64,000 nucleotides of DNA from a virus, in the IMG/VR virus record IMGVR_UViG_3300007352_000013, positions 1 to 64,000 of that record, one strand, 5' to 3'. The notes under the pieces are model-generated. The model ran no database searches, was not told the origin of the DNA, and saw only the letters and a program-made list of their open reading frames with translations. The translations under genes were made by a program, and so were the position numbers. This document shows, piece after piece, positions 1 through 64,000 of the stretch. The first letter of the stretch is position 1, and each line of letters begins with the position of its first letter.

Positions 1-75
1 AACTTTTCGTATTGCTGTCTGGAATTGCCAGAATCGCAAATTCGTGGCATGGTCTTCAACGAGATCCGTGTGTAG
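1..75 (+). CDS. C-terminal end of a truncated gene
   Basis: An open frame enters from the left edge and stops with TAG at 73-75, giving 24 residues ending ESQIRGMVFNEIRV. A second frame is open from base 2 to the TAA at 80-82, but its residues look less protein-like. No function can be given. Confidence 0.4.
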   Translation, partial: NFSYCCLELPESQIRGMVFNEIRV

Positions 76-165
76 ATATTAATACCGTTTTCCAGTTCAT
101 CAATGGGGCATTATTAGTGTATTGTGCCATTTACCTGTTTACCATGTAATCTGAAAGGAAAACAA

Positions 166-387
166 ATGAAACTTGAAATCACCCAAAACACAAATACGGT
201 CGATATTTCCGAGATCAAAGTGGGCGAATGTTTTGAGTATAAGGGAAAATACTTCATGAGGACAGATGCAAAATTGAGAAAATCAGATAAAGAAGTTCAC
301 TCGGTACTATGCGATGGAACTGAAACTTTGTTTAGTTCAGTACCTACAATGGTTCGTCGTATTCCTAACGCCAAATGGGTTTGTTAG
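166..387 (+). CDS. Small beta-barrel-like protein (paralogue family A)
   Basis: A 73-residue protein. The start at 166 was chosen because AAAGGA lies about 8 bases upstream; an upstream in-frame ATG at 124 lacks a site. It carries the core I-x2-I-x2-G-x-C-F followed by a short strand and YF, shared with about eleven other small proteins in this window (for example 8961, 10242, 37264). Its predicted strands suggest a small beta barrel. The function is unknown. Confidence 0.7.
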   Translation: MKLEITQNTNTVDISEIKVGECFEYKGKYFMRTDAKLRKSDKEVHSVLCDGTETLFSSVPTMVRRIPNAKWVC

Positions 388-541
388 TGGCATAGATAAC
401 CATTTCTTGTTCTACAATTGTCTACCCCCGGTCTTTTTTGACACTAATATGCGTTTTTTCGCTAAAAATGAAGGTCAAAAGACCAAAAAACATCAAAAAA
501 GTCAAACAAATAAGTGTGCCAACATCAAAAAGGAGCAAAAA

Positions 542-640
542 ATGTTCCAAAATGCAAACGATTACATAAAAGTTGGTGCAATTTTCATAAAAATTTGGAT
601 AATTTGGGTCTTTATAGCCCTTTTATCCGGTTGTTTATGA
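542..640 (+). CDS. Tiny membrane peptide
   Basis: A 32-residue frame begins 4 bases after a strong AAAAAGGAGC site. The second half is one hydrophobic segment (IFIKIWIIWVFIALLSG) ending GCL, so it may be a single-span membrane or lipoprotein-like peptide. The good ribosome binding site is the main support; it could still be chance. Confidence 0.45.
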   Translation: MFQNANDYIKVGAIFIKIWIIWVFIALLSGCL

Positions 641-931
641 ACTTTTTCAATATTTTTATATACCCCAAAAACCCTATTTATAGCCCCAAAAAGGCATATC
701 GGGGTGATATCATAACGATATTTGGAAAATATCAGAGTCTTGGCATGTGCTTGAACCGGGTTTTATCTGAAAAGCATTGTCCACCCGGACAGTATTTTTC
801 AGATAGAATCTTGTTTCACTGAAAGCGAGTGAATCATGGATAATGTAGAATAGTGTAGTATCTCTAATATAGATTCTCATTACCCATATCACATTTGGCA
901 ATGATCATCATAGTTTCAGAAAGGGATAATT
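641..931 (+). promoter_or_regulatory. Non-coding leader with nested hairpins
   Basis: There is no convincing gene in these 291 bases. The stretch holds a nested stem: ten bases at 764-773 (TATCTGAAAA) pair perfectly with 796-805, and inside them TGTCC at 78x pairs with GGACA at 787-791. A second hairpin follows (TTCACT 815-820 with AGTGAA 828-833). No T-run follows, so these are unlikely to be terminators. It is probably a structured 5' leader for the gene at 932. Confidence 0.5.
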
Positions 932-1213
932 ATGAGAAAAGTAATTGAGTTCATTAAAGACGAAAATAATCCTACAGATGATGAATTGCTTTTGCAACTT
1001 GCTTTTGGGCTAGGTAGACATTTATCTAATCCGAAAGAAGAACGTCATGGATTTGTCACCCAAGAAGGAATACATAATAACAACATACGCCATCTTATGA
1101 AATTGCTAATAGAAAGATGTGGATTACCAGTACCATCTTCTAGGGTGGATGAGTGGATTCATTGGTATCAAAATCTTCCTACAAAAGAAAGATTAACTAA
1201 CTTGGAAAAGTAA
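932..1213 (+). CDS. Hypothetical protein, 93 aa
   Basis: AAAGGG sits 8 bases before the ATG. This is a soluble, charged protein with an acidic N-terminal half and a Trp/Leu-rich C-terminal helix (EWIHWYQNLP). I recognise no family. It lies downstream of the structured leader at 641-931. Confidence 0.7.
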   Translation: MRKVIEFIKDENNPTDDELLLQLAFGLGRHLSNPKEERHGFVTQEGIHNNNIRHLMKLLIERCGLPVPSSRVDEWIHWYQNLPTKERLTNLEK

Positions 1214-1230
1214 TATGAGGAATATATATC

Positions 1231-1252
1231 TTCTGGTATAGAAAAACCAGAA
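1231..1252 (+). other. Intergenic hairpin
   Basis: TTCTGGT (1231-1237) pairs perfectly with ACCAGAA (1246-1252) around an 8-base loop, between two small genes. No T-tract follows, so it may be an mRNA stability or processing element rather than a terminator. Confidence 0.4.
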
Positions 1253-1298
1253 ATACGAGTTAAGTGGCTGTAAACAATGGCCTTATGGGAGAAAAGCG

Positions 1299-1490
1299 AT
1301 GAAAAAACGATCACTCGTGTTGGGATTCTCCGAGTATGTTTGGATTGTCGAATTCCGTATTGGCAATGAAGTAGAGTATGCGCAACAGTTCCTTTGTTAC
1401 GACGAAGCTATCGAGTATATGTCTACCGATACCGCAAGGGATTGGATAGCGCAATTGTCGAAAAACTCTCTTCCTATGATAGGTAACTAA
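1299..1490 (+). CDS. Hypothetical protein, 63 aa
   Basis: The frame starts behind GGGAGAAAAGCG. It has an N-terminal basic stretch, then a strand-rich middle (YVWIVEFRIG) and an acidic helix with YDEAIEYMSTD. The strand-then-EA-helix order resembles the small family B proteins of this window, but weakly. Function unknown. Confidence 0.65.
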   Translation: MKKRSLVLGFSEYVWIVEFRIGNEVEYAQQFLCYDEAIEYMSTDTARDWIAQLSKNSLPMIGN

Positions 1491-1523
1491 ATCAAGCACA
1501 GCAAAGGAGTTATAGTATTTTCT

Positions 1524-1609
1524 ATCGTACATCCGGTAGTTACCGGGTTAGCCTGAAGGGGTCGCAACCCTACCCAGTGGAGCGGAACCACAATTGCCGG
1601 ATGTGCGAT
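1524..1609 (+). ncRNA. Candidate structured RNA in a 5' leader
   Basis: Bases 1524-1536 (ATCGTACATCCGG) pair with 1597-1609 over 13 positions with one T-G wobble. Inside lie GGGGT-CGCA-ACCCT (1558-1571), GGGT/ACCC (1545-1548 with 1572-1575) and GTGG-7 bases-CCAC (1577-1580 with 1588-1591). This is a closed multi-branch fold of 86 bases, more GC-rich than its surroundings, ending 26 bases before the gene at 1636. It resembles no tRNA, hammerhead or twister core that I know. It could be a riboswitch, a ribozyme or an RNA of its own. Confidence 0.55.
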
Positions 1610-1635
1610 TGAGAATATTATTAGGAGATGTAATT

Positions 1636-1863
1636 ATGGCCATTTTCGTGGTTTGCGACAATCATAAGATAGCCCAATTCCCACAACATACGGTAGATCC
1701 GTCGTGGAAACATCCAATTTGCACCACATTCGAGGAAGCGCAGAAGTATTGCGATGAATGGTTGGGTTATCAATTTCGCAGGGCAACACCAAAATCTACT
1801 AATGTTTCAGTTTGTTACGATGGATTCGGAAGTTACATAGAAATCGTCAAGATTGGGGAATAA
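1636..1863 (+). CDS. Hypothetical protein, 75 aa
   Basis: TTAGGAGATG places the start at ATG 1636, just after the structured RNA element. The protein opens with hydrophobic strands (AIFVVCDNHKIAQF), then has an FEEAQKYCDEWLGY helix and a final strand pair. The alternating strand-helix layout suggests a small alpha-beta fold. No family recognised. Confidence 0.7.
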   Translation: MAIFVVCDNHKIAQFPQHTVDPSWKHPICTTFEEAQKYCDEWLGYQFRRATPKSTNVSVCYDGFGSYIEIVKIGE

Positions 1864-1865
1864 AA

Positions 1866-1955
1866 ATGCAAAATCCGCCAATTGTCAATTCAGTTTTCTT
1901 TGATTCCAAGTCTAATCCAGCAAGTCAAACAACAAGCGCCAAATTGGCACTTTAA
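1866..1955 (+). CDS. Possible 29-residue peptide
   Basis: A short frame (MQNPPIVNSVFF...) begins three bases after the previous stop, with only GGGGAA as a weak ribosome binding site. It is polar and has no features. It is kept because the genes here are otherwise packed without gaps. Confidence 0.3.
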   Translation: MQNPPIVNSVFFDSKSNPASQTTSAKLAL

Positions 1956-1993
1956 TTGTGGAAAAGTGTGGTAAAAGTGTGGAGAAATAAAAT

Positions 1994-2245
1994 ATGTCAC
2001 AGAAAATTCTTGAGGCTCAACAGGCATTTATGTATGCTGGCTACCAATGGCAAGAATCCATATTTAACGATAACTGTGAAGATAATTGCTATATTGTGTT
2101 TTCAAAGAACACAAGTCCAGTATATTTTGAACGCCATCCAGAAGGTGATTTCGCGTTTGGAAGATTTTCAAGAGAAAAGGCGTGGTCAATGGCATTGGAT
2201 TGGCTTGAAACAATTAAGTCACTAAATCGTACCACATCATTGTAA
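1994..2245 (+). CDS. Hypothetical protein, 83 aa
   Basis: GTGGAGAAATAAAAT precedes the ATG. It is a soluble protein with aromatic strands (YIVFSKNTSPVYFERH) and a C-terminal helix (REKAWSMALDWLETIKSL). Function unknown. Confidence 0.7.
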   Translation: MSQKILEAQQAFMYAGYQWQESIFNDNCEDNCYIVFSKNTSPVYFERHPEGDFAFGRFSREKAWSMALDWLETIKSLNRTTSL

Positions 2246-2267
2246 GTAAGATAATTCGGAGAAAATA

Positions 2268-2486
2268 ATGGCAATCATTTCTGCAAGGGTCGTAAAACGT
2301 GGTAGTCGGGTCGCTGATACCAATCAGTATGAAGCAGAATTCAATGGAGAAATTCCGACCTACGACGAAGTAGCAATGGCCCAGATGAATATGCTCCACT
2401 TCCACCCTGCCGGGTACGGGATGCCGTTTGATATCAATGTATCCGAAAACAAGGTCTCTTGGAAGTCTTTCGCAAATTGCGATTGA
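2268..2486 (+). CDS. Hypothetical protein, 72 aa
   Basis: CGGAGAAAATA precedes the ATG. The N-terminus is strand-rich (MAIISARVVKRGSR), followed by a helix with AMAQMNMLHFHPAGYG. No family recognised. Confidence 0.65.
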   Translation: MAIISARVVKRGSRVADTNQYEAEFNGEIPTYDEVAMAQMNMLHFHPAGYGMPFDINVSENKVSWKSFANCD

Positions 2487-2517
2487 TTTTGCACTGCATT
2501 TGATGGAAGGATCAGAT

Positions 2518-2718
2518 ATGAAAATCGAACTTTTAGAAGGAAATCATTTAATCGTAGATTTGGAAGTCGGCCAAGTCGTTCTGGTCAATAATGAGGTTGT
2601 TCGGGTAGATAAAATCGTAAATGACTATTCATTTGTTGGCCAATCCTTAGAAGGAAATGGCATGGGTCGGTTCATTTCCGAAACCCCGTTCGTTCGGAAA
2701 GTGATGGTACTTGAATAG
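2518..2718 (+). CDS. Small beta-barrel-like protein (family A)
   Basis: The start at 2518 follows GGAAGG by 7 bases; a longer in-frame start at 2428 would overlap the preceding gene. The protein is almost all strands and contains DLEVGQVVLVNNEVVRVD, matching the family A core of G-x-x-hydrophobic, short turn, hydrophobic strand. Function unknown. Confidence 0.65.
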   Translation: MKIELLEGNHLIVDLEVGQVVLVNNEVVRVDKIVNDYSFVGQSLEGNGMGRFISETPFVRKVMVLE

Positions 2719-2729
2719 AAAGGGATTAT

Positions 2730-2768
2730 ATGTGCAAGTCTTGTAACGAGCCTGTCATAGGAAAATAA
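2730..2768 (+). CDS. Possible 12-residue leader peptide with CxxC
   Basis: AAAGGG followed by ATG opens a 12-codon frame (MCKSCNEPVIGK) that stops one base before the next gene. The CKSC resembles the start of a zinc ribbon, so this may be a leader peptide for translational coupling or the remnant of a truncated zinc protein. Confidence 0.3.
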   Translation: MCKSCNEPVIGK

Positions 2769-2769
2769 T

Positions 2770-3039
2770 ATGTACAAGTGTCCATCGTGCAAAGACACAG
2801 GGTTTGTGGAATTATTCACTTCATCAAAACCCTGTCTCGATTGCAAGTTACTAAAACCCGACGAGCAAAACGATGAAAATCTGTATTGTTCCTGTTGCAA
2901 TTGTGGGGTTAACTCGATTGTAAGGCGTGGAACTTGGGGTTACAGTGATCTAAAAGAAAATGGAGAGTGTTGGGGAAAATGTGAATATTGCGGAAAAGAG
3001 GGTATTAGGTTCGTGCTGTTACCGTCAATTCCGGTATGA
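2770..3039 (+). CDS. Zinc-ribbon protein (CPSCKDTG type)
   Basis: An 89-residue protein. The first 26 residues hold CPSC...CLDC, a knuckle pair closely repeated at the N-terminus of the gene at 6589 (C-x2-CKDTG...PCLDC), so the two are paralogues. A second cluster follows (CSCCNC, then CEYC), giving up to two more zinc sites. Proteins of this type usually bind zinc and either nucleic acid or protein; the target is not visible. Confidence 0.75.
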   Translation: MYKCPSCKDTGFVELFTSSKPCLDCKLLKPDEQNDENLYCSCCNCGVNSIVRRGTWGYSDLKENGECWGKCEYCGKEGIRFVLLPSIPV

Positions 3040-3088
3040 ATAAACAAAAATGCATATGTTTCCTTTGAATTATTAAATGGAGAATGAA

Positions 3089-3274
3089 ATGATTATAGCT
3101 ACAATCTGTTCATGTTTATCTTTGATTATCAATATTATTATTGGAATGGCTGTGGCATGTTCAAATATGGAAGAAGAAAACAGAGTGATGGCGTGTGGTT
3201 TCATTGTAATAAACTGCATTTTGTGCTTGATACCAGCGTTTATTTGTTGGTCAAAATATTATCTTGAAGAATAG
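3089..3274 (+). CDS. Two-span membrane protein
   Basis: Start 3089 is preferred over ATG 3077 because GGAG lies 6 bases before it. The 61-residue product has two hydrophobic helices (about residues 2-24 and 36-53) separated by a short acidic loop (MEEENR). Probably an inner-membrane protein of unknown role. Confidence 0.65.
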   Translation: MIIATICSCLSLIINIIIGMAVACSNMEEENRVMACGFIVINCILCLIPAFICWSKYYLEE

Positions 3275-3314
3275 ACGTTTGATATCGTCATAAACGATTA
3301 ATCAGGAGACTAAT

Positions 3315-3536
3315 GTGCTAACACCAACTTCGGTAAAATTCAGAGATGCACAAATTCTTTCGGAAAAACACAGAGATGTGATTGTTTACGATCCGTCTTC
3401 TGGTGATGTTTGTGTGTTCGAAGATAACATTTGGCCTTTTAATGGCACATATAAAAAGAAGGTAGATGTCATTTCTGAAATTGGAACAGGTTTCATGGAT
3501 GATAATTATACGTTCATATGGATAATGGCTATTTAG
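3315..3536 (+). CDS. Hypothetical protein, 73 aa
   Basis: It begins with GTG 7 bases after AGGAG; the overlapping ATG at 3313 is in another frame and gives no protein. The product is strand-rich, with VIVYDPSSGDVCVFEDNIWPF, suggesting a small beta fold. Confidence 0.6.
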   Translation: MLTPTSVKFRDAQILSEKHRDVIVYDPSSGDVCVFEDNIWPFNGTYKKKVDVISEIGTGFMDDNYTFIWIMAI

Positions 3537-3545
3537 GAGAAACAA

Positions 3546-3761
3546 ATGTGTTACAATCATTCTGAACATTACGAGCCATCAGAACCAACTTCTTATTGGT
3601 GCGATAAGTGTGACACCAGAATCGTCGATAGTTACGATAACACAACGGGTCTCTTTTATGTCCAGTACGGTCACTCTTACAATAAAGAAACATGTAAATT
3701 TGATGGAGAATATATTGGCGTTATGTATGCTTTGTGCCACGAGTGTATTACGGGTCTTTAG
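3546..3761 (+). CDS. Zinc-ribbon protein, 71 aa
   Basis: TTAGGAGAAACAA precedes the ATG. Cysteine pairs CDKC (about residues 19-22) and CHEC (about 63-66) are separated by a strand-rich insert, a classic zinc-ribbon arrangement. Function unknown. Confidence 0.7.
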   Translation: MCYNHSEHYEPSEPTSYWCDKCDTRIVDSYDNTTGLFYVQYGHSYNKETCKFDGEYIGVMYALCHECITGL

Positions 3762-3773
3762 GAGAATCTATCA

Positions 3774-4070
3774 ATGTCAGCAGAATGCACTGGAGCATTG
3801 AATCTGGACCGTATTTCTGGTTCAAATATTCCTGTGGATATTTGGTTGAAACATGATGATCAAACGGGGTTATGGGTTCTTAGTGCTGATAATTATATGC
3901 CACGTAGGGGTTGTCTTGGAGGTCCGGATAGTTACGAATTTTTCTCCGAATCAAGAGATGAATTGGTTGAAATCTTGAAAAATAAGATTTTACCAATCTA
4001 TATTAATGCCCTTGCAAAAATCAACGCAATAATCAAGGATGAGGAAGAGTGCCTGTATTACTGGGACTAG
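3774..4070 (+). CDS. Hypothetical protein, 98 aa
   Basis: TAGGAGAATCTATC precedes the ATG. An N-terminal strand-rich half (IWLKHDDQTGLWVLSADNY) leads into a long C-terminal helix that ends in acidic residues. No family recognised. Confidence 0.65.
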   Translation: MSAECTGALNLDRISGSNIPVDIWLKHDDQTGLWVLSADNYMPRRGCLGGPDSYEFFSESRDELVEILKNKILPIYINALAKINAIIKDEEECLYYWD

Positions 4071-4252
4071 GAATTGTAACTGGACCGTGCTTGACTACCA
4101 AATCTAAGATTTCTTGTCTTACTCCTAAGAACCGAAGCAAGAAGGACCGTGCATCCTTCAATAAGGCTATAGACTGTATTGATTGTAGAATTGGTCAAAG
4201 TATTGGAACGGTCTTGGGTGTGAGACAATTAACCTTTACAAAGGAGTATTGA
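4049..4252 (+). CDS. Hypothetical basic protein, 67 aa
   Basis: A GTG start overlaps the end of the previous gene by 22 bases, with GAGGAAGA upstream. The frame fills the gap exactly up to the next ATG. The product is basic with several Cys (CIDC). Composition is uneven, so the frame could be spurious, but leaving it out would create a 180-base hole. Confidence 0.4.
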   Translation: MPVLLGLGIVTGPCLTTKSKISCLTPKNRSKKDRASFNKAIDCIDCRIGQSIGTVLGVRQLTFTKEY

Positions 4253-4462
4253 ATGTGTAAAGAGTACATTGATTTGGAAAATCGCGCGAAAGAAGAATAC
4301 GCCAATGCTTGGTGGTCTATGTCGGAAAAAGATCGGATTTGTGTTGTGTTAGATGAGATTTCTAATCATACTAGTAATCCAAATGGCCCAAAACCAAGTT
4401 TGACAACACAGGAATGGTCTTTGGTACACGACCTACTTTCTTTGCGTCTTGCTGAAATATAA
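4253..4462 (+). CDS. Hypothetical helical protein, 69 aa
   Basis: ACAAAGGAGTATTGA precedes the ATG. The protein is mostly helical (DLENRAKEEYANAWWSMSEKDR, then a C-terminal LVHDLLSLRLAEI). No family recognised. Confidence 0.7.
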   Translation: MCKEYIDLENRAKEEYANAWWSMSEKDRICVVLDEISNHTSNPNGPKPSLTTQEWSLVHDLLSLRLAEI

Positions 4463-4474
4463 GGAGTTACAAGT

Positions 4475-4708
4475 ATGTGTCAATGTAATTGTGGGGTTAA
4501 ATGGGTCTATCATGTAGATCCTGTTTTTACAACTTTGGGTAGCAAAATCCCACATTTGTGGCAAGTCCATAAACAAGATCTAAAAGATACAAAATGGACA
4601 TTCGTAGCTGTACTTCTTATAGTTGGGCCAAAATCGTGTCCAATTCATGTTCTTACCGGAAGTCTTACTCCAGAAGAACTTACTATTGTCGAAGATAGGC
4701 TAACTTGA
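4475..4708 (+). CDS. Hypothetical protein, 77 aa
   Basis: AAGGAGTTACAAGT precedes the ATG. It opens with CQCNCG, then strands and a C-terminal LTPEELTIVEDRL helix. The Cys cluster may bind a metal. Function unknown. Confidence 0.65.
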   Translation: MCQCNCGVKWVYHVDPVFTTLGSKIPHLWQVHKQDLKDTKWTFVAVLLIVGPKSCPIHVLTGSLTPEELTIVEDRLT

Positions 4709-4720
4709 AAGGAAAATATT

Positions 4721-4987
4721 GTGATAGAGACGCTTTACGAACTAAACGTTGGAAATTCTACTCTTTTTGAGACTGACTACATTTCACCATTCACATGCAA
4801 GAAGTACGAAGATTCATGGAAAAATGTGTTTGTGCAAATGGTAAAGACACCATTTTGGTTTAATTTTGCGATTGACTGGTTCCGTACAGAAATTTATGTA
4901 GGCGCATTTCTTTTCGGAGTCAGGTTTGAGGTATATCCCGGAAATATTTTTAATTGGTTGAAATCAAAAGTTTTGAGAAAGGTATGA
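4721..4987 (+). CDS. Hypothetical aromatic protein, 88 aa
   Basis: GTG start 9 bases after AAAGGAAAA. The middle is very aromatic and hydrophobic (TPFWFNFAIDWFRTEIYVGAF), followed by a basic tail, so the protein may associate peripherally with the membrane. Confidence 0.6.
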   Translation: MIETLYELNVGNSTLFETDYISPFTCKKYEDSWKNVFVQMVKTPFWFNFAIDWFRTEIYVGAFLFGVRFEVYPGNIFNWLKSKVLRKV

Positions 4988-4988
4988 A

Positions 4989-5177
4989 ATGACTTACAAA
5001 GAACTTATCTATTTTTTGCTAAATAGAACAACCGAGGACCAGATTGGCCAAGATGTAACTGTCAGAACAAATGACGGAGAATGTTACCCCGTCACAAATC
5101 TTGTTCTTGCAGACGAATCCCAAGATCAATTGGATATTGGTCATATAGTTTTGGAAATTCCTATTGATCTATCATAA
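4989..5177 (+). CDS. Hypothetical protein, 62 aa (paralogue of gene at 20054)
   Basis: It starts one base after the previous stop. The order K-E-L helix, then DVTVRTNDG, then a PV strand and a C-terminal VLEIP strand is shared with the gene at 20054, so they are likely paralogues. Similar short proteins are common in phages, without known function. Confidence 0.65.
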   Translation: MTYKELIYFLLNRTTEDQIGQDVTVRTNDGECYPVTNLVLADESQDQLDIGHIVLEIPIDLS

Positions 5178-5187
5178 TAGGTTTTGC

Positions 5188-5261
5188 GGAGTGGTGGAGT
5201 AATTGGATAACTCAGCGGCCTTTCAAGCCGCAGATTGCGGGTTCGAGTCCCGTCCACTCTA
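5188..5261 (+). tRNA. tRNA-Glu (UUC)
   Basis: Acceptor GGAGTGG (5188-5194) pairs with CCACTCT (5254-5260); the discriminator is A. The D stem is GAGT/ACTC, the anticodon stem GCGGC/GCCGC with loop CTTTCAA (anticodon TTC), and the T arm GCGGG-TTCGAGT-CCCGT. CCA is not encoded. It reads GAA, a frequent codon in this AT-rich genome. Confidence 0.93.
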
Positions 5262-5281
5262 TTATTTATGAAAGGAATGAA

Positions 5282-5485
5282 ATGAAGAGATTTATTCTTG
5301 AAATACGGGATGAATTGCGCGAACCATTAGTAGATTATTTCAATGGTTCATCTATGGTCAAGATGGAACAAAAGTGGGGAAGGGATTTGGCCATTGAAGC
5401 AACTGCAATGGGTAGAAAATTCGTCAGAGAAATAGAGAGCGGTACACAAAATTGTTGCATTCAACAATGTACCTGTATGTCGTAA
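5282..5485 (+). CDS. Hypothetical protein, 67 aa
   Basis: GAAAGGAATGAA precedes the ATG, just downstream of tRNA-Glu. It is helical in its first 55 residues and ends with a Cys-rich tail (CCIQQCTC) that could bind a metal. Function unknown. Confidence 0.65.
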   Translation: MKRFILEIRDELREPLVDYFNGSSMVKMEQKWGRDLAIEATAMGRKFVREIESGTQNCCIQQCTCMS

Positions 5486-5524
5486 CGCAGATTGATTGGT
5501 CCATTTTGAAAGGAGAACGAAGTC

Positions 5525-6067
5525 GTGATCATGAATACAAGCGCTGGAACGTCGGTTTTGTCGCAGATTGAGACTTCTTCATTCAAGTTTTTCCTAACTG
5601 GTAGTCAGTTTTTCGGAAATACAACAAAAGAATCAGACTATGATTTCTTTGTTCGAGAAGATGACTCACTCTATGATTGGTTAGAGGGTCTTGGTTTCGA
5701 GATGCAAGGTAATGATTACGGCCCAGATTGGCGTGAGATGGGTTTTGCAAAACGATGTTCATTGTTGCCGCCAGATCATGCTTGTGATCCTACAATCAAG
5801 GAAGTTTGGCTTCACGGAGGCAATCCGAACATCCATATTCAAGTAATTCACAGAGATATGCTTGAGGTTAAGAAGATTGCGCAAGATATTATCAATAGTT
5901 GCAATCTGCTTTCTAGGCTCGCGCCACGCGAGACTCTTGAATGGAAAGGTATTAAAGACGGATTCGCACAAAACCCCAATTACAAAGCTTTGTCTAAAGC
6001 AGTTTGGGTTTCAGTAATTCAGTCCATCATATGGATGAAGAGGAACCACGTCGGAGTTCGAATCTAA
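5525..6067 (+). CDS. Nucleotidyltransferase-fold protein
   Basis: A 180-residue protein with a DNA polymerase beta-type nucleotidyltransferase signature near residue 25: a TGSQFFG glycine-serine motif followed about ten residues later by SDYDFF, which supplies the two metal-binding Asp. Enzymes with this fold transfer NMP to proteins, RNA or small molecules; the substrate cannot be told. The GTG start is chosen by spacing (GGAG 9 bases upstream); ATG 5531 is the alternative. A second, different member of the superfamily lies at 28369. Confidence 0.75.
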   Translation: MIMNTSAGTSVLSQIETSSFKFFLTGSQFFGNTTKESDYDFFVREDDSLYDWLEGLGFEMQGNDYGPDWREMGFAKRCSLLPPDHACDPTIKEVWLHGGNPNIHIQVIHRDMLEVKKIAQDIINSCNLLSRLAPRETLEWKGIKDGFAQNPNYKALSKAVWVSVIQSIIWMKRNHVGVRI

Positions 6068-6078
6068 GGAGATAAAAT

Positions 6079-6339
6079 ATGGAATTTCAGGTAAAACACT
6101 TGGATACCGGAGATAAATTCGATATTCTTGGAACAACAGGTTTTTGGTGGATAAAAGGTGAAAAAACAGTCGTGTGCATGACTAAATCAGAAGTTGAAGT
6201 GTGTCATGAATGCGTAAACGGTAATGGTGGGGTGGTCTACATTTGTGAGGATCAAATAATAGATTCTTTCCAACGTAAACCAGAGTCTGACATTACCCGG
6301 CCCAAATTTTGTGAATGCGGTTGTAGCAAGTGCTATTGA
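6079..6339 (+). CDS. Family A barrel-like protein with Cys-rich tail
   Basis: AAGGAGATAAAAT precedes the ATG. The N-terminal half matches the family A core (HLDTGDKFDILG...FWWIKG). The second half adds a CHEC-like pair and a CECGCSKC tail, so a zinc site is likely. Function unknown. Confidence 0.65.
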   Translation: MEFQVKHLDTGDKFDILGTTGFWWIKGEKTVVCMTKSEVEVCHECVNGNGGVVYICEDQIIDSFQRKPESDITRPKFCECGCSKCY

Positions 6340-6354
6340 TAGGATAATTTCTAA

Positions 6355-6531
6355 ATGGCAACTATTTGCGACCGATGTTTAAGATCGGGGATGCTTGACG
6401 TTGTATTGAAGGATTTGGCTGGCAAACAACCAGACGGATGCGGAGTTAACCATATCGTCGGTTGCCCTAATTGTTACGATGGTGTAAGGAGTAACAAATT
6501 TGGGAGAGTCTATGGTGGAGTAGTGTTTTGA
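6355..6531 (+). CDS. Zinc-ribbon protein, 58 aa
   Basis: ATG 6355 opens a 58-codon frame with CDRC at residues 5-8 and CPNC at 37-40, a clean two-knuckle zinc ribbon. AGGATAAT lies just upstream. It looks like a divergent relative of its neighbours at 2770 and 6589 (knuckle, then S/TG, then a hydrophobic strand). Confidence 0.65.
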   Translation: MATICDRCLRSGMLDVVLKDLAGKQPDGCGVNHIVGCPNCYDGVRSNKFGRVYGGVVF

Positions 6532-6588
6532 AAGAGCGTCCGTTCGGATCGTTGACTCCACAAGCCAGGAAGTTAAGGGGATTAATTC

Positions 6589-6942
6589 ATGCTAAGATGT
6601 AAATATTGTAAAGATACAGGTATGGTGGATTTATTGACAGGATCTAGGCCGTGTTTAGATTGTCCACCGCCAGAACCTATTATGGAAATCAATCCAATGG
6701 CTTTTAAATATGGATGGTTTTCGCATGAAGCCAAAGAAAGATTCGGGAGCATCCGTTATATATCTTTTGATAATCCGGCAGAATCCATAGAAGTTACAGC
6801 CGTAATTGATGCAAGATTCGGAAATGATAAAGAATATCCTACATACGGTTGGAGGGATAAAATCTTTGTCGGTAGGGTGACAAATTATATCTATGGAACA
6901 AGGACCGAACCAAACATTCTACATAAAGAAAGGAAATGTTGA
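6589..6942 (+). CDS. Zinc-ribbon protein (CKYCKDTG type), 117 aa
   Basis: TAAGGGGATTAATTC precedes the ATG. The first 27 residues (CKYCKDTG...PCLDC) duplicate the N-terminus of the gene at 2770. The rest (residues 35-117) is a different alpha-beta region with no Cys pair until the last residues, so the knuckle module has been joined to another domain. Confidence 0.75.
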   Translation: MLRCKYCKDTGMVDLLTGSRPCLDCPPPEPIMEINPMAFKYGWFSHEAKERFGSIRYISFDNPAESIEVTAVIDARFGNDKEYPTYGWRDKIFVGRVTNYIYGTRTEPNILHKERKC

Positions 6943-6945
6943 AGT

Positions 6946-7149
6946 ATGATGAACATTAAATCAAAACCAGGAACAGAAGTAAAGTTCGTGGGTGTAGGCG
7001 GTTATGATTCCGACGTACCCAATGCTCTGAAAGCCGGTTTGATTGTGGGACGCACCTATTCGGTCAAGTACGTAGAAATTAATGACTGGTCTAGTTATGT
7101 AGAACTTGAAGGAATTGAAGGCAAATTCAACACTGTTATGTTCGCTTAA
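6946..7149 (+). CDS. Small beta-rich protein, 67 aa
   Basis: Two tandem ATGs (6946 and 6949) follow AAAGGAAATG. The product is almost all strands, with GLIVGRTYSVKYVEINDWSS and a terminal LEGIEGKFNTVMF, resembling small SH3-like phage proteins. Function unknown. Confidence 0.7.
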   Translation: MMNIKSKPGTEVKFVGVGGYDSDVPNALKAGLIVGRTYSVKYVEINDWSSYVELEGIEGKFNTVMFA

Positions 7150-7157
7150 AGCGAACT

Positions 7158-7273
7158 GTTCTATCAAAAGGTGTGGTTACGCCTATCAAGCGTAACCGGG
7201 TGTGCATAGCATGGTATAGCCACGCTTCCGATAAATCCCATGAAGGGTCACGTTCGAATCGTGATATAGAACA
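7158..7273 (+). ncRNA. tRNA-like or degenerate tRNA element
   Basis: GTTCTAT (7158-7164) pairs with ATAGAAC (7266-7272). Inside are a consensus-like T arm (TCACG-TTCGAAT-CGTGA, 7248-7264) and a perfect 8-bp stem GGTTACGC/GCGTAACC (7175-7182 with 7190-7197) around a 7-base loop. About 50 unassigned bases and no normal D arm make this 116-base unit unlike a working tRNA. It may be a decayed tRNA, a tRNA mimic or a tRNA with an insertion. It lies in the leader of the gene at 7286. Confidence 0.4.
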
Positions 7274-7285
7274 TCGGAGAATAAA

Positions 7286-7513
7286 ATGTTACAAGAAAGA
7301 GGGATTTACTACTCAAGATCGGAAGATGAACGTCTATATTTTTGCAAGTTCGCTTATAGATCATTTTATAATGGCAAAGAGGTCAAAGGGAGAACGGAAA
7401 TTTGGTGCAAAAACTTAGGCGAATTTCTTTCGCTATTGTTTTATTGGTCTGGAGAAAAATGGATTTATAAGCCCTGTGTAGACAAATACGGATACATAGA
7501 GGGTTCTTTCTAG
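7286..7513 (+). CDS. Hypothetical protein, 75 aa
   Basis: CGGAGAATAAA precedes the ATG. It is an aromatic, strand-rich protein with FYNGKEVKGRTEIWCKNLGEF and paired Trp residues near the C-terminus. Function unknown. Confidence 0.65.
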   Translation: MLQERGIYYSRSEDERLYFCKFAYRSFYNGKEVKGRTEIWCKNLGEFLSLLFYWSGEKWIYKPCVDKYGYIEGSF

Positions 7514-7521
7514 ACTTTTTA

Positions 7522-7605
7522 GGCGCAGTGGCGGAATTGGCAGACGCGCCAGATTCAAGATCTGGTTTCAGAAATGAAGTGTGGGTTCAAATCCCTCCTG
7601 CGCTA
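7522..7605 (+). tRNA. tRNA-Leu (CAA)
   Basis: Acceptor GGCGCAG pairs with CTGCGCT, discriminator A. The anticodon stem CCAGA/TCTGG closes loop TTCAAGA (anticodon CAA). The long variable arm fits a class II leucine tRNA. The T loop is TTCAAAT; its stem has one T-T mismatch. It reads UUG. Confidence 0.9.
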
Positions 7606-7627
7606 TTAATTTACATAAGGAGTTGAT

Positions 7628-7843
7628 ATGCTAAAAACAACATTGATTTTCTATCGTGGAAAATTTCAAAATTTAAACTTCGCTCAGTGTTCCGTATGTT
7701 TAAATACAATTGTTGAAAGATCTGATAAATTAAATGATCCAGAAAAAGATCTACCGAGTCAATGCCCAGATTGTTACGGAGATATAGCTTGGTGGTTGTG
7801 TAAGGTAGCAAAAAATGCAACGGTAATACCGAGAATTGTATAA
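7628..7843 (+). CDS. Zinc-ribbon protein, 71 aa
   Basis: ATAAGGAGTTGATATG gives the start. CSVC (about residues 21-24) and CPDC (about 46-49) form a two-knuckle ribbon. It is followed by a short hydrophobic helix (IAWWLCKVAK). Function unknown. Confidence 0.7.
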   Translation: MLKTTLIFYRGKFQNLNFAQCSVCLNTIVERSDKLNDPEKDLPSQCPDCYGDIAWWLCKVAKNATVIPRIV

Positions 7844-7875
7844 TTGACATTTACATAAATGTTTGGGAAATTCAA

Positions 7876-8064
7876 ATGAATAACAATACGAAAATTTGTA
7901 AACTATACAAAGTTTTCAGATCAATCTCGCCGTATGAACTTACTCCAGATCAAATGGAAAGGTATATACGAAACAATTGGTCCGATGTGCAAAAGGCTTT
8001 ATTCAAACGTGGTAAAATTTTTAATAGTCCAGACGATCTGTTCTCTTGGGTCGAAGAAATATGA
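7876..8064 (+). CDS. Hypothetical helical protein, 62 aa
   Basis: Only a weak site (GGGAAA) precedes the ATG. The product is basic and helical, with a SPYELTPDQMERYIRNNW helix start. No family recognised. Confidence 0.6.
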   Translation: MNNNTKICKLYKVFRSISPYELTPDQMERYIRNNWSDVQKALFKRGKIFNSPDDLFSWVEEI

Positions 8065-8128
8065 AATTAAAGACCAATCTAGTTTGGTATTAAATATTTG
8101 CCAGACACAATAGATTAGGAGAAAAATA

Positions 8129-8350
8129 ATGTCTTATTACGAATGCGATAGTGGTTGCGGGAGATATAAACCTCACCCAATGCTCAAATCTTGTCCGTCA
8201 TGCACGGCTTTTAATGAATTGCCTGCACAATTAAAAAGAAAAAGGATTACTGACAAGATTAAAAAATGGATAAAATACGGATATTGGGGTGGAAGCGAAC
8301 CCAAATTGACTCAATGCGAATACGAGTGGATTATTAAAGAATTGGAATAG
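8129..8350 (+). CDS. Zinc-knuckle protein, 73 aa
   Basis: TTAGGAGAAAAATA precedes the ATG. CDSGC near the N-terminus and CPSC about 15 residues later suggest one zinc site, followed by a basic helical half (LKRKRITDKIKKWIK) that could contact nucleic acid. Confidence 0.65.
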   Translation: MSYYECDSGCGRYKPHPMLKSCPSCTAFNELPAQLKRKRITDKIKKWIKYGYWGGSEPKLTQCEYEWIIKELE

Positions 8351-8352
8351 TT

Positions 8353-8943
8353 ATGTCTAACAATATAACTTTAATAGGAGATGTTCACGGTAAAACCAAA
8401 GAATATCTTGATATAGTTAGTAAACACGAGTATTCCGTCCAAGTTGGTGATATGGGATTTGATTATGAACACTGCAAAGGTTTAAATCCTAATAATCATG
8501 TTTTCATTGGCGGAAATCATGATAACTTCGATGTAATTGATTCTTGCCCAAATTATTTGGGTAGATTCGGTAATACTTCATTGAACAGTATTCCCTTCTT
8601 CTTTGTTAGTGGTGCTTTTAGTATTGATAAAATCTATAGAGTAGAAGGTAAAAGTTGGTGGCGCAAAGAAGAACTAACAAATGAAGAATGCAGCGAATGC
8701 ATGGAATTATATTATCAAACAATGCCGAGAGTTGTTGTGTCACACGATTGTCCATCAGTAGCATCACAAAAACTTTTTAACATATCGGATAGAACAATGA
8801 CTCGCCAACTAATGGGCCAGATGTGGGCAAGATGGCGTCCGGAGGTTTGGATTTTTGGACATTGGCACCAATCTAAAAATACGTACATAGGAAGTACACT
8901 TTTTGTTTGTTTATCAGAATTGGAAACGTTTGTACTAGAGTAA
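8353..8943 (+). CDS. Calcineurin-like metallophosphoesterase
   Basis: A 196-residue protein with the ordered metal motifs of the family: GDVHG near residue 9, GDMGF near 32, GGNHD near 55, SHDCP near 130 and GHWH near 172. Such enzymes bind two metals and hydrolyse phosphomonoesters, phosphodiesters or dinucleoside polyphosphates; the substrate is not readable. It is a single-domain protein, distinct from the phosphatase domain fused to RNA ligase at 47133. It starts two bases after the previous stop, so it is probably co-translated. Confidence 0.85.
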   Translation: MSNNITLIGDVHGKTKEYLDIVSKHEYSVQVGDMGFDYEHCKGLNPNNHVFIGGNHDNFDVIDSCPNYLGRFGNTSLNSIPFFFVSGAFSIDKIYRVEGKSWWRKEELTNEECSECMELYYQTMPRVVVSHDCPSVASQKLFNISDRTMTRQLMGQMWARWRPEVWIFGHWHQSKNTYIGSTLFVCLSELETFVLE

Positions 8944-8960
8944 AATTTAAGGAGAATAAG

Positions 8961-9185
8961 ATGGAATTGAATATTACTAGAGAAAATAAAAACACAACTC
9001 GACCATTATCACAAGTAACTTTTGGTTCGTGCGTTTTTATTGACAATGAATATTACATCTTATCAAATCATGATCATATCGCTTTGTTGGTAAACTTACG
9101 AAATGGTTTTGAGAAAACTCTTCCTTTTAATACAAAGGTTCATGTCGTGGAAGATGCGAGAATTGGTGGTGTTCTGAAAATTTAA
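8961..9185 (+). CDS. Small beta-barrel-like protein (family A)
   Basis: AAGGAGAATAAG places the start at 8961. The 74-residue protein has the clearest form of the family: SQVTFGSCVFIDNEYYILS, then a NLRNGFEKTLPF strand pair and a KVHVVEDARI ending. It is nearly superimposable on the gene at 37264, so the two are recent duplicates by family standards. Function unknown. Confidence 0.75.
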   Translation: MELNITRENKNTTRPLSQVTFGSCVFIDNEYYILSNHDHIALLVNLRNGFEKTLPFNTKVHVVEDARIGGVLKI

Positions 9186-9191
9186 AGTAAC

Positions 9192-9263
9192 GGGCGTGTA
9201 ATTCAATGGTAGAAGAGCAGCCTTTTAAGCTGAAAGTTGGGGGTTCGAGTCCCTCCACGCCCA
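9192..9263 (+). tRNA. tRNA-Lys (UUU)
   Basis: Acceptor GGGCGTG pairs with CACGCCC, discriminator A. The anticodon stem GCAGC/GCTGA (one end mismatch) closes loop CTTTTAA (anticodon TTT). The T arm is GGGGG-TTCGAGT-CCCTC. It reads AAA, the commonest Lys codon here. Confidence 0.9.
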
Positions 9264-9289
9264 TTTGTAATTTGAAAAGGAGTGTCAGA

Positions 9290-9757
9290 ATGTCTTCTTA
9301 TTTTGATAATGCTTTTCGTAAAACTGACGAAACAATTGATTTTTTATGTAAAAAACTTACCGATGGAAGTTTTGGTAAGATAGATTTTATTACTGGAATA
9401 GGAATGTCGGGTACTTTACTTCTTCTCTCAGTAAGTAGACAAATTAAAATTCCATTCGTAGCATTAAGAAAAGAAGGCGAGTCATCCCATTCCAAATCAG
9501 ATGTCTTTTCTTTTGATCCTCTTGTGAGAAATAAATATGTAATAATTGACGACTTCATTGAAACGGGTAATACCATTAATGGAATTTTAGAAAAAATGAG
9601 GTATATGCAATGTATGGGAATTTTGCTTTATCAATCGTCAGAAAGTCTCCATCAAAAAGCGGTTGAATTATTTCCTGAGTTGAGAATATGCAGTTCGTAT
9701 GATTTCAAAAAAACATTTTTTGCAGAAGGAGTAAAAAATGAAGATAACTCGCGGTAA
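9290..9757 (+). CDS. Type I phosphoribosyltransferase-like protein
   Basis: A 155-residue protein starting at 9290 (AAAGGAGTGTCAG upstream; the frame extends back into tRNA-Lys but that part is not coding). The PRPP-binding loop VIIDDFIETGNTI (about residues 83-95) and an upstream ITGIGMSGTLL strand-loop are typical of type I PRTases, which join a nucleobase to PRPP or the reverse. The base cannot be read (adenine/hypoxanthine/orotate-type). It fits with the Prs-like and NAMPT-like genes nearby. It overlaps the next gene by 20 bases. Confidence 0.8.
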   Translation: MSSYFDNAFRKTDETIDFLCKKLTDGSFGKIDFITGIGMSGTLLLLSVSRQIKIPFVALRKEGESSHSKSDVFSFDPLVRNKYVIIDDFIETGNTINGILEKMRYMQCMGILLYQSSESLHQKAVELFPELRICSSYDFKKTFFAEGVKNEDNSR

Positions 9758-9992
9758 AGAAAAAAGAAAAAGTATTCCATTCAAAGACCTTGAGAATGGA
9801 AGATTTTATGTATTATCAGAAGATAATAAAGAAAACAATATTTATCTTAAAGTCAACCAAGATAGTTATGTTTGGATAGGTAACAATACGTTTGATGGTA
9901 ATGGACGTGTTGAATCAGCTTGTATATTTTCTCATGACAACGTATTTGAGGTAGAATTGTCAATTTCTTTTACGATAAAGGAGGGAGTATGA
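9738..9992 (+). CDS. Small beta-barrel-like protein (family A)
   Basis: Starts inside the end of the PRTase gene behind GAAGGAGTAAAAA. After a basic N-terminus comes the family core FKDLENGRFYVLS...IYLKV and further strands. 84 residues. Function unknown. Confidence 0.7.
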   Translation: MKITRGKEKRKSIPFKDLENGRFYVLSEDNKENNIYLKVNQDSYVWIGNNTFDGNGRVESACIFSHDNVFEVELSISFTIKEGV

Positions 9993-10231
9993 AACTCGTC
10001 AGCGCAATTTTGGCAAGTGGGTTTGTTCTATGCATTATTTTTGGTGTGTGTGCTTTAATCGGTGCCTTGCTTTGGCCATATACTATCAATAGTTGGTTGG
10101 TATTTGCTCATCGTGAGCCAGTTGTTGTGTGGTGGCAAGGTGCTCTTTTAGGATTCTGTCCAGTTATTGGTCAATTAACAATTCCAGCAGCAATTGCTAC
10201 TTGGATTCTTATGTTGATTCTTGGAGGTTGA
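9989..10231 (+). CDS. Membrane protein, 80 aa
   Basis: An ATGA overlap with the previous gene and GGAGGGAGT upstream indicate translational coupling. There are two long hydrophobic segments (about residues 3-29 and 47-77) with a short polar loop holding HREP. Probably an inner-membrane protein of unknown role. Confidence 0.7.
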   Translation: MKLVSAILASGFVLCIIFGVCALIGALLWPYTINSWLVFAHREPVVVWWQGALLGFCPVIGQLTIPAAIATWILMLILGG

Positions 10232-10241
10232 AAGGAATATT

Positions 10242-10460
10242 ATGAGGATTTGTAGAAAAACTACCAAAAAAGTAGAAGTTCGGATGCTTCAAGTTGGTGA
10301 CTGTTTTTTGTATGATGATGAGCTATACATTAAAATAGATGGAAGGTTTAGTGATAATTATGCTGTGTGCGCGATTTATCTAAAAAACGGCCATAAGAAT
10401 GGCTTTTCTAATGCTATTGAAGTAGAACCTGTTACAGTAGTTGCAACAATTGAAAATTAG
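10242..10460 (+). CDS. Small beta-barrel-like protein (family A)
   Basis: AAAGGAATATT sets the start at 10242. The 72-residue product contains VRMLQVGDCFLYDDELYIKID, the family A core, then NGHKNGF and EVEPVTVVA strands. Function unknown. Confidence 0.7.
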   Translation: MRICRKTTKKVEVRMLQVGDCFLYDDELYIKIDGRFSDNYAVCAIYLKNGHKNGFSNAIEVEPVTVVATIEN

Positions 10461-10499
10461 GTAGCATCGACAAGGCTACTAACCCAAGCCCTCTTGGGT
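10461..10499 (+). other. Two hairpins upstream of tRNA-Ile
   Basis: GTAGC (10461-10465) pairs with GCTAC (10475-10479), and ACCCAAG (10482-10488) pairs perfectly with CTTGGGT (10493-10499). They lie between the previous stop codon and the tRNA and may help process it out of a longer transcript. Confidence 0.45.
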
Positions 10500-10514
10500 G
10501 ATAGAGGGCGCGGT

Positions 10515-10590
10515 GGGCCGGTAGCTCAGCCCGGCAGAGCGGCATCCTTATAAGTTGCGTCAGTCGCGGGTTCAAATCCCGCCCGGCCCA
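10515..10590 (+). tRNA. tRNA-Ile (UAU)
   Basis: Acceptor GGGCCGG pairs with CCGGCCC, discriminator A. The D stem is GCTC/GAGC and the T arm GCGGG-TTCAAAT-CCCGC. The anticodon loop CTTATAA gives anticodon TAT, flanked by GCATC/GTTGC with one T-T mismatch. It would read AUA directly, which most bacteria instead read with a lysidine-modified CAU tRNA. Confidence 0.8.
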
Positions 10591-10606
10591 TTGAAAGGAG
10601 AATAAA

Positions 10607-10792
10607 ATGTTTAATTATGGGATAGCTTTTGTTATTGGCTTTTTGTTTTTTGCATTAGCTGGCATTTTTATAGAAAAAAAATTATTCTTACCAGTACCAG
10701 TTTCTGAATCATGCCTTAAAGAAGCTAAGTGGTTTGGCTATATTTATTGGGGATGTATTTTTATGTTGTTGAATTGGATTTCATCACTATGA
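10607..10792 (+). CDS. Two-span membrane protein, 61 aa
   Basis: GAAAGGAGAATAAA precedes the ATG. Hydrophobic segments lie at about residues 5-22 and 43-60. The stop overlaps the start of the next gene (ATGA). Confidence 0.65.
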   Translation: MFNYGIAFVIGFLFFALAGIFIEKKLFLPVPVSESCLKEAKWFGYIYWGCIFMLLNWISSL

Positions 10793-11046
10793 ATCCATAC
10801 ACAGATAAATGTGAAAAACACTGGCGACGTAGGCTTGAATTTGTGGGTATGATTTGGGAATCCAAAAAAGAAGAAGAGGGATTAGTTAGTGGATACATTC
10901 GTATTCCGGGCTGCTCATGTAGCGCCGGATATGGGGAATCTGTTGGTGATGCAATAAGGAATGCGTCAGTTGGAATGAATACCGATTGGTTTTCTGTAGA
11001 TAAGAAGATAACGGACAAGGAATGGGGGTATATAGCACATGAATAA
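10789..11046 (+). CDS. HicB-like domain protein, 85 aa
   Basis: The start overlaps the previous stop. The region GYIRIPGCSCSAGYGESVGD followed by AIRNA has the shape of the HicB antitoxin partial RNase-H fold (strand, PGC, S-x-G, then a helix with A-x-x-NA). No HicA-like toxin is visible next to it, and there is no DNA-binding tail. It may be a stand-alone HicB-fold protein or an antitoxin mimic. Confidence 0.55.
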   Translation: MNPYTDKCEKHWRRRLEFVGMIWESKKEEEGLVSGYIRIPGCSCSAGYGESVGDAIRNASVGMNTDWFSVDKKITDKEWGYIAHE

Positions 11047-11197
11047 GATTGTAATTATCACAAACGACAATGAAGCTAGAATCATTGCAAACGATGATGT
11101 TCAAGTTCTTTTAGTATGTTCTGACGATGATGATTTTAGATCAAAACCCCTTGTGAAAGTTTCACCAACAGAAGTCAATGAATATTTTGGAGACTAA
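11039..11197 (+). CDS. Hypothetical protein, 52 aa
   Basis: The frame overlaps the previous stop by 8 bases. It is an acidic protein (CSDDDDF) with two hydrophobic N-terminal strands (KIVIITND). No family recognised. Confidence 0.55.
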   Translation: MNKIVIITNDNEARIIANDDVQVLLVCSDDDDFRSKPLVKVSPTEVNEYFGD

Positions 11198-11198
11198 A

Positions 11199-11516
11199 AT
11201 GGAACTTACACTTTGTAATGACGGTTTTATTCGAGATAGAGATGGCGGTTTAAAAGTAGGGCAACTTTGTAAAACTAAGGATGGTTTTTATTTCAAAGCA
11301 ATAGATGATGGATTTCCTTTTTTTGATCATGAGATTGATTATTTTTGGAGTCAATTCGACAATAATCGTGAAGCTTTTGAAGAAAAAGAAAAACCAAGAA
11401 TAGATCGTGACCCATTACAAATTATAGAGGATATAGAAATGGGTTATGAAATATCCTATGAGGATAGGAGAACGATGGAACAAGAATACGGCCCAGATTG
11501 GACTAAAATGTTTTAG
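11199..11516 (+). CDS. Family A-like protein with acidic extension
   Basis: Start 11199 follows TTTGGAGACTAAA. Residues 14-40 (GGLKVGQLCKTKDGFYFKAID) match the family A core. An acidic helical extension of about 60 residues, rich in E and D, follows. Function unknown. Confidence 0.65.
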   Translation: MELTLCNDGFIRDRDGGLKVGQLCKTKDGFYFKAIDDGFPFFDHEIDYFWSQFDNNREAFEEKEKPRIDRDPLQIIEDIEMGYEISYEDRRTMEQEYGPDWTKMF

Positions 11517-11526
11517 GAACACCGAA

Positions 11527-11586
11527 ATGAAAAAGGGTACTAAAATAATTATATTTGCAATTTTGATAACGATTGCGATGTGGTAG
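11527..11586 (+). CDS. 19-residue membrane peptide
   Basis: TTAGGAACACCGAA precedes an ATG opening a 19-codon frame: MKKG, then a continuous hydrophobic run (IIIFAILITIAMW). Tiny single-span peptides of this sort recur in the window. It could also be a leader for the phosphatase-like gene that follows. Confidence 0.4.
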   Translation: MKKGTKIIIFAILITIAMW

Positions 11587-11594
11587 GAAATTAT

Positions 11595-12125
11595 ATGAAA
11601 CTACTTGTGTCTTCAAGGGTTGAGGTATCTGATTTAGTTAATTTACTTTCTAATTCTAATCCATTAGTTATTTCAATAACTGATCCTAAGTCAGATATTG
11701 TAAAATTTAATTTACGGGAATCAAATATTTTAAGACTTCAATTTCATGATCTTGAAAAGGATTATCCGGGAAATGAACCGGCAATAATCCTCTTTAAAAA
11801 AGAAACAGCAAAACAAATTAAGGATTTTCTATTTGATTCTTTATGTTTGGGAGGATCATCTATTGCAGCGATAAGACAAACCGTTAGACAAACTATACTG
11901 GTAGTTCATTGTGAAGCCGGTATTTCTAGAAGTGCAGGAGTAGCAGCAGCGATTTCTATGCATTTCAATAAGGATTGTTCTGAATTTTTTGAAAACGGCA
12001 AATATATACCGAATCGTTTAGTCTACAAAACTTTACTAGACGAATTAAATGGCCAAGACAATAATGTTCCAGTTGTTAAACTGCGTATTTGTGACGATTA
12101 CTTTGGTAAGTTTCCGGAGGATTAA
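11595..12125 (+). CDS. Tyrosine/dual-specificity phosphatase-like protein
   Basis: A 176-residue protein (ATG 11595 preferred over GTG 11580; AGGAAATT upstream). Near residue 110 it has HCEAGISRSAG, the C-x5-R phosphate loop of cysteine-dependent protein phosphatases, with Cys as nucleophile and Arg binding phosphate. A candidate general acid Asp lies earlier, around FHDLE. It would remove phosphate from Tyr/Ser/Thr of host or phage proteins, or from RNA 5' ends, as some members of the family do. No separate regulatory domain is present. Confidence 0.8.
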   Translation: MKLLVSSRVEVSDLVNLLSNSNPLVISITDPKSDIVKFNLRESNILRLQFHDLEKDYPGNEPAIILFKKETAKQIKDFLFDSLCLGGSSIAAIRQTVRQTILVVHCEAGISRSAGVAAAISMHFNKDCSEFFENGKYIPNRLVYKTLLDELNGQDNNVPVVKLRICDDYFGKFPED

Positions 12126-12128
12126 TAA

Positions 12129-12389
12129 ATGATCCCAAGTAAAGAAACTAAACTATGGCATATTGACGCTGCAATAGAAGTCAAAAAATTATATGCACAA
12201 TACTGGATGGCACAGGCAACAACTGGTGTTTGTAAGAATCGTATTGTTTGTAGAACACGACCAAATGGTGAATCTTATAGAGTATCCGATGATGAGTTGG
12301 TTAAAGATACGCTAGATATAGCACTTAATCAGATTCAAGGAATAAATGAACTTATTGATGAACGTTTAAATTTAATGAATGGAGAATGA
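12129..12389 (+). CDS. Hypothetical helical protein, 86 aa
   Basis: GGAGGATTAATAA precedes the ATG. It is largely helical with a basic centre (CKNRIVCRTRPNGESYRV) and a C-terminal helix (ALNQIQGINELIDERLNL). No family recognised. Confidence 0.65.
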   Translation: MIPSKETKLWHIDAAIEVKKLYAQYWMAQATTGVCKNRIVCRTRPNGESYRVSDDELVKDTLDIALNQIQGINELIDERLNLMNGE

Positions 12390-12391
12390 AT

Positions 12392-12738
12392 ATGTTAGGA
12401 AGATCCGTATTTTCGATGGTATTTGGTCTTGTTTGTGGTATTGCAAATTTTTTTATTAATGGCTTTGTGTCACAAAATTGTATAATTGGTTTATCCCGGA
12501 TATAACCGGGTTAAATGATATTTCATTTTGGTATTCGTGTGGCATATGTCAAATTATAGCTCTATGTGTCGGACAATATAGGAATACAGATAATAGTCAT
12601 ACTAAAAAAATAATGGATGCAATAGAAAACGGTGGTAAAGAATTTATTGAACAAATTTTGATGGTTTTTTCAAGATCTTTATTGGGTCCATTGGTTGTAT
12701 TATTTTTCGGATGGTGGATTCATTGTTATTGTAATTGA
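12392..12738 (+). pseudogene. Membrane protein, probably split by a frameshift
   Basis: ATG 12392 (GGAGAATGAAT upstream) opens a 37-codon frame with one hydrophobic helix, ending at 12505. A second frame, open from 12478 to 12738, has no ATG and no ribosome binding site but carries two more hydrophobic helices and a normal C-terminus. Joining them by a -1 shift near 12470-12490 gives one three-span membrane protein of about 115 residues. It could be a real frameshift mutation, programmed frameshifting or a sequencing error. Confidence 0.5.
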
Positions 12739-12769
12739 TGAATTAATTGGAGATAAAAAGGATTCTGAA

Positions 12770-13105
12770 ATGCAAAAAATTGATAAGATGGAAGCGCTCA
12801 GGATAATGTGCAGAACCACTAATAAGTGGGGTATGTATATTGGGATTGGTGACTGGTTGGATACTCCGAATTTTCTTGATGAGTTAGTTAAGGCAGCACC
12901 ATATCTTGACAATATTGAGGATTATCAAATCATTTCTGATGAAATGTGTTATCTCCTCTTTGATACAGAAGAAGAAATGGATAGAATATTCGAGATGACA
13001 GTTGGTGATGATGGACCAACTAGATTAAATAAGTATAATGGTCAAGTTCGCGTGTATGCTATCACCTGTGATAATAATGGTGAATTAATGAACACAAATA
13101 CATAA
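12770..13105 (+). CDS. Hypothetical acidic protein, 111 aa
   Basis: AAAAAGGATTCTGAA sets the start at 12770. The protein has LLFDTEEEMDRIFEMTVGDDGPTRLNKYNG, then strands. The D-G-P-T-x-x-N-x-Y-x-G pattern is common in small phage proteins of unknown function. Confidence 0.65.
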   Translation: MQKIDKMEALRIMCRTTNKWGMYIGIGDWLDTPNFLDELVKAAPYLDNIEDYQIISDEMCYLLFDTEEEMDRIFEMTVGDDGPTRLNKYNGQVRVYAITCDNNGELMNTNT

Positions 13106-13114
13106 GGAAATTAT

Positions 13115-13303
13115 ATGACAATACAGCAATTTTTTGTATTGGGTTTTTTGATTGGTGCCGCCTTTGTTTTATTTAGGGATTTTTGTTGTTGTATATTCTG
13201 TATAAAAACACAAGTTTTTGTAATAAAAAATTATCTATGCTGTGGCGTTCTATTTGGAGGCATAGGTGTAATTCTTGGATTTTTATGGAGATTGCAAATA
13301 TAA
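13115..13303 (+). CDS. Two-span membrane protein, 62 aa
   Basis: AAGGAAATTAT precedes the ATG. It has hydrophobic helices at about 5-20 and 40-58, with a CCCIFC cluster between them. It ends in a TAATG overlap with the next gene. Confidence 0.65.
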   Translation: MTIQQFFVLGFLIGAAFVLFRDFCCCIFCIKTQVFVIKNYLCCGVLFGGIGVILGFLWRLQI

Positions 13304-13482
13304 TGAAAATACGAATCAGTTTTAAAACACCCGATGCTGTTGATTATGCCATAGAACATCTCGATGAAAATGTACGTAATGAAATCAAAGAAGATTTAGC
13401 TACTTGGATTAAATATGGCGAATCTATTAAAATAGAATTCGATACAGACGAAAAAACAGCCACGGTTTTACCAGCGAGTTAA
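13303..13482 (+). CDS. Hypothetical protein, 59 aa
   Basis: Its ATG shares bases with the previous stop codon. It has a strand (KIRISFKTPDAV), a helix and a final strand pair rich in acidic residues (IKIEFDTDEKTATVL). The layout is typical of small phage alpha-beta proteins. Function unknown. Confidence 0.6.
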   Translation: MKIRISFKTPDAVDYAIEHLDENVRNEIKEDLATWIKYGESIKIEFDTDEKTATVLPAS

Positions 13483-13484
13483 AT

Positions 13485-14411
13485 ATGAACGATATAATTA
13501 AAATTCATAATATAGTAGATGAATGCGAAGTTTCTTATCCTTATAAATCGCTCATCTTTCCGGGCGGTGAACCCCACGTTCAGGTAGATCCACAATATAT
13601 AGAAGGAAAGAATATATGGGTAGACGCAAGAATCTGTAGCGCCGATGGATTTATGACACTTTTATGTCTGCTTGACGCCATAAGTGAGTGTGGGCCGGAG
13701 AGGTTGGGATTATTTCTTCCTTACTTTCCTGGCGCTCGTCAAGATAGATACGAAAATGGAAGTGCGTTCTCCCTACAAATTTACGGTCGAGCATTAAGGC
13801 GTTATAGTCTGCATTCTATTTTGGTTCTTGATCCTCATTCAGAAATGTTAAAGGCCATTGTAGATGTTGATGCCTTAGAATCGCATACAGTAGCTTTACC
13901 ACTAGATTCAAAATATAGGGGAATTATAGCTCCGGATAATGGCGCTTTGAGTAGATGTGCAAAATTTGCCACAGCAGCAAAAATAGATTTGATATTTACG
14001 GCTAGAAAGGTAAGAAATCCAGAAACAGGAAAATTAAGTAACTTCTACATAAATATGGAAAATCGTAATGGCCGATATCTTATTGTGGATGATATCTGTG
14101 ACGGCGGTGGAACCTTCATTGGTCTAGCCGATGAAATTAAACGCCAAAGTCCAAATTGTATTCTAGACTTATGGGTTTCTCATGGAATATTTTCTAAAGG
14201 GTTTTATGAATTAGATAAAAGATTCGGAAAGATAATTACAACAGATTCTTTTCCAAGAGAACAACAACCGGGAGAATGGGTATACCATTCTTACACAGAC
14301 AGAAAATATTCTGGTTATGGTCCTATCCAAGATATACTAATAGAATATAGAACGCTTTGGTATCATGCGGCTCACTTTATGAAGGAAAGGCTTTCTTATG
14401 CACAAATCTGA
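13485..14411 (+). CDS. Ribose-phosphate pyrophosphokinase-like enzyme (Prs or Adps)
   Basis: A 308-residue protein, about the length of bacterial Prs (315). Landmarks in order: PYFPGARQDR near 80 (ATP-binding flexible loop), LDPHSEM near 112, a PDNGALSR strand-turn near 150 and the PRPP loop YLIVDDICDGGGTF near 200. Prs makes PRPP from ribose 5-phosphate and ATP. A phage Prs homologue, Adps, instead pyrophosphorylates ADP-ribose as the first step of the NARP1 NAD+ rebuilding pathway. The NAMPT-like gene 0.3 kb downstream makes the second role attractive. It overlaps the next gene by 14 bases. Confidence 0.85.
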   Translation: MNDIIKIHNIVDECEVSYPYKSLIFPGGEPHVQVDPQYIEGKNIWVDARICSADGFMTLLCLLDAISECGPERLGLFLPYFPGARQDRYENGSAFSLQIYGRALRRYSLHSILVLDPHSEMLKAIVDVDALESHTVALPLDSKYRGIIAPDNGALSRCAKFATAAKIDLIFTARKVRNPETGKLSNFYINMENRNGRYLIVDDICDGGGTFIGLADEIKRQSPNCILDLWVSHGIFSKGFYELDKRFGKIITTDSFPREQQPGEWVYHSYTDRKYSGYGPIQDILIEYRTLWYHAAHFMKERLSYAQI

Positions 14412-14718
14412 TTTTAATAAATGGTTTGAATTGTTTAAAAAACTAAGTGATGAAAGAGAAAGAGATAAGAAAGAAAACATTAGAATTATGTCAGAGTTTG
14501 AACCAGATAATATTCTGGAAATTCCGGAACATTCATTAAATAATGTAAAGCTTGGATTTTGGAGTTCACCCAACGGTGTTATAATGATAGAAGCAAATGC
14601 CAAAGGCGAATTTGATCCAAGAAAAGCCAAATTCTTTTCAAAAGAAATTATAAACTCTCTAGTAGCAGCAAGTGAAAAACAACCTAACGCAATACTTCTT
14701 CCATTGGAGATAGAATAA
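14398..14718 (+). CDS. Hypothetical protein between Prs-like and NAMPT-like genes
   Basis: 106 residues, with GGAAAGG upstream of the ATG inside the Prs-like gene; its stop shares a base with the NAMPT-like start (TAATG). Residues 1-40 form a charged helix. The C-terminal half has a GVIMIEANAKGEF strand and an FSKEIINSLVAAS helix. No family recognised. Its position suggests a role in NAD metabolism or simple co-transcription. Confidence 0.65.
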   Translation: MHKSDFNKWFELFKKLSDERERDKKENIRIMSEFEPDNILEIPEHSLNNVKLGFWSSPNGVIMIEANAKGEFDPRKAKFFSKEIINSLVAASEKQPNAILLPLEIE

Positions 14719-16178
14719 TGAATATGAATCCAATGCTAATGATTGACGGCTATAAATTGGATCATCGTCGTCAATATCCAGTAGGAACACAAAGGGTCTA
14801 TTCTAATTGGACTCCACGTTCATGCAGGATAGAAGGAGAAACACATTCAACAATGTTCGGTCTTCAATATTTTCTTAAGAGATTCATGGGCGATTTAATG
14901 CAAGAATATTTCTTTTGCGTTAATCGCGCCAAAATTGAGAAACAATATCAATCAAGAATTGATGGTTATCTTGGACACAATGCAATTGGCGTTAAGCATA
15001 TTGCAGCGCTTCATGAACTTGGGTATGTTCCTCTTAAATTCTGTGCAATTCCAGAAGGTACTAGGACTCCACTGCGTGTACCCCAAATCGTGGTCGAGAA
15101 TACAATAGATGACTTTTTTTGGTTGCCAAATTATTTTGAAACTCTCATGTCTTCAACGATTTGGAAACCAACAACTTCTGCTAATCTTGCTTTCCGATTC
15201 CGTAAAATGCTCAACAAATGGGCAGAAATAACTGGTGGAAATAAAGACTTTGTGCAATGGCAAGGTCATGACTTCTCTTTCCGTGGAATGAGTGGTGTTG
15301 AAGATGCAATGGTATCTGGGGCGGGTCACTTGCTTTCATTTACAGGAACAGATACAATTCCTGCTATTGAATTCATTGAAGAATATTATAGCGGAAATAA
15401 CGGACTTATCGGTGGGTCAGTAGCAGCTACAGAACATTCAGTTATGTGCGCCAACGGTGAAGATGGCGAAATGCAAACATTTGACCATTTGCTAGATTTG
15501 TATCCAAATGGTATCGTTTCTATAGTTTCGGATACATGGAATCTATGGCGTGTGATTACACATATCTTGCCAGCGCGTAAAGAACGAATTATGGCGAGAC
15601 AAGGAAAGTTGGTTGTGCGGCCCGATTCTGGTGATCCAGTGCTTATCCTTTGCGGTGATAATAATGCTTCTGAAGAGATTGTAAAGAGGGGTGTTATTAG
15701 GGGTTTGCACGATGTATTTGGTGGCGAGAAAAATGCTAATGGGTTTATTGAACTCGATCCACACATTGGAGCCATCTATGGGGATGCAATTAATATCGAA
15801 AGAGGAGAACAAATTTCACGAAAACTTCATAGTTTCGGATTTGCATCAACAAATTGTGTGTATGGCATTGGAAGTTATAGTTACCAGCTAACAACAAGAG
15901 ATGTTTACGGTCTAGCAATGAAAGCAACTTGGGCGCAAGTTAATGGTGTCGGTAGAGATCTATTCAAAAAGCCTATTACAGATAGTGGCATGAAGATTTC
16001 TGCCAAAGGTAGACTTTCTGTAGTGAAAGAGAATGGTAGGTATTTCTGCATAAACCAAGCAACTCCAGAAATAGAGGCTCAATCGGTACTTACTCCGGTT
16101 TGGGTTGATGGTAAATTTATTAGGACACAATCGTTCAAGAATGTAAGAGAAACTTTATGGAATCCGGAGAATCTATAA
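14718..16178 (+). CDS. nadV: Nicotinamide phosphoribosyltransferase-like enzyme
   Basis: 486 residues, close to full-length NAMPT (about 490). Recognisable segments: an N-terminal YKLDHRRQYP, FRGMSGVEDA (about 195), GTDTIPAIEF (about 213), VVRPDSGDPV (about 298), a GIGSYSYQLTTRD segment (about 390) and a KPITDSGMK stretch (about 425). NAMPT joins nicotinamide to PRPP to make NMN. The phage homologue Namat joins it to pyrophosphorylated ADP-ribose to give NAD+ directly. Translationally coupled on both sides (TAATG). Expression may be high, since its codons look less AT-biased than its neighbours. Confidence 0.9.
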   Translation: MNMNPMLMIDGYKLDHRRQYPVGTQRVYSNWTPRSCRIEGETHSTMFGLQYFLKRFMGDLMQEYFFCVNRAKIEKQYQSRIDGYLGHNAIGVKHIAALHELGYVPLKFCAIPEGTRTPLRVPQIVVENTIDDFFWLPNYFETLMSSTIWKPTTSANLAFRFRKMLNKWAEITGGNKDFVQWQGHDFSFRGMSGVEDAMVSGAGHLLSFTGTDTIPAIEFIEEYYSGNNGLIGGSVAATEHSVMCANGEDGEMQTFDHLLDLYPNGIVSIVSDTWNLWRVITHILPARKERIMARQGKLVVRPDSGDPVLILCGDNNASEEIVKRGVIRGLHDVFGGEKNANGFIELDPHIGAIYGDAINIERGEQISRKLHSFGFASTNCVYGIGSYSYQLTTRDVYGLAMKATWAQVNGVGRDLFKKPITDSGMKISAKGRLSVVKENGRYFCINQATPEIEAQSVLTPVWVDGKFIRTQSFKNVRETLWNPENL

Positions 16179-16501
16179 TGTCAATAACTTGGATGGATGT
16201 CTACAGAAAAGGTTACACGTCGAATATGTCGTGTCCAAACTGCGGAGCAATGTGGAATCAAAATGCAACACATTGCCTAGACGAATTGTGTTTATCATAT
16301 TATGATCTTTGTATGTTACGTGCAACGTGTAATAATTGTAATACAAAGTCAGACTGTTATCTCTGGATAGGTTCAGATGAAACAGAAGCTAAAATAATGG
16401 CTATGTTTCATGAAAAATCTGTAAAGAAAACTGATTCGGTTTCTGTAGATCAAAAATTGAAAGAGCAACTTAATGAAAATTTACGAAAGGTCTTTGGATA
16501 A
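16178..16501 (+). CDS. Zinc-ribbon protein, 107 aa
   Basis: The start shares a base with the NAMPT-like stop. CPNC (about 16-19) and CNNC (about 48-51) flank a CLDELC stretch, giving a zinc ribbon in the first 60 residues. A charged C-terminal helix (SVDQKLKEQLNENLRKVFG) follows. Function unknown. Confidence 0.7.
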   Translation: MSITWMDVYRKGYTSNMSCPNCGAMWNQNATHCLDELCLSYYDLCMLRATCNNCNTKSDCYLWIGSDETEAKIMAMFHEKSVKKTDSVSVDQKLKEQLNENLRKVFG

Positions 16502-16656
16502 TGGTATATTGTTATGTGACGGATTTTATCCGTATAAAAGACGTTAAAGATTACATAGATAGAGATTTATTGGAATTTATATTTGGTAAAAAAATAGAAG
16601 TATCTATGCTAGAATATACCAAAAAAATAATTGAATTCTACAAAAATTCTTACTAA
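16501..16656 (+). CDS. Hypothetical protein, 51 aa
   Basis: TAATG overlap with the previous gene. It is a helical, basic small protein (MVYCYVTDFIRIKDV...YTKKIIEFYKNSY). No family recognised. Confidence 0.55.
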   Translation: MVYCYVTDFIRIKDVKDYIDRDLLEFIFGKKIEVSMLEYTKKIIEFYKNSY

Positions 16657-16727
16657 GAAGTAGGCTAAAGCCACACGAAGTGCTGTGTAAGTTTCCTTGT
16701 GCGGAATTCGAATGGGAGTATATTTAA

Positions 16728-16904
16728 ATGATAAGAAATTCATGGTTAAAGAGTTTATGGTCAACTGTAGATGATCAATGCGAATCTATTCAGCACAATT
16801 TACTGTGTCTATTTGACGGTATGGATCAAGAAGTTTCAGACAAAATGTGTCAAATAATAGTTGATGGATTCAAAGCTATTAAAGATCATAAAGAAACAAT
16901 TTAA
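16728..16904 (+). CDS. Hypothetical helical protein, 58 aa
   Basis: GGGAGTATATTTAA precedes the ATG. The product is helical with QEVSDKMCQIIVDGFKAIKD. It sits between two related sequence motifs (CCACACGAAGTGC near 16671 and CCACGCGAAGCGC near 16918). Confidence 0.55.
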   Translation: MIRNSWLKSLWSTVDDQCESIQHNLLCLFDGMDQEVSDKMCQIIVDGFKAIKDHKETI

Positions 16905-16926
16905 TAGTTGGCGAAAACCACGCGAA

Positions 16927-17007
16927 GCGCCCGTAGTCTAATTGGATAAGGCATCAGATTTCTAATCTGACGGGAAACCATTGGGGGTTCGAGTCCCTCC
17001 GGGCGTA
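16927..17007 (+). tRNA. tRNA-Arg (UCU)
   Basis: Acceptor GCGCCCG pairs with CGGGCGT (one G-T wobble), discriminator A. The D stem is GTCT/AGGC; the anticodon stem TCAGA/TCTGA closes loop TTTCTAA (anticodon TCT). The variable region is 12 bases and the T arm GGGGG-TTCGAGT-CCCTC. It reads AGA, the favoured Arg codon of this genome. Confidence 0.9.
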
Positions 17008-17021
17008 TTGAAAGGAAATAT

Positions 17022-17363
17022 ATGAAATTATGGACTGTGTATGGTGATGAGTGGTCATCTCCTTCTGCTCCGAGTTATGAAGAATTGATAGGAATCTTCT
17101 TTACAGAAGAAGAAGCAATAAAGTTTTCTGAAGAAAAAGAAAATAAATTCAAAGAAACTCATATTGAGTCATATAACCATTATGATTGTCGTATTGATCC
17201 TTGGGAGGTGGATATTCCAAAGTCAATCGAAATCGCTATCCAAGCGATGGAATCTGCTTGGTTTGAATTAAAACCAGGAAAATCCAAAATTGGTGATCAA
17301 TTTATTAGGCAAGATGATATGCGTGAGGTAATTGATAATTTGAAGAAGCTGTGTGAAATATGA
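17022..17363 (+). CDS. Hypothetical acidic protein, 113 aa
   Basis: GAAAGGAAATAT precedes the ATG. The N-terminal strand KLWTVYGDEW and an EEEAIKFSEEKENKF helix are followed by a helical C-terminal half. The strand-then-EEA-helix start recalls phage proteins related to family B. Function unknown. Confidence 0.65.
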   Translation: MKLWTVYGDEWSSPSAPSYEELIGIFFTEEEAIKFSEEKENKFKETHIESYNHYDCRIDPWEVDIPKSIEIAIQAMESAWFELKPGKSKIGDQFIRQDDMREVIDNLKKLCEI

Positions 17364-17524
17364 AACACATGTACGATGGAAAAGAAATTTTAGAAATAAC
17401 TCAATTTGATTCTAAAGACGAATACCAACCATACCAATTTATGTTGGAGGGTGGGGAATTAGTTTGGATTCCAGTAGACAGTAAAGATTATCCTATTGAA
17501 CTTATTGAGAGAAAAATACAATGA
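17360..17524 (+). CDS. Hypothetical protein, 54 aa
   Basis: ATGA overlap with the previous gene. It is an acidic protein with strands (EILEITQFDSKDEY, GGELVWIPVD). Its stop overlaps the next start. Confidence 0.55.
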   Translation: MKHMYDGKEILEITQFDSKDEYQPYQFMLEGGELVWIPVDSKDYPIELIERKIQ

Positions 17525-17736
17525 TTTCGAATAATGCGTTTAAGACTATGCAAGAAGTAGAAAAATGGTTGTGGGATCATGTCGATGGAACTAGTATGTC
17601 TGGTCATTTTGATATAGTACCGCAAAAACTTGCAAAAGATTTTTCAGAAGCAGTAAAAGAAGCTGGGGTGGTTCCAGATGAACCAAGGGAGACTCCGTGG
17701 AGAGAGTGGAGTGATCGTGAAGAAGAAAAAGCGTAA
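17521..17736 (+). CDS. Hypothetical protein, 71 aa
   Basis: ATGA overlap at the start. A helix with MQEVEKWLWDHVDG, then an acidic Pro-rich tail (DEPRETPWREWSDREEEKA). No family recognised. Confidence 0.6.
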   Translation: MISNNAFKTMQEVEKWLWDHVDGTSMSGHFDIVPQKLAKDFSEAVKEAGVVPDEPRETPWREWSDREEEKA

Positions 17737-17878
17737 TCGCAATTTGTTGGGTCGTGACCCCGCTATGGGTCGTGTAACATTTAAGTCCGGTGTGATCCTT
17801 ACCCCCAAGGATAAAAACAAAAATAGAAAGTCCAAGATTCATAAAAAGAATCTTAGACTGGAGAAAGAGAATGAATAA
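17717..17878 (+). CDS. Small very basic protein, 53 aa
   Basis: A GTG start 6 bases after GGAG opens a frame beginning MKKKKRNRNLLGRDP and ending in a Lys/Arg/Asn-rich tail. The extreme positive charge suggests nucleic-acid binding. The codons are richer in G and C than those of neighbouring genes. Confidence 0.55.
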   Translation: MKKKKRNRNLLGRDPAMGRVTFKSGVILTPKDKNKNRKSKIHKKNLRLEKENE

Positions 17879-18287
17879 TAAAATGCAAACGATAAAACCT
17901 AAATACAAAATTGGACAAGAAGTTTATAAGATAAATTGGTGTAATCCTACAACTTGGAAAACTTGCGAAGCATGTAATGGCGCTACGTTTGTTCATATAA
18001 AGGAAAATGGTAAGCAAATTTCTTGTCCAGATTGTCGTGGGGTCGGTAAACATTCAATATATCTAGGTACTCGATGGGCGATCGGCAGTAAACTTACCAT
18101 AGGAAAAATCCAAATAGAACAATTTGATACAGAATATAACGATCATGAAGATAGAATAACATATATGTGTCGTGAAACGGGTGTAGGAACAGGATCTGTT
18201 TATGAGGAAAAAGATCTTTTTACTTCGTTAAAAGCAGCAGAATCAGAAGTAAATAAACGTAATAAAAATCTTAAAAATGAGAAATAA
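17871..18287 (+). CDS. DnaJ-type zinc-knuckle protein, 138 aa
   Basis: CEACNG (about residues 31-36) and CPDCRGVG (about 50-57) form the paired C-x2-C-x-G knuckles seen in DnaJ cysteine-rich domains. An SH3-like KYKIGQEVYKI strand precedes them. The C-terminal half is polar and helical. No J domain is present, so it is a knuckle protein rather than a chaperone. Confidence 0.7.
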   Translation: MNNKMQTIKPKYKIGQEVYKINWCNPTTWKTCEACNGATFVHIKENGKQISCPDCRGVGKHSIYLGTRWAIGSKLTIGKIQIEQFDTEYNDHEDRITYMCRETGVGTGSVYEEKDLFTSLKAAESEVNKRNKNLKNEK

Positions 18288-18289
18288 AT

Positions 18290-18586
18290 ATGGAACAATT
18301 ATTTTGTTGTATGTGCAATAAACAAGTAGATAAAAATTGTTTGCAAGAATTTGTACCATCAATAATCAAAGAAATAACAGACGAATTAAATATTGAGATA
18401 CAAGAAGTATATTTGATGGATTATTATAAAAGATGTCTGTGTAATGAATGTTTAAAAATTCTTGGGATAACTAAGAATGAAGGAAAACCATGTTTAATGT
18501 GTAGATTCCCAAGACTTTCAGATTCTTATGTGTGTAAATTCTGTGAAGAATTTATAGCAAAAAATGGAAGAATCAATGTCGGCTAA
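18290..18586 (+). CDS. Cysteine-rich zinc protein, 98 aa
   Basis: It starts three bases after the previous stop. Four pairs (CCMC, CNEC, CLMC, CKFC) suggest two zinc sites spread over the protein. Function unknown. Confidence 0.7.
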   Translation: MEQLFCCMCNKQVDKNCLQEFVPSIIKEITDELNIEIQEVYLMDYYKRCLCNECLKILGITKNEGKPCLMCRFPRLSDSYVCKFCEEFIAKNGRINVG

Positions 18587-18704
18587 ATTATTAATGGCAT
18601 TAATTGTATTTATGATATTTTTAGCATCCATACTTAGTTATATTTCTGGTTGTTTTGCAATTTCTTGGTTTTTAAAATTATTGGTGCTAAATGACAGTAT
18701 TTGA
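18576..18704 (+). CDS. Single-span membrane peptide, 42 aa
   Basis: AATGGAAGAATCA precedes the ATG inside the end of the previous gene. One long hydrophobic stretch (about 4-38) contains LASILSYISGC. Probably an inner-membrane peptide. Confidence 0.5.
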   Translation: MSAKLLMALIVFMIFLASILSYISGCFAISWFLKLLVLNDSI

Positions 18705-18999
18705 ATGTGAAAAATGTAATAGTAAAATAAAAGTTGATACTCCATGTTTGGGATATCTTGTTGTAAATATTTGTAAAAACTGTAATATAAGTATGCCAAT
18801 TGTATATGGTCAAAAGGCAATAAAAATAACTATAGATGGAATAGTTTCCGATCCTAGTAAACCAACATGGGAATATTTTTTAAGATATTGGAATTATTCA
18901 AATTTAAATGATTGTCTAGTTGAACTAACTGAATTCGAATCAATTGAAGATAAAGATAATTATATAAATTATCTTAGGGAAATAGGATTGAAACTATGA
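18691..18999 (+). CDS. Zinc-ribbon protein, 102 aa
   Basis: CEKC (about 6-9) and CKNC (about 28-31) make an N-terminal ribbon. The rest is an aromatic, acidic region (WEYFLRYWNYSNL). It overlaps the preceding membrane peptide by 14 bases. Confidence 0.65.
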   Translation: MTVFECEKCNSKIKVDTPCLGYLVVNICKNCNISMPIVYGQKAIKITIDGIVSDPSKPTWEYFLRYWNYSNLNDCLVELTEFESIEDKDNYINYLREIGLKL

Positions 19000-19027
19000 A
19001 TGGTCATATTAAAGCGAGTAATATAGA

Positions 19028-19399
19028 ATGAAAATTCTTATTGTCGAAGATGACAAACAAAGGATAAGATGGTTTAGAGAGAATCTAATAGAACATAGTG
19101 TAGACATAGTTGAAACAGCAGCATCTGGTATTTTTTTATGCCAGACCAAGAAGTATGATTTCATTTGCTTGGATCATGATCTTGGCGGTGAAATTTACGT
19201 TCCATCTGAAAATGAAAATACTGGTTATCAAGTGAGTAAAGCAATAGTTAATTCTTTAAATTCCGAGACGCCCGTTATAGTCCATAGCCATAATCCGTCT
19301 GGCGCAAAAAATATTCAAAGTATATTGAAACATGCCGAGTTAATTCCATTTTGTCAGTTAATAAAAATGAATCTAAAGGAAATATTAAATGATAATTGA
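19028..19399 (+). CDS. Receiver-fold protein of the cREC type
   Basis: A 123-residue single-domain protein. KILIVEDD opens a response-regulator fold, but the later signature CLDHDLGG, a TGYQVSKAI helix and VHSHNPSGA fit the cyclic-phosphate-processing receiver (cREC) family, in which His and Asp residues are thought to act on cyclic phosphate ends rather than take a phosphoryl group from a kinase. No output domain is present. This agrees with the RNA end-repair genes at 45-49 and 57.8 kb. The cREC role is itself a prediction in the literature. Confidence 0.7.
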   Translation: MKILIVEDDKQRIRWFRENLIEHSVDIVETAASGIFLCQTKKYDFICLDHDLGGEIYVPSENENTGYQVSKAIVNSLNSETPVIVHSHNPSGAKNIQSILKHAELIPFCQLIKMNLKEILNDN

Positions 19400-19589
19400 A
19401 TCAGAAATTAGAAGTAGAGTAGAATTTTCGGCATTAGATAAGGGTGAAGCATTTATTCATCTAGGATATTTATGTATGAAAATAATGGACTGTAGTTGTA
19501 TAAATCTATCAACTGGCGATATATTCACAATATCAGAAGATTTTCTCGTTGTTCCTGTTGGGAACATAACTAAAGTTTCAACTCTTTAA
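19389..19589 (+). CDS. Small beta-barrel-like protein (family A)
   Basis: Overlaps the cREC gene by 11 bases. Core: FSALDKGEAFIHLGYLCMKI, then NLSTGDIFTISEDFLVVPVG, a fully strand-like pattern. 66 residues. Function unknown. Confidence 0.7.
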   Translation: MIIESEIRSRVEFSALDKGEAFIHLGYLCMKIMDCSCINLSTGDIFTISEDFLVVPVGNITKVSTL

Positions 19590-19602
19590 GAAAGGAAAAA
19601 TT

Positions 19603-19866
19603 ATGAATTTTCAGATCAAGAATGTAAATGATGTTAAGGTTGTTTCTCGTAAGAATCGTTCGTCTAAGTATGAACCTCTTATTAAAGCTTTGACTTCCCT
19701 AGAAGGGGACAATGTTGTTGTTGTTAATTGCGAAGAAAACCAAACGGCAGAACAACTTCGTCAAAATATCTATCAGGGATTACGAAATCAAAAGTTTAAT
19801 ATTGATACAATTAAAATTTCCCTTACCGAAGATCATAATGGTATCGTTTTTTCTAAAAAGGATTAG
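19603..19866 (+). CDS. Hypothetical protein, probably well expressed
   Basis: AAGAAAGGAAAAATT precedes the ATG. 87 residues: basic N-terminus (SRKNRSSKYEPLIKAL), then strands around a QTAEQLRQNIYQGLRN helix. The codons (CGT, GGT, GAA with many C-ending choices) look less AT-driven than its neighbours, as for the Ubl gene at 24163, hinting at high expression. Similar short proteins occur in many phages; function unknown. Confidence 0.7.
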   Translation: MNFQIKNVNDVKVVSRKNRSSKYEPLIKALTSLEGDNVVVVNCEENQTAEQLRQNIYQGLRNQKFNIDTIKISLTEDHNGIVFSKKD

Positions 19867-19868
19867 TA

Positions 19869-20048
19869 ATGAAAGTTAAAGTTAGCGTTAGAGAAGTCTG
19901 GGAGCATTTAATAGAAATAGAAGTTGAAGATAATGCTTCTGATGAAAAAATTTTAGAAGCAGCAAATGATTTTATAGAAACTTCTGACGAGGGCGAAGAT
20001 TCATATGTCTATTGTCTTGAACCAGAAGAATGGGTTATTTACAGGTGA
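19869..20048 (+). CDS. Small protein of family B, 59 aa
   Basis: A strand (KVKVSVREVWEHLIEIEVED) is followed by an ASDEKILEAAND helix and an acidic tail, the order shared with the genes at 39569, 39797, 44189 and 54594. Function unknown. Confidence 0.6.
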   Translation: MKVKVSVREVWEHLIEIEVEDNASDEKILEAANDFIETSDEGEDSYVYCLEPEEWVIYR

Positions 20049-20053
20049 CAAAT

Positions 20054-20257
20054 ATGTTAGTAAAAGAACTTTTAGAACAATTAAAATACTCGGAAAGGAA
20101 TTTAGAAGTCTTGATAAGACCGGATAGAGGAAATTTTTTATTGAGTCCAATAAGAGTAAATGAGGATTTTGCAGAAATAAATAAAATTGGATATGAAGAA
20201 TTGTCTGAAAAGGGCGAAGATAATTCGAGAAAAGTCATTGTAATCGAAACTTTATAG
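20054..20257 (+). CDS. Hypothetical protein, 67 aa (paralogue of gene at 4989)
   Basis: Start 20054 is preferred (AGGTGACAA upstream); GTG 20045 is possible. It shows the same layout as the gene at 4989: a VKELLEQL helix, a VLIRPDRG strand-turn, a SPIRV strand and a C-terminal VIVIE strand. Confidence 0.6.
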   Translation: MLVKELLEQLKYSERNLEVLIRPDRGNFLLSPIRVNEDFAEINKIGYEELSEKGEDNSRKVIVIETL

Positions 20258-20304
20258 GATATTATTTGAACAGAATATTATAATAATCCATTTAGGGGTT
20301 AAAA

Positions 20305-20664
20305 ATGGTTTCTGAATCTCATATACAATTGGCAACTAAAGTTGCTAATTATTCTGATATAATCAAAGCACGAATGAGTGCAATAGCTATTTCCAAAAGG
20401 GGAAAGGTTATTTGTACTGCAAATAATCGCCGTCTCCAAGGCAATTTTGTTGACTGGAGTATTCATGCTGAAGCCTCTCTCATAAAAAAACTTCACAAGC
20501 TTAAAGCCTTTGATAGATACAAGGATATTTCAATATTCGTTTTTAGAATATCCTCAAAGGGAATTTCTATGGCACGTCCATGTATAAGATGCCAACAACT
20601 TCTTTCTAGGTATAATGTTAAAGTTCTCTATACAACAGACGCCGGAAGGATAGAGTGTTTATGA
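20305..20664 (+). CDS. Cytidine deaminase-fold protein
   Basis: 119 residues with the zinc motifs of the deaminase superfamily: SIHAEASLI near residue 52 (His ligand, catalytic Glu) and RPCIRCQQLL near 91 (two Cys ligands). These enzymes deaminate cytosine or related bases in nucleosides, nucleotides or nucleic acids. It differs from the dCMP deaminase at 63408, and short members of this type are often linked to base editing or modified-base metabolism. The substrate is unclear. Its stop overlaps the next gene. Confidence 0.75.
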   Translation: MVSESHIQLATKVANYSDIIKARMSAIAISKRGKVICTANNRRLQGNFVDWSIHAEASLIKKLHKLKAFDRYKDISIFVFRISSKGISMARPCIRCQQLLSRYNVKVLYTTDAGRIECL

Positions 20665-20861
20665 TTGATATTAAAATAAAAGAAAAAATTGTTCCAAATC
20701 AAAAATTATGTTTTAAAGATAATAACCATATTTGTACAGTATGTGGATGTTCTTGGTCTGTATTTAGTGAATTATGTACTAAATGTGGAGAACATTGGAA
20801 CGCCGACAGCAATGGATGTATGAAAGAAGATAATAATTGTAATTGCGAGGATTGTAAATGA
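20661..20861 (+). CDS. Zinc-finger protein, 66 aa
   Basis: ATGA overlap with the deaminase gene. CTVCGC, CTKCG and CNCEDC clusters give at least two metal sites in the last 45 residues. Function unknown; it may partner the deaminase. Confidence 0.65.
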   Translation: MIDIKIKEKIVPNQKLCFKDNNHICTVCGCSWSVFSELCTKCGEHWNADSNGCMKEDNNCNCEDCK

Positions 20862-20956
20862 GTAAATGGGAAGCTATTGGACTAACTATAGTTGTTAGCC
20901 TTATTTTTATTGGTGTAACATCTTGTAATATTGTTTTGGTAATTTGTGGTAAATAA
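20858..20956 (+). CDS. Single-span membrane peptide, 32 aa
   Basis: ATGA overlap with the preceding gene. After MSKWE, the remainder is one hydrophobic helix (GLTIVVSLIFIGVTS). Confidence 0.5.
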   Translation: MSKWEAIGLTIVVSLIFIGVTSCNIVLVICGK

Positions 20957-20957
20957 A

Positions 20958-21149
20958 ATGTCTAAAAATTATAGCATAGAAGATGGCGATAGTGACGACT
21001 TTACTAATTTTGAAAAGTTTTCTGCTAAAGGTAAAGATAAAAAAGAAAAGAAAAAGTCTTTACGAGACTACAGAGGAAAAGATGATAAAAGAAAGTTCCA
21101 AAATGGGGAACGTAACGAGAAAAAAAATGATAACAGAAAAATCCATTAA
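20958..21149 (+). CDS. Highly charged protein, 63 aa
   Basis: It starts just after the previous stop. The N-terminus is acidic (EDGDSDDFTNF), followed by a long Lys/Arg/Asp-rich stretch. Probably disordered. It resembles phage or ribosomal-type nucleic acid binders only in composition. Confidence 0.5.
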   Translation: MSKNYSIEDGDSDDFTNFEKFSAKGKDKKEKKKSLRDYRGKDDKRKFQNGERNEKKNDNRKIH

Positions 21150-21372
21150 AGAAATACTAAGAAGCGCCAAGGTCTGTATACCAGATAAAGAAGGAAATCT
21201 TCATTGTTGGTTCGGCGAAGGAACTGTGACAGTAATAGATCCAGAATCTTGTACAGGCATTGATTTTTTTAGTATTAGTCCGTCGTTCACCGCAAAACCA
21301 TCATTAAATAAAGTAATTACATATATAAAAAGAAAAATAGAAATGGAGAATCCTAATGAGAAATTTGAGTAA
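21127..21372 (+). CDS. Hypothetical protein, 81 aa
   Basis: Start 21127 is a guess; ATG 21082 has a better site (GAGGAAAAG) but a 70-base overlap with the previous gene. The protein has strands with HCWFGEGTVTVIDP and a C-terminal basic helix (VITYIKRKIEM). No family recognised. Confidence 0.55.
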   Translation: MITEKSIKEILRSAKVCIPDKEGNLHCWFGEGTVTVIDPESCTGIDFFSISPSFTAKPSLNKVITYIKRKIEMENPNEKFE

Positions 21373-21502
21373 TTATGTTGCATATTTGGTAATAGGATAT
21401 ATAATTGGATTGTTTGTTGGGGTAGGTGTTATGAAGATACAAAAAAATATCGAAATTCATTATGGTTCAGAATGTGTTTGTCATAATGGAGAAAAAAAAT
21501 GA
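21356..21502 (+). CDS. Single-span membrane protein, 48 aa
   Basis: AATGGAGAATCCTA precedes the ATG. A hydrophobic helix (about 7-27) with GYIIGLFVGVGV is followed by a polar tail with CVC. It overlaps both neighbours. Confidence 0.55.
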   Translation: MRNLSNYVAYLVIGYIIGLFVGVGVMKIQKNIEIHYGSECVCHNGEKK

Positions 21503-21696
21503 TGGACAAAAGACAATTTTCATCACTAGCGTTAGGAGATAAGTGTTATCTTGTTCATAACAATGAAGTTTGTTTGGCAATAAAATGTAAACAAAAAAAT
21601 GGAGATGTAGTAGCCGTTGTTATGGAAGGCAAAGATAAAGGAATATGCTTCTATTTTTATCCAGAATCACTAGTTCTAATAGAGTGTTCAACATGA
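21502..21696 (+). CDS. Small beta-barrel-like protein (family A)
   Basis: Tandem ATGs at 21499 and 21502, with GGAGAAAAAA upstream. Core: FSSLALGDKCYLVHNNEVCLAI, then a DVVAVVMEG strand. About 64 residues. Function unknown. Confidence 0.65.
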   Translation: MDKRQFSSLALGDKCYLVHNNEVCLAIKCKQKNGDVVAVVMEGKDKGICFYFYPESLVLIECST

Positions 21697-21761
21697 TCAG
21701 AATAATAATTGGTTGGATAACAATGTTTTCTTGGTTTGATACAATAAGGCATTACAGATGA
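21693..21761 (+). CDS. 22-residue hydrophobic peptide
   Basis: An ATGA overlap at each end, with the gene before and the gene after, supports translation. MIRIIIGWITMFSWF then a basic tail; probably membrane-inserted. Confidence 0.4.
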   Translation: MIRIIIGWITMFSWFDTIRHYR

Positions 21762-21997
21762 AATTATTTGAATTTAAATACATTAAATTATATTCTAGAA
21801 TTTTGAGGAATGTAAAAACCAAAAAATTTATATGTACTAGAACAACATTGTTTATTGGACAGTTTTTGTTTAACATCTGCCTATTTCCGTACTGTATCGA
21901 ATACGGAATAGTTTTAAATATCAAATTTAGAATTTTGAATATAATGTTTTATCCAATTGCTATTGATATCGGTTTTCGTGGGAAAACGCTTGTGTAG
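21758..21997 (+). CDS. Hydrophobic basic protein, 79 aa
   Basis: ATGA overlap at the start. An aromatic, basic N-terminus (FEFKYIKLYSRILR) precedes a hydrophobic segment (LFIGQFLFNICLFPYC). Probably membrane-associated. A weak hairpin (AAACGC 21984-21989 with GCGTTT 21998-22003) spans its stop codon. Confidence 0.5.
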   Translation: MKLFEFKYIKLYSRILRNVKTKKFICTRTTLFIGQFLFNICLFPYCIEYGIVLNIKFRILNIMFYPIAIDIGFRGKTLV

Positions 21998-22033
21998 GCG
22001 TTTCATATCTTTAATCATTTTAAAGGAGTGAGT

Positions 22034-23350
22034 ATGAAGTTTAAGTTCATGTCTTCAATTGTTTTATTCTGCGCATTTGCTGGTAATGTATTTGCTACAT
22101 GCGTAGAAGGTGTTCAGATGAGATTTAATTCGGTACAAGTATCTGTACCGCCATCTGCAATTCAAACACTAGTTGTGCCAAACAGTACAACTATTTATGT
22201 GGACGTTGATGGTGGAATCAAATCTGGTGGTGATTGGGATTCGACAAGTATTCAGATCGACGGTTTTCCTGTTCAATGCTTCAATAATTCTGGAAATAAC
22301 GATTCTGCAAACGGGAATACATGGATAAATAGAGTAAAAACATTTACGATTACATCACCATCTGTAACTGGTATTTATGAAGTTACGGTTACAATGTATA
22401 GTAATGATAATTGTGACGGATGCGATATTGACAGGGAGCTAACACTGGGTGTTGGTCTGCTTGGTCAACAAGGTCCAACTGGCCCACAAGGCGAACCGGG
22501 GGAAAATGGGCAAGACGGTGAAGATGGTGAACAGGGTGAACCTGGCGAAGATGGAGCCGACGGCGTTGGATGTACAGTATTAGATAATAGCGATGGAACG
22601 TATACGCTTACTTGTGGATCTGATTCGCAAACAGTTACAATTAATAATGGCGAGGATGGTATTAATTGTTATGATCTTAATGAAAACGGTCAAGAAGATC
22701 TTTGTGATCCAAATGCCCTAGAAGAATTTGAATCATGCGAATCATTCTTTGCATTTTGTAATGAAACTGAAGATCTCGATGAAGTTACAGCTTCAAAATC
22801 GGGTAGAGAAATGAAGGTGTTTAGCGCAATTAAATATCGTAATGAGAGTTATTATGACTGTTCATTTACGGAAGATGTAAACGGAGACGAGACGATAGAT
22901 GTTATAGATTGTCATGGTTCAAATGGAAGTAATGGATCTGATGGTGGACAAGGACTTCCAGGAAGAGACGGGTCTTCATGTTCTGTAGTCGATAATCTGG
23001 ATGGCTCATACACTATGTCATGCGAAGATGGAACTAACGTAACTTGGCATGACGGAACTGATGGACTGGACGGAGTGGATGGAGTAGATGGTGTTGATGG
23101 AACTGACGGGCAACCCGGAGCGCCAGGAACTAACAATCCCCCGTGTTCATTAGTAGAAAATCCTGATGGTACATCCACAATTACTTGTGGTGATTTAGAA
23201 TTTGTAATAGGCGAAACAAACACTGGTGAATTTACGGTTTCAAATAGTGGTAGAATGTGCGGCTCCGCAGATGCACTTTCGCTTCTAGTCGGTGCTGGAC
23301 TTGCTGCCGCCGCTGGATTTATGCCACGAGGTTCGCGTCGCAAGTCGTAA
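22034..23350 (+). CDS. Secreted collagen-like protein with C-terminal sorting-type tail
   Basis: 438 residues; start 22034 follows TAAAGGAG (GTG 22028 lies inside the site). It has a signal peptide (MKFKFMSSIVLFCAFAGNVFA), then a strand-rich head of about 120 residues, a first Gly-X-Y run (GPTGPQGEPGENGQDGEDG and on), a Cys-containing strand unit (C-x-V/L-x-DNSDGTYT...C) that appears three times, a second run (GSNGSNGSDGGQG) and a third (DGVDGVDGVDGTDGQPG). The tail has SGRMCGS, one hydrophobic helix and RGSRRKS, the motif-helix-basic order of CTERM-type surface sorting signals. Likely a fibrous surface protein of the infected cell or a virion fibre. Confidence 0.85.
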   Translation: MKFKFMSSIVLFCAFAGNVFATCVEGVQMRFNSVQVSVPPSAIQTLVVPNSTTIYVDVDGGIKSGGDWDSTSIQIDGFPVQCFNNSGNNDSANGNTWINRVKTFTITSPSVTGIYEVTVTMYSNDNCDGCDIDRELTLGVGLLGQQGPTGPQGEPGENGQDGEDGEQGEPGEDGADGVGCTVLDNSDGTYTLTCGSDSQTVTINNGEDGINCYDLNENGQEDLCDPNALEEFESCESFFAFCNETEDLDEVTASKSGREMKVFSAIKYRNESYYDCSFTEDVNGDETIDVIDCHGSNGSNGSDGGQGLPGRDGSSCSVVDNLDGSYTMSCEDGTNVTWHDGTDGLDGVDGVDGVDGTDGQPGAPGTNNPPCSLVENPDGTSTITCGDLEFVIGETNTGEFTVSNSGRMCGSADALSLLVGAGLAAAAGFMPRGSRRKS

Positions 23351-23366
23351 TAATTATATTAGTTTT

Positions 23367-23400
23367 AAAATGTGGGGGCGCAGAAATGCGCCCCCATTTT
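23367..23400 (+). terminator. Strong bidirectional-type terminator
   Basis: GGGGGCGC (23374-23381) pairs perfectly with GCGCCCCC (23388-23395) around a six-base loop, with AAAA before and TTTT after. It ends the collagen-like transcript. Confidence 0.85.
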
Positions 23401-23421
23401 GGAGTAATTAGGAGATTATTA

Positions 23422-23637
23422 ATGATTCAAGTAGGTTCACGAGTAGAGTTAAGATGTGTAACTAACGATAACCACGAAGCGATATATTCAACTTGTGAAA
23501 TTGTAGCAATGTCTCCGAAAACAATAGAGGTGAAATATTGCTCAAAAGTAACACAAGAAGGCGATAAATCTTTTCCTGTCTTTAAAAGAGATCTAATTAG
23601 TCGTGATAAGATTAAGTATTTGTCGGAACGTTGTTGA
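23422..23637 (+). CDS. Small beta-rich protein, 71 aa
   Basis: AATTAGGAGATTATTA precedes the ATG. It is a strand-rich protein (MIQVGSRVELRCV, TIEVKYCSKV) of SH3-like appearance. Function unknown. Confidence 0.65.
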   Translation: MIQVGSRVELRCVTNDNHEAIYSTCEIVAMSPKTIEVKYCSKVTQEGDKSFPVFKRDLISRDKIKYLSERC

Positions 23638-23638
23638 T

Positions 23639-24139
23639 ATGAAAACTTTAGTTATAATAGACATGCAAGATTTCTATCTTGAAGAAGGATCTATTGTTGG
23701 TTCTAAAGATTCTCTTGAGATATCAATATTAAAGTCTAATATAGTATCACTTATCCAAAAATTTATGGATAATAATTATCCAATAATTTTAGTAGAGTAC
23801 GGTGGTTCTGGAAGAACAAATAAATATATATTGGATGCGATATCTGGTTATGACAATTGTTATAATGCAACAAAATATAAATGCGACGGTAGTGCCGAAA
23901 TTATTGAAATAATCAATACCCTCAATCTTCCAAAGAACATAAATGTATGCGGTGTGTATAGTGATCAGTGCGTTAAAGACAGTGTAATAGGTTTACTCAA
24001 AAAGGATAGTTCAATAGAAATAGAATTTCATGAAGAATGTGTATGGCCATTTACTAATGATCTAAACGTAGGATATGGAATAGATCATAGGGTAAAAAGT
24101 TTGTGTTTTTCGAAAACAGGGGTGGTCCCTGTTTTCTAG
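23639..24139 (+). CDS. Isochorismatase/nicotinamidase-family hydrolase
   Basis: 166 residues, ATG overlapping the previous stop region. It has the cysteine-hydrolase triad: Asp in LVIIDMQDF (near 8), Lys in a TKYKCDGS segment (near 82) and Cys in GVYSDQCVKDS (near 112). The family includes nicotinamidase, isochorismatase and other amidases. Nicotinamidase needs extra metal ligands that I cannot confirm here. A nicotinamide substrate would fit the NAD genes at 13.5-16.2 kb but would oppose salvage by NAMPT, so another amide substrate is as likely. The stop codon sits in a strong hairpin (24112-24136). Confidence 0.8.
   Translation: MKTLVIIDMQDFYLEEGSIVGSKDSLEISILKSNIVSLIQKFMDNNYPIILVEYGGSGRTNKYILDAISGYDNCYNATKYKCDGSAEIIEIINTLNLPKNINVCGVYSDQCVKDSVIGLLKKDSSIEIEFHEECVWPFTNDLNVGYGIDHRVKSLCFSKTGVVPVF
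24112..24136 (+). terminator. Perfect hairpin at the end of the hydrolase gene
   Basis: GAAAACAGGG (24112-24121) pairs with CCCTGTTTTC (24127-24136) around a five-base loop, ending against the TAG stop and followed by TAGTTTCTCTTT. It acts either as a terminator or as an RNA processing/stability element just upstream of the Ubl gene. Confidence 0.65.
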
Positions 24140-24162
24140 TTTCTCTTTCGAAGGAGTAGTGT

Positions 24163-24399
24163 ATGAATAAGGTTACTTTTGTTACGAACAGTGGTGAAGG
24201 TCTTCCTCGTACCGTAGAAATTCGTGACGATGTTCTCGTCTCCGAATTCCTTTCGGTAAATTTTGAAGGCGATCTTGACGATTATCAGTTCAGTATCCGT
24301 CGAGATGGTCAATCTCATACGGCAGACATGGATGAAGTTCTTCAGAACGGGGATCGTCTAGTGGCTGCACCTCGTCGTGTCAAGGGCGAGCTTAACTAA
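24163..24399 (+). CDS. Ubiquitin-like (beta-grasp) protein
   Basis: 78 residues. The strong site CGAAGGAGTAGTGT precedes the ATG. The order KVTFVTNSG strand, RTVEIRDDVLVSEFL strand-helix, a middle strand and the ending NGDRLVAAPRRVKGELN matches ThiS/MoaD/ubiquitin-like proteins, where L-x-x-G-D-x-(V/L) precedes the functional tail. The tail has a single Gly (RRVKG) then ELN, so conjugation would need removal of three residues, a job for the JAMM peptidase encoded next door. The codons are clearly less AT-rich than those of the E2, JAMM and E1 genes, suggesting high expression. It lies between two strong hairpins. Confidence 0.85.
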   Translation: MNKVTFVTNSGEGLPRTVEIRDDVLVSEFLSVNFEGDLDDYQFSIRRDGQSHTADMDEVLQNGDRLVAAPRRVKGELN

Positions 24400-24415
24400 T
24401 AAAAGATGGTTGAAT

Positions 24416-24446
24416 GGGGGGTGGGTTTGAATAAAGCCCATCCCCC
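24416..24446 (+). terminator. GC-rich hairpin after the Ubl gene
   Basis: GGGGGGTGGG (24416-24425) pairs with CCCATCCCCC (24437-24446), ten pairs with one G-T wobble. A seven-T run follows only at 24459-24465, so termination may be partial, allowing read-through to the E2, JAMM and E1 genes at a lower level. Confidence 0.7.
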
Positions 24447-24496
24447 AAATGCTGTAGATTTTTTTAATCTAACACAAATAGATGGAGAAAGTCCAT

Positions 24497-25618
24497 ATGG
24501 ATAGTAAAAAAATAATAAAAATAGCTTCTATTATTCAAAATACTTTAAAAACAGGAGATGAACATTTAGTAACTTATAATTCAGGAAGACTTACTGGACT
24601 GAATAATAAAATCAAAGATCTCCATGCACAAATAAATAAATGTCTAGAAAATGATTTTGAAGGCGCAAGAAAAAGTATAATATTACAAATAAATACCTGT
24701 ATAACAAAAGCAGAAGATTTTCTAAAAGCAGCAAAATCAAATATAAATCAAGAAACATATGTTCCATCTATTGAAGATTTAATAAATGAAATTACAGCAG
24801 TTAAAAATTCTTTTCCATCTCTAGAATTTAGAAATGGAGAATTAATTATAACGTCAGATACAATTATTTTACAGGAAATAGATTTTGGAAAATTTAAAAT
24901 CAAAATAGACTTAGAAAATTTAAAAGAAAAACCAGATAGATTCCTAAAAATAGATGCGGTTAGTCCAAATTATTCTAGTGATGGTGAATATGTTCATCCT
25001 CATATAGATAATCATATGCTTTGTTGTGGAGAGGGTTATGATATCTTAATAGATGCAGCGAGACAAGGAAGGATTGAGGATCTTTTTAAACTAGTGCTCG
25101 CGACATTAAATACTTATAATGAAGGTTTTGCGTATTGTGAATTAGAAAATTGGGAAGGAAAACATTGTTCTTCTTGCGGCGATCAATACGATGAAGATGA
25201 GGCGTTTTATTGCACTAAATGTGATAGTAATTTATGTGGTAGTTGTTCGTATCGTTGTGAAAATTGTGATGAATATTTTTGTGAAGAACATGTAAGCACA
25301 CCGTGTAGTTGTTGCGAAAAAAAATACTGTGATTATTGTAGTGATAATCATACGTCTACATGTGAAAAGTGTGATAAAACATTCTGTGATGATTGTTCGG
25401 CAATTTGTAATGAATGCGAAAATCGTTTATGTCAAGATTGCCTTGCGATATGCGATCATTGCTCTAATGAATTTTGTGTGAAATGCCTAAAGTCTTGCGA
25501 AGAATGTAAAGAAAGTATTTGCCCAGGATGCAGCTACGAATGTAGTAATTGTAATAAAAAATATTGCGAAGATTGCTACGACGAAGAATCTTGTAATTTA
25601 AACAAGGTTAAAGCTTAA
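24497..25618 (+). CDS. E2-like protein fused to a multi-zinc-finger (E3-like) tail
   Basis: 373 residues; GGAGAAAGTCC fixes ATG 24497. Residues 1-85 are helical, probably coiled coil. About 125-222 look like the bacterial UBC (E2-like) fold: strands, then HPHI at 167-170 and CCGEG at 176-180, the position of the E2 catalytic Cys after an HPH motif, then a long helix. Residues 224-365 hold about twenty C-x2-C knuckles in tandem, like RING, B-box or treble-clef fingers. An E2 that carries its own finger array could select targets without a separate E3. The gene is followed directly by the JAMM gene. The E2 assignment rests on motif and context. Confidence 0.75.
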   Translation: MDSKKIIKIASIIQNTLKTGDEHLVTYNSGRLTGLNNKIKDLHAQINKCLENDFEGARKSIILQINTCITKAEDFLKAAKSNINQETYVPSIEDLINEITAVKNSFPSLEFRNGELIITSDTIILQEIDFGKFKIKIDLENLKEKPDRFLKIDAVSPNYSSDGEYVHPHIDNHMLCCGEGYDILIDAARQGRIEDLFKLVLATLNTYNEGFAYCELENWEGKHCSSCGDQYDEDEAFYCTKCDSNLCGSCSYRCENCDEYFCEEHVSTPCSCCEKKYCDYCSDNHTSTCEKCDKTFCDDCSAICNECENRLCQDCLAICDHCSNEFCVKCLKSCEECKESICPGCSYECSNCNKKYCEDCYDEESCNLNKVKA

Positions 25619-25630
25619 TTGGAGAAGGCT

Positions 25631-26578
25631 ATGGAATTTTTGAAAAAATCAATGAATAGAAGTGGGGTACTAAGATTCACGCCATATGCTTGGGCAAAAC
25701 TCGTTTTTATGAGAGATGCTGGTGATACAGAGGTTGGTGGTTATGGAATCAATGAAACGGACGACCCACTTTTGATTACCGATTTCATTTTGGTAAAGCA
25801 AAATTGTAGTGGAGTTTCTGTTGATCTTGATGAACAAGATTCTTTGGCATTCGCAGAAGAAATGACAGATAAAGGTTTTAGTCCTTGGCAATATGGGACT
25901 TGGATACACACCCATCCGGGTAATTCGCCAAATCCAAGCGAAGCGGACGAAGATAATTTCAGAGATAATTTTTCTATAGCTGATTGCTCGATATTTTTTA
26001 TCTTGGCGAAAGGAGGACAAAACTATACGAGGATGCGATATAATGTGTCGCCGGGAATAGATGTTGATATTAAATCTATTATAGACTTTCATGTTCCGTT
26101 TAGAGCGAGTGATAAAGAGTCTTGGAAAAAGGAATATGACGAAAAAGTTAATGTTAGTAAATGTGTGTATACCGGAAATATGTTCAAGAAAGAAACTGAT
26201 TTACTAGAAAGAATTTCTAGTTCAAAAAAAGACAAATCTCTTTTTGAAAGAAAAGAAGAATATGATTTTCAAGACTGGTCAACGATGTCTACTAATGACC
26301 ATGATGAAGAAGAGGATGAAAGCGCCTTCGTATTTGAAGAGGGTGATTCAATCTTTTTCTATGTAGATGATGAAGAAGAATATTATGAATTCAAAAAAGA
26401 TCTAGAAAGATTTTACGATGAAAAAGGAAAAAGAATAAGACATCCTAAAAATGAATGGATGGAGATAATAGCATCGTTTTTATCAAAACAAGATAATAAT
26501 ATAGAAGACGTTTCTGAACAATTGGAAAAAGAAATGGAGAAAGAATATGCAGACATTATTGACGGACAGAGCAATTAG
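25631..26578 (+). CDS. JAMM/MPN+ metalloprotease (deubiquitinase-like)
   Basis: 315 residues; TTGGAGAAGGCT fixes ATG 25631. The full JAMM signature is present: Glu34 in TEVGG and HTHP with H93, H95, S103 and D106 in exact H-x-H-x7-S-x2-D spacing. JAMM enzymes use zinc to cut isopeptide bonds or trim precursor tails. Here the likely tasks are removing ELN from the Ubl and releasing Ubl from targets. A C-terminal region of about 150 residues is acidic (EEEDES, DDEEEYYEF). It overlaps the E1 gene by 32 bases, a sign of coupled translation. Confidence 0.92.
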   Translation: MEFLKKSMNRSGVLRFTPYAWAKLVFMRDAGDTEVGGYGINETDDPLLITDFILVKQNCSGVSVDLDEQDSLAFAEEMTDKGFSPWQYGTWIHTHPGNSPNPSEADEDNFRDNFSIADCSIFFILAKGGQNYTRMRYNVSPGIDVDIKSIIDFHVPFRASDKESWKKEYDEKVNVSKCVYTGNMFKKETDLLERISSSKKDKSLFERKEEYDFQDWSTMSTNDHDEEEDESAFVFEEGDSIFFYVDDEEEYYEFKKDLERFYDEKGKRIRHPKNEWMEIIASFLSKQDNNIEDVSEQLEKEMEKEYADIIDGQSN

Positions 26579-27206
26579 ACAAAGAGATTTGGTTCCAGAA
26601 GAAAAACTCAAAAATACAAAAGTAACTGTTGTTGGATGTGGTGCTGGTGGAAGACAAGTTAGCCTAACACTTGCAGAAATTGGTGTTCCAGATATACAAC
26701 TTATAGATTTTGATACAGTAGAAGTCGTAAATTTGGCTACGCAAGGCTTTTTTGAAAGTCAGTTGGGCAATTTTAAAGTTGATGCAGTTGCCGAAGTGTG
26801 TAAGCAAATAAATTCAGAAATTAAAATTAAAACAGTAAGAAGCAAATTTAGACCGAATATGTTTGATGGTGGAGTGATATTCTCTTGTGTAGATTCTATG
26901 TCTGGTAGAAAACAGATTTTTGAAGAAACAGATGGCCTTAGAGATCTTTTTATAGATAGCAGAACTGCCGCTGAATACTCAAGAATTTTTGTTGTGCATG
27001 ATGACGATAGCGCCGAACATTATAAGGAAAGTCTTTATACGGATGAAGAGGCTCATCAAGAGGGTTGTACGAGTAAGATGACAATTTATTCGGCAAAGGT
27101 TTCGGCTAATCTAAGAGTAGCACAATTCGTCAAGTGGTTGAGGGGTTGTGATTTAGATAAGGAAATTGAGATTAATCTTTTAACTAATGAAATGAGGGCT
27201 ATATGA
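26547..27206 (+). CDS. E1/ThiF-like adenylyltransferase
   Basis: 219 residues, ATG inside the JAMM gene behind AATGGAGAAAGAAT. Rossmann loop GCGAGG at 30-35, DFD at 54-56, N62 and Q66 of the D-x-D-x-V-x3-N-x3-Q pattern, K78, and CVD at 114-116. GCTSK at 173-177 looks like the E1 catalytic Cys-Thr motif in the crossover loop, so the enzyme probably adenylates the Ubl tail and then forms a thioester before passing it to the E2-like Cys. It lacks extra E1 domains, as in bacterial ThiF/MoeB-size enzymes. It ends in ATGA with the next gene. Confidence 0.9.
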   Translation: MQTLLTDRAIRQRDLVPEEKLKNTKVTVVGCGAGGRQVSLTLAEIGVPDIQLIDFDTVEVVNLATQGFFESQLGNFKVDAVAEVCKQINSEIKIKTVRSKFRPNMFDGGVIFSCVDSMSGRKQIFEETDGLRDLFIDSRTAAEYSRIFVVHDDDSAEHYKESLYTDEEAHQEGCTSKMTIYSAKVSANLRVAQFVKWLRGCDLDKEIEINLLTNEMRAI

Positions 27207-27589
27207 ATAAGATTCAGATTGAAATAATAAGAGAAATGATACATGAAAGAAGGGCTAATCTACAAGAATTAATTAATATAGAAAGAAGAAAATTAAAAAT
27301 AAAAAATGAATTATCTATTCCATCAGTACAGGCCGGAGATGGCCTTCCTTCTAGGGCACAAATAATACTTCAAAGTATTATACCTAAAATGGTAGAATAT
27401 AATGCTATAGTAGAAGAATTTAATAAGCCGATAGAAGAAAAGATACGAAAATTAGATAGAAAATACAATGCTTTATGGAGTTGCTTTGAGGGGGTAAAAG
27501 AAAAAATAATGATTAAACTTGCTTTCACTAAAAATACTATGGATGAAGTAGAGGAAATTTTGAAACTTCTTCCCTCCGGTATAGATTAA
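27203..27589 (+). CDS. Coiled-coil protein after the Ubl cassette
   Basis: 128 residues, ATGA overlap with the E1 gene. Mostly helical and charged (REMIHERRANLQELINIERRKLK, then FNKPIEEKIRKLDRKYN), consistent with an antiparallel coiled coil. Its coupling to E1 suggests it could be a target or accessory of the cassette, but many genes here overlap simply because the genome is compact. Confidence 0.65.
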   Translation: MNKIQIEIIREMIHERRANLQELINIERRKLKIKNELSIPSVQAGDGLPSRAQIILQSIIPKMVEYNAIVEEFNKPIEEKIRKLDRKYNALWSCFEGVKEKIMIKLAFTKNTMDEVEEILKLLPSGID

Positions 27590-27590
27590 T

Positions 27591-27884
27591 ATGATTTTAA
27601 TTTTTATAGTTTATTCAATTTGTGATTTTACAATAACATCAATGAATATAAACCATAATTCATTTTATGAATTGAATCCTATAGCACGGTATGTTATAAA
27701 TAATTATGGAATTTTTGGGTTAGCACTTTTAAAAATTATTCTATCCATTCCATTCATAATAATATATGGATTATTTCATAAAAGAATAAGTAAATGGGCT
27801 GAAATATTATGTAAAATAACTATATACTCATTAATATTATTCTGGTGTATTTGCTGGGGAAATTTTTTATGGTTAAACCTATGA
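27591..27884 (+). CDS. Three-span membrane protein (DUF5658-like)
   Basis: 97 residues with hydrophobic helices at about 1-17, 43-65 and 74-95, and the short motif ELNPIARYV after the first. The motif E-x-N-P-x-A/M-x-x-V after helix one is typical of DUF5658-type small membrane proteins, whose function is unknown. Confidence 0.6.
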   Translation: MILIFIVYSICDFTITSMNINHNSFYELNPIARYVINNYGIFGLALLKIILSIPFIIIYGLFHKRISKWAEILCKITIYSLILFWCICWGNFLWLNL

Positions 27885-28366
27885 GATTGATAAGAAGATT
27901 CCATGACTTATGGTATTGGATAAAATGTCGTTTGTGGTATAAATACAATGTTTTAAAAATAAAAACTCTACCCCCAACATGGAACGATAGGGATAATATT
28001 TTAGTCCATGCAATGTTCCAGATTCTAGAAGATTTTGTGAAGAAAGAAGTAATAAATGGTAACATAGATTGGGATTACGATGAAGGGCATAGGTATACCA
28101 GAGCTAAAATGGACGAATTACTTAATTGGTTCCACAATGTCTATTTAAAATTTGATGAATTCGATGGTCTTGAATTAGACGAAATAAAATGGGAAGATAG
28201 ATTTTATCCAAAAGAAGAAGGATCTGATTTTATTGAAATGAAGCCTTCATCAGAGAATGATAGAAAATGTTATGCTATAGCACATGAAAGAGAATTACAA
28301 ATAAGAAAAGATTTGAATAAAAAATTAAAAGAAATTATTGATATTAAGGATTATTTGTGGACATAA
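27869..28366 (+). CDS. Hypothetical protein, 165 aa
   Basis: GGGGAAATTTTTT sets ATG 27869, overlapping the membrane protein by 16 bases. A basic aromatic N-terminus (MRLIRRFHDLWYWIK) is followed by a long acidic middle and charged helices. Similar proteins with LPPTWxDRDxxLxHAxFxxLxxFVxxE occur in other large phages, function unknown. Confidence 0.65.
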   Translation: MVKPMRLIRRFHDLWYWIKCRLWYKYNVLKIKTLPPTWNDRDNILVHAMFQILEDFVKKEVINGNIDWDYDEGHRYTRAKMDELLNWFHNVYLKFDEFDGLELDEIKWEDRFYPKEEGSDFIEMKPSSENDRKCYAIAHERELQIRKDLNKKLKEIIDIKDYLWT

Positions 28367-28368
28367 AT

Positions 28369-29205
28369 ATGAACGATATATTAACAGAACTTATATTGCA
28401 AAACAAAATTAATCCTCCACATTGGATGGACAGTTCCACACAATATATATGTATGACTGGTTCCCATGCATATGGTTTTGCTACAGAATTTTCCGATATT
28501 GATTTATATGGGTTTTGTATTCCACCCATAGAATACCTATTACCTCATACTGCGGGTCATATAGAGGGATTTGGTAGACAGATAAATGGATTCGATCAAT
28601 TTCAGCAAGAAGGTATAGAGCATGACGGTAAAGTGTATGATGTTACGATATACAATATAGCAAAATTTTTCCAACTTTGTATGGAAAATAATCCAAATAT
28701 GATTGATTGTTTATTCGTACCAAGGGACTGTATTGTGCGGTCAACATCAATAGGCGACAATGTTTTCTTTAATAGAAGCAAGTTCCTCCATAAAGGTGCA
28801 TTTTGGAAATTTACTGGATATGCAGCAGCCCAGCTTAAGAAAATAGAAAATAAAAAACCAGAAGGTAAAAGAAAGATTATGGTAGATAAATTCGGTTTCG
28901 ATACAAAATACGCATCCCATCTATATCGTCTTGCAAATGAATGTGAACAAATTCTTACAACTGGAGATCTGAACTTAAGACAAGCATCGTCGCAGATGGT
29001 ATTGATAAGGGATGGTAAGATTCCATTAAAAGACCTAAAGGATTGGTTTGCTGAAAAGGAAGTTGAGTTAAAACAAATTTACGATAATACCGAAGTGGTT
29101 CCCCACGGACCAGATGAAGAAAAAATTAAAACATTACTTATAAAATGTATAGAAATGTATCATGGTAGACTAGAAAAATTTACATTTGGATGTAGAAATG
29201 GATAA
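28369..29205 (+). CDS. Predicted nucleotidyltransferase (Pol beta superfamily)
   Basis: 278 residues, starting three bases after the previous stop. Near residue 25 MTGSHAYGFATEFSDIDLYGF supplies the G-S and D-x-D metal motifs. The following YDVTIYNIAKFFQLCMENNPNMID and the helical C-terminal half match the long YcgL-type predicted nucleotidyltransferases seen in phages. The target is unknown. Confidence 0.8.
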   Translation: MNDILTELILQNKINPPHWMDSSTQYICMTGSHAYGFATEFSDIDLYGFCIPPIEYLLPHTAGHIEGFGRQINGFDQFQQEGIEHDGKVYDVTIYNIAKFFQLCMENNPNMIDCLFVPRDCIVRSTSIGDNVFFNRSKFLHKGAFWKFTGYAAAQLKKIENKKPEGKRKIMVDKFGFDTKYASHLYRLANECEQILTTGDLNLRQASSQMVLIRDGKIPLKDLKDWFAEKEVELKQIYDNTEVVPHGPDEEKIKTLLIKCIEMYHGRLEKFTFGCRNG

Positions 29206-29356
29206 AATAATTCTAAAATTCAAAAATACGTGTGGATGCGATTACGAAGAACAGCATGTAGAAATTAATAATGAAACAGATATAATTAATGCTATATACG
29301 ATGGTTTTCCAATTTGTCCAGAATGTGGCGAAGACATGGAGTATATAGAGGGTTAA
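29198..29356 (+). CDS. Zinc-ribbon protein, 52 aa
   Basis: Overlaps the previous gene end by 8 bases. C-G-C at residues 12-14 and CPEC at 40-43 form a compact ribbon. Function unknown. Confidence 0.6.
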   Translation: MDKIILKFKNTCGCDYEEQHVEINNETDIINAIYDGFPICPECGEDMEYIEG

Positions 29357-29764
29357 ATGCAAACATTTTTACCTTATCCTAATTTCTTAGAAAGTGCTAA
29401 GTGTTTAGATTATAAGAGGTTAGGAAAACAGCGCGTAGAAGCTATGCAATTATTAAATGGCCTTTTGGACAAAACTAAAAATGGTTGGAGAAATCATCCC
29501 TGTTCACGTATGTGGGCTGGATATCGTGATGCACTTGGATTTTATATGAATTGCATGATTAAAGAGTGGATATTTAGGGGATATAATAATACGATGAAAT
29601 TGTATGAATTATCACAATATCAAGATATTAAATATCCGCATTGGTTAGGATATAATATATTACATTCGTCTCATAGATCAAATTTATTAAGAAAAGATCC
29701 TGCTTATTATAGTAAATTTGACTGGTTAGAACCAGATAATCTTCCATATTTTTGGCCATCATAA
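29357..29764 (+). CDS. Pyrimidine-dimer DNA glycosylase-like (MSMEG_6728 type)
   Basis: 135 residues starting right after the previous stop. QTFLPYPNFLESAKCLD, KRLGKQRVEAMQLLNGL, GWRNHPCSRMWAGYRDAL and a KEWIFRG helix fit the family described as pyrimidine dimer DNA glycosylase/endonuclease V-like. T4 endonuclease V nicks DNA at UV dimers. The family link is good, the activity untested. Confidence 0.7.
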   Translation: MQTFLPYPNFLESAKCLDYKRLGKQRVEAMQLLNGLLDKTKNGWRNHPCSRMWAGYRDALGFYMNCMIKEWIFRGYNNTMKLYELSQYQDIKYPHWLGYNILHSSHRSNLLRKDPAYYSKFDWLEPDNLPYFWPS

Positions 29765-29778
29765 AATTAGGAAAAATA

Positions 29779-30036
29779 ATGTCGAATGATGTAGCTTTGT
29801 TTATTCATAGAGCGTTAATAAATTCTGGTAAAAGATCCGAATTAATACAGAAGTATAGTGGAACAAAATCTAATTGGCAATCAACAAGCGGTGTATTAAT
29901 TACATGTTCAGATTCAGAATTATTATTAGCCATTCTCAAAGAAGCTAAAATAAATTCATCTGCCCTATCGGATACTGTTTTTGATATAAAGAGTCTTAAT
30001 CAAGACGGAATTGGATTTAATAAAATTATTTACTGA
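29779..30036 (+). CDS. Hypothetical protein, 85 aa
   Basis: TTAGGAAAAATA precedes the ATG. Alternating helices and strands (VALFIHRALINSGKRSELIQK, VLITCSDSELLLAIL). No family recognised. Confidence 0.6.
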   Translation: MSNDVALFIHRALINSGKRSELIQKYSGTKSNWQSTSGVLITCSDSELLLAILKEAKINSSALSDTVFDIKSLNQDGIGFNKIIY

Positions 30037-30045
30037 GGTTATAAT

Positions 30046-30258
30046 ATGGGTAGTAAATTAAAAGAAATTACAGTATGTAAAATATCATATAAATGCCCCA
30101 AAACAAACAAACGGTGTTTTGAAATTTTTGACGCACATAAATGCATTAATAGTAATGCGCACGTTTATTCTGTTAACTGTTATGGAGGTCATGCTTCCTA
30201 TATTAAGATTTACAAATGCAAATCGTGTGGAAAGTTTCATGAGGCAGAATTACAATGA
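30046..30258 (+). CDS. Zinc-binding protein, 70 aa
   Basis: TGAGGTTATAAT precedes the ATG. CKISYKC...C near the start and CKSCGKFH near the end suggest one or two zinc sites. It ends in an ATGA overlap with the next gene. Confidence 0.65.
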   Translation: MGSKLKEITVCKISYKCPKTNKRCFEIFDAHKCINSNAHVYSVNCYGGHASYIKIYKCKSCGKFHEAELQ

Positions 30259-30515
30259 AGGTAAACTTTAAGTGCAAAGAATGTGGCTTTAATAAGATAG
30301 AAGAAGTTATGGAGGGTGTTAGAAAATATAGTATAATTTCACACGCAGAAATGACTGATACTAATTATGTAGGATTACAATATGGAGATTGTAACGACGA
30401 AGACGGCGAATTATTACATTATCAATGTGCAGGATGCGGTAATGAAATAGAGGGTTGCTGGAATCCAGAATCTCTATATAATTATCTTAAAAAAAATAAT
30501 ATGCTGGAGAAATAA
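30255..30515 (+). CDS. Zinc-ribbon protein, 86 aa
   Basis: ATGA overlap. CKECG (about 7-11) and CAGCG (about 57-61) form a ribbon around a strand-rich acidic insert. Function unknown. Confidence 0.65.
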   Translation: MKVNFKCKECGFNKIEEVMEGVRKYSIISHAEMTDTNYVGLQYGDCNDEDGELLHYQCAGCGNEIEGCWNPESLYNYLKKNNMLEK

Positions 30516-30517
30516 AT

Positions 30518-31015
30518 ATGTCATATATAAGATGTACAACCAATCCTGAAAAACTATACTCATGGGATGATATAGACGGAAATATATACTTTAATTGGAC
30601 AGACAGAAGAGGAAAACATAAAAAAATATCTATAGACTCAAAAGTATTTAACCAATTCATGGTTGGACTCAAAATCGTTGATGGCTATGTTATGTGTGAA
30701 CCTTTAGTATATCAAAATATATCTATAAGAGAAATATTCTATAATGCAAGTAAAAATTGTATTTGCGAAAACCCTTTGGGAAATGGTAAACAAACAAAAG
30801 ATACGATTGAAATTTTAACATGTTTGCAAATAGGAAAAGAAAAATTATTGATGTACGATGTTACTTGGAATTATTTTTATCAAAATTATTTTTATTATAA
30901 ATCAGTAAAAGAATTATTATATGATCTTATAAAGATAATCTACCATAGAACTGGTAATTGGTTATTTGATTTGAACTATTCAATTAAGGAGAAAATTTTT
31001 GGTAAAAAAACATAA
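30518..31015 (+). CDS. Hypothetical protein, 165 aa
   Basis: GGAGAAATAAAT precedes the ATG. A strand-rich first third (YIRCTTNPEKLYSWDDIDGN) is followed by a very aromatic region (WNYFYQNYFYYKSVKELLYDL). No family recognised. Confidence 0.6.
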   Translation: MSYIRCTTNPEKLYSWDDIDGNIYFNWTDRRGKHKKISIDSKVFNQFMVGLKIVDGYVMCEPLVYQNISIREIFYNASKNCICENPLGNGKQTKDTIEILTCLQIGKEKLLMYDVTWNYFYQNYFYYKSVKELLYDLIKIIYHRTGNWLFDLNYSIKEKIFGKKT

Positions 31016-31190
31016 AATAATAGTAATTGTGGAGGGTGGTCTGATTCAAGATATTAGCAATATTCCAAAAGATATAGAGATAGAAGTTCATGACTATGAC
31101 TGCGATTCTGAACCAGATCCAAACAATAAGCATAATAATACCAGAGAAGATAGTGACGGTGCGTACTATTGGCAATCTACTTGGGAATAA
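30999..31190 (+). CDS. Conserved small protein (VVEGGLIQDI type)
   Basis: A TTG start 8 bases after AAGGAG. KIIVIVEGGLIQDISNIP followed by IEVHDYDCD is a recurring short bacterial/phage protein (V-x-V-E-G-G-x-x-Q-D-V... D-Y-D) of unknown function. Confidence 0.6.
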   Translation: MVKKHKIIVIVEGGLIQDISNIPKDIEIEVHDYDCDSEPDPNNKHNNTREDSDGAYYWQSTWE

Positions 31191-31203
31191 AGAAAGGAAT
31201 TAT

Positions 31204-31434
31204 ATGGATCAAGTAAAAGAACAGGCATATAAAATAGAAATTGATGAAATTAATGGTAAATTTATTATTACAGCAAATATGGGAATAGCGGGTCCAATGG
31301 CAAATCAATTAAAACATACAAGTAATAAAAGAAAAGCCGCTTCAATTCTGCGAAAATTAGGTCATGACATTTCCGAAGCAGGAGATAGACTATATGGGAA
31401 CACATCAGATGACGAAAGAAAAACTTCTATCTAA
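31204..31434 (+). CDS. Hypothetical protein, 76 aa
   Basis: AGAAAGGAATTAT precedes the ATG. Strands in the first half and a basic helix with KRKAASILRKLGHDI. No family recognised. Confidence 0.6.
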   Translation: MDQVKEQAYKIEIDEINGKFIITANMGIAGPMANQLKHTSNKRKAASILRKLGHDISEAGDRLYGNTSDDERKTSI

Positions 31435-31657
31435 CTTAAGAGACATTCTACAAAAGCTAGATTGTGAATCAGATTCTCCTTTAACAAGAGAAAAATCATT
31501 AAAACACGATGATGAAATAGAAGTTCTTATCCAGCATATAAAAATTTTAGTGCAAGATCTTTTGCATGACAATCAATCTATGAGAAATGAGATGTTTGAT
31601 ATGCAAAAGCTTCTAGAGGGAAGGGATGATACGTACCCACCAGAAACATTTATATAA
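31394..31657 (+). CDS. Hypothetical helical protein, 87 aa
   Basis: AGGAGATAGACTAT sets ATG 31394, a 41-base overlap with the previous gene. Long amphipathic helices (LLSNLRDILQKLD, IQHIKILVQDLLHDN) suggest coiled coil. Upstream of the AAA ATPase gene. Confidence 0.55.
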   Translation: MGTHQMTKEKLLSNLRDILQKLDCESDSPLTREKSLKHDDEIEVLIQHIKILVQDLLHDNQSMRNEMFDMQKLLEGRDDTYPPETFI

Positions 31658-31670
31658 TGGGAAACTTAGA

Positions 31671-33221
31671 ATGGAAAATTTTAAACAGAGCCTCCAAGAC
31701 TATATACTAAGCGGCCATGCCCTTCTGTATGTTTCTACGTATGAAAAAGAAAGATGCGCTAGCGACGTACATGATCATTGTAAAGAAATAAATAAAAGAA
31801 CGTTTGTATGGTCGGTAAGTGGAAATTGGACTGATATACTAGGAAATGTTATAGAAGGTCAAGGCAATTGTTTGCCACAATATGTCATTCCGGCAATATC
31901 AAAAATGCCAGAAAATTCTGTCTTTATTCTTAAGGAATTCTGGCCATATGTCCAAAATGGTGTGTTTAATGCGTGGGATATTGTTATTTCACAAATTTGT
32001 GAAATTAAAGAACAATTAAGCCATGATGGAAAAACCATTATATTTCTTGGACCAGAGTTCGAAATTCCGAATTCGTTAAGACATGACATAACTCTAATAG
32101 ATTTCTCTCTACCTGATAAAGAACAAATAAAAAATTCTATAATGTTTATATCAGAGGGAGTAGAAACTGGCAGTGATAAAAAATTCAAAATAGATGATTC
32201 TATTATGGATGATCTAATAGTAAGTTGTCAAGGTATGACAGCTTGTGAAATAACAGACAGAGTAGCATTAGCAATTAGAAAACACAAAACCATAAATACC
32301 GATGCAATTAAAACCATTTTAAGAGAAAAAGCTTCCGTTATTAAGTCATCTGGTCTTCTAACTTATATAGAACCACCGTCTGGTGGACTAAGTAATATAG
32401 GTGGATATGAAATACTTAAAAGAACAATCCTTTTAGATAAACCATGCTTCTCTGATGAAGCGAGAGAATTTGGAATCGAAAATCCGAAAGGAATACTTGA
32501 GGTAGGAATTCCCGGATGTGGCAAGACGGAAATAAGTAAATGTATTGCTTCCGAATTTAATAGACCACTTATAGGTTTGGATGTTGGATCTATAATGTCT
32601 TCTTATGTTGGTTCTTCTGAAAACAATATGAGGCAAGCCATAAAAGTTATAGAGAGTGTAGCGCCGTGCGTTTTACAACTAGACGAAATAGAGAAGGGAT
32701 TCGGCGGACAATCAGATCTTGATGGAGGATCATCTAAACGTGTGTTCGGAACCTTCCTCAAGTGGTTAAGCGAAAGAAAAAAGCCCGTTTATGTCGTAGC
32801 AACGGCAAATGATATTTCAGGACTACCACCCGAATTTTTCCGGTCTGGCAGGTTTGATTCAGTATTCTTTTTGGATCTTCCTAACGAACAAGAAAGAAAA
32901 ACTATACTAGAAATTCATCTTAATAGAAGAAACAGGGATGCCTCGTTATTTGATTTAAATTCATTATCAGAAATGACAAAGGATTATACTGGATCTGACT
33001 TAGAACAGATTGTTAAAGTTGCTCTAAAGATTGCTTTCTGTACAGATAAAAAATTAAAACAGGATCATTTAGAAATGGCAACACAATCGGTTATTCCTTT
33101 AGCTAAGATCGAACCGATTAGAATTCAATCTATTAGGGAATGGGGTCTGAAACATGCAAAACCAGCTAATAGTCAAATAGAAAAAGTGGCAGAAAAAAGG
33201 GGTAGAAAGGTCTCTGTATGA
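31671..33221 (+). CDS. AAA+ ATPase, Ycf46-like
   Basis: 516 residues. The N-terminal half (LLYVSTYEKER near 18, FVWSVSGNW near 45) resembles the degenerate first domain of Ycf46-type ATPases. The C-terminal AAA domain has GIPGCGKT (279-286), VLQLDEIE (334-341), a TANDISGLPPEFFRSGRFD sensor/arginine region and a lid. Ycf46 proteins of plastids and bacteria form ring ATPases of poorly known role. A DUF3150 gene follows at once, and DUF1257 (Ycf35) and DUF2997 genes lie 2-7 kb downstream, the usual partners. It ends in ATGA with the next gene. Confidence 0.8.
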   Translation: MENFKQSLQDYILSGHALLYVSTYEKERCASDVHDHCKEINKRTFVWSVSGNWTDILGNVIEGQGNCLPQYVIPAISKMPENSVFILKEFWPYVQNGVFNAWDIVISQICEIKEQLSHDGKTIIFLGPEFEIPNSLRHDITLIDFSLPDKEQIKNSIMFISEGVETGSDKKFKIDDSIMDDLIVSCQGMTACEITDRVALAIRKHKTINTDAIKTILREKASVIKSSGLLTYIEPPSGGLSNIGGYEILKRTILLDKPCFSDEAREFGIENPKGILEVGIPGCGKTEISKCIASEFNRPLIGLDVGSIMSSYVGSSENNMRQAIKVIESVAPCVLQLDEIEKGFGGQSDLDGGSSKRVFGTFLKWLSERKKPVYVVATANDISGLPPEFFRSGRFDSVFFLDLPNEQERKTILEIHLNRRNRDASLFDLNSLSEMTKDYTGSDLEQIVKVALKIAFCTDKKLKQDHLEMATQSVIPLAKIEPIRIQSIREWGLKHAKPANSQIEKVAEKRGRKVSV

Positions 33222-33493
33222 TTTTTGAATATAAATATAGCGTAGACAATGATTGTTATAAATTTACCTATAATTGCGAATTAAAATCTGAATTCCACAT
33301 TCCACATCTAAATGTATTGGCGCAAAAATGCGCTGAACATTATTTTAATAATTCTGATTCAGAATATCGTGAATGGCCAAAGGTATTTACTATATATAAT
33401 TCCGAGGGGGCTGAAGTTGGAAGGTTTGAAGTTGAAATGGAATTTGTCCCAAATTTTTATGCTTATGAGATAAAGGAAAATAAACATGGATAA
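33218..33493 (+). CDS. Hypothetical protein, 91 aa
   Basis: ATGA overlap with the AAA gene. Strand-rich, aromatic protein (FEYKYSVDNDCYKFTYNCEL). No family recognised. Confidence 0.6.
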   Translation: MIFEYKYSVDNDCYKFTYNCELKSEFHIPHLNVLAQKCAEHYFNNSDSEYREWPKVFTIYNSEGAEVGRFEVEMEFVPNFYAYEIKENKHG

Positions 33494-34448
33494 TAGTGAG
33501 ACCATTAATTTATTTGATGTAGGCTGTCTCGTATCCCTCAAGATAGGTGCGTGGTCCGGACGACGAATGATTTCGCGTTCCGATCTAGTAAGTGTAGGAA
33601 TTGATCCATCTGCACTTCCTACAGAATTAGTAAATTATGGTAGAAAACTTCTTGTTTCAAAATCCGAAATTCAAGCCATCACCAAAACAGAACAAAGAGC
33701 AAGATATTATCTGACTCAGTATTCTGTTCCTTTCGGAATAGCTAATGCATTTTTTATTCCAAATAAATTAATACCAGATGTAGAACATAACTTAAAAGAA
33801 TACAAAAAAGAATTCTTTCAAACGGTAGATAGTTTTATAGTTAGATTTAATGATCTAAAGCAACAAGTAAAAGATAAACACCCAGAATTTTTCGAAAAAT
33901 GTCTTAAAAGATTTTATCCAGAAACACCAGAATCGTTGCGGTCACGCTTCTATTTTGACTGGCATCTCTTTAAGATTAGCGGTATAAATTCAATTGAAAA
34001 TACAACATCAGAAGAAATAAATGAAAAGAATAAAATTATCAAAGAAAAAATGCAAAAAGAAGCGAACCTATTCGTTTCAGAATACGTAGAAGGAATGCGA
34101 TCAGAAGTAATTCGGTTCTGTGATTTGATCAAGGCCAGGATTAACGGAACTCCATACGGAGAAGAATCCGAAGCCAAGAAACTCTCTCCTAAAACGCTTA
34201 CGTCATTTCGTAAATATATTGAAAAATTTAAAATGCTTAATATATTTGGCGACACCGAAATTGATACATTATTAAATCAATTTAAAGAACAATTTCTTGA
34301 TGCAGAATTTAATGGAAAAACATTAGAGAGTGGCGCTTTACAACAAGCTATTTTAAGTTCAACTTCTGTTATCAGGAAAGCGGCCTCTATGGAAAATGAA
34401 GCTACGAGTCAATTCATAAAAAGTCTGAAAAGAAAGGTCGTCATATGA
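33486..34448 (+). CDS. DUF3150-like protein
   Basis: 320 residues, overlapping the previous gene by 8 bases. The opening INLFDVGCLVSLKIGAWSGR, followed by an ALPTELVNYGRKLL segment and AITKTEQRARYYL, matches DUF3150 proteins, which are found beside MoxR-type AAA ATPases. The rest is helical, with a long charged coiled coil. It probably works with the AAA ATPase just upstream as adaptor or substrate. Confidence 0.7.
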   Translation: MDNSETINLFDVGCLVSLKIGAWSGRRMISRSDLVSVGIDPSALPTELVNYGRKLLVSKSEIQAITKTEQRARYYLTQYSVPFGIANAFFIPNKLIPDVEHNLKEYKKEFFQTVDSFIVRFNDLKQQVKDKHPEFFEKCLKRFYPETPESLRSRFYFDWHLFKISGINSIENTTSEEINEKNKIIKEKMQKEANLFVSEYVEGMRSEVIRFCDLIKARINGTPYGEESEAKKLSPKTLTSFRKYIEKFKMLNIFGDTEIDTLLNQFKEQFLDAEFNGKTLESGALQQAILSSTSVIRKAASMENEATSQFIKSLKRKVVI

Positions 34449-34645
34449 GAATTGAAAAGACAGTAGAGTTTATTGATATGCCACATGACGCACAACAAGA
34501 ATGTTCCCAAGAAGCACACAACTATTCATACATCAGAGTTTATTTAAAGGGTCATAATGATTATTATCCAAAAACAATAAAATGGCTTTTAGAAAATGGT
34601 GCATGTTTAGAAGATAAGTCTGTATTAGTTTTAATTTCTTGGTAG
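34445..34645 (+). CDS. Hypothetical protein, 66 aa
   Basis: ATGA overlap. A strand (RIEKTVEFIDM), a Gln/Glu/His-rich loop and a C-terminal helix-strand. No family recognised. Confidence 0.6.
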   Translation: MRIEKTVEFIDMPHDAQQECSQEAHNYSYIRVYLKGHNDYYPKTIKWLLENGACLEDKSVLVLISW

Positions 34646-34690
34646 AGGATTACATCGGAATGCGCCTGGAACTAACAGAAAGGATTTAAA

Positions 34691-34885
34691 ATGAGAACTG
34701 GATGGAATATTAATACTATATTAGAATTTAAAAAAATAAATAAATGCAATGAATGTTTTGATTTAATAATAACATATTGCAGTGCACATAATTCAGACTC
34801 AAAAATGCAAATACATATTCCATCTATAAATAATAAAGATCTATCTAACATAATAGAAGAAATATATAGAATAATGGGAGAATAA
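34691..34885 (+). CDS. Hypothetical protein, 64 aa
   Basis: AGAAAGGATTTAAA precedes the ATG. Polar alpha-beta protein with a CNECFDLIITYC stretch. Function unknown. Confidence 0.6.
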   Translation: MRTGWNINTILEFKKINKCNECFDLIITYCSAHNSDSKMQIHIPSINNKDLSNIIEEIYRIMGE

Positions 34886-34888
34886 ATT

Positions 34889-35308
34889 ATGAATTGGTGT
34901 ACCACAAAAGAATTAATTGAACAATTCGATGATTATTATGAAGTATTAAATAGAAAAGAAACTCAACAATCTTTAAAAGAATTTGTATTAAATAAAGAAA
35001 ATCCTCTAAAAGAAAGATTTAGAGTTTGGGAAGAATACTGTAAAAAAATAGATGATCCTTGGATTATCCATAGTGGGGAGTACGGGATTATAGGAGAAAT
35101 GATTGATAAATGTTACCCTTGTGAATATGACAGACATAGAGAATATAATTATGAAGTTTTTCTATCTTGGATAGTAGACGCTAATGAAGATGAATATGAA
35201 AGTGAATTATGGAAAGAAACAATGAAAAATACCGAACTCCCATCGGTTGATCAATTTAAAGAAATGTTAATTCAAACTAATTTTGGTAGCTTTAATATGG
35301 ATTGGTAA
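34889..35308 (+). CDS. Hypothetical acidic protein, 139 aa
   Basis: It starts soon after the previous stop (GGGAGAATAAATT). Helical and acidic throughout (KERFRVWEEYCKKIDDPW, EDEYESELWKETM). No family recognised. Confidence 0.6.
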   Translation: MNWCTTKELIEQFDDYYEVLNRKETQQSLKEFVLNKENPLKERFRVWEEYCKKIDDPWIIHSGEYGIIGEMIDKCYPCEYDRHREYNYEVFLSWIVDANEDEYESELWKETMKNTELPSVDQFKEMLIQTNFGSFNMDW

Positions 35309-35318
35309 GGAGGAATAA

Positions 35319-35576
35319 ATGAAATTGAATTTAAGAGATAAATCCAAATTAGTAACAATAGGATCATTAATGCCCGGAGAATGCTTCAAATATTGGCCAA
35401 ATCCCAAAACTTGCCCAGAAACATATTGTGTATGCATTAAGACCGATGGAAGATTTTGTTTAACGGATTGTAGAGATTTTTATCCATCAAGATATGTAGT
35501 ATTAACTACGGGTGAAGAGAATGGTTCTAAAAATGGAACTTTAGTTGAACCGTTAGATTTAACGGCTGGAGATTAA
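35319..35576 (+). CDS. Small beta-barrel-like protein (family A)
   Basis: AAGGAGGAATAA precedes the ATG. Core: IGSLMPGECFKYW...YCVCIKTDGRF, then VVLTTGEENG and a LVEPLD ending, close to the gene at 10242. 85 residues. Confidence 0.7.
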   Translation: MKLNLRDKSKLVTIGSLMPGECFKYWPNPKTCPETYCVCIKTDGRFCLTDCRDFYPSRYVVLTTGEENGSKNGTLVEPLDLTAGD

Positions 35577-35578
35577 TA

Positions 35579-35995
35579 ATGTCTAGTTACTGTAATGTTG
35601 AAACGCAATTTAAGAACCAAGAAGCATTAACCTTGGCTTTAATTGAAACCGGAAAATGGTCTAAAGATCAAATAGAGGTTCATTCTGAACCAAAAAACCT
35701 TTATGGTTATCATAATGATATTAGATCTGATAAAGCACATATAATAATTAGAAGAAAATATATAGGTGGATCATCTAATGATATTGGTTTTCTTAAAACA
35801 GAAGAAGGAACATATACAGCTATTATATCAGAATTCGATAAACGATCTATGGGATATAATGATAAATGGTTGGCTTCCCTGAAAGGGAACTATGCGTATC
35901 ATACTATAAAACAGCAACAAGAAAGCAGGGGTCGTATGGTAACTCGTGAACATATAGGCAATAAACAAAGAATATCTATAAAAGGATATAGATAA
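35579..35995 (+). CDS. DUF1257 (Ycf35-like) protein
   Basis: 138 residues. An N-terminal TQFKNQEALTLALIETG, then KNLYGYHNDIRSDKAHIIIR, YIGGSSNDIGF and ending in a WLASLKGNYAYHTIK helix are characteristic of DUF1257, the family of chloroplast Ycf35. Bacterial members sit next to DUF2997 and Ycf46-type ATPases, as here (DUF2997 at 40291, ATPase at 31671). Biochemical function unknown. It shares a base with the next gene (TAATG). Confidence 0.85.
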   Translation: MSSYCNVETQFKNQEALTLALIETGKWSKDQIEVHSEPKNLYGYHNDIRSDKAHIIIRRKYIGGSSNDIGFLKTEEGTYTAIISEFDKRSMGYNDKWLASLKGNYAYHTIKQQQESRGRMVTREHIGNKQRISIKGYR

Positions 35996-36276
35996 TGAGA
36001 TTGCAAATTAAAAATTGGTCATTAGAAATAATGTATGAAAAAATTTCTACATTAAAAATGATTTTTATATTATTGGGTCACGATAAATGGAGAAGCAAAA
36101 AAACTTATACTTTTTTTAGGCATAATGAATATACAAAAAATAGTCCTCTTAAAGAATACAAAAGCGTAAAAATATTAAGATGGCCAAAATGGTTTAATTT
36201 ATCATCTTTTTATATAGATTTAAATAAACATAATATTCCATTCATGTTTCATTTCATATTTGATAAGGGGGATTAA
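35995..36276 (+). CDS. Hypothetical basic aromatic protein, 93 aa
   Basis: TAATG overlaps at both ends place it in a tight string with its neighbours. Basic and aromatic (WPKWFNLSSFYIDL). No family recognised. Confidence 0.55.
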   Translation: MRLQIKNWSLEIMYEKISTLKMIFILLGHDKWRSKKTYTFFRHNEYTKNSPLKEYKSVKILRWPKWFNLSSFYIDLNKHNIPFMFHFIFDKGD

Positions 36277-37253
36277 TGTTTTACCAATCATATGGTTTCT
36301 CTGATGTAGCAATAAAACAAAAGATGAACGTTTGTTCATCTAGGCAAGACGTTAAAATAGAGAGTGAGATAATTAGGGGAATAATTAGACCGATTCCCAT
36401 TATAGCTTCAAATATGTCTACTGTAACCAACCCCGAATTTTGCATAAAATTGTACAAATGCGGTGCGATGGGAGTTTTACATAGGGCTTTCGAAGATAAT
36501 TCTGAATATATAAGAGAGGTAACAAGAATTGCAAAAGAAATACCAATAGTATCCGTCTCTGTAGGGGTTAAAGATAGTGATTATTTGTTATTAGATCAAT
36601 TAGTTAGGGCTGGTGCCAACTGCATAGTCGTAGATATAGCAAATGGATTTTGTGAGAATGTATTACAAATATGTAAACACATAAGAACTCTATATCCATT
36701 AGTTAGGATTGTTGCAGGAAATACAGTTAATCCTAATGCGATAGAATTTTTTGGTGATAATATTGACGCATTAAAATGTGGTATAGCATCCGGGTTTGTA
36801 TGTGAAACCAAAAACACTAGCGGTTGTTATAAACCTCAGTTTAGCGCCGTTTATGATATGAAAGAAAAGGCTCATAAATACGGAATGCCAATTATATCTG
36901 ATGGTGGAATTCGCGAGCCTGCCGATTTTTCCAAAAGTATTGGCGCTGGAGCATCATCAGTAATGGCCGGATCAATCTTCGCTAGATGTCCAGAAAGTGC
37001 TGGAGAAATTGTAGAAATAGATGGTCTTAAAAAGAAGATATATTCGGGCATGAGTAGCAGAAAAGTTCAAGAAAAATGGAGGGGTAAAGTACATAATAAT
37101 TGTCCAGAAGGAAAAACCGTTTTTCTCGATGTTGGAGAATCTGTTGAAAATTTATTAGCTAGATATGCTGGCGCTTTACGGTCTGGCATTTCATATGCTG
37201 GATTCAATAATATAGAAGATTTTAAGAATGAATGTGAATTTATTTTGATTTGA
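36276..37253 (+). CDS. IMP dehydrogenase/GMP reductase-like enzyme
   Basis: 325 residues, a single TIM barrel without CBS domains, about the size of GMP reductase (345). Landmarks: IPIIASNMSTV (near 40), GAMGVLHR (near 64), a DIANG strand end (near 120), CGIASGFVCETK (168-179) where the family has G-I-G-P-G-x-x-C-T-T, and ISDGGIREPADFSK with a GAGASSVMAGSIF phosphate site. Cys176 is the expected nucleophile. GMP reductase turns GMP into IMP; IMPDH does the reverse direction of purine flow. The loop differs from both, so the direction is uncertain. Confidence 0.8.
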   Translation: MFYQSYGFSDVAIKQKMNVCSSRQDVKIESEIIRGIIRPIPIIASNMSTVTNPEFCIKLYKCGAMGVLHRAFEDNSEYIREVTRIAKEIPIVSVSVGVKDSDYLLLDQLVRAGANCIVVDIANGFCENVLQICKHIRTLYPLVRIVAGNTVNPNAIEFFGDNIDALKCGIASGFVCETKNTSGCYKPQFSAVYDMKEKAHKYGMPIISDGGIREPADFSKSIGAGASSVMAGSIFARCPESAGEIVEIDGLKKKIYSGMSSRKVQEKWRGKVHNNCPEGKTVFLDVGESVENLLARYAGALRSGISYAGFNNIEDFKNECEFILI

Positions 37254-37263
37254 AAGGATTAAT

Positions 37264-37482
37264 ATGAAAATAGAAATTTTATCAGAAAAAGAAGCCAGAC
37301 GTATTGGCTCTATTAATTTTGGTTCATGTGTTGCTTTAGATGGTTCATATTATATTATATCGGAACTTGCAATAGATACAAATAACGTATATATCATTGA
37401 TTTATCTTCTGGCTTAAAAAGAATTATATCACTTGATACTAAAGTACGTGTAATGGATAATGCCAAAATTGTTATTCCATAA
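37264..37482 (+). CDS. Small beta-barrel-like protein (family A)
   Basis: AAAGGATTAAT precedes the ATG. IGSINFGSCVALDGSYYIIS, DLSSGLKRIISLDTKVRVMD: close copy of the gene at 8961 in layout. 72 residues. Function unknown. Confidence 0.72.
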   Translation: MKIEILSEKEARRIGSINFGSCVALDGSYYIISELAIDTNNVYIIDLSSGLKRIISLDTKVRVMDNAKIVIP

Positions 37483-37496
37483 TAACGAGAACAAAA

Positions 37497-37832
37497 ATGT
37501 TAAATAAAAATATGGTATTTTGTTTTACAGGAAAGGGGCCAATGCCCCGTAGCCAAATGGAGGCTATGGCTATTAATGCTGGCGCATCAGTTACAAAATC
37601 TGTAAACAACAGAACAACTATATTGGTTATAATGGATATGGATAGCCAATCAACAAAAGCAAGAAAAGCTCGCGAGAATGGAATAGATTTGATTGGCCCA
37701 GAAACATTTATTTCAATGTGCAATTCTCATATAAAAAATAATGTGTCTTCTGAAAACAAAGTTAAGATTGAAAAGAAGATTATTGCAGAACAAGTTAAAA
37801 AACAACCTCTAATAAGGAAAATAATTCTATGA
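37497..37832 (+). CDS. BRCT-domain protein
   Basis: 111 residues. MVFCFTGKGPMPRSQMEAMAINAG then ASVTKSVNNRTTILVI and a late IDLIGPETFISMC give the BRCT layout, as in the last domain of NAD-dependent DNA ligase. BRCT domains bind DNA ends or phosphoproteins. Here it stands alone, followed by a basic tail. It may assist the phage replication or repair enzymes. ATGA with the next gene. Confidence 0.8.
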   Translation: MLNKNMVFCFTGKGPMPRSQMEAMAINAGASVTKSVNNRTTILVIMDMDSQSTKARKARENGIDLIGPETFISMCNSHIKNNVSSENKVKIEKKIIAEQVKKQPLIRKIIL

Positions 37833-38020
37833 AGAAAAGAATGGCTGGCAAAAGAATAAATGGAAAATGGACACCCGAACCTTGCTCGTCTTGCCAAAAA
37901 ATCCCCGCCTTTGTAAAAGTGGGTGGAATATTCTGTAAAAAGTGCGGAAAAGGGAAAGCCGATGTTGGATCAGTTAAATCACCAATTCCAGAACCGTTTG
38001 TAGAATTGTTCCCTGTATAA
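37829..38020 (+). CDS. Zinc-ribbon protein, 63 aa
   Basis: ATGA overlap with the BRCT gene. CSSC (about 19-22) and CKKCG (about 36-40) ribbon with basic N-terminus (MKKRMAGKRINGKW) and a Pro-rich tail. It may bind nucleic acid. Confidence 0.7.
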   Translation: MKKRMAGKRINGKWTPEPCSSCQKIPAFVKVGGIFCKKCGKGKADVGSVKSPIPEPFVELFPV

Positions 38021-38031
38021 TGGAGATCTAT

Positions 38032-38292
38032 ATGATTCCGTGTATCGAAATTGACGAAAATGGAAATATTTCTACTTTATATAATGACTTTGTAGACCTT
38101 TACGAAGTCGGTAGAGTCCATAATGTTCGTAAAGCCAGCTATGTCGAATTTGCAGAAGAAAAACAAGAATGGCAAATAATTTCTGCTAAAACTAGCGAAG
38201 TTTTAGCTTCTGACAAAAATAGAGAAAAAGCTATTGACAAGGAAATTGAGATGTTCCAGCCCGGTGGGGTTATGTATGACAACAATAATTAG
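38032..38292 (+). CDS. Hypothetical protein, 86 aa
   Basis: AATGGAGATCTAT sets ATG 38032. The order CIEIDENGNISTLYND then an EWQIISAKTSEVLA strand and a REKAIDKEIEMF helix is seen in small phage proteins of unknown function. Confidence 0.62.
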   Translation: MIPCIEIDENGNISTLYNDFVDLYEVGRVHNVRKASYVEFAEEKQEWQIISAKTSEVLASDKNREKAIDKEIEMFQPGGVMYDNNN

Positions 38293-38440
38293 TATATTAT
38301 TTTTATTATCGGTATCATGTTTTGCCGCTTCATTCGTATTCGGCGGGAAATACAGGCTTTTTGAACCCATTCTCATGGTATTAGGGGTCTTTCTTTTGTT
38401 AGCCATGTGTATAGGTGGTATTCTTTATTATTGGAATTAA
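38276..38440 (+). CDS. Two-span membrane protein, 54 aa
   Basis: Overlaps the end of the previous gene by 17 bases. Hydrophobic helices at about 3-22 and 31-52. Probably inner membrane. Confidence 0.6.
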   Translation: MTTIISILFLLSVSCFAASFVFGGKYRLFEPILMVLGVFLLLAMCIGGILYYWN

Positions 38441-38444
38441 AATT

Positions 38445-38741
38445 ATGAAAACAACTGATGGATTTAAAGTTAAAAAGGAAAATACCTATTTTATAGTTAA
38501 ACCCTTTGAAATAATTGAAACTAAGTGCGAAACTGTGCATTATAGTAAGTTATTCGGAAATTATGTTTGTTATTTTCATGATTCTTATGACTCATTTTCT
38601 CCAGTAATGTTGAAAGGAATGGTATATAAATCCAAAGAAAAAGCGATAGAGAGACTTAAGAAAATACTAAAAAATAATATAAAAAGTCATGAAAAATCTA
38701 TAAAAGAATCCAAAGAAAAATTGGAGGCATTAAATGCATGA
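38445..38741 (+). CDS. Hypothetical basic protein, 98 aa
   Basis: ATG 38445 directly after the previous stop. First half strand-like; second half a Lys-rich helix (KEKAIERLKKILKNNIKSHEK), probably coiled coil. Confidence 0.6.
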   Translation: MKTTDGFKVKKENTYFIVKPFEIIETKCETVHYSKLFGNYVCYFHDSYDSFSPVMLKGMVYKSKEKAIERLKKILKNNIKSHEKSIKESKEKLEALNA

Positions 38742-39093
38742 ATCTAATTCTTACGCAAAAATAGATAAAGAAAAATTAATTAGTTTTTGTAAAGATTTTA
38801 TAGAGATAATAGAAAAACATCAAAAAGATAAAAATGAAGAAATTTTATCCGATTTTATCGAAAAATATAATAAAAGATGGTATAGACGTAAAAAGAATAT
38901 AACTAGAGATCAAGCACATAAAAAAATAATAACTAGTAGTATGTATTCGTGGATGTATTATCCTTGTCATGACTATGATAATCAAAAGAAATTGGCAGAA
39001 AAAATATTGAATTTATGTAATTGTTCTATTGAAGATACTGTTAATGTTACAGCAGAAGATTTGAATTTTATTCATTATAAAGAAAATGATTAA
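38734..39093 (+). CDS. Hypothetical protein, 119 aa
   Basis: Overlaps the previous gene by 8 bases behind TTGGAGGCATTAA. Helical and basic, with KRWYRRKKNITRDQAHKK and a later CHDYDN. No family recognised. Confidence 0.6.
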   Translation: MHESNSYAKIDKEKLISFCKDFIEIIEKHQKDKNEEILSDFIEKYNKRWYRRKKNITRDQAHKKIITSSMYSWMYYPCHDYDNQKKLAEKILNLCNCSIEDTVNVTAEDLNFIHYKEND

Positions 39094-39323
39094 TGACAAC
39101 TAAAGAAAAAATGGATGGTTATTTTTCGATGTTCAATTGTCATGTAAATAATGCTTTTGATAAAGCATCAATTTCTTTTATTGAAAAATTTGGAGCAATA
39201 AGATATTGCGAAACTATTGCTAAATATTGGAATCAAGGTATTATGTCTATTTTTCATGATCCTCCAACAGAAGAAACAAAGTTCTTTGTTGACACAATAA
39301 ATGGAGTAGTAAATGAAAGATAA
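39093..39323 (+). CDS. Hypothetical protein, 76 aa
   Basis: TAATG overlap with the previous gene. Helical, with SISFIEKFGAIRYCETIAKYW. No family recognised. Confidence 0.6.
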   Translation: MTTKEKMDGYFSMFNCHVNNAFDKASISFIEKFGAIRYCETIAKYWNQGIMSIFHDPPTEETKFFVDTINGVVNER

Positions 39324-39558
39324 AATAATATATGGTGCAGCCATTAATCTTGTTGGAATTTGGGGTCCAAAAAAGATGGTATGGCATAATAGGTGTAAAC
39401 AATATTATGATAATTCTGGAAATTTTAGTATTGACAAATTGGGTCTAAATGAAAAAGATGGCATAACAGAATTTTCTTCAACAAATAAAAAAGAAGTAGA
39501 GTTGTGGGTTGAAGGTGCAAAGGCAGCGTTTAAAAGAATAAATATACTTACCAAATAG
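39313..39558 (+). CDS. Hypothetical protein, 81 aa
   Basis: AATGGAGTAGTAA precedes the ATG. A strand start (IIYGAAINLVGIWGPKK) and a KEVELWVEGAKAAFKRI C-terminal helix, a shape common in small phage proteins. Confidence 0.6.
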   Translation: MKDKIIYGAAINLVGIWGPKKMVWHNRCKQYYDNSGNFSIDKLGLNEKDGITEFSSTNKKEVELWVEGAKAAFKRINILTK

Positions 39559-39568
39559 GAGAAAGTAA

Positions 39569-39751
39569 ATGCCTAAATTTAAAATTAAGTGGCACGGCGT
39601 ACAAAATGTGAATGGTGAAGTAATTGTGCAAGCAAAAGACGAAGAAGAAGCTATCGAAGTGGTTCAAGACGACCCGGAAGCAGGAGAACCAGAAATTGAA
39701 TGTTTTGGTCTAGACGATATAGAAGTAGATGAATGCGAAGAAATTAAGTAG
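39569..39751 (+). CDS. Small protein of family B, 60 aa
   Basis: ATAGGAGAAAGTAA precedes the ATG. FKIKWHGVQNVNGEVIVQAK then a DEEEAIEVVQDD helix and an acidic tail: the clearest family B member, closely similar to its neighbour at 39797. Confidence 0.68.
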   Translation: MPKFKIKWHGVQNVNGEVIVQAKDEEEAIEVVQDDPEAGEPEIECFGLDDIEVDECEEIK

Positions 39752-39796
39752 AAATTTATAACCAACTTATCAAACTCTCTACTATAGGGGTGCTAA

Positions 39797-39976
39797 ATGA
39801 AAAGATTTAGGATTGAATGGTCAGCAACAATACATGGAACAACTCATGTTCAAGCCGAAAATGAAGACGAAGTATATGATATGACTGATGATTTAGATAC
39901 ATCAGAAATAAATGATACAAAAGATATTTGTATAGATTACGTAGAAGAACTAGAAGTAGAAGAAGGAGATGCTTAA
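39797..39976 (+). CDS. Small protein of family B, 59 aa
   Basis: Preceded by AGGGGTGCTAA. FRIEWSATIHGTTHVQAENE then DEVYDMTDD and an acidic tail. A tandem duplicate of the gene at 39569, about 45 bases away. Confidence 0.65.
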   Translation: MKRFRIEWSATIHGTTHVQAENEDEVYDMTDDLDTSEINDTKDICIDYVEELEVEEGDA

Positions 39977-40309
39977 ATGGCCCTATTAACATCAAAATAT
40001 AAAGTTATGTTTTATCATAAAACTCTTGCTACAGAAGATCTATATGATATTCATGGAATCCAAGGTCTTCCGTGGGAAGAATCTAGAAGATGTACTATAG
40101 CAAAATTATTTGATATTAAAACTAATGAACAATGCAACGAATATATTGCAATATGCAATCCATTGGATAATTTTAGTAAATCGTTAGGAAGAAAATCTTC
40201 CTTACAAGGTTTGCTTTGTACAATAACAAATAAAAAAGAACGTAAAGAAATATGGAATGAATACTATAAACAATTCCCAAGGAGAAATACATGCTATCAA
40301 AAGAAATAA
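39977..40309 (+). CDS. Hypothetical protein, 110 aa
   Basis: Starts directly after the previous stop behind AGAAGGAGATGCTTAA. Mixed alpha-beta with a LPWEESRRCTIAKLFD stretch and a basic C-terminus. No family recognised. Confidence 0.6.
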   Translation: MALLTSKYKVMFYHKTLATEDLYDIHGIQGLPWEESRRCTIAKLFDIKTNEQCNEYIAICNPLDNFSKSLGRKSSLQGLLCTITNKKERKEIWNEYYKQFPRRNTCYQKK

Positions 40310-40488
40310 TTATTGAGATTGATGAAAATGGTAATTGTTCGCTAGACGGCAAAGGTTTTATTGGTCCAGAATGTGAAAAGGCTATGGCAGAAATAGAATC
40401 GGTTCTTGGTAGAACTGTTAATAAAGTTCATAAGCCAGAATATTCTATGATTAATAGAACAAACGTTAGGAATAAAGAAAGGGCTTAA
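40291..40488 (+). CDS. DUF2997 protein
   Basis: 65 residues, overlapping the previous gene by 19 bases (AAGGAGAAATAC upstream). EIIIEIDENGNCSLDGKGFIG then CEKAMAEIESVLG and a KPEYS ending is the DUF2997 pattern. DUF2997 regularly accompanies DUF1257 and Ycf46-type ATPases, both present 4.7 and 8.6 kb upstream. Function unknown. Confidence 0.8.
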   Translation: MLSKEIIIEIDENGNCSLDGKGFIGPECEKAMAEIESVLGRTVNKVHKPEYSMINRTNVRNKERA

Positions 40489-40490
40489 TA

Positions 40491-40787
40491 ATGAAAGAAT
40501 TGATCGGATATATAGGAGTAGATGCTGGTTGTGTCTGGGTGGGAGATCCGTGCTATTGTGTCACGCCAGATTGCGATAGTCATCCAGCAAAAACTTGGTC
40601 AGAATTTTGTAAAAAACTAGAAGATGGTAATTTTTTTGAAAAAGATTTTAAATCTTTCGGTAACGATAATGTTTCAGAAGGAATTGGAATATGTATCGCA
40701 ACCGCACACGGAGATGGTGAATATCCCGTTTATTTAAAAAGAAATAAGGATGGAAGACCATCTCGATTAATTATTAATCTTGAATAG
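40491..40787 (+). CDS. Conserved phage protein, 98 aa
   Basis: Begins two bases after the DUF2997 stop. IGVDAGCVWVGDPCY, then GIGICIATAHGDGEYPVYL and a GRPSRLII strand recur in phage and plasmid proteins of unknown function with an all-beta appearance. Confidence 0.65.
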   Translation: MKELIGYIGVDAGCVWVGDPCYCVTPDCDSHPAKTWSEFCKKLEDGNFFEKDFKSFGNDNVSEGIGICIATAHGDGEYPVYLKRNKDGRPSRLIINLE

Positions 40788-40795
40788 GGGGATTT

Positions 40796-41065
40796 ATGAT
40801 TAATGCCGAAAATATATGGAATGTAATAATTCAAAATAATCTATGCCATCCAGATGGCAAAGATGTATTTTTTGATTTCTATAATTCTCAAAATAAAAAT
40901 AAAACATTCTCGTATAGGCTTAATTGCCAATTTTTAGGTAGGGGATGTAAGCTTTGGCAAGACAGTAATAGATTATGGATTGATATGTATAGGGAGGATG
41001 TGACTGACGCTAAACAGGCCCTTATAGATAAAGTTAATAAAGAATTAGAATCATTGAAAGGTTAG
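40796..41065 (+). CDS. Hypothetical protein, 89 aa
   Basis: TAGGGGGATTT precedes the ATG. Mixed strands and a C-terminal helix (DAKQALIDKVNKELESLKG). No family recognised. Confidence 0.6.
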   Translation: MINAENIWNVIIQNNLCHPDGKDVFFDFYNSQNKNKTFSYRLNCQFLGRGCKLWQDSNRLWIDMYREDVTDAKQALIDKVNKELESLKG

Positions 41066-41068
41066 TGT

Positions 41069-41263
41069 ATGTCGAGTCTTTTGAATAGAAGTGCTTTAAA
41101 AAAATTCATTCTAGCTAAAATAGCCGCGTTGCGTCCCGGAATGGAAAAAAGAATCACTAGAGTTTCTTCTGAAGCATTAGATAATTATGAGGCTAAGTTA
41201 AAAAATTCTATAGAAATAGATATACATAAACACCCAAGTATCGGAAAAACTTTCAAGCCTTAA
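41069..41263 (+). CDS. Hypothetical basic protein, 64 aa
   Basis: Starts three bases after the previous stop. Basic helical protein (ALKKFILAKIAALRPGMEKRITRVS). The SLLNRSALKKFILxxxxxxRPG pattern suggests a small DNA- or core-histone-like fold, a weak inference. Last gene before the convergent terminator. Confidence 0.6.
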   Translation: MSSLLNRSALKKFILAKIAALRPGMEKRITRVSSEALDNYEAKLKNSIEIDIHKHPSIGKTFKP

Positions 41264-41272
41264 AAATAAAGA

Positions 41273-41292
41273 CCGCAGGGAATATCCTGCGG
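41273..41292. terminator. Convergent terminator between + and - genes
   Basis: CCGCAGG (41273-41279) pairs with CCTGCGG (41286-41292) with a six-base loop, A-rich before and ATTAAAG after. It lies between the ends of two converging genes, so it can serve both strands. Confidence 0.75.
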
Positions 41293-41317
41293 CCTATTAA
41301 AGTATTCGATTTATTTA

Positions 41318-41878
41318 TTAGTTTGTTGGTGCTGGTGTCGGTGCTGGATTTTGATTAAAAATACCTTTGAGTTTTTCGAACAAGGCATTTTTCTGTTCTG
41401 GTGTAAGTGAATTGAATATAGACATAACATTTTCTAGTGGTCCACCAGAGTCTGAACCAGAATTAGATTTTAATGCACCGACTGTTCCGGGAATAATTTG
41501 TGTTATACTTTCGAACGCCTTTTGCCAAGCTTGTGCCTGTGCTATTCCTAGTGCCGTCATGTTATCAGAATATTTATTATATGCATTTTCCATTGCTTTA
41601 ATTTTTTCTACTTGTGATTCTGTAACAGTTGATGCGTCAGAGTTAACATGTGCCTCTAATCTTCCTTTGAAATTCTTATCATCTTTGTCATACTCGCCAT
41701 CAAAAAGTAGGTCGCCTGTAAAATTAGAGCTAGCAGAAGCTTCTAGAGAAGTTCTTGTTTTCTTAAAATGTATTTTTGGTTGTTCTACTCCCATCGCCTG
41801 TGATGGAGGTAGAAATCCAGTAACGCATCCAGATAGAAAGCTTATAAGAACAAAAGATATCAAAGTAAGTTTAATCAT
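41318..41878 (-). CDS. Lipoprotein, the only minus-strand gene
   Basis: 186 residues. The signal peptide ends in a lipobox (VLISFLSGC), so the protein should be lipidated on Cys and carried to a membrane. The middle is polar with a strand pair (NFTGDLLFDGEYDKDDKNFKG), then a helical segment with Ala/Gln repeats, and a TPEQKNALFEKLKGIF helix with a Pro-rich tail. AAGGA lies upstream of the start. Running against all other genes with its own promoter and terminator suggests separate control, perhaps expression from a prophage-like or late state, or recent acquisition. Function unknown. Confidence 0.8.
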   Translation of the reverse strand: MIKLTLISFVLISFLSGCVTGFLPPSQAMGVEQPKIHFKKTRTSLEASASSNFTGDLLFDGEYDKDDKNFKGRLEAHVNSDASTVTESQVEKIKAMENAYNKYSDNMTALGIAQAQAWQKAFESITQIIPGTVGALKSNSGSDSGGPLENVMSIFNSLTPEQKNALFEKLKGIFNQNPAPTPAPTN

Positions 41879-41914
41879 TTTTAAATTCCTTAAACAAATA
41901 ACTCATCACAATGT

Positions 41915-41920
41915 ATTATA
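41915..41920 (-). promoter_or_regulatory. Consensus -10 box for the minus-strand lipoprotein
   Basis: On the minus strand TATAAT lies about 37 bases before the ATG; no good -35 hexamer is seen (AAAACT at 17 bases). It would give a leader of about 30 bases including AAGGAATTT. Confidence 0.5.
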
Positions 41921-41966
41921 CACAAATACAAATTTAAAGTTTTAATTTAATTTTAAAAGGAACGCT

Positions 41967-43079
41967 ATGATAACAACCTTCGACACTCTTTATTCTTTGA
42001 ATTCAAATGGATCAATCCAAGAGTGGACTATACTTGTAAAAGATAATATTATAATCAAGAGGTATGGTCAATCAAATGGCAAGATACAAGAAACATCAGA
42101 TGTTATTGAAAAAGGTAAAAACATCGGTAAGGCAAATGCAACTACACCGGAACAACAAGCTCTAAAAGAAGCGCAAAGCCAATGGGAGAAAAAACTTAAA
42201 AGTGGATATGTTCTATCCATAGACGATGCAATAAAAGGAAAAGTAAATAAAGAATTCGTAGTCGGAGGTGTTGAGCCAATGCTAGCTAAATCCTTTAAAG
42301 ATTACGAGAATAAAATAGTATATCCTTGTTATTCACAGCCGAAACTAGATGGTCATAGGTGTATTTGTATAGTTAACAATGGAATATGCTCACTTTGGTC
42401 TAGGACAAGAAAGATCATTACAAGCGTCCCACATATTATAGAGACAATTGAAAAAACATTCCCAAATAAAAATATTATCTTGGATGGTGAATTGTATAAC
42501 CATGATTATAAAAATAAATTTGAAGAAATTACTTCATTTATAAGACAACAAACACCAAAAGTTGGATATGAAGTAGTTAAATTTTTCGTATATGATATAG
42601 TAAGCTCAGATAACTTTGAACAAAGAATATTAAATTTAAATAAAATAAAATTTACTAATGATAATATAATAAAAGTAGAAACACGAAAAGTTAATAACTC
42701 AGAAGAATTGATGGATTATTTTATAGAAGATAGAAAAAATGGCTATGAAGGTAGTATGTGTCGAAACGCCATTGGCCCTTATGAACATAAAAGATCTTAT
42801 AATTTACAAAAAATTAAAGATATGCAAGATGATGAATTTGAAATTATAGGAATTGAAAATGGTAGAGGTCGAATGAGCGAGTGTGCAATCTTCGTATGCA
42901 AGACCGTAGAAGGAAAAGAATTTTCTTGTAAAATGCAGGGTAGTTTAGAGGCTTTAAAAATATATTTAGCTAATCCGAAAACTGTAATAGGGAAATTATT
43001 GACTATACAATTTCAGGGATACACGAACGGATCTTTACCTAGATTTCCGATAGGATTAAGAATCAGGAAAGATATTTGA
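41967..43079 (+). CDS. ATP-dependent DNA ligase with WGR-like N-terminal domain
   Basis: 370 residues. Residues 1-85 resemble a WGR-type domain (EWTILVKDNIIIKRYGQSNG, then KNIGKANATTPEQQALKEAQ). The ligase core begins at PMLAKSF (104): motif I KLDGHR with Lys126 as the adenylated residue, motif III-like LDGELYN, motif IV YEGSMCR and motif V with LQKIKDMQDDEFEI. An OB-fold follows to the end. It seals nicks in phage replication and repair. It is followed at once by an HNH endonuclease gene. Confidence 0.9.
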   Translation: MITTFDTLYSLNSNGSIQEWTILVKDNIIIKRYGQSNGKIQETSDVIEKGKNIGKANATTPEQQALKEAQSQWEKKLKSGYVLSIDDAIKGKVNKEFVVGGVEPMLAKSFKDYENKIVYPCYSQPKLDGHRCICIVNNGICSLWSRTRKIITSVPHIIETIEKTFPNKNIILDGELYNHDYKNKFEEITSFIRQQTPKVGYEVVKFFVYDIVSSDNFEQRILNLNKIKFTNDNIIKVETRKVNNSEELMDYFIEDRKNGYEGSMCRNAIGPYEHKRSYNLQKIKDMQDDEFEIIGIENGRGRMSECAIFVCKTVEGKEFSCKMQGSLEALKIYLANPKTVIGKLLTIQFQGYTNGSLPRFPIGLRIRKDI

Positions 43080-43080
43080 C

Positions 43081-43734
43081 ATGAGTAAATTTTTAGATTT
43101 AACTGGACAAAAGTTTAATAGATTAACAGTCAAGCGTAGAGTAATTAATTCGAAAAATGGAAGATCTATGTGGTCGTGTATGTGTAACTGTGGTGAAGAA
43201 AAAATAGTTAGCGGCCATGATCTTAAATGCGGAGATACCAAAAGTTGCGGTTGTCTGAAAAAAGAATCTACAATCATAAATAATAAAGTTCGCAAAACAA
43301 TACATGGACATTGTAAATATAATGTGGAATCTAGAACCTATAGAATATGGTCCAGTATGCTCAATAGATGTTATAATAAGAAAAATATAGGTTATAAAAA
43401 TTATGGTCAAAGAGGAATAACGGTATGTGATAGGTGGAATCCTAAGACTGGTGGTTCTTTTGAAAATTTTCTTAAAGACATTGGAGAAATCCCAAAAGCA
43501 TTAACATTAGACAGAAAGAATAATAACATTGGGTATTCCCCAGAAAATTGTAAGTTATCAACTCCAAAAGAACAAAACAGAAATATGAGAACTAATGTAA
43601 ATTATACTTACAATAATAAAACTCAGTGTCGTATAGATTGGGCTAATGAATATGGAATGAGTTATCAAACTCTGACATACAGATTAGATGTATTGGGCTG
43701 GTCGATAGAAAAGACATTAACAACCCCCAGTTAG
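43081..43734 (+). CDS. HNH-type homing endonuclease-like protein
   Basis: 217 residues, one base after the ligase stop. FLDLTGQKFNRLTVKRRV then CMCNCG/KSCGCL zinc knuckles, RIWSSMLNRCYNKK, YGQRGITVCDRW, a LDRKNNNIGYSPENCKLS stretch (HNH-type core with N replacing H positions) and a C-terminal helix-turn-helix-like segment. This is the widespread phage free-standing HNH family. A close paralogue lies at 60628. Position beside ligase suits a homing element that spares its own insertion site. Confidence 0.8.
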   Translation: MSKFLDLTGQKFNRLTVKRRVINSKNGRSMWSCMCNCGEEKIVSGHDLKCGDTKSCGCLKKESTIINNKVRKTIHGHCKYNVESRTYRIWSSMLNRCYNKKNIGYKNYGQRGITVCDRWNPKTGGSFENFLKDIGEIPKALTLDRKNNNIGYSPENCKLSTPKEQNRNMRTNVNYTYNNKTQCRIDWANEYGMSYQTLTYRLDVLGWSIEKTLTTPS

Positions 43735-43764
43735 AAAACATAAAAAATATAGAAAGAATAAAAT

Positions 43765-44001
43765 ATGAACTGGAAAAAGAAAATACAATTAAAACACATA
43801 ATATGTTCAAGACCAGAATTAATGCCAGAAGATGATGTTCCGACTAATATTATAGAAGAAATTTGTGAAATATTGGAAAAAGAAGATGAATTAAAAATAT
43901 TCTGTGATGATCTGAGATATTGTAATTTGGTTTGTGAGTTTAATGATGTACTAGAAGATATATATGATTATTGTGATAATAATGGAATTTGGTTAGGATA
44001 A
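43765..44001 (+). CDS. Hypothetical acidic protein, 78 aa
   Basis: TAGAAAGAATAAAAT precedes the ATG. Acidic helices (IIEEICEILEKEDELKIF, DVLEDIYDYCDNN). No family recognised. Confidence 0.6.
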   Translation: MNWKKKIQLKHIICSRPELMPEDDVPTNIIEEICEILEKEDELKIFCDDLRYCNLVCEFNDVLEDIYDYCDNNGIWLG

Positions 44002-44004
44002 AAT

Positions 44005-44187
44005 ATGAATAAAATAAGAATGAAAGTCACTATAACTGGTTTTTATGATGCCGACCCACGATGGTATCCTGAGAATTCTTCGCCAGAAGACATGTGTAAA
44101 GTTGATGTAAACAATGGCATAGATGCAATATTAGATTGTGTAGATCAAAATACATTAGAACTTAAAATTGAACCAGTTGGAGAATAA
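44005..44187 (+). CDS. Conserved small phage protein, 60 aa
   Basis: Three bases after the previous stop. A strand (KIRMKVTITGFYDAD), a Y-P-E-x-S-x-x-D-M segment and a final LELKIEPVGE strand recur in phage proteins of unknown function. Confidence 0.62.
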   Translation: MNKIRMKVTITGFYDADPRWYPENSSPEDMCKVDVNNGIDAILDCVDQNTLELKIEPVGE

Positions 44188-44188
44188 T

Positions 44189-44437
44189 ATGAAAGCATAC
44201 ATAGCAACAGTAATAATAGAAATGCCAATATACGCAGAAAATGAAAAAGAAGCAACAAAAGTAGCAGAAAAATTCTTTATAGAAGAAGTAAAGGCATGTC
44301 CTCCCGCTGACTTAGATTTTTCTATAAAACCAATGAATAGATGCCCAGATGGATCAAACCATTCAGAATCTTGTTGGTCTAGCAAAGAAGATGAAACAAT
44401 AAGTATTTTAGAAGGAATTAATTTAAATGGTGCTTGA
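44189..44437 (+). CDS. Small protein of family B, 82 aa
   Basis: TTGGAGAATAAT sets ATG 44189. KAYIATVIIEMPIYAENEKEATKVAEKF is the family B strand-then-helix, followed by a Cys-containing polar tail. Overlaps the deformylase gene by 11 bases. Confidence 0.65.
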   Translation: MKAYIATVIIEMPIYAENEKEATKVAEKFFIEEVKACPPADLDFSIKPMNRCPDGSNHSESCWSSKEDETISILEGINLNGA

Positions 44438-44861
44438 AATAATTAAATATCCCCATAAGATTTTGAGTGCAAAATGCGAGTCTGTAGAATTTCCATTAAC
44501 TGATGAAATAGAGCAACTATGCAAAGATTTAAAAGAAACTTGCATCCATCATAATGGTCTTGGATTAGCAGCCCCACAAGTTGGATACGATTTAAGAATT
44601 TTTGTATTCAATAAAGAAGAAATAATTATCAATCCTATAATAATAGCGGGATCGAGTAAGATATGGTCAGAAGAATCTTGCTTATCTATTCCGAATGCAT
44701 CCTTTAAGGTTAGAAGATGGGAAGAAATAACTGTTGCATATTATAATATTGAAGGTAAGATTATAAACGATTTAATCCTTAAAGGGTTAGAATCTGTTAT
44801 TTTCCAGCATGAATTTGATCATCTTAAAGGGATTCTTATAAAGGATAAAGAGATTAAATAA
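44427..44861 (+). CDS. def: Peptide deformylase
   Basis: 144 residues with all three deformylase motifs: GLGLAAPQVG (near 44), EESCLSIP (near 88, matching E-G-C-L-S) and HEFDHLKG (near 130), which together bind the metal and catalyse removal of formyl from new protein N-termini. Shorter than host enzymes (about 170), as usual for phage versions, which lack the C-terminal helix. It may keep phage proteins maturing during host shutdown. Confidence 0.93.
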   Translation: MVLEIIKYPHKILSAKCESVEFPLTDEIEQLCKDLKETCIHHNGLGLAAPQVGYDLRIFVFNKEEIIINPIIIAGSSKIWSEESCLSIPNASFKVRRWEEITVAYYNIEGKIINDLILKGLESVIFQHEFDHLKGILIKDKEIK

Positions 44862-45058
44862 TGGAAACTAAAAAATAAATAAAAAAACGTGTTAATAAAG
44901 AAAATAAATTGCGTAGAAAAAAATCGAATGATATTTACAAAAAACAAATAAAATGCTTCTGGACGTGGCCGTTTGGTCATATCTATATATATGGTAGTTT
45001 TGGACTCGGCAAATGTACTATTTGTAAAAAAGAAAAATATTCAGGAAGATATATATAG
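44861..45058 (+). pseudogene. WPFGHI-type zinc protein interrupted by TAA
   Basis: ATG 44861 (TAATG with the deformylase stop) is followed by four codons and an in-frame TAA at 44876-44878. The same frame then runs open for 59 codons, giving KCFWTWPFGHIYIYG and CTICKKEKY before TAG at 45056. The part after the stop is clearly related to the intact gene at 61248 (NCFWIWPFGHIWGV, CVLC). Either the gene is broken, it restarts internally at a rare codon, or the stop is read through. Confidence 0.6.
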
Positions 45059-45064
45059 GTTAAA

Positions 45065-45568
45065 ATGCCAAAGAAAAATAAAAAAATAAGGCAGAAAATA
45101 AAACAAGAGAAAGAACAAAAACACGAAAAGACATTTGCGCCACAACCGAAAGTCTTAGCTATCCTAATAGGACTTCCGGGTTCTGGTAAATCTTATTACG
45201 CACAACATTGTTTAAATAATTATTATAGAATATCTCAAGATGAATTTGGTAGGTTTCCGCATTATAAAAAATTTCTTCAACTTCTAATAGAAGGATGCTC
45301 TAGGATTTGTATAGATAGAGTTAATTTTGATAGATTTCAAAGATTAAGATACGTTCTACCGGCAGAATATTTCAGATATAAAATAGTATATTATCATTTT
45401 ATGGCATCTGAAGAACAATGTTTGAAAAGAATGGCCACTAGACAAAATCATCCTACAATCAATCCAAGAGATACTGAAAAACATAAAGAAATAATAAATA
45501 GATTCAAAAAAGAATTTCATCCCATAGAAGATTTTGAGTGTGACGAATATATAGAGGTAAAGACATAA
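45065..45568 (+). CDS. Polynucleotide kinase-like P-loop protein
   Basis: 167 residues. Lys-rich N-terminus (about 1-25), Walker A GLPGSGKS at 36-43, a RISQDEFG segment near 56 (as D-x-x-R in PNK-type kinases), a Walker B-like CIDRVNFD near 80 and a lid with KRMATRQNHPT. The AAA_33/PNK class phosphorylates 5'-OH ends of RNA or DNA. No phosphatase domain is attached, but a phosphatase-ligase fusion lies at 47133, so the three activities of an end-repair pathway are within 4 kb. Confidence 0.75.
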   Translation: MPKKNKKIRQKIKQEKEQKHEKTFAPQPKVLAILIGLPGSGKSYYAQHCLNNYYRISQDEFGRFPHYKKFLQLLIEGCSRICIDRVNFDRFQRLRYVLPAEYFRYKIVYYHFMASEEQCLKRMATRQNHPTINPRDTEKHKEIINRFKKEFHPIEDFECDEYIEVKT

Positions 45569-45579
45569 GAATGATATTT

Positions 45580-45723
45580 GGGTTATCCGATCTATTTTTA
45601 GATAAATCGAAAGAGTATTTTTCACCCCTAAAAGGGAGTTGGATCAATAGGCTGACTCAGTTACTCTTAGATTTGCTGTACGTCACAGGGTACTAAGTGC
45701 GTCTGCCAACAGCCGGATAACTC
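45580..45723 (+). ncRNA. Candidate structured RNA in a 5' leader
   Basis: Bases 45580-45589 (GGGTTATCCG) pair with 45714-45723 with one G-T wobble. Inside lie ATCTA/TAGAT (45590-45594 with 45599-45603), CCCT/AGGG (45626-45629 with 45633-45636) and a third arm GTTGG/CCAAC (45638-45642 with 45706-45710) enclosing CTTAG/CTAAG and CTGT/ACAG. A closed three-arm fold of 144 bases, 20 bases before the gene at 45744. It recalls the element at 1524-1609 in having an ATCCG-containing closing stem. Confidence 0.55.
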
Positions 45724-45743
45724 AAATATTTTTTGGAGAATAT

Positions 45744-45932
45744 ATGTATAAAAATTGTGATTTCCCGACAGATTTGTTAAATCGTATAAAAGATTTAGAC
45801 TCACATGCACCAGATGCATCGTGGAATGAGCAAATTAAAACACAAAAGATCAATAGTATAGGTTTCCTAGAAAACGCAAGAATCCTTATACCACAAATTA
45901 TAAGATCAATTGATCCAAATTATAGAAAATAA
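45744..45932 (+). CDS. Hypothetical protein, 62 aa
   Basis: TTTTGGAGAATAT precedes the ATG, downstream of the structured RNA. Polar helical protein (PTDLLNRIKDLDSHAP, ARILIPQIIRSID). No family recognised. Confidence 0.6.
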   Translation: MYKNCDFPTDLLNRIKDLDSHAPDASWNEQIKTQKINSIGFLENARILIPQIIRSIDPNYRK

Positions 45933-45942
45933 GGAGCTAAAA

Positions 45943-46155
45943 ATGATATTGGGTGGATCGTTATGGGTTGCTGCCGCTCTTATGTGGCAATGTTGGACTG
46001 GACCATTAGTTAGACCAGACTGGGAAAGACCCAAAACTCCAAAAGATCCGGAGTGGGAATGCTGGTTTCATACAGATTATCACGATGATGGAGATACAGA
46101 TTTGAGAGATTGGTCTTATTTTCAAAATGACACAAAAAGATTTGATACAAAATAA
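45943..46155 (+). CDS. Hypothetical membrane-anchored protein, 70 aa
   Basis: AAGGAGCTAAAA sets ATG 45943. A short hydrophobic N-terminus (MILGGSLWVAAALMWQCW) is followed by an acidic Asp-rich tail. It may be anchored in the membrane with a soluble tail. Confidence 0.6.
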   Translation: MILGGSLWVAAALMWQCWTGPLVRPDWERPKTPKDPEWECWFHTDYHDDGDTDLRDWSYFQNDTKRFDTK

Positions 46156-46249
46156 TATATGATATATTATGTAGTAAAATTATTTTGTACCAATTCACAA
46201 TATAAAGGATGAGAATTACAGAAATTAGAAACTTTGAAAGGATTTTCGC

Positions 46250-46564
46250 GTGCCTAATTATAAAAAAGAAATTGAAACATATCGCTGTGGAGATTTATTT
46301 AAATTTGGAAATCATAAAGAAATTTATATTTTATCCCAAACTGGATATGGTTGTGGAATGATGGTTGGACTATATGATAGTTCTAATAGAATAGCTATTA
46401 CAGGAGAACGTCCAATCTTTTTTAAAAAGGGGTTGAATGAAATTTCTCAAGAAGAAATAAATAATCTTGTAGAATCTGCGGAAAACACATTTGGAAAAAT
46501 TCAGTGCATTGGAAATATTAGTGAATTTGAATTAATAAAGAAAGAGAATATTAATGTTAACTAA
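46250..46564 (+). CDS. Family A-like protein, 104 aa
   Basis: GTG start about 8 bases after GAAAGGATT. TYRCGDLFKFGNHKEIYILS is the family A core. A helical C-terminal extension (EEINNLVESAENTFG) follows. Function unknown. Confidence 0.62.
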   Translation: MPNYKKEIETYRCGDLFKFGNHKEIYILSQTGYGCGMMVGLYDSSNRIAITGERPIFFKKGLNEISQEEINNLVESAENTFGKIQCIGNISEFELIKKENINVN

Positions 46565-46757
46565 AGAAATTTTAATTATCTTGGATGAATTAAAAACAGA
46601 TATTCCAGAATTTGAAGCATTAGAAAGTATATCTCCAAGATTGGTAACAGATATAGCATATTGGATTAATGAGGATAGAATACATCATTCAAAGAAAGTC
46701 AGAAAAATAGGGGTCTTCAATAATGCAAGAACTAAAATTAGTAGAACAGCAAGATAA
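46554..46757 (+). CDS. Hypothetical protein, 67 aa
   Basis: Overlaps the previous gene by 11 bases. Helical, with a basic C-terminus (HHSKKVRKIGVFNNARTKISR). No family recognised. Confidence 0.58.
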   Translation: MLTKEILIILDELKTDIPEFEALESISPRLVTDIAYWINEDRIHHSKKVRKIGVFNNARTKISRTAR

Positions 46758-47136
46758 ATATGGTTGTACTATAGCTTGTATGGCGATGGTTTTAGGTAAA
46801 AAGTATTTCGAAATGAGACAATTGCTTCTGGAAAACGGTTTTTTAAAAATAAGTATCGAACCAGAATATATTGGTTACTTCGAGGATGAAATCCCAATAA
46901 TATTATCTAAATTTGAAATTAAATCAAAATATATTCCATTCGACGGATTAAATAAATTACAAAATAATTGTATATTATCGTTAATTAGAAGTGAACCAGA
47001 CAATAGAGGATATCCATTATGGAAACATTCAGTTGTATATGATACCAAAAACAAGAAAATACTAGATCCTGCAAATCAGATTAATAATTTGGAAAAATGG
47101 CGAATAAACGTAGAATATTGTTTGGAAATAGCATGA
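46723..47136 (+). CDS. Papain-like cysteine peptidase (C39-like)
   Basis: 137 residues. QQDKYGCTIACMAMVLGKKY near residue 9 has the Q-x5-C-x3-C active-site layout of C39-type peptidases, and WKHSVVYD (near 105) with DPAN about 15 residues later gives the His and Asp/Asn. These enzymes cut after double-Gly leaders or process peptides, so a link to ubiquitin-like tails is conceivable but not supported by position. Overlaps both neighbours. Confidence 0.75.
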   Translation: MQELKLVEQQDKYGCTIACMAMVLGKKYFEMRQLLLENGFLKISIEPEYIGYFEDEIPIILSKFEIKSKYIPFDGLNKLQNNCILSLIRSEPDNRGYPLWKHSVVYDTKNKKILDPANQINNLEKWRINVEYCLEIA

Positions 47137-49019
47137 GAAAACTAGCTAATATTTTAGACTTATCACATATTAAAAATAAAAGATTCATAATCATTGGAGA
47201 CCAACATGGCTGTTACGATCAATTATTAAATCTTCTCACTAAATGCAATTACAATAAAAAAACTGATGTAATAGTTGGTTGTGGTGATATGGTTGACCGT
47301 GGCGATAAGTCATACGAAGTTATTAAGTTCTTTCAACCAGATAATCCTCATGAAGAACACAATATTTTTACTGTCATGGGGAATCATGACGATAAATTTA
47401 AACGATATTTACTGGGAAATAAGATAACCATCGGCAAAGCACTGCAAAAGAGTGTCGATGAATTTTCAATTAAGTGTCCCGATTTAATAGAAAGAGCGTC
47501 AATAGCTCTATGGCTCAGTAATTTGCCACACATAATACGTTTACCAGATTTATTAGATAGGCCATGCTATATTGTCCACGCTGGTATTGATACTAGATAT
47601 CCAATTGATCAACAATCTCAAGAAACATGCATTTACATAAGAGGAATAAATCCTAAAAATTTCTTTGATGAAAGTGCTGGCCTTTGGTATGATACTCTTG
47701 ATGGATCATATTATATCTTGAGTGGTCACATAAGTTCTAAGGTAGTAAATCCCGTTCCTTGGAACTTTTCTCTAGACGCGGGTTGCGCATCTGGAGGTAA
47801 GTTAAGAGCGATGGTTATAGAAAATAACAAATATGAGATAGTAGAGGTTGATGGATTTATGAGAAATTGTCAAATTCCAAAAGAATTTAGAGTTCAAGAA
47901 GGAATAGATGGAGAAAGATTAATTACTCCGGGTTTCGCAGTTTCTAACTCTGCATGGAAAGCAGAAGAACATCTTTGGTTGCGTTCGCTTCATATAGATA
48001 AAAATGACGAAGTTATTTCTTGTGGATTCCCTAAGTTTTTTAACATGGGGGATGGACCTAGAGAATTCCAAATAACGCAAGATAATTTGCTTGACCAGAT
48101 AGATAGGGGTAAGCCGTTGCTTGCGACTCTAAAAATAGACGGCTCCCTTCTTATAAGGTTCGTCCATAATGGAAAAGTTAGATTTAGGACAAGGGGTTCA
48201 ATGGAAGTTGGCCTAGACAATAAAGACGAAATAGAGGAATTTCTTATAAAATATCCTAAACTAGCCGATCCAACTTATTATCCAACTATGTCTTTATTAT
48301 TTGAATGGACCAGCCCAAAAAATCAAATAGTTATAAAATACGATATACCAGAACTTACACTAGTAGGTGCTGTTCTTCACGGCAAAGGCATAAAATGGTA
48401 TGATACCGAATTTGATTTAATAGACATTAATGGTCTTAAAAAGATATCAGAAGATACAGGAATATCTTGTGTCCAGCATTTTAATTTGAAAAATAGAGTA
48501 GATGTATTAGATCTAATAGAAAAGTTAAAAGCAGAAAAAGAGATTGAAGGTTATGTAATAAGAATGAATAATGACCAAGATATGGTTAAGGTTAAAAGTG
48601 ATAATTATTTTATTCTGCATGCGTTGAAATCGAATCTGAACACAGAATCTCTTATTGATCTAATTTTATCTTGGAATTTAGGACATGACTATAATTTATT
48701 TAAAGAAAAATTCATAGCGTCATATGATTATGAAACTTGGACAGTTGCTTTACCCGCTGTTTCTTCAATATTCGATGGATTTAAGCATGCATCTAATATA
48801 GGATTACATATAAATAGATTCGTCGATGAAAATAGAGATAAACCAAGAAAAGAATTTGCTTTATTAGCGCAGCAAAAATATTCTGGAGAAAAGTTATCGG
48901 CATGTTTCTCTTTACTTGACAATAAACCAATACATAAAAATGCTTTCAAGACGTGGGTGCTTCAGAATTGTAAACAGTACGAATTTAGTATGTTTAAAAA
49001 GGAAATTAAAAATGACTAA
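47133..49019 (+). CDS. Metallophosphatase-RNA ligase (Rnl1-like) fusion
   Basis: 628 residues, ATGA overlap at the start. Residues 18-235: PPP/calcineurin-type phosphatase with GDQHG (22-26), GDMVDRG (51-57), GNHD (83-86), HAG (149-151) and SGHIS (197-201). Residues about 250-628: T4 Rnl1-type ligase with LRSLHI and KFFNMGD segments, motif I KIDG with Lys334 as AMP acceptor, RTRGSM, motif IV EGYVIRM and motif V VKVKSDNY. It should remove 3'/cyclic phosphates and seal RNA ends. T4 splits these tasks between Pnkp and Rnl1; here phosphatase and ligase share a chain and the kinase is separate (45065). Confidence 0.9.
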   Translation: MRKLANILDLSHIKNKRFIIIGDQHGCYDQLLNLLTKCNYNKKTDVIVGCGDMVDRGDKSYEVIKFFQPDNPHEEHNIFTVMGNHDDKFKRYLLGNKITIGKALQKSVDEFSIKCPDLIERASIALWLSNLPHIIRLPDLLDRPCYIVHAGIDTRYPIDQQSQETCIYIRGINPKNFFDESAGLWYDTLDGSYYILSGHISSKVVNPVPWNFSLDAGCASGGKLRAMVIENNKYEIVEVDGFMRNCQIPKEFRVQEGIDGERLITPGFAVSNSAWKAEEHLWLRSLHIDKNDEVISCGFPKFFNMGDGPREFQITQDNLLDQIDRGKPLLATLKIDGSLLIRFVHNGKVRFRTRGSMEVGLDNKDEIEEFLIKYPKLADPTYYPTMSLLFEWTSPKNQIVIKYDIPELTLVGAVLHGKGIKWYDTEFDLIDINGLKKISEDTGISCVQHFNLKNRVDVLDLIEKLKAEKEIEGYVIRMNNDQDMVKVKSDNYFILHALKSNLNTESLIDLILSWNLGHDYNLFKEKFIASYDYETWTVALPAVSSIFDGFKHASNIGLHINRFVDENRDKPRKEFALLAQQKYSGEKLSACFSLLDNKPIHKNAFKTWVLQNCKQYEFSMFKKEIKND

Positions 49020-49209
49020 GAAAGATTTTATATCATTAGCTGATACATTCAAGCAATGTCCAGAATTACATAACACAAAATATTTGCTAAACATGGCTGA
49101 TGATCTTGAAAAGAGATATTCAAAATTCAATAAAAAATTATGGCTTGCCTATATACGTGGTGAATGTGGATCAAATGGTGGTAAGATAAAAAATGAAAAT
49201 AAGTCGTAA
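49012..49209 (+). CDS. Hypothetical basic protein, 65 aa
   Basis: Overlaps the ligase gene by 8 bases. Helical, basic (DDLEKRYSKFNKKLWLAYIRGECGS). No family recognised. Confidence 0.58.
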   Translation: MTKKDFISLADTFKQCPELHNTKYLLNMADDLEKRYSKFNKKLWLAYIRGECGSNGGKIKNENKS

Positions 49210-49576
49210 ATTTGCAATAGAAATAGAAAGATTCGAAAGATTTTCTACCGTACAACCATTTACTAGAACAGAAGAAGGATTACGACAATTTTTCTTTAAA
49301 GAGAGCAGAGGAATTATTCCTGAGAATCCCGATCCATATTACGAAATTTTACTAGACGGTAAAAGATGGTGGGAATGGACATTAAATTATATAGCAGAAC
49401 AATATACAAGCAAAGATATGTGGTTTGGATGGGCTATCTTAAAAGAAGATTATAAAAATGATCCAAACGGATATAAACAAATAAGGCAAAGAGTCAAGCC
49501 AATAGCTAAAAAATACTCTTTAAGATTTAATATCAAAGATGAAGATTTTGAAAAAATCTGGAGAGAAAATGATTAA
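49193..49576 (+). CDS. Hypothetical protein, 127 aa
   Basis: GGTGGTAAGATAAAA precedes the ATG inside the previous gene. Charged alpha-beta protein with GKRWWEWTLNYIAEQY and a basic central helix. No family recognised. Confidence 0.6.
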   Translation: MKISRKFAIEIERFERFSTVQPFTRTEEGLRQFFFKESRGIIPENPDPYYEILLDGKRWWEWTLNYIAEQYTSKDMWFGWAILKEDYKNDPNGYKQIRQRVKPIAKKYSLRFNIKDEDFEKIWREND

Positions 49577-49757
49577 GTGTAAAAAACATCCAAAGTATAA
49601 GGCTAAATATAAGCCAAGAGCAAAATGTCCAACATGTGAAAGAATCTTTAGAGAGAAGATTGTATCCATAATAATGCAAAGATGTTTAGAGATACCAAAC
49701 TTTGAAACTAAAAAGTTTATGATACCGGATGATTTATTGCGATATATTCCAAAATAA
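49569..49757 (+). CDS. Zinc-knuckle protein, 62 aa
   Basis: TCTGGAGAGAAA sets ATG 49569. CKKHPKYKAKYKPRAKCPTC is a basic zinc knuckle of the type K-H-P-x-Y-x-x-x-x-x-P-x-x-x-C-x-x-C seen in small phage proteins; the rest is helical. Confidence 0.65.
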   Translation: MIKCKKHPKYKAKYKPRAKCPTCERIFREKIVSIIMQRCLEIPNFETKKFMIPDDLLRYIPK

Positions 49758-49849
49758 GAAATGCTGTAGAATTAACTTATAGAGTAGCTAAGTCTGATTT
49801 AAGTAATACTTCATTTAATGAATTTTGGATTAATAAGGATTAAAGTAAA

Positions 49850-50152
49850 ATGAGACTAAAACTTAAGAAGAATTCATCAATTAGAAAAAATGGACTTTAT
49901 GATTTAGAAAATATTTTTGGAGATTGTAGTGGTCACGGATATGGATTCGGAGGGGAAGATATAGAGTGGTATATTGAACATAATAATAAGTTTTATAAAA
50001 CTTTACAAATATATAGAGAAGAAGATGAACTTTCAATATACGTGCAAGAAATCTATAGAAACGGAATTGTAAAAAATCTAAACAAGAATAATATACCCAA
50101 AGTTTGGCAAAATAAATTTAATAAATTTGTTAAAGAACATTGTCTTAAATAA
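49850..50152 (+). CDS. Hypothetical protein, 100 aa
   Basis: TAAGGATTAAAGTAAA precedes the ATG. Gly-rich middle (GDCSGHGYGFGGEDIEWY) followed by strands and a basic tail. Last coding gene before the long RNA-like region. Confidence 0.6.
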   Translation: MRLKLKKNSSIRKNGLYDLENIFGDCSGHGYGFGGEDIEWYIEHNNKFYKTLQIYREEDELSIYVQEIYRNGIVKNLNKNNIPKVWQNKFNKFVKEHCLK

Positions 50153-50168
50153 AGTGAAAATGTATAAA
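50140..50168 (+). promoter_or_regulatory. Sigma-70-like promoter for the 50.2-50.8 kb RNA
   Basis: TTGTCT (50140-50145) and TATAAA (50163-50168) are spaced by exactly 17 bases, at the end of one gene and ahead of a region without genes. The high AT content makes chance matches possible. Confidence 0.4.
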
Positions 50169-50175
50169 ATACAGA

Positions 50176-50760
50176 TACAAAACATAGTCTATTAAAATTC
50201 AGTAAATTGCGCAGGTTGAACGATGAAACAAAAAGCTGTAATATCACAAAACCGACAGAATAAATTAATGGCGCAATTGTTTGGAATTTTTAGAACCCTT
50301 AAAAAGCTAGTGGCGTATAAGTAGGTAACATATTGTACGAAAGTTTATGCATTACTAAGAAGGATCAAAATGCATGACAAGGAATGGAAACACTTGAGCT
50401 ATTCAAGAAGAACGAGTCCTGTAAAATTTCAACAGCAGAAAGGATTGCGCGATTTATCGCCCTGTGTGCCAGTTGAGCCGCTTGTAATGGGCGGCGATAG
50501 GTGCAGGATAAGCCAACTCGTCAGCGACGAAAAATCCATAGGTACTGTATCCCGCTCAGTACGTTGGTCCGAGAAAGCAAGGAATAGCGTAGGCAAGTTC
50601 GTACAAGATAATTATAGTATATCTTTCTATATATAAGAAAGAAAATACTAAACTTAATAGGATATTAAGTTTGATAGGTAAAAGAGGCGGGTTGCGCGCT
50701 AAATTAAAAAAATAAATTCAAATACGTGCTGATGCACGTTAGCAAGACAGAAAACATTTT
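50176..50760 (+). ncRNA. Candidate large structured RNA
   Basis: About 600 bases with no credible gene, clearly richer in G and C at 50390-50600 than the surroundings, and full of perfect hairpins: CTTGA/TCAAG (50393-50407), TATCGCC/GGCGATA (50455-50461 with 50493-50499), CGTC/GACG (50519-50529), GTACTG/CAGTAC (50542-50562), a 9-bp stem AACTTAATA/TATTAAGTT (50651-50671) and ACGTGC/GCACGT (50724-50739). An 88-codon frame at 50370-50636 lacks a good site and has odd composition. Large phage RNAs such as GOLLD and ROOL have this size and context; I cannot confirm membership. Ends are approximate. Confidence 0.65.
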
Positions 50761-50788
50761 ATTTGGATTAATTATAATAGGAGATAAA

Positions 50789-50860
50789 ATTTTATTTTTG
50801 TGTTTTGTTTGTTGGGTATTTTTCTTAGTAATTTCTTATCGTAATAAAGGTGCCAAATGA
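50789..50860 (+). CDS. Possible 23-residue membrane peptide with ATT start
   Basis: AATAGGAGATAAA is a perfect site but no ATG, GTG or TTG follows at normal distance. An ATT at 50789 opens a frame (LFLCFVCWVFFLVISYRNKGAK) whose TGA overlaps the next gene's ATG in the usual ATGA form. TTG 50798 is the alternative, 14 bases from the site. Confidence 0.35.
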   Translation: MLFLCFVCWVFFLVISYRNKGAK

Positions 50861-51051
50861 AAAAACTATCTGCTAATTATAAAAGAAAGATTGTAATGAT
50901 ACCAGAATTAAGTAATTTGGATTTGATTCAACAGTATCAAAGTTCATCTTATGATTTAGATCGTAACATGACAGAAACTGGTTTACCTTTCGATGATATA
51001 TTAAAATATAATATAGAACTAGAAGAAGAAATTCTTAGGAGAATGAATTAA
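50857..51051 (+). CDS. Hypothetical protein, 64 aa
   Basis: ATAAAGGTGCCAA precedes the ATG. Basic N-terminus and helical C-terminus (DILKYNIELEEEILRRMN). No family recognised. Confidence 0.6.
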   Translation: MKKLSANYKRKIVMIPELSNLDLIQQYQSSSYDLDRNMTETGLPFDDILKYNIELEEEILRRMN

Positions 51052-51052
51052 G

Positions 51053-51235
51053 ATGGATAGAGGAATGAAGACGGTCAATATACAAAAACAAAAAGATATT
51101 CATTTCGAACTTTCTGATCGTGAAATATTATTATCTTTTGTTAACGATGATGATTCTATATTATTTGAAGAATGGTGGAAAGTAGAAGGTTCTTCTATAT
51201 TTGAAGATTATCTTCAAAATCAAAAAGAGTTATAA
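51053..51235 (+). CDS. Hypothetical acidic protein, 60 aa
   Basis: Begins one base after the previous stop. FELSDREILLSFVNDDDSILFEEWW suggests a small acidic alpha-beta fold. No family recognised. Confidence 0.58.
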   Translation: MDRGMKTVNIQKQKDIHFELSDREILLSFVNDDDSILFEEWWKVEGSSIFEDYLQNQKEL

Positions 51236-51236
51236 A

Positions 51237-51452
51237 ATGAAATGTTGTTTTTGTTTTGATAATATAAATAAATCTGAAGTGTTTTATAAATTAATTCCAT
51301 GTTACATAAAAAATGATGAAACACAATATATAAATTGCAATAATGATATAGCATGTCACGAAAAATGTATTGCGAATAACAATAATGATAAAAAACAAAC
51401 ACAAGATAATTCGGTTAAAAGAAATACTATATTAGATTCTTTGGTAAATTAG
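51237..51452 (+). CDS. RING/LIM-like zinc protein, 71 aa
   Basis: One base after the previous stop. CCFC near residue 3, then CYIK, C and a CHEKC segment (about 47-51) give a C-x2-C...C...C-H-x2-C pattern like a cross-brace finger. Immediately upstream of the BrxL homologue. Function unknown. Confidence 0.55.
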   Translation: MKCCFCFDNINKSEVFYKLIPCYIKNDETQYINCNNDIACHEKCIANNNNDKKQTQDNSVKRNTILDSLVN

Positions 51453-51453
51453 A

Positions 51454-52863
51454 ATGAATAAATTAAAAAATATTTTCAATGAAAATGGTTTGGTTATAGA
51501 TAAATCATTTGCAACTATTTCTAACAATTTTAGAAAACTCCCCAATTTCGTTTTCGATTATTTGTCATCTCAATTAATTCATGATTCAAATCCCGAAATT
51601 GGTATATCAAAAATAAATAAAATAATAGAAGAAAATTTTGTAGACTCCGATAAAAAAGAATTAGTTAAAAGTAGAATTAAGGAATTGGGAAGATATTCTT
51701 TTTTGGGAAATATTAGTTGCAGATTTGATCAAAATAAAAATGAATATTTTGCATCTGTAAATGTTTTGGAAGATAATAATATTAGAATAAGTCCTGATGT
51801 TTTAGAAAAATATGGAGATATACTATTAACAACAGGGTGTTATGGAAGTTTATTAATTGCTTTTGAACCATTTACATTAACTAAAAAGAAGAATTATCCA
51901 TTTATTATAATAGATTTTGTTCCATTTCAAATAATAGATATAAATATAGATTCATATATAGAAAAAAGAAAGAATTTTTCGACAGATGAATGGATAGACA
52001 TTATAATAAACAGTATCGGATTTAATCCAAATCTTCTAAATAGAGAACAAAAATTATTGTACATATGCAGACTAACTCCTTTTGTAGAATCTAATCTTAA
52101 TACGATAGAATTGGGAGGAACAGAAACTGCTAAGACACATATATACAGAAATCTTAGCCAATATGGTATATTGCTTTCAGGTTCTAATCCATCTATGGCA
52201 AGTCTATTTTATAATAAACTAAGAAGAACGGTCGGTATCCTTTGTAAAAAGGATTGCGTTATATTTGACGAGATATCTGGGACTAAATTCAACGATGAAG
52301 AATTGATAAATTCTCTTAAAGACTTTATGAATAGTGGAAAATTCTCAAGGGATAAAGTAGAATTAACTTCTGGATGTTCCGTTGTATTTATAGGAAATAT
52401 TGATACCGACACAAATAAACAAGAAGTAAAAAATTATTATCATCACCTATTTGTTCCTCTACCAGTTAAAATAAGGAATGATCGCGCCTTTCTAGATAGA
52501 ATTCATGCATTCTTACCCGGATGGAAACTACCAAGAATCTCTGTGTCTAGCCTATCTTCAGATTATGGATTCATGGCAGATTACATAAGTGAAATATTTC
52601 ATAGATTTAGAGATAAAGATTATTCTAGTATTATTAAATCTAAGATTAAATTTGATAACTCAAGTTTTAGAAATCAACAAGCTGTAACCAAACTTTGTTC
52701 TGCTCTCATTAAAATAATTTATCCAGATAAAAATATGACTGATGATGAATTAAAAGAAATTCTAAATATTTCTATTGACTTGAGGCAAAGGGTTGTTGAT
52801 CAATTAGGAATCATAGCACCTAGTGAATTCAAGGATATCAAAATAAAATGTTCAATAATTTAA
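51454..52863 (+). CDS. brxL: BrxL-like AAA+ protein lacking the Lon-like protease domain
   Basis: 469 residues. The N-terminal domain (LPNFVFDYLSSQLI, ELGRYSFLGNIS, GCYGSLLI) and ATPase core follow BREX protein BrxL in order: ELGGTETAKTHIYRNLS (219-235, Walker A position), SGSNPSMASLFYN, CVIFDEISG (268-276, Walker B), LKDFMNSGKFSRDK, SVVFIGNID and FLDRIHAFLPGWKLP (347-360). Full BrxL is about 660-690 residues with a C-terminal Lon-like domain, missing here. The Walker A reads GGTETAKT, with Ala in place of the last Gly before Lys. No other BREX genes (pglX, pglZ, brxC) are in the window. It could be an anti-BREX decoy, a captured helicase or a control factor. Confidence 0.85.
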   Translation: MNKLKNIFNENGLVIDKSFATISNNFRKLPNFVFDYLSSQLIHDSNPEIGISKINKIIEENFVDSDKKELVKSRIKELGRYSFLGNISCRFDQNKNEYFASVNVLEDNNIRISPDVLEKYGDILLTTGCYGSLLIAFEPFTLTKKKNYPFIIIDFVPFQIIDINIDSYIEKRKNFSTDEWIDIIINSIGFNPNLLNREQKLLYICRLTPFVESNLNTIELGGTETAKTHIYRNLSQYGILLSGSNPSMASLFYNKLRRTVGILCKKDCVIFDEISGTKFNDEELINSLKDFMNSGKFSRDKVELTSGCSVVFIGNIDTDTNKQEVKNYYHHLFVPLPVKIRNDRAFLDRIHAFLPGWKLPRISVSSLSSDYGFMADYISEIFHRFRDKDYSSIIKSKIKFDNSSFRNQQAVTKLCSALIKIIYPDKNMTDDELKEILNISIDLRQRVVDQLGIIAPSEFKDIKIKCSII

Positions 52864-53243
52864 ATGATATCAATAAGGCTATAATGGATTTTAGATTACA
52901 CAATGGAAGATATCCAAACGTAATCTTTATATCTAAAGAAAATAAAGCCAGTTTTTTTAAAATTATTGATAATCATTATTACTATTCCAACCCATCTCAA
53001 GGTTTTAATGAAATGGAATTACTTGGATTAAAGGTAAAATTTACACAATCTTTAGATGGATTAGATTATGTAGCAGAATTTGATAAATCATCTTCTCTTG
53101 AAAATTTTAATTCAGAATATTTAAATTATCCATCACTACCAGAATATATGAAAAAAATATTTGTTGAAAGACCATATAATGGAGAGAAAACAAAAATACC
53201 AGAGAAACCAAAACAAAAGAAAAAAAGGAGAATAATTTTATGA
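52848..53243 (+). CDS. Hypothetical protein after BrxL homologue, 131 aa
   Basis: Overlaps the BrxL gene by 16 bases. Alpha-beta N-terminal half (INKAIMDFRLHNGRYPNVIFIS resembles phage proteins that bind major capsid or tail parts, weakly) and a Lys-rich Pro tail. Function unknown; the coupling hints at a partner of BrxL. Confidence 0.6.
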   Translation: MFNNLNDINKAIMDFRLHNGRYPNVIFISKENKASFFKIIDNHYYYSNPSQGFNEMELLGLKVKFTQSLDGLDYVAEFDKSSSLENFNSEYLNYPSLPEYMKKIFVERPYNGEKTKIPEKPKQKKKRRIIL

Positions 53244-53362
53244 AAAACAAAACATCTAATGTAATTTGTATCATTCTTTCACTTATAACCATTGGTTGTA
53301 TAAGTGGCATTGTTGTTACAACTCCCGGTTGTAAAAATATAATAAATGGAAGTTGGAGATAA
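53240..53362 (+). CDS. Small lipoprotein-like peptide, 40 aa
   Basis: AAAAAGGAGAATAATTTT precedes the ATG. Hydrophobic N-terminus with lipobox-like LITIGC at residues 15-20, then a short tail. Probably a tiny lipoprotein or membrane peptide. Confidence 0.5.
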   Translation: MKNKTSNVICIILSLITIGCISGIVVTTPGCKNIINGSWR

Positions 53363-53363
53363 A

Positions 53364-53864
53364 GTGATAGAAGAATGGAAAGATATTAAAGAATATGAGG
53401 GATTGTATCAGATATCTAATTATGGATTAGTAAAATCCTTTATTTCAAATAAAATATTAAAATATGATATAAAATATGATGGCCATAAAAGGGTAACTCT
53501 TTGTAGAAAAGGTAAAACTAAAAAATTTAATGTCCACAGATTAGTTTTAGAGACTTTCGTTGGTTCATGTCCAGAAGGAATGGAATGTCGTCACTTAGAT
53601 AATGATGCATCAAACAATAAAGTGTCAAATCTAGAGTGGTCAACGCATTATGAAAATATGCAAGATAAATATAAATTTAAAACAATAATAAGAGAAAAAT
53701 GTATAAGAAAAAATTGTAAATTAAACGTAATACAAATTAGAATTATAAGATATTTATTAAAAACAAAAGTATTATTACAAAAAGAAATTGCAAAAATATT
53801 TGATGTCGCAGATTCTCAAATATCAGAAATTAAAAATAATAATCAATGGAGTCATATACGATGA
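53364..53864 (+). CDS. HNH homing endonuclease with NUMOD4 domain
   Basis: 166 residues; GTG 53364 lies 6 bases after GGAG (an in-frame ATG at 53346 has no site). EEWKDIKEYEGLYQISNYGLVKS is a NUMOD4 DNA-binding module, then HRLVLETFVG and RHLDNDASNNKVSNLEW supply the HNH core, followed by a helix-turn-helix-like tail (LLQKEIAKIFDVADSQISEI). A free-standing homing enzyme, lying between the BrxL homologue and the methylase. Confidence 0.9.
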   Translation: MIEEWKDIKEYEGLYQISNYGLVKSFISNKILKYDIKYDGHKRVTLCRKGKTKKFNVHRLVLETFVGSCPEGMECRHLDNDASNNKVSNLEWSTHYENMQDKYKFKTIIREKCIRKNCKLNVIQIRIIRYLLKTKVLLQKEIAKIFDVADSQISEIKNNNQWSHIR

Positions 53865-54592
53865 GGTATTGTGGAGGAAAATTTAGAATAGCCAAGTCAC
53901 TTACCAATTTTTTAAAATATGTTAGAAAACAAAATCAAGTATTTGTTGATGGAATGGTTGGAGGTGGAAGTATAATAAGATTTATTGATGGAAATAGGAT
54001 AGCAAATGATAAATGCCCATATCTTATAGAATTTTATAAGGCAATCCAAAATGGCTGGAGACCAAAAGAAAATCTTTCTGAACAAGATTATAAAAGATTA
54101 CAGAAATTATATAAAGATGGGGTATGTAACGGAGAAATAGGATTCGGGCTATATTTTTGTTCTTGGGGTGGTAAATTTAATGGTGGTTATGCTAGAAATT
54201 CTAAATTTGATAAATCCTTCAAATTAGTTAACGGTCAACTTAAAGATTGCTATAAATTATCAGATTCAATAAATGACGTTAAATTTATATGTTCAGATTA
54301 TGAAGATTTATTAAAATATCATTTAAAAGTTTTTCAAGATATAAAGTCTAGGTGCTTAATATATTTTGATATTCCATATTTTGGAACTACAGAATACAGA
54401 TTTAAATTCGATCATATTCGTTTTTGGGAAGTAATTAGAGAGTATTCAACTATACACGATATTTATATTAGTGAATACGTAGCGCCAGAAGATTTTGAAT
54501 GTGTATGGAGTATGGAAAGAAAAACTAATTTAAATACTAAAGATGCATGTAAGTCAGACAGGATAGAAAAATTGTTTAAATACATGGGATAA
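53861..54592 (+). CDS. Dam-like adenine methyltransferase family protein
   Basis: 243 residues, ATGA overlap with the HNH gene. YCGGKFRIAKSL at the start, VDGMVGGGSIIRF (near 32, the SAM-binding F-x-G-x-G-type loop), GLYFCSWGGKFNGGYARN and YFDIPYFGTTEY (near 170) line up with D12-class N6-adenine methylases. The catalytic tetrapeptide is DIPY rather than DPPY, so activity may be altered. It may protect phage DNA from restriction. Confidence 0.75.
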   Translation: MRYCGGKFRIAKSLTNFLKYVRKQNQVFVDGMVGGGSIIRFIDGNRIANDKCPYLIEFYKAIQNGWRPKENLSEQDYKRLQKLYKDGVCNGEIGFGLYFCSWGGKFNGGYARNSKFDKSFKLVNGQLKDCYKLSDSINDVKFICSDYEDLLKYHLKVFQDIKSRCLIYFDIPYFGTTEYRFKFDHIRFWEVIREYSTIHDIYISEYVAPEDFECVWSMERKTNLNTKDACKSDRIEKLFKYMG

Positions 54593-54593
54593 T

Positions 54594-54806
54594 ATGAAAA
54601 AATATAGAGTCAGATATAGTGAAGTGTTAAATTATAGAGTAGACATCATTGCTAATGATCAAGAAGAGGCTAAAAAGACTTTAAAAAATATTTCTAAAGA
54701 TAAAAGGTATAGTCCAGAACTAATTTCTTCTAGTGGAGAATCCCTTGACTATATGATGGAAGTAGATGAAAATGGGGAAGATATAGAAGGGACAGATTGG
54801 TGTTAA
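54594..54806 (+). CDS. Small protein of family B, 70 aa
   Basis: One base after the methylase stop. YRVRYSEVLNYRVDIIANDQ then an EEAKKTLKNIS helix and acidic tail, as in the genes at 39569 and 44189. Confidence 0.65.
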   Translation: MKKYRVRYSEVLNYRVDIIANDQEEAKKTLKNISKDKRYSPELISSSGESLDYMMEVDENGEDIEGTDWC

Positions 54807-54807
54807 G

Positions 54808-55053
54808 ATGAAAAAAGAGCTAAGTCGTAGCCCACAAAATATAAATGGAAATACTTGGTATTACGAAGAAAATGATGGTATACATATAATTCATTCTTTC
54901 AACGGTCCCAATTTACCTATGGTAGTTCAAATTAAAATTCCTTATAAAAAACTTAGGGCGACTATGAAAAGATTAAATAAAACTAGACCGAATAGGTCTC
55001 CTGTAGTAGAAAGGGTTAAGAAAAATGGACGGAATGCAAAGATTCATAAATAA
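54808..55053 (+). CDS. Hypothetical basic protein, 81 aa
   Basis: Starts one base after the previous stop. Strands (NTWYYEENDGIHIIHSF) and a basic C-terminal helix. No family recognised. Confidence 0.6.
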   Translation: MKKELSRSPQNINGNTWYYEENDGIHIIHSFNGPNLPMVVQIKIPYKKLRATMKRLNKTRPNRSPVVERVKKNGRNAKIHK

Positions 55054-55261
55054 GATGTGGGAATGGGGTTGCGAAGTAAAACCAAAAGAGATAATTGCAA
55101 AAGAACAGCAAATAGAAAAGCAAGTCAAAAAATTACTAGAAAGACTTCACAGAATAAAAAAAACTAGACAATATAAAGATATGATTATGTTAGAATCTGA
55201 TGTATATAAGATATACAAACTGATTGAAAGATATGACGATTATATTATGAACGGGGAATAA
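55025..55261 (+). CDS. Coiled-coil protein, 78 aa
   Basis: Overlaps the previous gene by 29 bases. Long Lys/Glu helix (KEQQIEKQVKKLLERLHRIKK) typical of a coiled coil. No family recognised. Confidence 0.6.
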   Translation: MDGMQRFINKMWEWGCEVKPKEIIAKEQQIEKQVKKLLERLHRIKKTRQYKDMIMLESDVYKIYKLIERYDDYIMNGE

Positions 55262-55262
55262 A

Positions 55263-55511
55263 ATGAAAAGAGCAATTTGTGTATTAATGTGTTTTATTGT
55301 TGGTTGCAACCCATTTAATTCAACTCCATGTAAAAAATGTTCAAATAATGGTTCATTTATTAGAATGAAATTAGATGGAAGAAAATGTCAATATATATGC
55401 CATATTCATGTGTTTCGTGGAAATAAAGATAATCATATAAGATGTATTTATAATAATCTGTATCAAGAATTAGATGTTAGTTCAGATGAATTTATTTTTA
55501 TAGAGGATTAA
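55263..55511 (+). CDS. Lipoprotein-like cysteine-rich protein, 82 aa
   Basis: GGGGAATAAA precedes the ATG. Lipobox-like CFIVGC at residues 10-15 after a short hydrophobic start, then CKKC and further Cys. Probably exported and lipidated. Confidence 0.6.
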   Translation: MKRAICVLMCFIVGCNPFNSTPCKKCSNNGSFIRMKLDGRKCQYICHIHVFRGNKDNHIRCIYNNLYQELDVSSDEFIFIED

Positions 55512-55670
55512 ATGAAAAAAGTTAAATTAATATTAGAATATGATGCTGGTGATTACCATCAAAATCAATGGATATCTATCAATCCAAAAGATTGGGAAGA
55601 GTATATACAGCAGTGCGATCTATTAGCTTGCGATCTGAAGATCTTAGAAGTAAAGGTTGAACAATGTTAA
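55512..55670 (+). CDS. Hypothetical protein, 52 aa
   Basis: Starts directly after the previous stop (AGAGGATTAA upstream). KKVKLILEYDAGDY strand start and a helical middle. Ends inside the next gene. Confidence 0.55.
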   Translation: MKKVKLILEYDAGDYHQNQWISINPKDWEEYIQQCDLLACDLKILEVKVEQC

Positions 55671-56026
55671 AATTTGGAACAGCACCATTTCTTGAATGTA
55701 GCTCTAAAGGAGATAAAAGATTTAGTGCGTTCTATGCCAGACTGGAAAGATATGGTGGTAAAAGTATAGAAGAAATCTATCAAGCCAGAAAAATATTTGA
55801 GGATGGGTCTAGTGGTCTTTCATGGAAAGAAGCCAAGGGTCGTGAGCCAGTTAATAAAGAAGACGTAAGATTACTGTACGAATATCTATGGGTTGTTTAT
55901 TTTGAAGAGAATCCTTATTTATTAGAAGTTATAAAACAATTTAATGGGTTCTCAGACGTATTCGGACAACCTAATCATTGCTGTCAAGCTGAAGAAATTT
56001 ACAAGATTTGGAGTAAGTTTAGATGA
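55664..56026 (+). CDS. Conserved phage protein, 120 aa
   Basis: FLECSSKGDKRFSAFYARLE, SIEEIYQARKIF, a GLSWKEAKGR turn and the ending SDVFGQPNHCCQAEEIYKIW form a pattern seen in proteins of many phages and some bacteria; function unknown. ATGA with the next gene. Confidence 0.7.
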   Translation: MLKFGTAPFLECSSKGDKRFSAFYARLERYGGKSIEEIYQARKIFEDGSSGLSWKEAKGREPVNKEDVRLLYEYLWVVYFEENPYLLEVIKQFNGFSDVFGQPNHCCQAEEIYKIWSKFR

Positions 56027-56238
56027 AGACAAAACTTGATATAGAAATTCCAGATGAGTTAATAAACCAAAAAATAGATTCTTTAACCAAAGAGAATATT
56101 AGATTAAAGAGTGAAAATACTCGATTGAAGAATAAATTGGCAATAGCAAAAACTATATCGGAAAAAGCTAATCGTATTATAGAAGCCGTGCGAGAAGCTG
56201 GTGGATTTTGCGATGATGGTTGTTACGGAGATCATTAA
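56023..56238 (+). CDS. Coiled-coil protein, 71 aa
   Basis: ATGA overlap. Heptad-like leucine/asparagine helix (LTKENIRLKSENTRLKNKL) as in leucine zippers, then a Gly/Cys tail (GGFCDDGCYGDH). Confidence 0.62.
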   Translation: MKTKLDIEIPDELINQKIDSLTKENIRLKSENTRLKNKLAIAKTISEKANRIIEAVREAGGFCDDGCYGDH

Positions 56239-56241
56239 TAA

Positions 56242-56526
56242 ATGAATAACATTTGTTATATATGTAATATTAATCCGGGAGTGGAGTGTCCGGGTAGAAA
56301 ACCAAATGAAAGAACAAAATGTTTATCTTGTTTAAGAAAATATTTGATAGTAGAAAATATACATAATTCAATATATCAATTAGAATGTATGATAATTATA
56401 ATAAAACATAAAAATGATTGGGAAGAGCAGATAAGAGAAATCATTGAGTTTTATAAAAACAAAGAAAGAAATATTCCAAAATCTGAATTTTACAAAAGTT
56501 TATTAGAGATTAATAATGAAGAATAA
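56242..56526 (+). CDS. Zinc-ribbon protein, 94 aa
   Basis: Begins soon after the previous stop. CYIC...C near the start and CLSC (about 31-34) give a ribbon, followed by a helical acidic half. Overlaps the nucleotidase gene by 11 bases. Confidence 0.65.
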   Translation: MNNICYICNINPGVECPGRKPNERTKCLSCLRKYLIVENIHNSIYQLECMIIIIKHKNDWEEQIREIIEFYKNKERNIPKSEFYKSLLEINNEE

Positions 56527-57106
56527 AAAAACGATTTTTTTGGATATGGACGGGGTTTTAGTAGATCTTTTCTCTGGAATAGAAAAACAATTTAATATTA
56601 AAAAAGGATTTTTAGAAAGTAAACCCTACCCATGTCTCCCAGACTCTATAGATATAGCAAATAAACTATTAATGACAGAAGAATGTCTTTGGGGAAATAA
56701 AGTTAATGATGTAAAATTTTGGGAAAGCTTACCTAAATATCCTTGGTCCGATGATCTAATAATAGCTTGTTTAAATGCCAACGTAGAAGACGTGTTAATC
56801 TTAACCTCTCCATCAAAAACATGCATGTATTGTTCTAGTGGAAAAGTGGCTTGGTTGAGTAAACATTATCCATTTTTTGTTGCTTATGGGAAAATTGTAA
56901 TAGCAAATAAAAAATATTTGCTTGCTGCAAAAAATCGCGTACTTATTGATGATACAATTGAAAAATGCAAACAGTTTCGTGATGCTGGTGGAGAAGCAAT
57001 ACTTTTCCCACATCCTTACAACAAGAACTATTTCCCTAGTACAGAAAAAGGAGTTTATCAACCCAAAAACGTGGATGAAGTTATAGATATGATAAAGGAA
57101 TTATAA
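56516..57106 (+). CDS. 5'(3')-deoxyribonucleotidase-like HAD enzyme
   Basis: 196 residues. FLDMDGVLVDLF near residue 7 (HAD motif I with two catalytic Asp), ILTSPSK near 95 (motif II), K in a conserved AKNR segment and LIDDT near 144 (motif IV). The layout is that of mitochondrial/phage deoxyribonucleotidases, which remove phosphate from dNMPs. It may balance pools with ThyX and dCMP deaminase. Confidence 0.85.
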   Translation: MKNKKTIFLDMDGVLVDLFSGIEKQFNIKKGFLESKPYPCLPDSIDIANKLLMTEECLWGNKVNDVKFWESLPKYPWSDDLIIACLNANVEDVLILTSPSKTCMYCSSGKVAWLSKHYPFFVAYGKIVIANKKYLLAAKNRVLIDDTIEKCKQFRDAGGEAILFPHPYNKNYFPSTEKGVYQPKNVDEVIDMIKEL

Positions 57107-57487
57107 ATGGAATTCTTAGATAAAGTCAAGCAACTATCTCAATTAAATTCTGAAGTTTTAGAGTATCTTAAACCATTTATGGAAATATACAAAAAATATG
57201 AGACAGGACTTGCTAGTCGTAATTGCATTACAGAAATAAAAATAGAAGATGGTCTAGTGTATCTTGTAGGCGAAGAATGGTATTGTGGTGGTACTGATTA
57301 TCATGGTGATAGTTTTAATCCAGAATTATTTAGTAAAGATTTACAATACTTTGAAGACTATTTAATTTTAGAAAAAAATAAAAAATTAGAACAAGAAAGA
57401 CTTAAGAAAGAAGAAAATGAAAGACAAGCCGAAGAATATCAAAGAAAACAATATGAATTATTAAAGAAAAAATTTGAAAAGGAGTAA
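57107..57487 (+). CDS. Hypothetical protein with coiled-coil tail, 126 aa
   Basis: Starts directly after the nucleotidase stop. N-terminal helix, a strand-rich centre (GLVYLVGEEWYCGGTDYHGD) and a Lys/Glu/Gln-rich coiled coil (about 88-126). No family recognised. Confidence 0.62.
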   Translation: MEFLDKVKQLSQLNSEVLEYLKPFMEIYKKYETGLASRNCITEIKIEDGLVYLVGEEWYCGGTDYHGDSFNPELFSKDLQYFEDYLILEKNKKLEQERLKKEENERQAEEYQRKQYELLKKKFEKE

Positions 57488-57490
57488 TAA

Positions 57491-57787
57491 ATGCGTGAAA
57501 ATACAAGGGTAGCTATTGTGACAATATTGATTCTTTCATTTATTTTTACTGTTGTCGGATATCTAGGATATCATTTAAGATATGAACAAATGCATCCATG
57601 CCGACCTTATTATCCCTATCAAATTATAGGAGGAACCATAGAAACTGGAGGTAATGCATTTCACTCATATTCATTACATTTAATATATGTTAAAGGAAAG
57701 ATAAAAGATCTTGATGAAGAATGTACTGTTTCTATAAGAGTAACAGAACAAAAATATTACGATTTAATAGAGAAAAAGTTAAAATAG
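57491..57787 (+). CDS. Membrane-anchored protein, 98 aa
   Basis: AAAGGAGTAATAA precedes the ATG. One hydrophobic helix at about 7-28, then a strand-rich soluble domain (IIGGTIETGGNAFHSYSLHL). Probably anchored in the inner membrane facing outward. Confidence 0.62.
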   Translation: MRENTRVAIVTILILSFIFTVVGYLGYHLRYEQMHPCRPYYPYQIIGGTIETGGNAFHSYSLHLIYVKGKIKDLDEECTVSIRVTEQKYYDLIEKKLK

Positions 57788-57796
57788 GAGTTGTAC

Positions 57797-58804
57797 ATGT
57801 CTACATATGAATGTCCGGTGATCAAAATAAAGCTAGAGCCGCATCCAGATGCTAATTCTCTAAGCCTTGTTAAATATGGAAATTTTACTCTAGTTGTTAA
57901 GACGGCACAATGGAAAGACGGAGATCTTGCCGTTCATATTCCCGAAGACTATTGTGTTCCTGACACAGAGCAATTTGCTTTTCTTGGAAATAGTAAGAGA
58001 ATAAAACCGAAGAAATTCAGAGGAATTTGGTCTGATGGAATTTTAATAAAAGCACCAGACGGATTAGGTATTGGCGAAAATGCTATGGAAATTCTTGGTA
58101 TCAAAAGATATGATCCAGAAATTGAAATATCATTCAATAATGATAATGAGGCCGAACCTATTGGTAACTGGCCTAGGTATGATGTAGAAGGTTATAAGAA
58201 GTATGCTGATTGGTTTAATCTTGGAGAACAAGTAGTTTGTACCGAAAAAATTCATGGTGCTAGTGCGAGATTTGTTTATATTGAAAGTTATCATCATTTT
58301 CCAGAGCCAGACCCAAGAGATGGTAGTTCACCGATTGTCACTGGTAGGATGTATTGTGGTTCAAGAACTAATTGGAAGAAACAATCAGAAAAAGATCCTT
58401 GGTGGAAGGCTTTACAACAGAATCCTTGGATAGAAATATGGTGTAAAGCTAATCCGGGCTATGCGCTATATGGGGAAATATTTGGGCAAGTTCAAAACCT
58501 AAAATATGGTTGCGAACCGAATCAAATAAGGTTTGCTATCTTCGATATAAGACATGATAGGATTTGGCTAAATCACGATATAGCGAGAGATATGGGCCAC
58601 GGACTATTTTGGGTTCCAGAAATATACAGAGGTCCATTAGATCTTAATAGAATTTCTGAACTAATAGAGTGCGATAGCGTAGTAGGTGGTAAGGGTCATA
58701 TTATGGAAGGTTGTGTGATAAAGCCATTAATAGAAAGAGAATTACACGGCGGCGATAGAGTTCAGCTTAAACTTATAAGTAAGAGATATTTTAATGAAAA
58801 GTGA
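57797..58804 (+). CDS. RNA ligase with N-terminal OB-like domain
   Basis: 335 residues. Residues 1-110 form a strand-rich domain (IKIKLEPHPDANSLSLVKYGN resembles the EMAP/tRNA-binding OB opening). The ligase core has motif I KIHGASARF with Lys151, an YALYGEIFGQ motif III, EGCVIKP (motif IV) and VQLKLIS (motif V). The order matches the Deinococcus DraRnl (Rnl5) type, which seals 3'-OH/5'-P nicks in RNA strands. A second RNA ligase distinct from the Rnl1-type fusion at 47133. Confidence 0.87.
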   Translation: MSTYECPVIKIKLEPHPDANSLSLVKYGNFTLVVKTAQWKDGDLAVHIPEDYCVPDTEQFAFLGNSKRIKPKKFRGIWSDGILIKAPDGLGIGENAMEILGIKRYDPEIEISFNNDNEAEPIGNWPRYDVEGYKKYADWFNLGEQVVCTEKIHGASARFVYIESYHHFPEPDPRDGSSPIVTGRMYCGSRTNWKKQSEKDPWWKALQQNPWIEIWCKANPGYALYGEIFGQVQNLKYGCEPNQIRFAIFDIRHDRIWLNHDIARDMGHGLFWVPEIYRGPLDLNRISELIECDSVVGGKGHIMEGCVIKPLIERELHGGDRVQLKLISKRYFNEK

Positions 58805-58997
58805 TAAAGAAACATCGTGTAAGACATGCGGTAAAATATATCCAAGATGGAAATTGAATTACTCGCAAGTATGCTTAAAATGCGAGGATGAAAGTATTCC
58901 TTATAGCAATAATAGAGAAAAATGTTCTTTTTCAAATTTATTTTTCAAGCCTTTTATATATATCGGTGAAACCGTATTTAGGATTTTAAGTAAATAA
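58794..58997 (+). CDS. Zinc-ribbon protein, 67 aa
   Basis: Overlaps the ligase gene by 11 bases. CKTCGKIY and CLKC (about 28-31) form a ribbon; the C-terminal half is hydrophobic and aromatic (LFFKPFIYIGETVF). Confidence 0.65.
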   Translation: MKSDKETSCKTCGKIYPRWKLNYSQVCLKCEDESIPYSNNREKCSFSNLFFKPFIYIGETVFRILSK

Positions 58998-59000
58998 ATT

Positions 59001-59792
59001 ATGGAATTTCTAATAGAAGATTTGGTTTTTGAAGACGATATAAAAACTTTAATATCTACTCTTAAATCGAGAAATATTAAATATAAAATTTATAATAAAA
59101 ATGTTATTAATTCATCATATACAAATTTAGATATATATAAATATAAAACTTTTTGTTACGGATCATTAGAATTTATAAAAAAAATAAAGGAATTAAACAA
59201 CCCAAACCTAATTACTTCTTGTACAATAGAAAATTATGATTGTAGAATATATTATCCGCATTTTGCAGCATATAGCAGGATGAAATTCTTATTTAATCAT
59301 AATCCACAGATTGTAAAAGCTAAAGATATTAAGAAATATTTAGATTCATCTAATTTTCTTCGTCCAGCAGTAGGTTATAAACCTAACGGATTCACTGGTG
59401 GAGTATATGAATTAAAAGATCTTGAATATATTAAAAAATGTTTTAATAAAAATGATGAAATTCTCGTATGTAATAGAAAACATATAGATAATGAATACAG
59501 AATTATAGCTAGTAATAACAAATACGTTACTGGCTGTCGGTACAAAACTTCTTGTAAAGAAACTAATAAATTAGGATTTGATCCCGATCCAGTTGTTCCA
59601 GAAAATGTTATGGATTTTATTTATTTTTATCTAAAAAATATTTATTGGTATCCAGATGAAATATATATTATGGATTTTGCTCAATCTGGTCATGAAACAA
59701 AATTATTAGAAATTAATGCGCTCTCAACTTCTGGATGGTACGATTGTGATTATAATAAAATAGTTGATGAAATACTTTTATTGGAGAATTAA
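59001..59792 (+). CDS. ATP-grasp-fold protein (R2K/DUF4343-like)
   Basis: 263 residues. The C-terminal half has the ATP-grasp pattern: a basic strand, EYRIIASNNKYVTGCRY, YIMDFAQ and a LLEINALSTSGWYD segment, where E and N of L-E-I-N bind metal-ATP. The N-terminal half has a CYGSLEFIKK strand. R2K-clade ATP-grasp proteins are common in phages and predicted to attach amino acids to proteins or peptides; the substrate is unknown. Confidence 0.7.
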   Translation: MEFLIEDLVFEDDIKTLISTLKSRNIKYKIYNKNVINSSYTNLDIYKYKTFCYGSLEFIKKIKELNNPNLITSCTIENYDCRIYYPHFAAYSRMKFLFNHNPQIVKAKDIKKYLDSSNFLRPAVGYKPNGFTGGVYELKDLEYIKKCFNKNDEILVCNRKHIDNEYRIIASNNKYVTGCRYKTSCKETNKLGFDPDPVVPENVMDFIYFYLKNIYWYPDEIYIMDFAQSGHETKLLEINALSTSGWYDCDYNKIVDEILLLEN

Positions 59793-60626
59793 ATGAGTGA
59801 TTTTATATTAGAGCCTATGGTGAAATTATTAAGTCGTCCTGTGATAGATATAGATGGGCTAATGAAGTTTTTAGAAGATCATAATTCTTCATGGCCCGAA
59901 TTTCAAAAGAAGTTAGATAGTAATTTGGATTTGGGGGATAAAGACGCGGAATATATTCCAGAATTAGCTGGAAGAGTTTGTTATATGAGTTTCCCCAAAA
60001 AAGATGGTCAATCCAAGGGGAGAACGCACGAAGAGCATGTAAAACACCTTATTGAAGTTGGACATTTTTCTGTAATAGAGCATTGTAATTTTGGATTTCA
60101 AATCTGGGGAGTTTCAAGATCGTTGACTCACGAATTAGTTAGGCATCGTCATGCATCATATAGCCAATTGTCTCAAAGATATGTTGATAGCAGTGAAGTT
60201 AGATTTATCATCCCTCCAGCTATCCAAGAATTAGAAAAGCAAGACCCCAATCATCCAGTTATAAATAAATGGAAAGAATCTTGTCTAAATTCTAGATTGT
60301 TATATGAAGAAATAACCGAAAGTTTGTCAGAACTTTACAAAGATATAGAAGACAAAACAGAAAGAAGAAAAAAGGCTAGAGAAGCTGCTAGGTCTGTTTT
60401 GGGTAATGCAACAGAAACCAAGATTTTTATAACCATGAATGCTCGCGCGTTAAGACATTTCTTAACATTAAGAGCTAGTGCCGCAGCAGATAGAGAAATT
60501 CGAAATCTTGCAGTTAAGATATTTAAAATAATGGAATTAGAATTTCCTTTATTAATGCATGGTATTGAATTAATTAATTTACCAGATGGTTCTCAAGCTG
60601 TAAAAAACAATTTTAGAGAGTCTTAA
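59793..60626 (+). CDS. thyX: Flavin-dependent thymidylate synthase
   Basis: 277 residues. FSVIEHCNFGFQI, then the ThyX signature RHRHASYSQLSQRY (near 117-130) and a later GNATETKIFITMNARALRHFL region that contacts dUMP and FAD. ThyX makes dTMP from dUMP using methylene-tetrahydrofolate, FAD and NADPH. Typical family length is 220-280. Preceded by TTGGAGAATTAA. An HNH endonuclease gene follows after one base. Confidence 0.95.
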   Translation: MSDFILEPMVKLLSRPVIDIDGLMKFLEDHNSSWPEFQKKLDSNLDLGDKDAEYIPELAGRVCYMSFPKKDGQSKGRTHEEHVKHLIEVGHFSVIEHCNFGFQIWGVSRSLTHELVRHRHASYSQLSQRYVDSSEVRFIIPPAIQELEKQDPNHPVINKWKESCLNSRLLYEEITESLSELYKDIEDKTERRKKAREAARSVLGNATETKIFITMNARALRHFLTLRASAAADREIRNLAVKIFKIMELEFPLLMHGIELINLPDGSQAVKNNFRES

Positions 60627-60627
60627 A

Positions 60628-61236
60628 ATGGCAATATTTATAGATTTAACTGGTAATAAATACAACAGATTAACAGTTATAAGGCGATTAGATAATAAAA
60701 AGAGAGCAACTATTTGGTTGTGCAGATGTGATTGTGGCAATCGAGTTGATGTTTTCGCACAACATTTAAAGAACGGTCATACAAAAAGTTGTGGTTGTTT
60801 TAAAATAGAGAAAGTCACGAAATATGGACACACAACCCATAAAACAAAATCAAAAATATACGGGAAATGGGTTGATATGCACCAAAGATGTAATAATTCA
60901 AACCACAAACACTACAAGTCGTATGGTGGTCGCGGAATAACTGTATGCGAACGATGGTCGAAATTTGAAAACTTTCTTGAAGATATGGGAATTCCTAAGA
61001 ACAAAGATGAGTTAGACAGAGTAGATGTTGATAGTAACTATGAGCCGAATAATTGCAAATGGTCCACAAGAAGAGAGCAATGCAGAAACAAAAGAAATAC
61101 ATTGTACGTAAACTATAAAGGCGAAAGTATAAAATTAATATCATTGGCAGAAAAATATAATATACAATATCATCGTTTATACAATAGGGTAGTAAGACAA
61201 AGTATGTCAATAGACAATGCTTTATCACTAAATTAG
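60628..61236 (+). CDS. HNH-type homing endonuclease-like protein
   Basis: 202 residues, one base after thyX. Same architecture as the gene at 43081: IDLTGNKYNRLTVIRRL, CDCG/KSCGCF knuckles, YGGRGITVCERW, ELDRVDVDSNYEPNNCKW and a C-terminal helical DNA-binding-like segment (LISLAEKYNIQYHRLYNRV). A free-standing homing element. Confidence 0.8.
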   Translation: MAIFIDLTGNKYNRLTVIRRLDNKKRATIWLCRCDCGNRVDVFAQHLKNGHTKSCGCFKIEKVTKYGHTTHKTKSKIYGKWVDMHQRCNNSNHKHYKSYGGRGITVCERWSKFENFLEDMGIPKNKDELDRVDVDSNYEPNNCKWSTRREQCRNKRNTLYVNYKGESIKLISLAEKYNIQYHRLYNRVVRQSMSIDNALSLN

Positions 61237-61247
61237 AAAGGTTTAAA

Positions 61248-61481
61248 ATGAAAAATTGTTTTTGGATATGGCCATTTGGCCATATATGGGGTGTCAATGA
61301 AAACAATTCACATCGTAGAAAATGTGTTTTATGTGGCACAGAAAGTATAAGGGGGGTTTATGATGCGGATTGGCATTTTGATATTTCTCCTTATGTAAAA
61401 TCATTGGATATTAAAAGATTTAATAAAAGTATATTAGCTTTAAAAAAGAAGAGAAGAAAATATAATGAGAAGAATAACTAG
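61248..61481 (+). CDS. WPFGHI-type zinc protein, 77 aa
   Basis: AGAAAGGTTTAAA precedes the ATG. NCFWIWPFGHIWGV then CVLCG, one likely zinc site with the first Cys and His, and a basic tail. The interrupted gene at 44861 is its paralogue. Confidence 0.68.
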   Translation: MKNCFWIWPFGHIWGVNENNSHRRKCVLCGTESIRGVYDADWHFDISPYVKSLDIKRFNKSILALKKKRRKYNEKNN

Positions 61482-61947
61482 TTCTTATTATAATTATTAT
61501 TATAAAAATAAGATTAAACTGATAATGAAAATTATATCTAAATTTAGATATATAAATCCAGAAGAGTTAGAATCTATAGCTAGATCAGAATTATTGTATA
61601 GTATGATTTATTTTAATCAATCTTTAGGATCATTTAACACATATCTTTATATAAGAATAAGAGGAAATATTCTTAGATATATTAGGGATGAAAAAGAATG
61701 GTGTAGAAATGATGATATAGATCCAAATTTATTATTTGGTGAAAAAGATCATTGTTCTAGGAATATTTTTGTGAACGAAATACTATCATCCCTTAATCCA
61801 AGAGAAAAACAAATATTAGAACTATATTATTTAGAAAATAATACATTGAGAGAAATATCTGAAAAATTGTGTATATCAACAAATTGTGTTTTTGTTACAA
61901 AAAATAAAGCATTAAATAGAATAAAGGATACATTCTCTTGTCTTTAA
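61465..61947 (+). CDS. Sigma-70-family RNA polymerase sigma factor
   Basis: 160 residues, overlapping the previous gene by 17 bases. Region 2-like segment with FNTYLYIRIRGNILRYIRDEK (about 62-82) and a region 4 helix-turn-helix: LNPREKQILELYYLENN then LREISEKLCISTNCV and a basic final helix. Small phage sigma factors redirect host RNA polymerase to phage (often late) promoters. No anti-sigma gene is evident. Confidence 0.85.
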   Translation: MRRITSSYYNYYYKNKIKLIMKIISKFRYINPEELESIARSELLYSMIYFNQSLGSFNTYLYIRIRGNILRYIRDEKEWCRNDDIDPNLLFGEKDHCSRNIFVNEILSSLNPREKQILELYYLENNTLREISEKLCISTNCVFVTKNKALNRIKDTFSCL

Positions 61948-62141
61948 AAGATAAAATATTTGATAATTTAATTCGTATCTTGGAAAAATCCAAAGCTTTT
62001 ATAAGAAAGGATGGTCCATCAGATAAACCGTATTGCGTGTATGGTGAAGAAAGCGGAAAAAATTTTGGATGTTATTCAACTAAGGATGCGGCAGAAAAAA
62101 GATTAAAACAAATAAAGATGTTCAAACACATAAACAAATAA
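61938..62141 (+). CDS. Hypothetical protein, 67 aa
   Basis: TTG start about 9 bases after AAAGGATA, overlapping the sigma gene by 10 bases. PYCVYGEESGKNFGCYSTKDAAEKRLKQI is a pattern also found at the end of bacterial and phage proteins, including prohead-linked ones. Function unknown. Confidence 0.6.
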   Translation: MSLKDKIFDNLIRILEKSKAFIRKDGPSDKPYCVYGEESGKNFGCYSTKDAAEKRLKQIKMFKHINK

Positions 62142-62160
62142 TACTAATTGGAGAAAAAAA

Positions 62161-62598
62161 ATGAATAAGATTATATGTTCTTTATTACTTATGTTTATTT
62201 CTATGAATATTATCGGATGTAATTCTACTAAAAAAGTAATTGTTCAAGCAGCTACAACATATGTTGTAGAAAATAGCCCAGAACAAATATCTGTTGTGGT
62301 TAAACAGATAGTTAAAATAGCAATAAGAGAAACAGAACCCTCTAAAGAAGAAATAGCGAAAACTATAGAATTCGTTAATGAGTGTAAGACAATAGCAAAT
62401 GATCCAAAAGAATATACAATCAATAAGCTAAAAGAACTTGCACAAAAACTACCAGACAATAAATCAAAACTTGTTGCCCTAGCATTTATAGATTTTGCAG
62501 AAAGATATGTTAATGTAATAGATAAAAGTCCAAATGCTCGCAAAATAATGATAATCGTATGCGATGCAGCGCTGGAGGTTTTAAACAATGAAAAATAA
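62161..62598 (+). CDS. Lipoprotein, 145 aa
   Basis: AATTGGAGAAAAAAA precedes the ATG. Signal peptide with lipobox (LLLMFISMNIIGC), then a helical soluble domain of about 115 residues. It overlaps the protease gene by 11 bases, so the two are probably made together and act at the envelope. Function unknown. Confidence 0.75.
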   Translation: MNKIICSLLLMFISMNIIGCNSTKKVIVQAATTYVVENSPEQISVVVKQIVKIAIRETEPSKEEIAKTIEFVNECKTIANDPKEYTINKLKELAQKLPDNKSKLVALAFIDFAERYVNVIDKSPNARKIMIIVCDAALEVLNNEK

Positions 62599-63394
62599 AT
62601 TTCTTTCACTATATTTAAGTATTTCTTGTGTTGTTTTAATACCTGTTTTGTCTGTAGTTTTAATGCATGATTTAAACAAACCAGTTGCAAAAAATGTTTC
62701 AAAAACAAATATGGAATTACAGAAAGAACAATTAATTTCTACTACAGTAAGAATATTTACGAGTAATAAAATATATGGATCTGGAACGATAATCAAAAAA
62801 GAAAATATTTCATCTGATGATTTATATACATATTATATTTTAACAGCTAAACATATTACATCAGATAGATTTGTGTTTGGTGATTTAAAAGTTAACAGTA
62901 TAACCGGAGAAATATCTCGCGAAACAAAACAACAAAATTTTAATATAGTTACTTTTAAGGAAGACGGAAGTATAGAGAATACTTATGAAGCAGAATTCTT
63001 AAACGAAACCGATGATGATTATTTAGATTGTGGATTATTAATTTTTAATTCAAAAAATGTTTATCCAGTAGCTAATCTAGCAACGAATGAAATTTTAAAT
63101 AATATAAAAATTTTAACAGAAGTATATGCTGTTGGATGTGCATTAAAGCATTCACCAATTATAACAACCGGAATTATTTCAGAATTTAATGAAGAAAATA
63201 ACTATATTCTTTCAACAGCAAATATTGCATTTGGATCTAGTGGAGGTGGTTTATTTATAAAACTAGAAGATAAATATTATTTAATAGGAATATTATTTCA
63301 AATAGAAGGTTATCGTGATTATCTATTTAGCTTCCTATCACGTTCATGTCCAATTAAATCTTTGGATTGTTTTCTAATAGAAAATGGAATTTAA
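62588..63394 (+). CDS. Membrane-anchored trypsin-like serine protease
   Basis: 268 residues. An uncleaved N-terminal anchor (about 5-26), then a chymotrypsin-fold domain: GSGTIIK, LTAKHI with His89, a YLDCGLLIF segment with the likely Asp, and FGSSGGGLF with the nucleophile Ser (G-x-S-G-G). It resembles periplasmic Deg/HtrA-type proteases without a PDZ domain. It may trim envelope or virion proteins, or cut host surface factors. Confidence 0.8.
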   Translation: MKNKFLSLYLSISCVVLIPVLSVVLMHDLNKPVAKNVSKTNMELQKEQLISTTVRIFTSNKIYGSGTIIKKENISSDDLYTYYILTAKHITSDRFVFGDLKVNSITGEISRETKQQNFNIVTFKEDGSIENTYEAEFLNETDDDYLDCGLLIFNSKNVYPVANLATNEILNNIKILTEVYAVGCALKHSPIITTGIISEFNEENNYILSTANIAFGSSGGGLFIKLEDKYYLIGILFQIEGYRDYLFSFLSRSCPIKSLDCFLIENGI

Positions 63395-63407
63395 GGTATA
63401 ATATAGT

Positions 63408-63920
63408 ATGGAAAGAATTTCATGGGATGACTATTTCATGGTCATGGCATTTTGGGTATCTAGGCGTAGCCCGGACGAAAGTACGAAATGCGGTTGCGTA
63501 TTAGTGAATAAGAATAATCAAATAGTTGGATTAGGATATAATGGTTATCCAAGAAAAGTAGACGAAACAAAAATGCCAAAGACACGTCCAGAAAAATATC
63601 CGCCCATTTTACATAGCGAAGAAAATGCTATACTTAATTGTTCTTCTAATTTAGAAGGAGCAACGGCATATATAACTGGCCCGCCATGTACCCATTGTTG
63701 GGCGCATATAATCCAAAAAGGAATTAAAAGAGTAGTGTACGGACCAATTACAACATCTAAGAATGGTATTTATGCTGATATCAGAACAGATTCGTTTCCA
63801 GATGTAGTTTGTAATATGTTAGATGGTCAAAATATTGAAATAGTCAGATGGGATTCTAACAATAAAAAATTTCTATCTGATGAAATTGATTTAGTTAAAA
63901 ATTTCTTAGGAAATTATTAA
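63408..63920 (+). CDS. dCMP deaminase
   Basis: 170 residues, typical length. Zinc motifs HSEENAI (near 67; His ligand and catalytic Glu) and GPPCTHCWAHI (near 90; two Cys). DESTKCGCVLVN and GLGYNGYPR are also typical of dCMP/ComE-type deaminases. It makes dUMP, the substrate of ThyX encoded 3 kb upstream. An early GTATAATATAGT stretch lies just before the ATG; no classic ribosome site is seen. Confidence 0.9.
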   Translation: MERISWDDYFMVMAFWVSRRSPDESTKCGCVLVNKNNQIVGLGYNGYPRKVDETKMPKTRPEKYPPILHSEENAILNCSSNLEGATAYITGPPCTHCWAHIIQKGIKRVVYGPITTSKNGIYADIRTDSFPDVVCNMLDGQNIEIVRWDSNNKKFLSDEIDLVKNFLGNY

Positions 63921-64000
63921 ATGACATTAGAGAAATATGAACCGAAAGGTTTTGCTCTACAAATATTTAAAGATAGATATGCTATTAGTGAAAATGAATC
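63921..64000 (+). CDS. Start of a ribonucleotide reductase large chain (cut by window edge)
   Basis: The first 26 codons after the dCMP deaminase stop read MTLEKYEPKGFALQIFKDRYAISENES. The stretch F-A-x-x-I-F-x-D-R-Y-A is the typical N-terminus of class II and class I ribonucleotide reductase large subunits. It would reduce ribonucleotides to deoxyribonucleotides, in line with its neighbours. Class cannot be told from this fragment. Confidence 0.6.
   Translation, partial: MTLEKYEPKGFALQIFKDRYAISENE

Follow-up and report, generated by a model that had tools for sequence, protein, structure and literature searches.

Four open reading frames fill positions 24163 to 27206 of the window, the 64,000-nt stretch of viral DNA analysed here. 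In order they encode a ubiquitin-like modifier (Ubl), an E2-like protein, a JAMM metallopeptidase and an E1, all at the positions given in the preliminary description, and each is preceded by a good ribosome-binding site (Table 1). The ribosome-binding sites indicate that E2 probably starts at ATG 24497 and the JAMM at ATG 25631. An orthologous cassette, L002, shares 68% identity in Ubl, 34% in E2, 54% in JAMM and 75% in E1. This orthologous set, together with the recurrence of this gene order across dozens of phages, places the cassette beyond chance. On sequence grounds the four genes, their order, their catalytic residues and the kinship of their products to Ubl, E2, JAMM and E1 proteins are established. 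The complete set first proposed for this phage is thereby borne out by the reading frames, the conserved catalytic residues and the profile match of its E2 to eukaryotic E2s. A sigma-70 promoter scan of the cassette region returned hits at chance level only.

Table 1. Features of the cassette in the window
Feature	Position	Strand	Basis and remarks
Ubl, 78 aa, beta-grasp modifier	24163..24399	+	L002 orthologue 68%, fold match, invariant Gly75
G+C-rich hairpin, 14-bp stem, between Ubl and E2	24415..24447	+	Folding energy
E2-like protein, 373 aa	24497..25618	+	ORF open from ATG 24482; ribosome-binding site TGGAGAAAG; L002 34%
E2 active-site motif H172-P-H-I-D-x4-C181 (ORF numbering)	24995..25024	+	Conservation, UBE2D2 alignment
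Array of 16 C-x2-C motifs, putative zinc-binding	25166..25594	+	Motif count vs shuffles
JAMM metallopeptidase, 315 aa	25631..26578	+	ORF open from TTG 25619; ribosome-binding site TTGGAGAAGG; L002 54%
JAMM motif H97-T-H-x7-S-x2-D110	25907..25948	+	Invariant residues
E1, 219 aa, single adenylation domain, catalytic-type Cys174 (codon 27066-27068)	26547..27206	+	Pfam ThiF

The modifier and the peptidase

The window Ubl has both the fold and the C-terminal glycine of a beta-grasp Ubl. Foldseek pairs its AF2 model (pLDDT 87) with ubiquitin, SUMO, MoaD and SAMP1 at a probability of 1.00, but with E-values of only 2e-3 to 1e-2. The sequence alone has no match in Pfam, and the family profile matches SAMP2 at 4e-5. 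The Gly75 column is invariant in the 20 Ubls aligned; in the window protein it closes VKG and is followed by a three-residue tail, ELN. Most crAss-like and Flavobacterium phages carry a long tail after this glycine, so that processing would be needed.

A strong hairpin divides the Ubl gene from the enzyme genes (−31.5 kcal/mol; z = −5.2 for the gap), and a comparable structure lies in the same gap of L002 (z = −4.4). A hairpin with a T-run is found there in a further locus (L008) and in 4/4 planctomycete loci tested. The window hairpin was not flagged by a terminator scan because no T-run stands directly 3' of it. It is possible that the hairpin acts as a partial terminator or mRNA end, giving a surplus of Ubl over the enzymes, and such a division is as expected if the modifier is required in excess.

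In the JAMM, the zinc-site residues E38, H97, H99, S107 and D110 are invariant in 17 members, which confirms the H-x-H-x7-S-x2-D motif noticed earlier at every motif residue. The window protein by itself reaches Pfam Prok-JAB at E=8.6e-5, which falls below the curated cut-off; with the 17-member profile, Rpn11 is matched at E=1.7e-12. The C-terminal region beyond the peptidase is variable. Group I introns interrupt the JAMM motif in two relatives.

The E2-like protein and the E1

The E2-like protein consists of a helical N-terminal region, a UBC-like core and a C-terminal Cys array. Its active-site motif aligns with HPN...C85 of UBE2D2. H172, P173, C181 and G183 are invariant in 12 E2s with such an array (finger-type), and across 45 E2s of all groups C181 remains invariant while H172 and G183 are kept in at least 90%. 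The invariant cysteine is C181 in ORF numbering and C176 when counted from ATG 24497. The preliminary description had singled out C177, apparently numbered from that same ATG, which is the second cysteine of a CC pair; the invariant one is the first.

These proteins form an E2 family outside the reach of Pfam: none of the 45 members is matched by a Pfam E2 model. Profile comparison with hhalign aligns the finger-type E2s with eukaryotic E2s over 114 columns (probability 78.7, E=1.7e-5, 0/100 shuffles), with the catalytic Cys and HPx columns coinciding. This assigns the finger-type proteins to the UBC/E2 superfamily at the sequence level, and the E2 identity originally suggested stands. The finger-type profile also matches those of the HPY group (2.5e-8) and the crAss group (2e-5), with no shuffle equalling either. 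The crAss-group profile gives nothing above shuffles against eukaryotic E2s, and in the absence of a direct match its kinship to known E2s is transitive, via the finger group.

Structural comparison is less clear-cut. The AF2 model of the full E2 has a UBC-like order of elements at moderate confidence (pLDDT 75). In Foldseek its matches are dominated by zinc-finger proteins, with no significant UBC match and weak, non-significant matches to Ube2W and an RWD domain. Sequence-profile searches of the PDB gave convincing matches to zinc fingers only for the full protein and no match for the core. The weak structural match and the missing Pfam match would suit a catalytically dead scaffold, with the Cys array as a separate nucleic-acid or metal-binding module, but this is quite improbable for a protein in which all 45 diverse members keep Cys181 and this residue lines up with C85 of UBE2D2.

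The array holds 16 C-x2-C motifs, fewer than the twenty or so first estimated; when its residues were shuffled 2000 times, the mean was 7.7 and the maximum 15. The spacing mostly alternates between 8 and 7, forming a 15-residue repeat, and other finger-type phages carry 14-18 motifs per E2. It is possible that the array is a substrate-binding or E3-like part. Many related E2s lack it.

The window E1 matches Pfam ThiF at E=6.8e-27 and is the sole ThiF-family gene in the 129-kb record. It has the Rossmann-type ATP site and acceptor Cys of the E1/ThiF superfamily: GxGAGG, D54/D56 and C174 are present, and G30, G32, D54, D56 and C174 are invariant, in agreement with the Gly-rich, D-x-D and Cys motifs initially described. 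The best PDB match of the E1 profile is yeast ubiquitin E1 (2.6e-21). This matters for the possibility of a sulfur-carrier pathway, in which a ThiS/CysO-like Ubl would carry a thiocarboxylate, with a ThiF-like E1 and release by the JAMM, for thio-modification of nucleotides or tRNA or for cofactor synthesis, and no protein would be tagged. Such a pathway appears very improbable, given that a conserved E2-like gene with an invariant Cys and a near-invariant His accompanies the cassette, that no rhodanese, cysteine desulfurase or other sulfur enzyme was noticed adjoining it in the loci read, and that ubiquitin E1s are a closer match than ThiF for the finger-type E1 profile. It nonetheless draws on the match of Pfam ThiS to 13/29 related Ubls (best 2.3e-7), on the resemblance of the single-domain E1 to ThiF/MoeB, where Cys174 also fits ThiF-type sulfur chemistry, and on known operons of JAMM, ThiS-like and E1 genes with roles in sulfur metabolism (PMC1779556).

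Distribution and comparison with known systems

The cassette family is detected only through its E1 profile, which finds 169 relatives in viral contigs; single-sequence searches with Ubl, E2 and JAMM found none in viral contigs or phages. Gene order was counted over 85 E1-bearing records, in 77 of which the JAMM gene lies directly upstream of E1. Of the remaining eight, seven are cut off immediately 5' of E1, and only the Xanthomonas jumbo phage PhiXhv-12 truly lacks the gene, with no JAMM anywhere in its genome. An E2-like motif is present in 66/70 ORFs immediately 5' of the JAMM gene, and a Ubl precedes the E2-like gene in most loci. Cultured carriers include crAss001 (gp79-gp76), DAC15 and Flavobacterium phages, whose cassette genes are annotated as 'thiamine biosynthesis', 'metalloprotease' or 'hypothetical', and the four families can now be re-annotated. 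Hence the set is a widespread phage cassette and not peculiar to the window phage. With the set present but overlooked in many other phages, tagging of the ubiquitin type appears to be a common phage function.

Finger-type cassettes also occur in Planctomycetota chromosomes (L091-L103, L111-L118), so the array is not restricted to phages. They are found in 9/294 genomes, in multiple copies of up to six per genome. The four genes, their order, the C-terminal C-x2-C array and an E1 of ~40-46% identity are shared with the window, but these cassettes are chromosomal and have 9-10 C-x2-C motifs per E2 rather than 16. A plasmid search for relatives found no match. The literature search, with preprints outside its reach, found no paper describing the phage cassette; the idea of an undescribed phage set with fingers holds to that extent, but the set is common among phages and its fingers extend to planctomycetes.

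Bil has the same function set, with Ubl, E2, JAMM and a separate E1 as four genes and a JAMM that processes the Ubl precursor. Criteria for Bil were taken from a review (PMC11354881). Its Ubl, BilA, is ISG15-like with two tandem Ub-like domains, whereas the window Ubl has one domain in 78 aa. BilD joins inactive and active adenylation halves to a Cys domain, whereas the window E1 is a single domain of 219 aa. BilB carries a CEHH motif downstream of its Cys, whereas the window E2 has HPH upstream and the Cys array, and a conserved Glu/His set at +6/+8/+13 after the Cys is absent from the E2-core alignment. Filing the cassette under Bil was rejected on these Ubl, E1 and E2 features.

Other systems were also compared. 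Type II CBASS Cap2/Cap3 was rejected, as E1 and E2 are separate ORFs in the window, where Cap2 is an E1-E2 fusion next to a CD-NTase, and the Cap3 model scores 20 bits against a cut-off of 200. Operon type 6d of Iyer et al. 2006 is presumably PRTRC. It likewise holds Ubl, E2-like, JAB and E1 genes in one operon, but was dismissed because the PRTRC_ThiF model, with a cut-off of 145, gives the window E1 34 bits and because the E2 has the upstream HPH. In 6d the E2s carry their His downstream and none upstream, and there is an additional helical gene and a JAB-N domain (PMC1779556). The 6e/Bub type, with a JAB-E1 fusion and a Cys-less E2-like domain, does not fit separate JAMM and E1 genes and an invariant E2 Cys. 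The Caldiarchaeum-type E1/E2/RING/Rpn11 cluster is also a complete cascade, whose Rpn11 and ubiquitin are matched by the JAMM and Ubl here; its E3 is a separate RING protein, whereas in the window the Cys array on the E2 was seen but no E3 gene apart from it. The lambda-type TAPI and TAPK likewise pair a Ubl with a JAB in a phage, but belong to tail assembly and come with neither an E1 nor an E2 (PMC1779556).

Proposed pathway and targets

The cassette is likely to be a self-contained, reversible Ubl-conjugation pathway made by the phage, for which we infer catalysis, processing, conjugation, direction of action and targets. The JAMM would trim the Ubl precursor after Gly75, and the E1 would adenylate this glycine and then bind the Ubl through a thioester at Cys174. 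From there the Ubl would move to E2 Cys181 (ORF numbering), and the E2 would attach it to substrate lysines, with its Cys array perhaps helping to bind substrates. The JAMM could also detach the Ubl from conjugates. The pathway appears to be an old possession of phages and not the outcome of one recent capture.

Phage or host proteins of DNA replication and recombination are tentatively put forward as the targets. In crAss-like phages the cassette has a fixed place among replication genes, with a primase upstream and UDG near, and in the HPY clade a Sak4-like annealing protein lies downstream. These repeated neighbours favour a role in replication or recombination over defence tagging. The proposal rests on other clades, as the window cassette is flanked by isochorismatase, an RlaP nucleotidyltransferase and unknowns, and no replication genes. 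The RlaP nucleotidyltransferase lies two genes downstream and has no CD-NTase match.

The preliminary description had named tagging of host defence proteins as one option. This is disfavoured by the neighbours, which are replication or recombination genes in two phage groups out of three. Counter-defence in a wider sense, in which host immune proteins are tagged or the JAMM strips host Ubl conjugates of related host cassettes, is somewhat unlikely. Related cassettes do occur in bacterial chromosomes, and further candidates for counter-defence are present in the window phage (NAMPT with PRPP synthase, a BrxL homologue and RNA-repair genes), but phages with widely differing hosts conserve the cassette, it is linked to replication genes, and a pure JAMM antagonist needs no Ubl, E1 and E2 of its own. 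Superinfection exclusion, in which the cassette would act as Bil does and put its tag on the virion proteins of competing phages in the same cell, is less likely still. The four functions are those of antiphage Bil, and planctomycete finger cassettes are patchy and multicopy, as accessory defence genes often are; yet in crAss-like phages the cassette keeps a constant location amid replication genes and does not occupy an accessory spot, and the features tested are not those of Bil.

Replication and recombination targets remain the preferred, if tentative, choice. Known bacterial Ubl-conjugation systems are mostly antiphage, a picture that a conserved, apparently complete phage pathway reverses. 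As abundant, culturable crAss-like phages carry the cassette, what phages tag, and why, becomes testable. The phage cassette also bears on where ubiquitin-type cascades diversified. A bolder and doubtful proposal is that Ubl conjugation is ancient and central to large phage lineages, crAss-like gut phages among them, and regulates their replication or recombination machinery, with the finger version of Planctomycetota derived from phages. In the E1 tree, the Planctomycetota cluster as a single shallow group alongside phage branches that reach deeper.

The cassette and its phage

The 129,435-base IMG/VR virus record that contains the window is a real tailed phage, carrying genes for a tape-measure protein, DnaB helicase, primase, DNA polymerase and ribonucleotide reductase. 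The preliminary description placed a Ubl, E2, JAMM and E1 gene set in this phage, and this is borne out by four adjacent ORFs on one strand at 24163–27206, with start signals as tabulated. The Ubl gene (24163–24399) has a G+C content of 46% versus 33% window-wide, perhaps due to high expression or a different origin.

Cassette gene starts and other features of the window and of compared loci (L002, phage contig with an orthologous cassette; L006, Xanthomonas phage PhiXhv-12)
Feature	Locus	Position	Strand	Remark
Ubl start	window	24163	+	ribosome-binding site
E2 start	window	24497	+	ribosome-binding site
JAMM start	window	25631	+	ribosome-binding site
E1 start	window	26547	+	ribosome-binding site
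Isochorismatase-family gene	window	23603–24139		directly 5' of Ubl
Isochorismatase-family gene	L002	5155–5622		directly 5' of Ubl
RlaP-type RNA-repair nucleotidyltransferase	window	28357–29205		just 3' of cassette
RNA-ligase-like genes	window	47097–49019, 57791–58804		two genes
BrxL homologue	window	51454–52863		BrxL_ATPase 2.7e-109, BrxL_N 3.1e-21 (Pfam)
Ribose-phosphate pyrophosphokinase, nicotinamide phosphoribosyltransferase	window	13485–16178		adjoining
Ubl, E2-like, E1	L006	1778–5654		GG-ending Ubl; 892-aa E2-like protein with Cys-rich ends
Second E2-like Cys-containing gene	L007	4973–5827		between Ubl and active-type E2; no HPH...C site
Group I intron	L041	5932–6168		RF00028, E=1.6e-15
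Group I intron	L065	6109–6321		RF00028, E=9.3e-18
DNA polymerase ORF	L087	14878–17196		record about 78.9–81.2 kb
DNA polymerase ORF	L088	10890–12647		record about 94.9–96.6 kb

Kinship of the four proteins

The window E1 clearly belongs to the ThiF family in Pfam, and the record encodes no other member. JAMM by itself scores under the Pfam cut-off; its family profile matches Rpn11 (E 1.7e-12), and each of the five residues of the zinc site is invariant in the family. The window Ubl alone has no Pfam match, its family profile matches SAMP2, and Pfam ThiS matches 13 of 29 relatives. An AF2 model of the Ubl (pLDDT 87) gives ubiquitin-fold matches at probability 1.00 with a best E-value of only 1.7e-3. 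One near-C-terminal Gly is invariant among 20 short Ubls.

The E2 was the doubtful one of the four assignments. Pfam E2 models match none of 45 members, and the whole-protein AF2 model is moderate (pLDDT 75), with non-significant matches to E2/RWD folds. A core profile of 24 finger-type E2s, which carry a C-terminal C-x2-C array, aligns over 114 columns with reference sequences for the well-known E2s UBE2D2, UBE2N and UBC9 (E=1.7e-5), scoring 36.1 against a maximum of 18.5 among 100 column shuffles. HPH sits on HPN and C181, invariant in the 45-member alignment, on C85. The E2s form finger/HPH, HPY and crAss-like HSH groups. Finger–HPY (2.5e-8) and finger–HSH (2e-5) comparisons exceed every shuffle and HPY–HSH is not significant; profile comparison thus indicates that the finger group ties the three together.

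Judged from sequence, the set would supply the requirements of a reversible Ubl pathway. Most crAss-like and Flavobacterium phages encode a long tail beyond the Ubl Gly (in crAss001 gp79, beyond KIKSG), which implies processing, presumably trimming by JAMM. In both the window and L002, a strong hairpin stands between the Ubl gene and those for the enzymes; in L008 (another compared locus) and four planctomycete loci, hairpins with T-runs do so. This placement is as expected if Ubl were made in excess over the enzymes.

Spread and cellular relatives

Single-protein searches found only L002, whose orthologous cassette is complete; an E1 profile search of viral contigs found 169 relatives, of which 80 were kept. 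Across the 85 E1-bearing records analysed, collected with iterated profiles, JAMM lies directly 5' of E1 in 77. Of the remaining eight, seven break off just upstream; the eighth, PhiXhv-12, lacks JAMM throughout its 228-kb genome. JAMM is preceded by an ORF of 180 aa or more at 70 loci; at 66 of these that ORF has an H-x-x...C-x-G/D motif, and the Ubl gene is mostly 5' of it. Named carriers include Bacteroides phage crAss001 (gp79 Ubl, gp78 E2-like, gp77 JAMM, gp76 E1), DAC15/DAC17, PhiCrAssBcn isolates and Flavobacterium psychrophilum phages. Depositors label these genes 'thiamine biosynthesis protein', 'metalloprotease domain' or hypothetical, and PHROGs labels the families unknown.

Group I introns favour conserved sites such as the JAMM H-x-H motif; both tabulated introns interrupt its active-site codons, and the L041 insert carries an opposite-strand, homing-endonuclease-like ORF of 260 aa.

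By the defining features that were tested for Bil, type II CBASS, PRTRC/6d and 6e/Bub (definitions from PMC11354881 and PMC1779556), the cassette fitted none of these systems. The suggestion that a phage-borne finger-E2 set is undescribed holds in that the paper searches turned up no account of a Ubl cassette encoded by a phage, with priority not certain as preprints and most subscription papers lay outside coverage. However, finger-type cassettes also occur in Planctomycetota MAGs (one titled Actinomycetes), where close relatives of the window E1 were found in genome contigs, one of 2.9 Mb. These loci have the same four genes with 9–10 Cys motifs, and the flanks read show no obvious phage genes. 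An E2-core profile detects them in 9 of 294 sampled Planctomycetota genomes, with as many as six copies per genome. The finger clade is well supported in the E1 tree (99), where planctomycete sequences form one shallow group (support 91) next to deeper phage branches. This would fit phage-to-host transfer of the finger cassette, with direction not established because sampling was seeded from phage sequences and the tree was a quick one.

Possible roles and neighbouring genes

The cassette is flanked by primase and uracil-DNA glycosylase in crAss-like phages, and a Sak4-like annealing protein lies 3' of it in HPY-type phages. Because of these neighbours, a role in replication or recombination is tentatively favoured; the window cassette's own neighbours show no such linkage. 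Counter-defence is a rather unlikely role for the cassette, action on competing phages is more doubtful, and any other role more doubtful again.

Additionally, the window's RlaP-type and RNA-ligase-like genes make up an RNA-repair set, and its adjoining NAD+ salvage pair possibly serves in counter-defence. The tabulated isochorismatase-family genes belong to the two closest phages. A DNA polymerase of one PHROG family is split into two ORFs ~13.7 kb apart (L087, L088).
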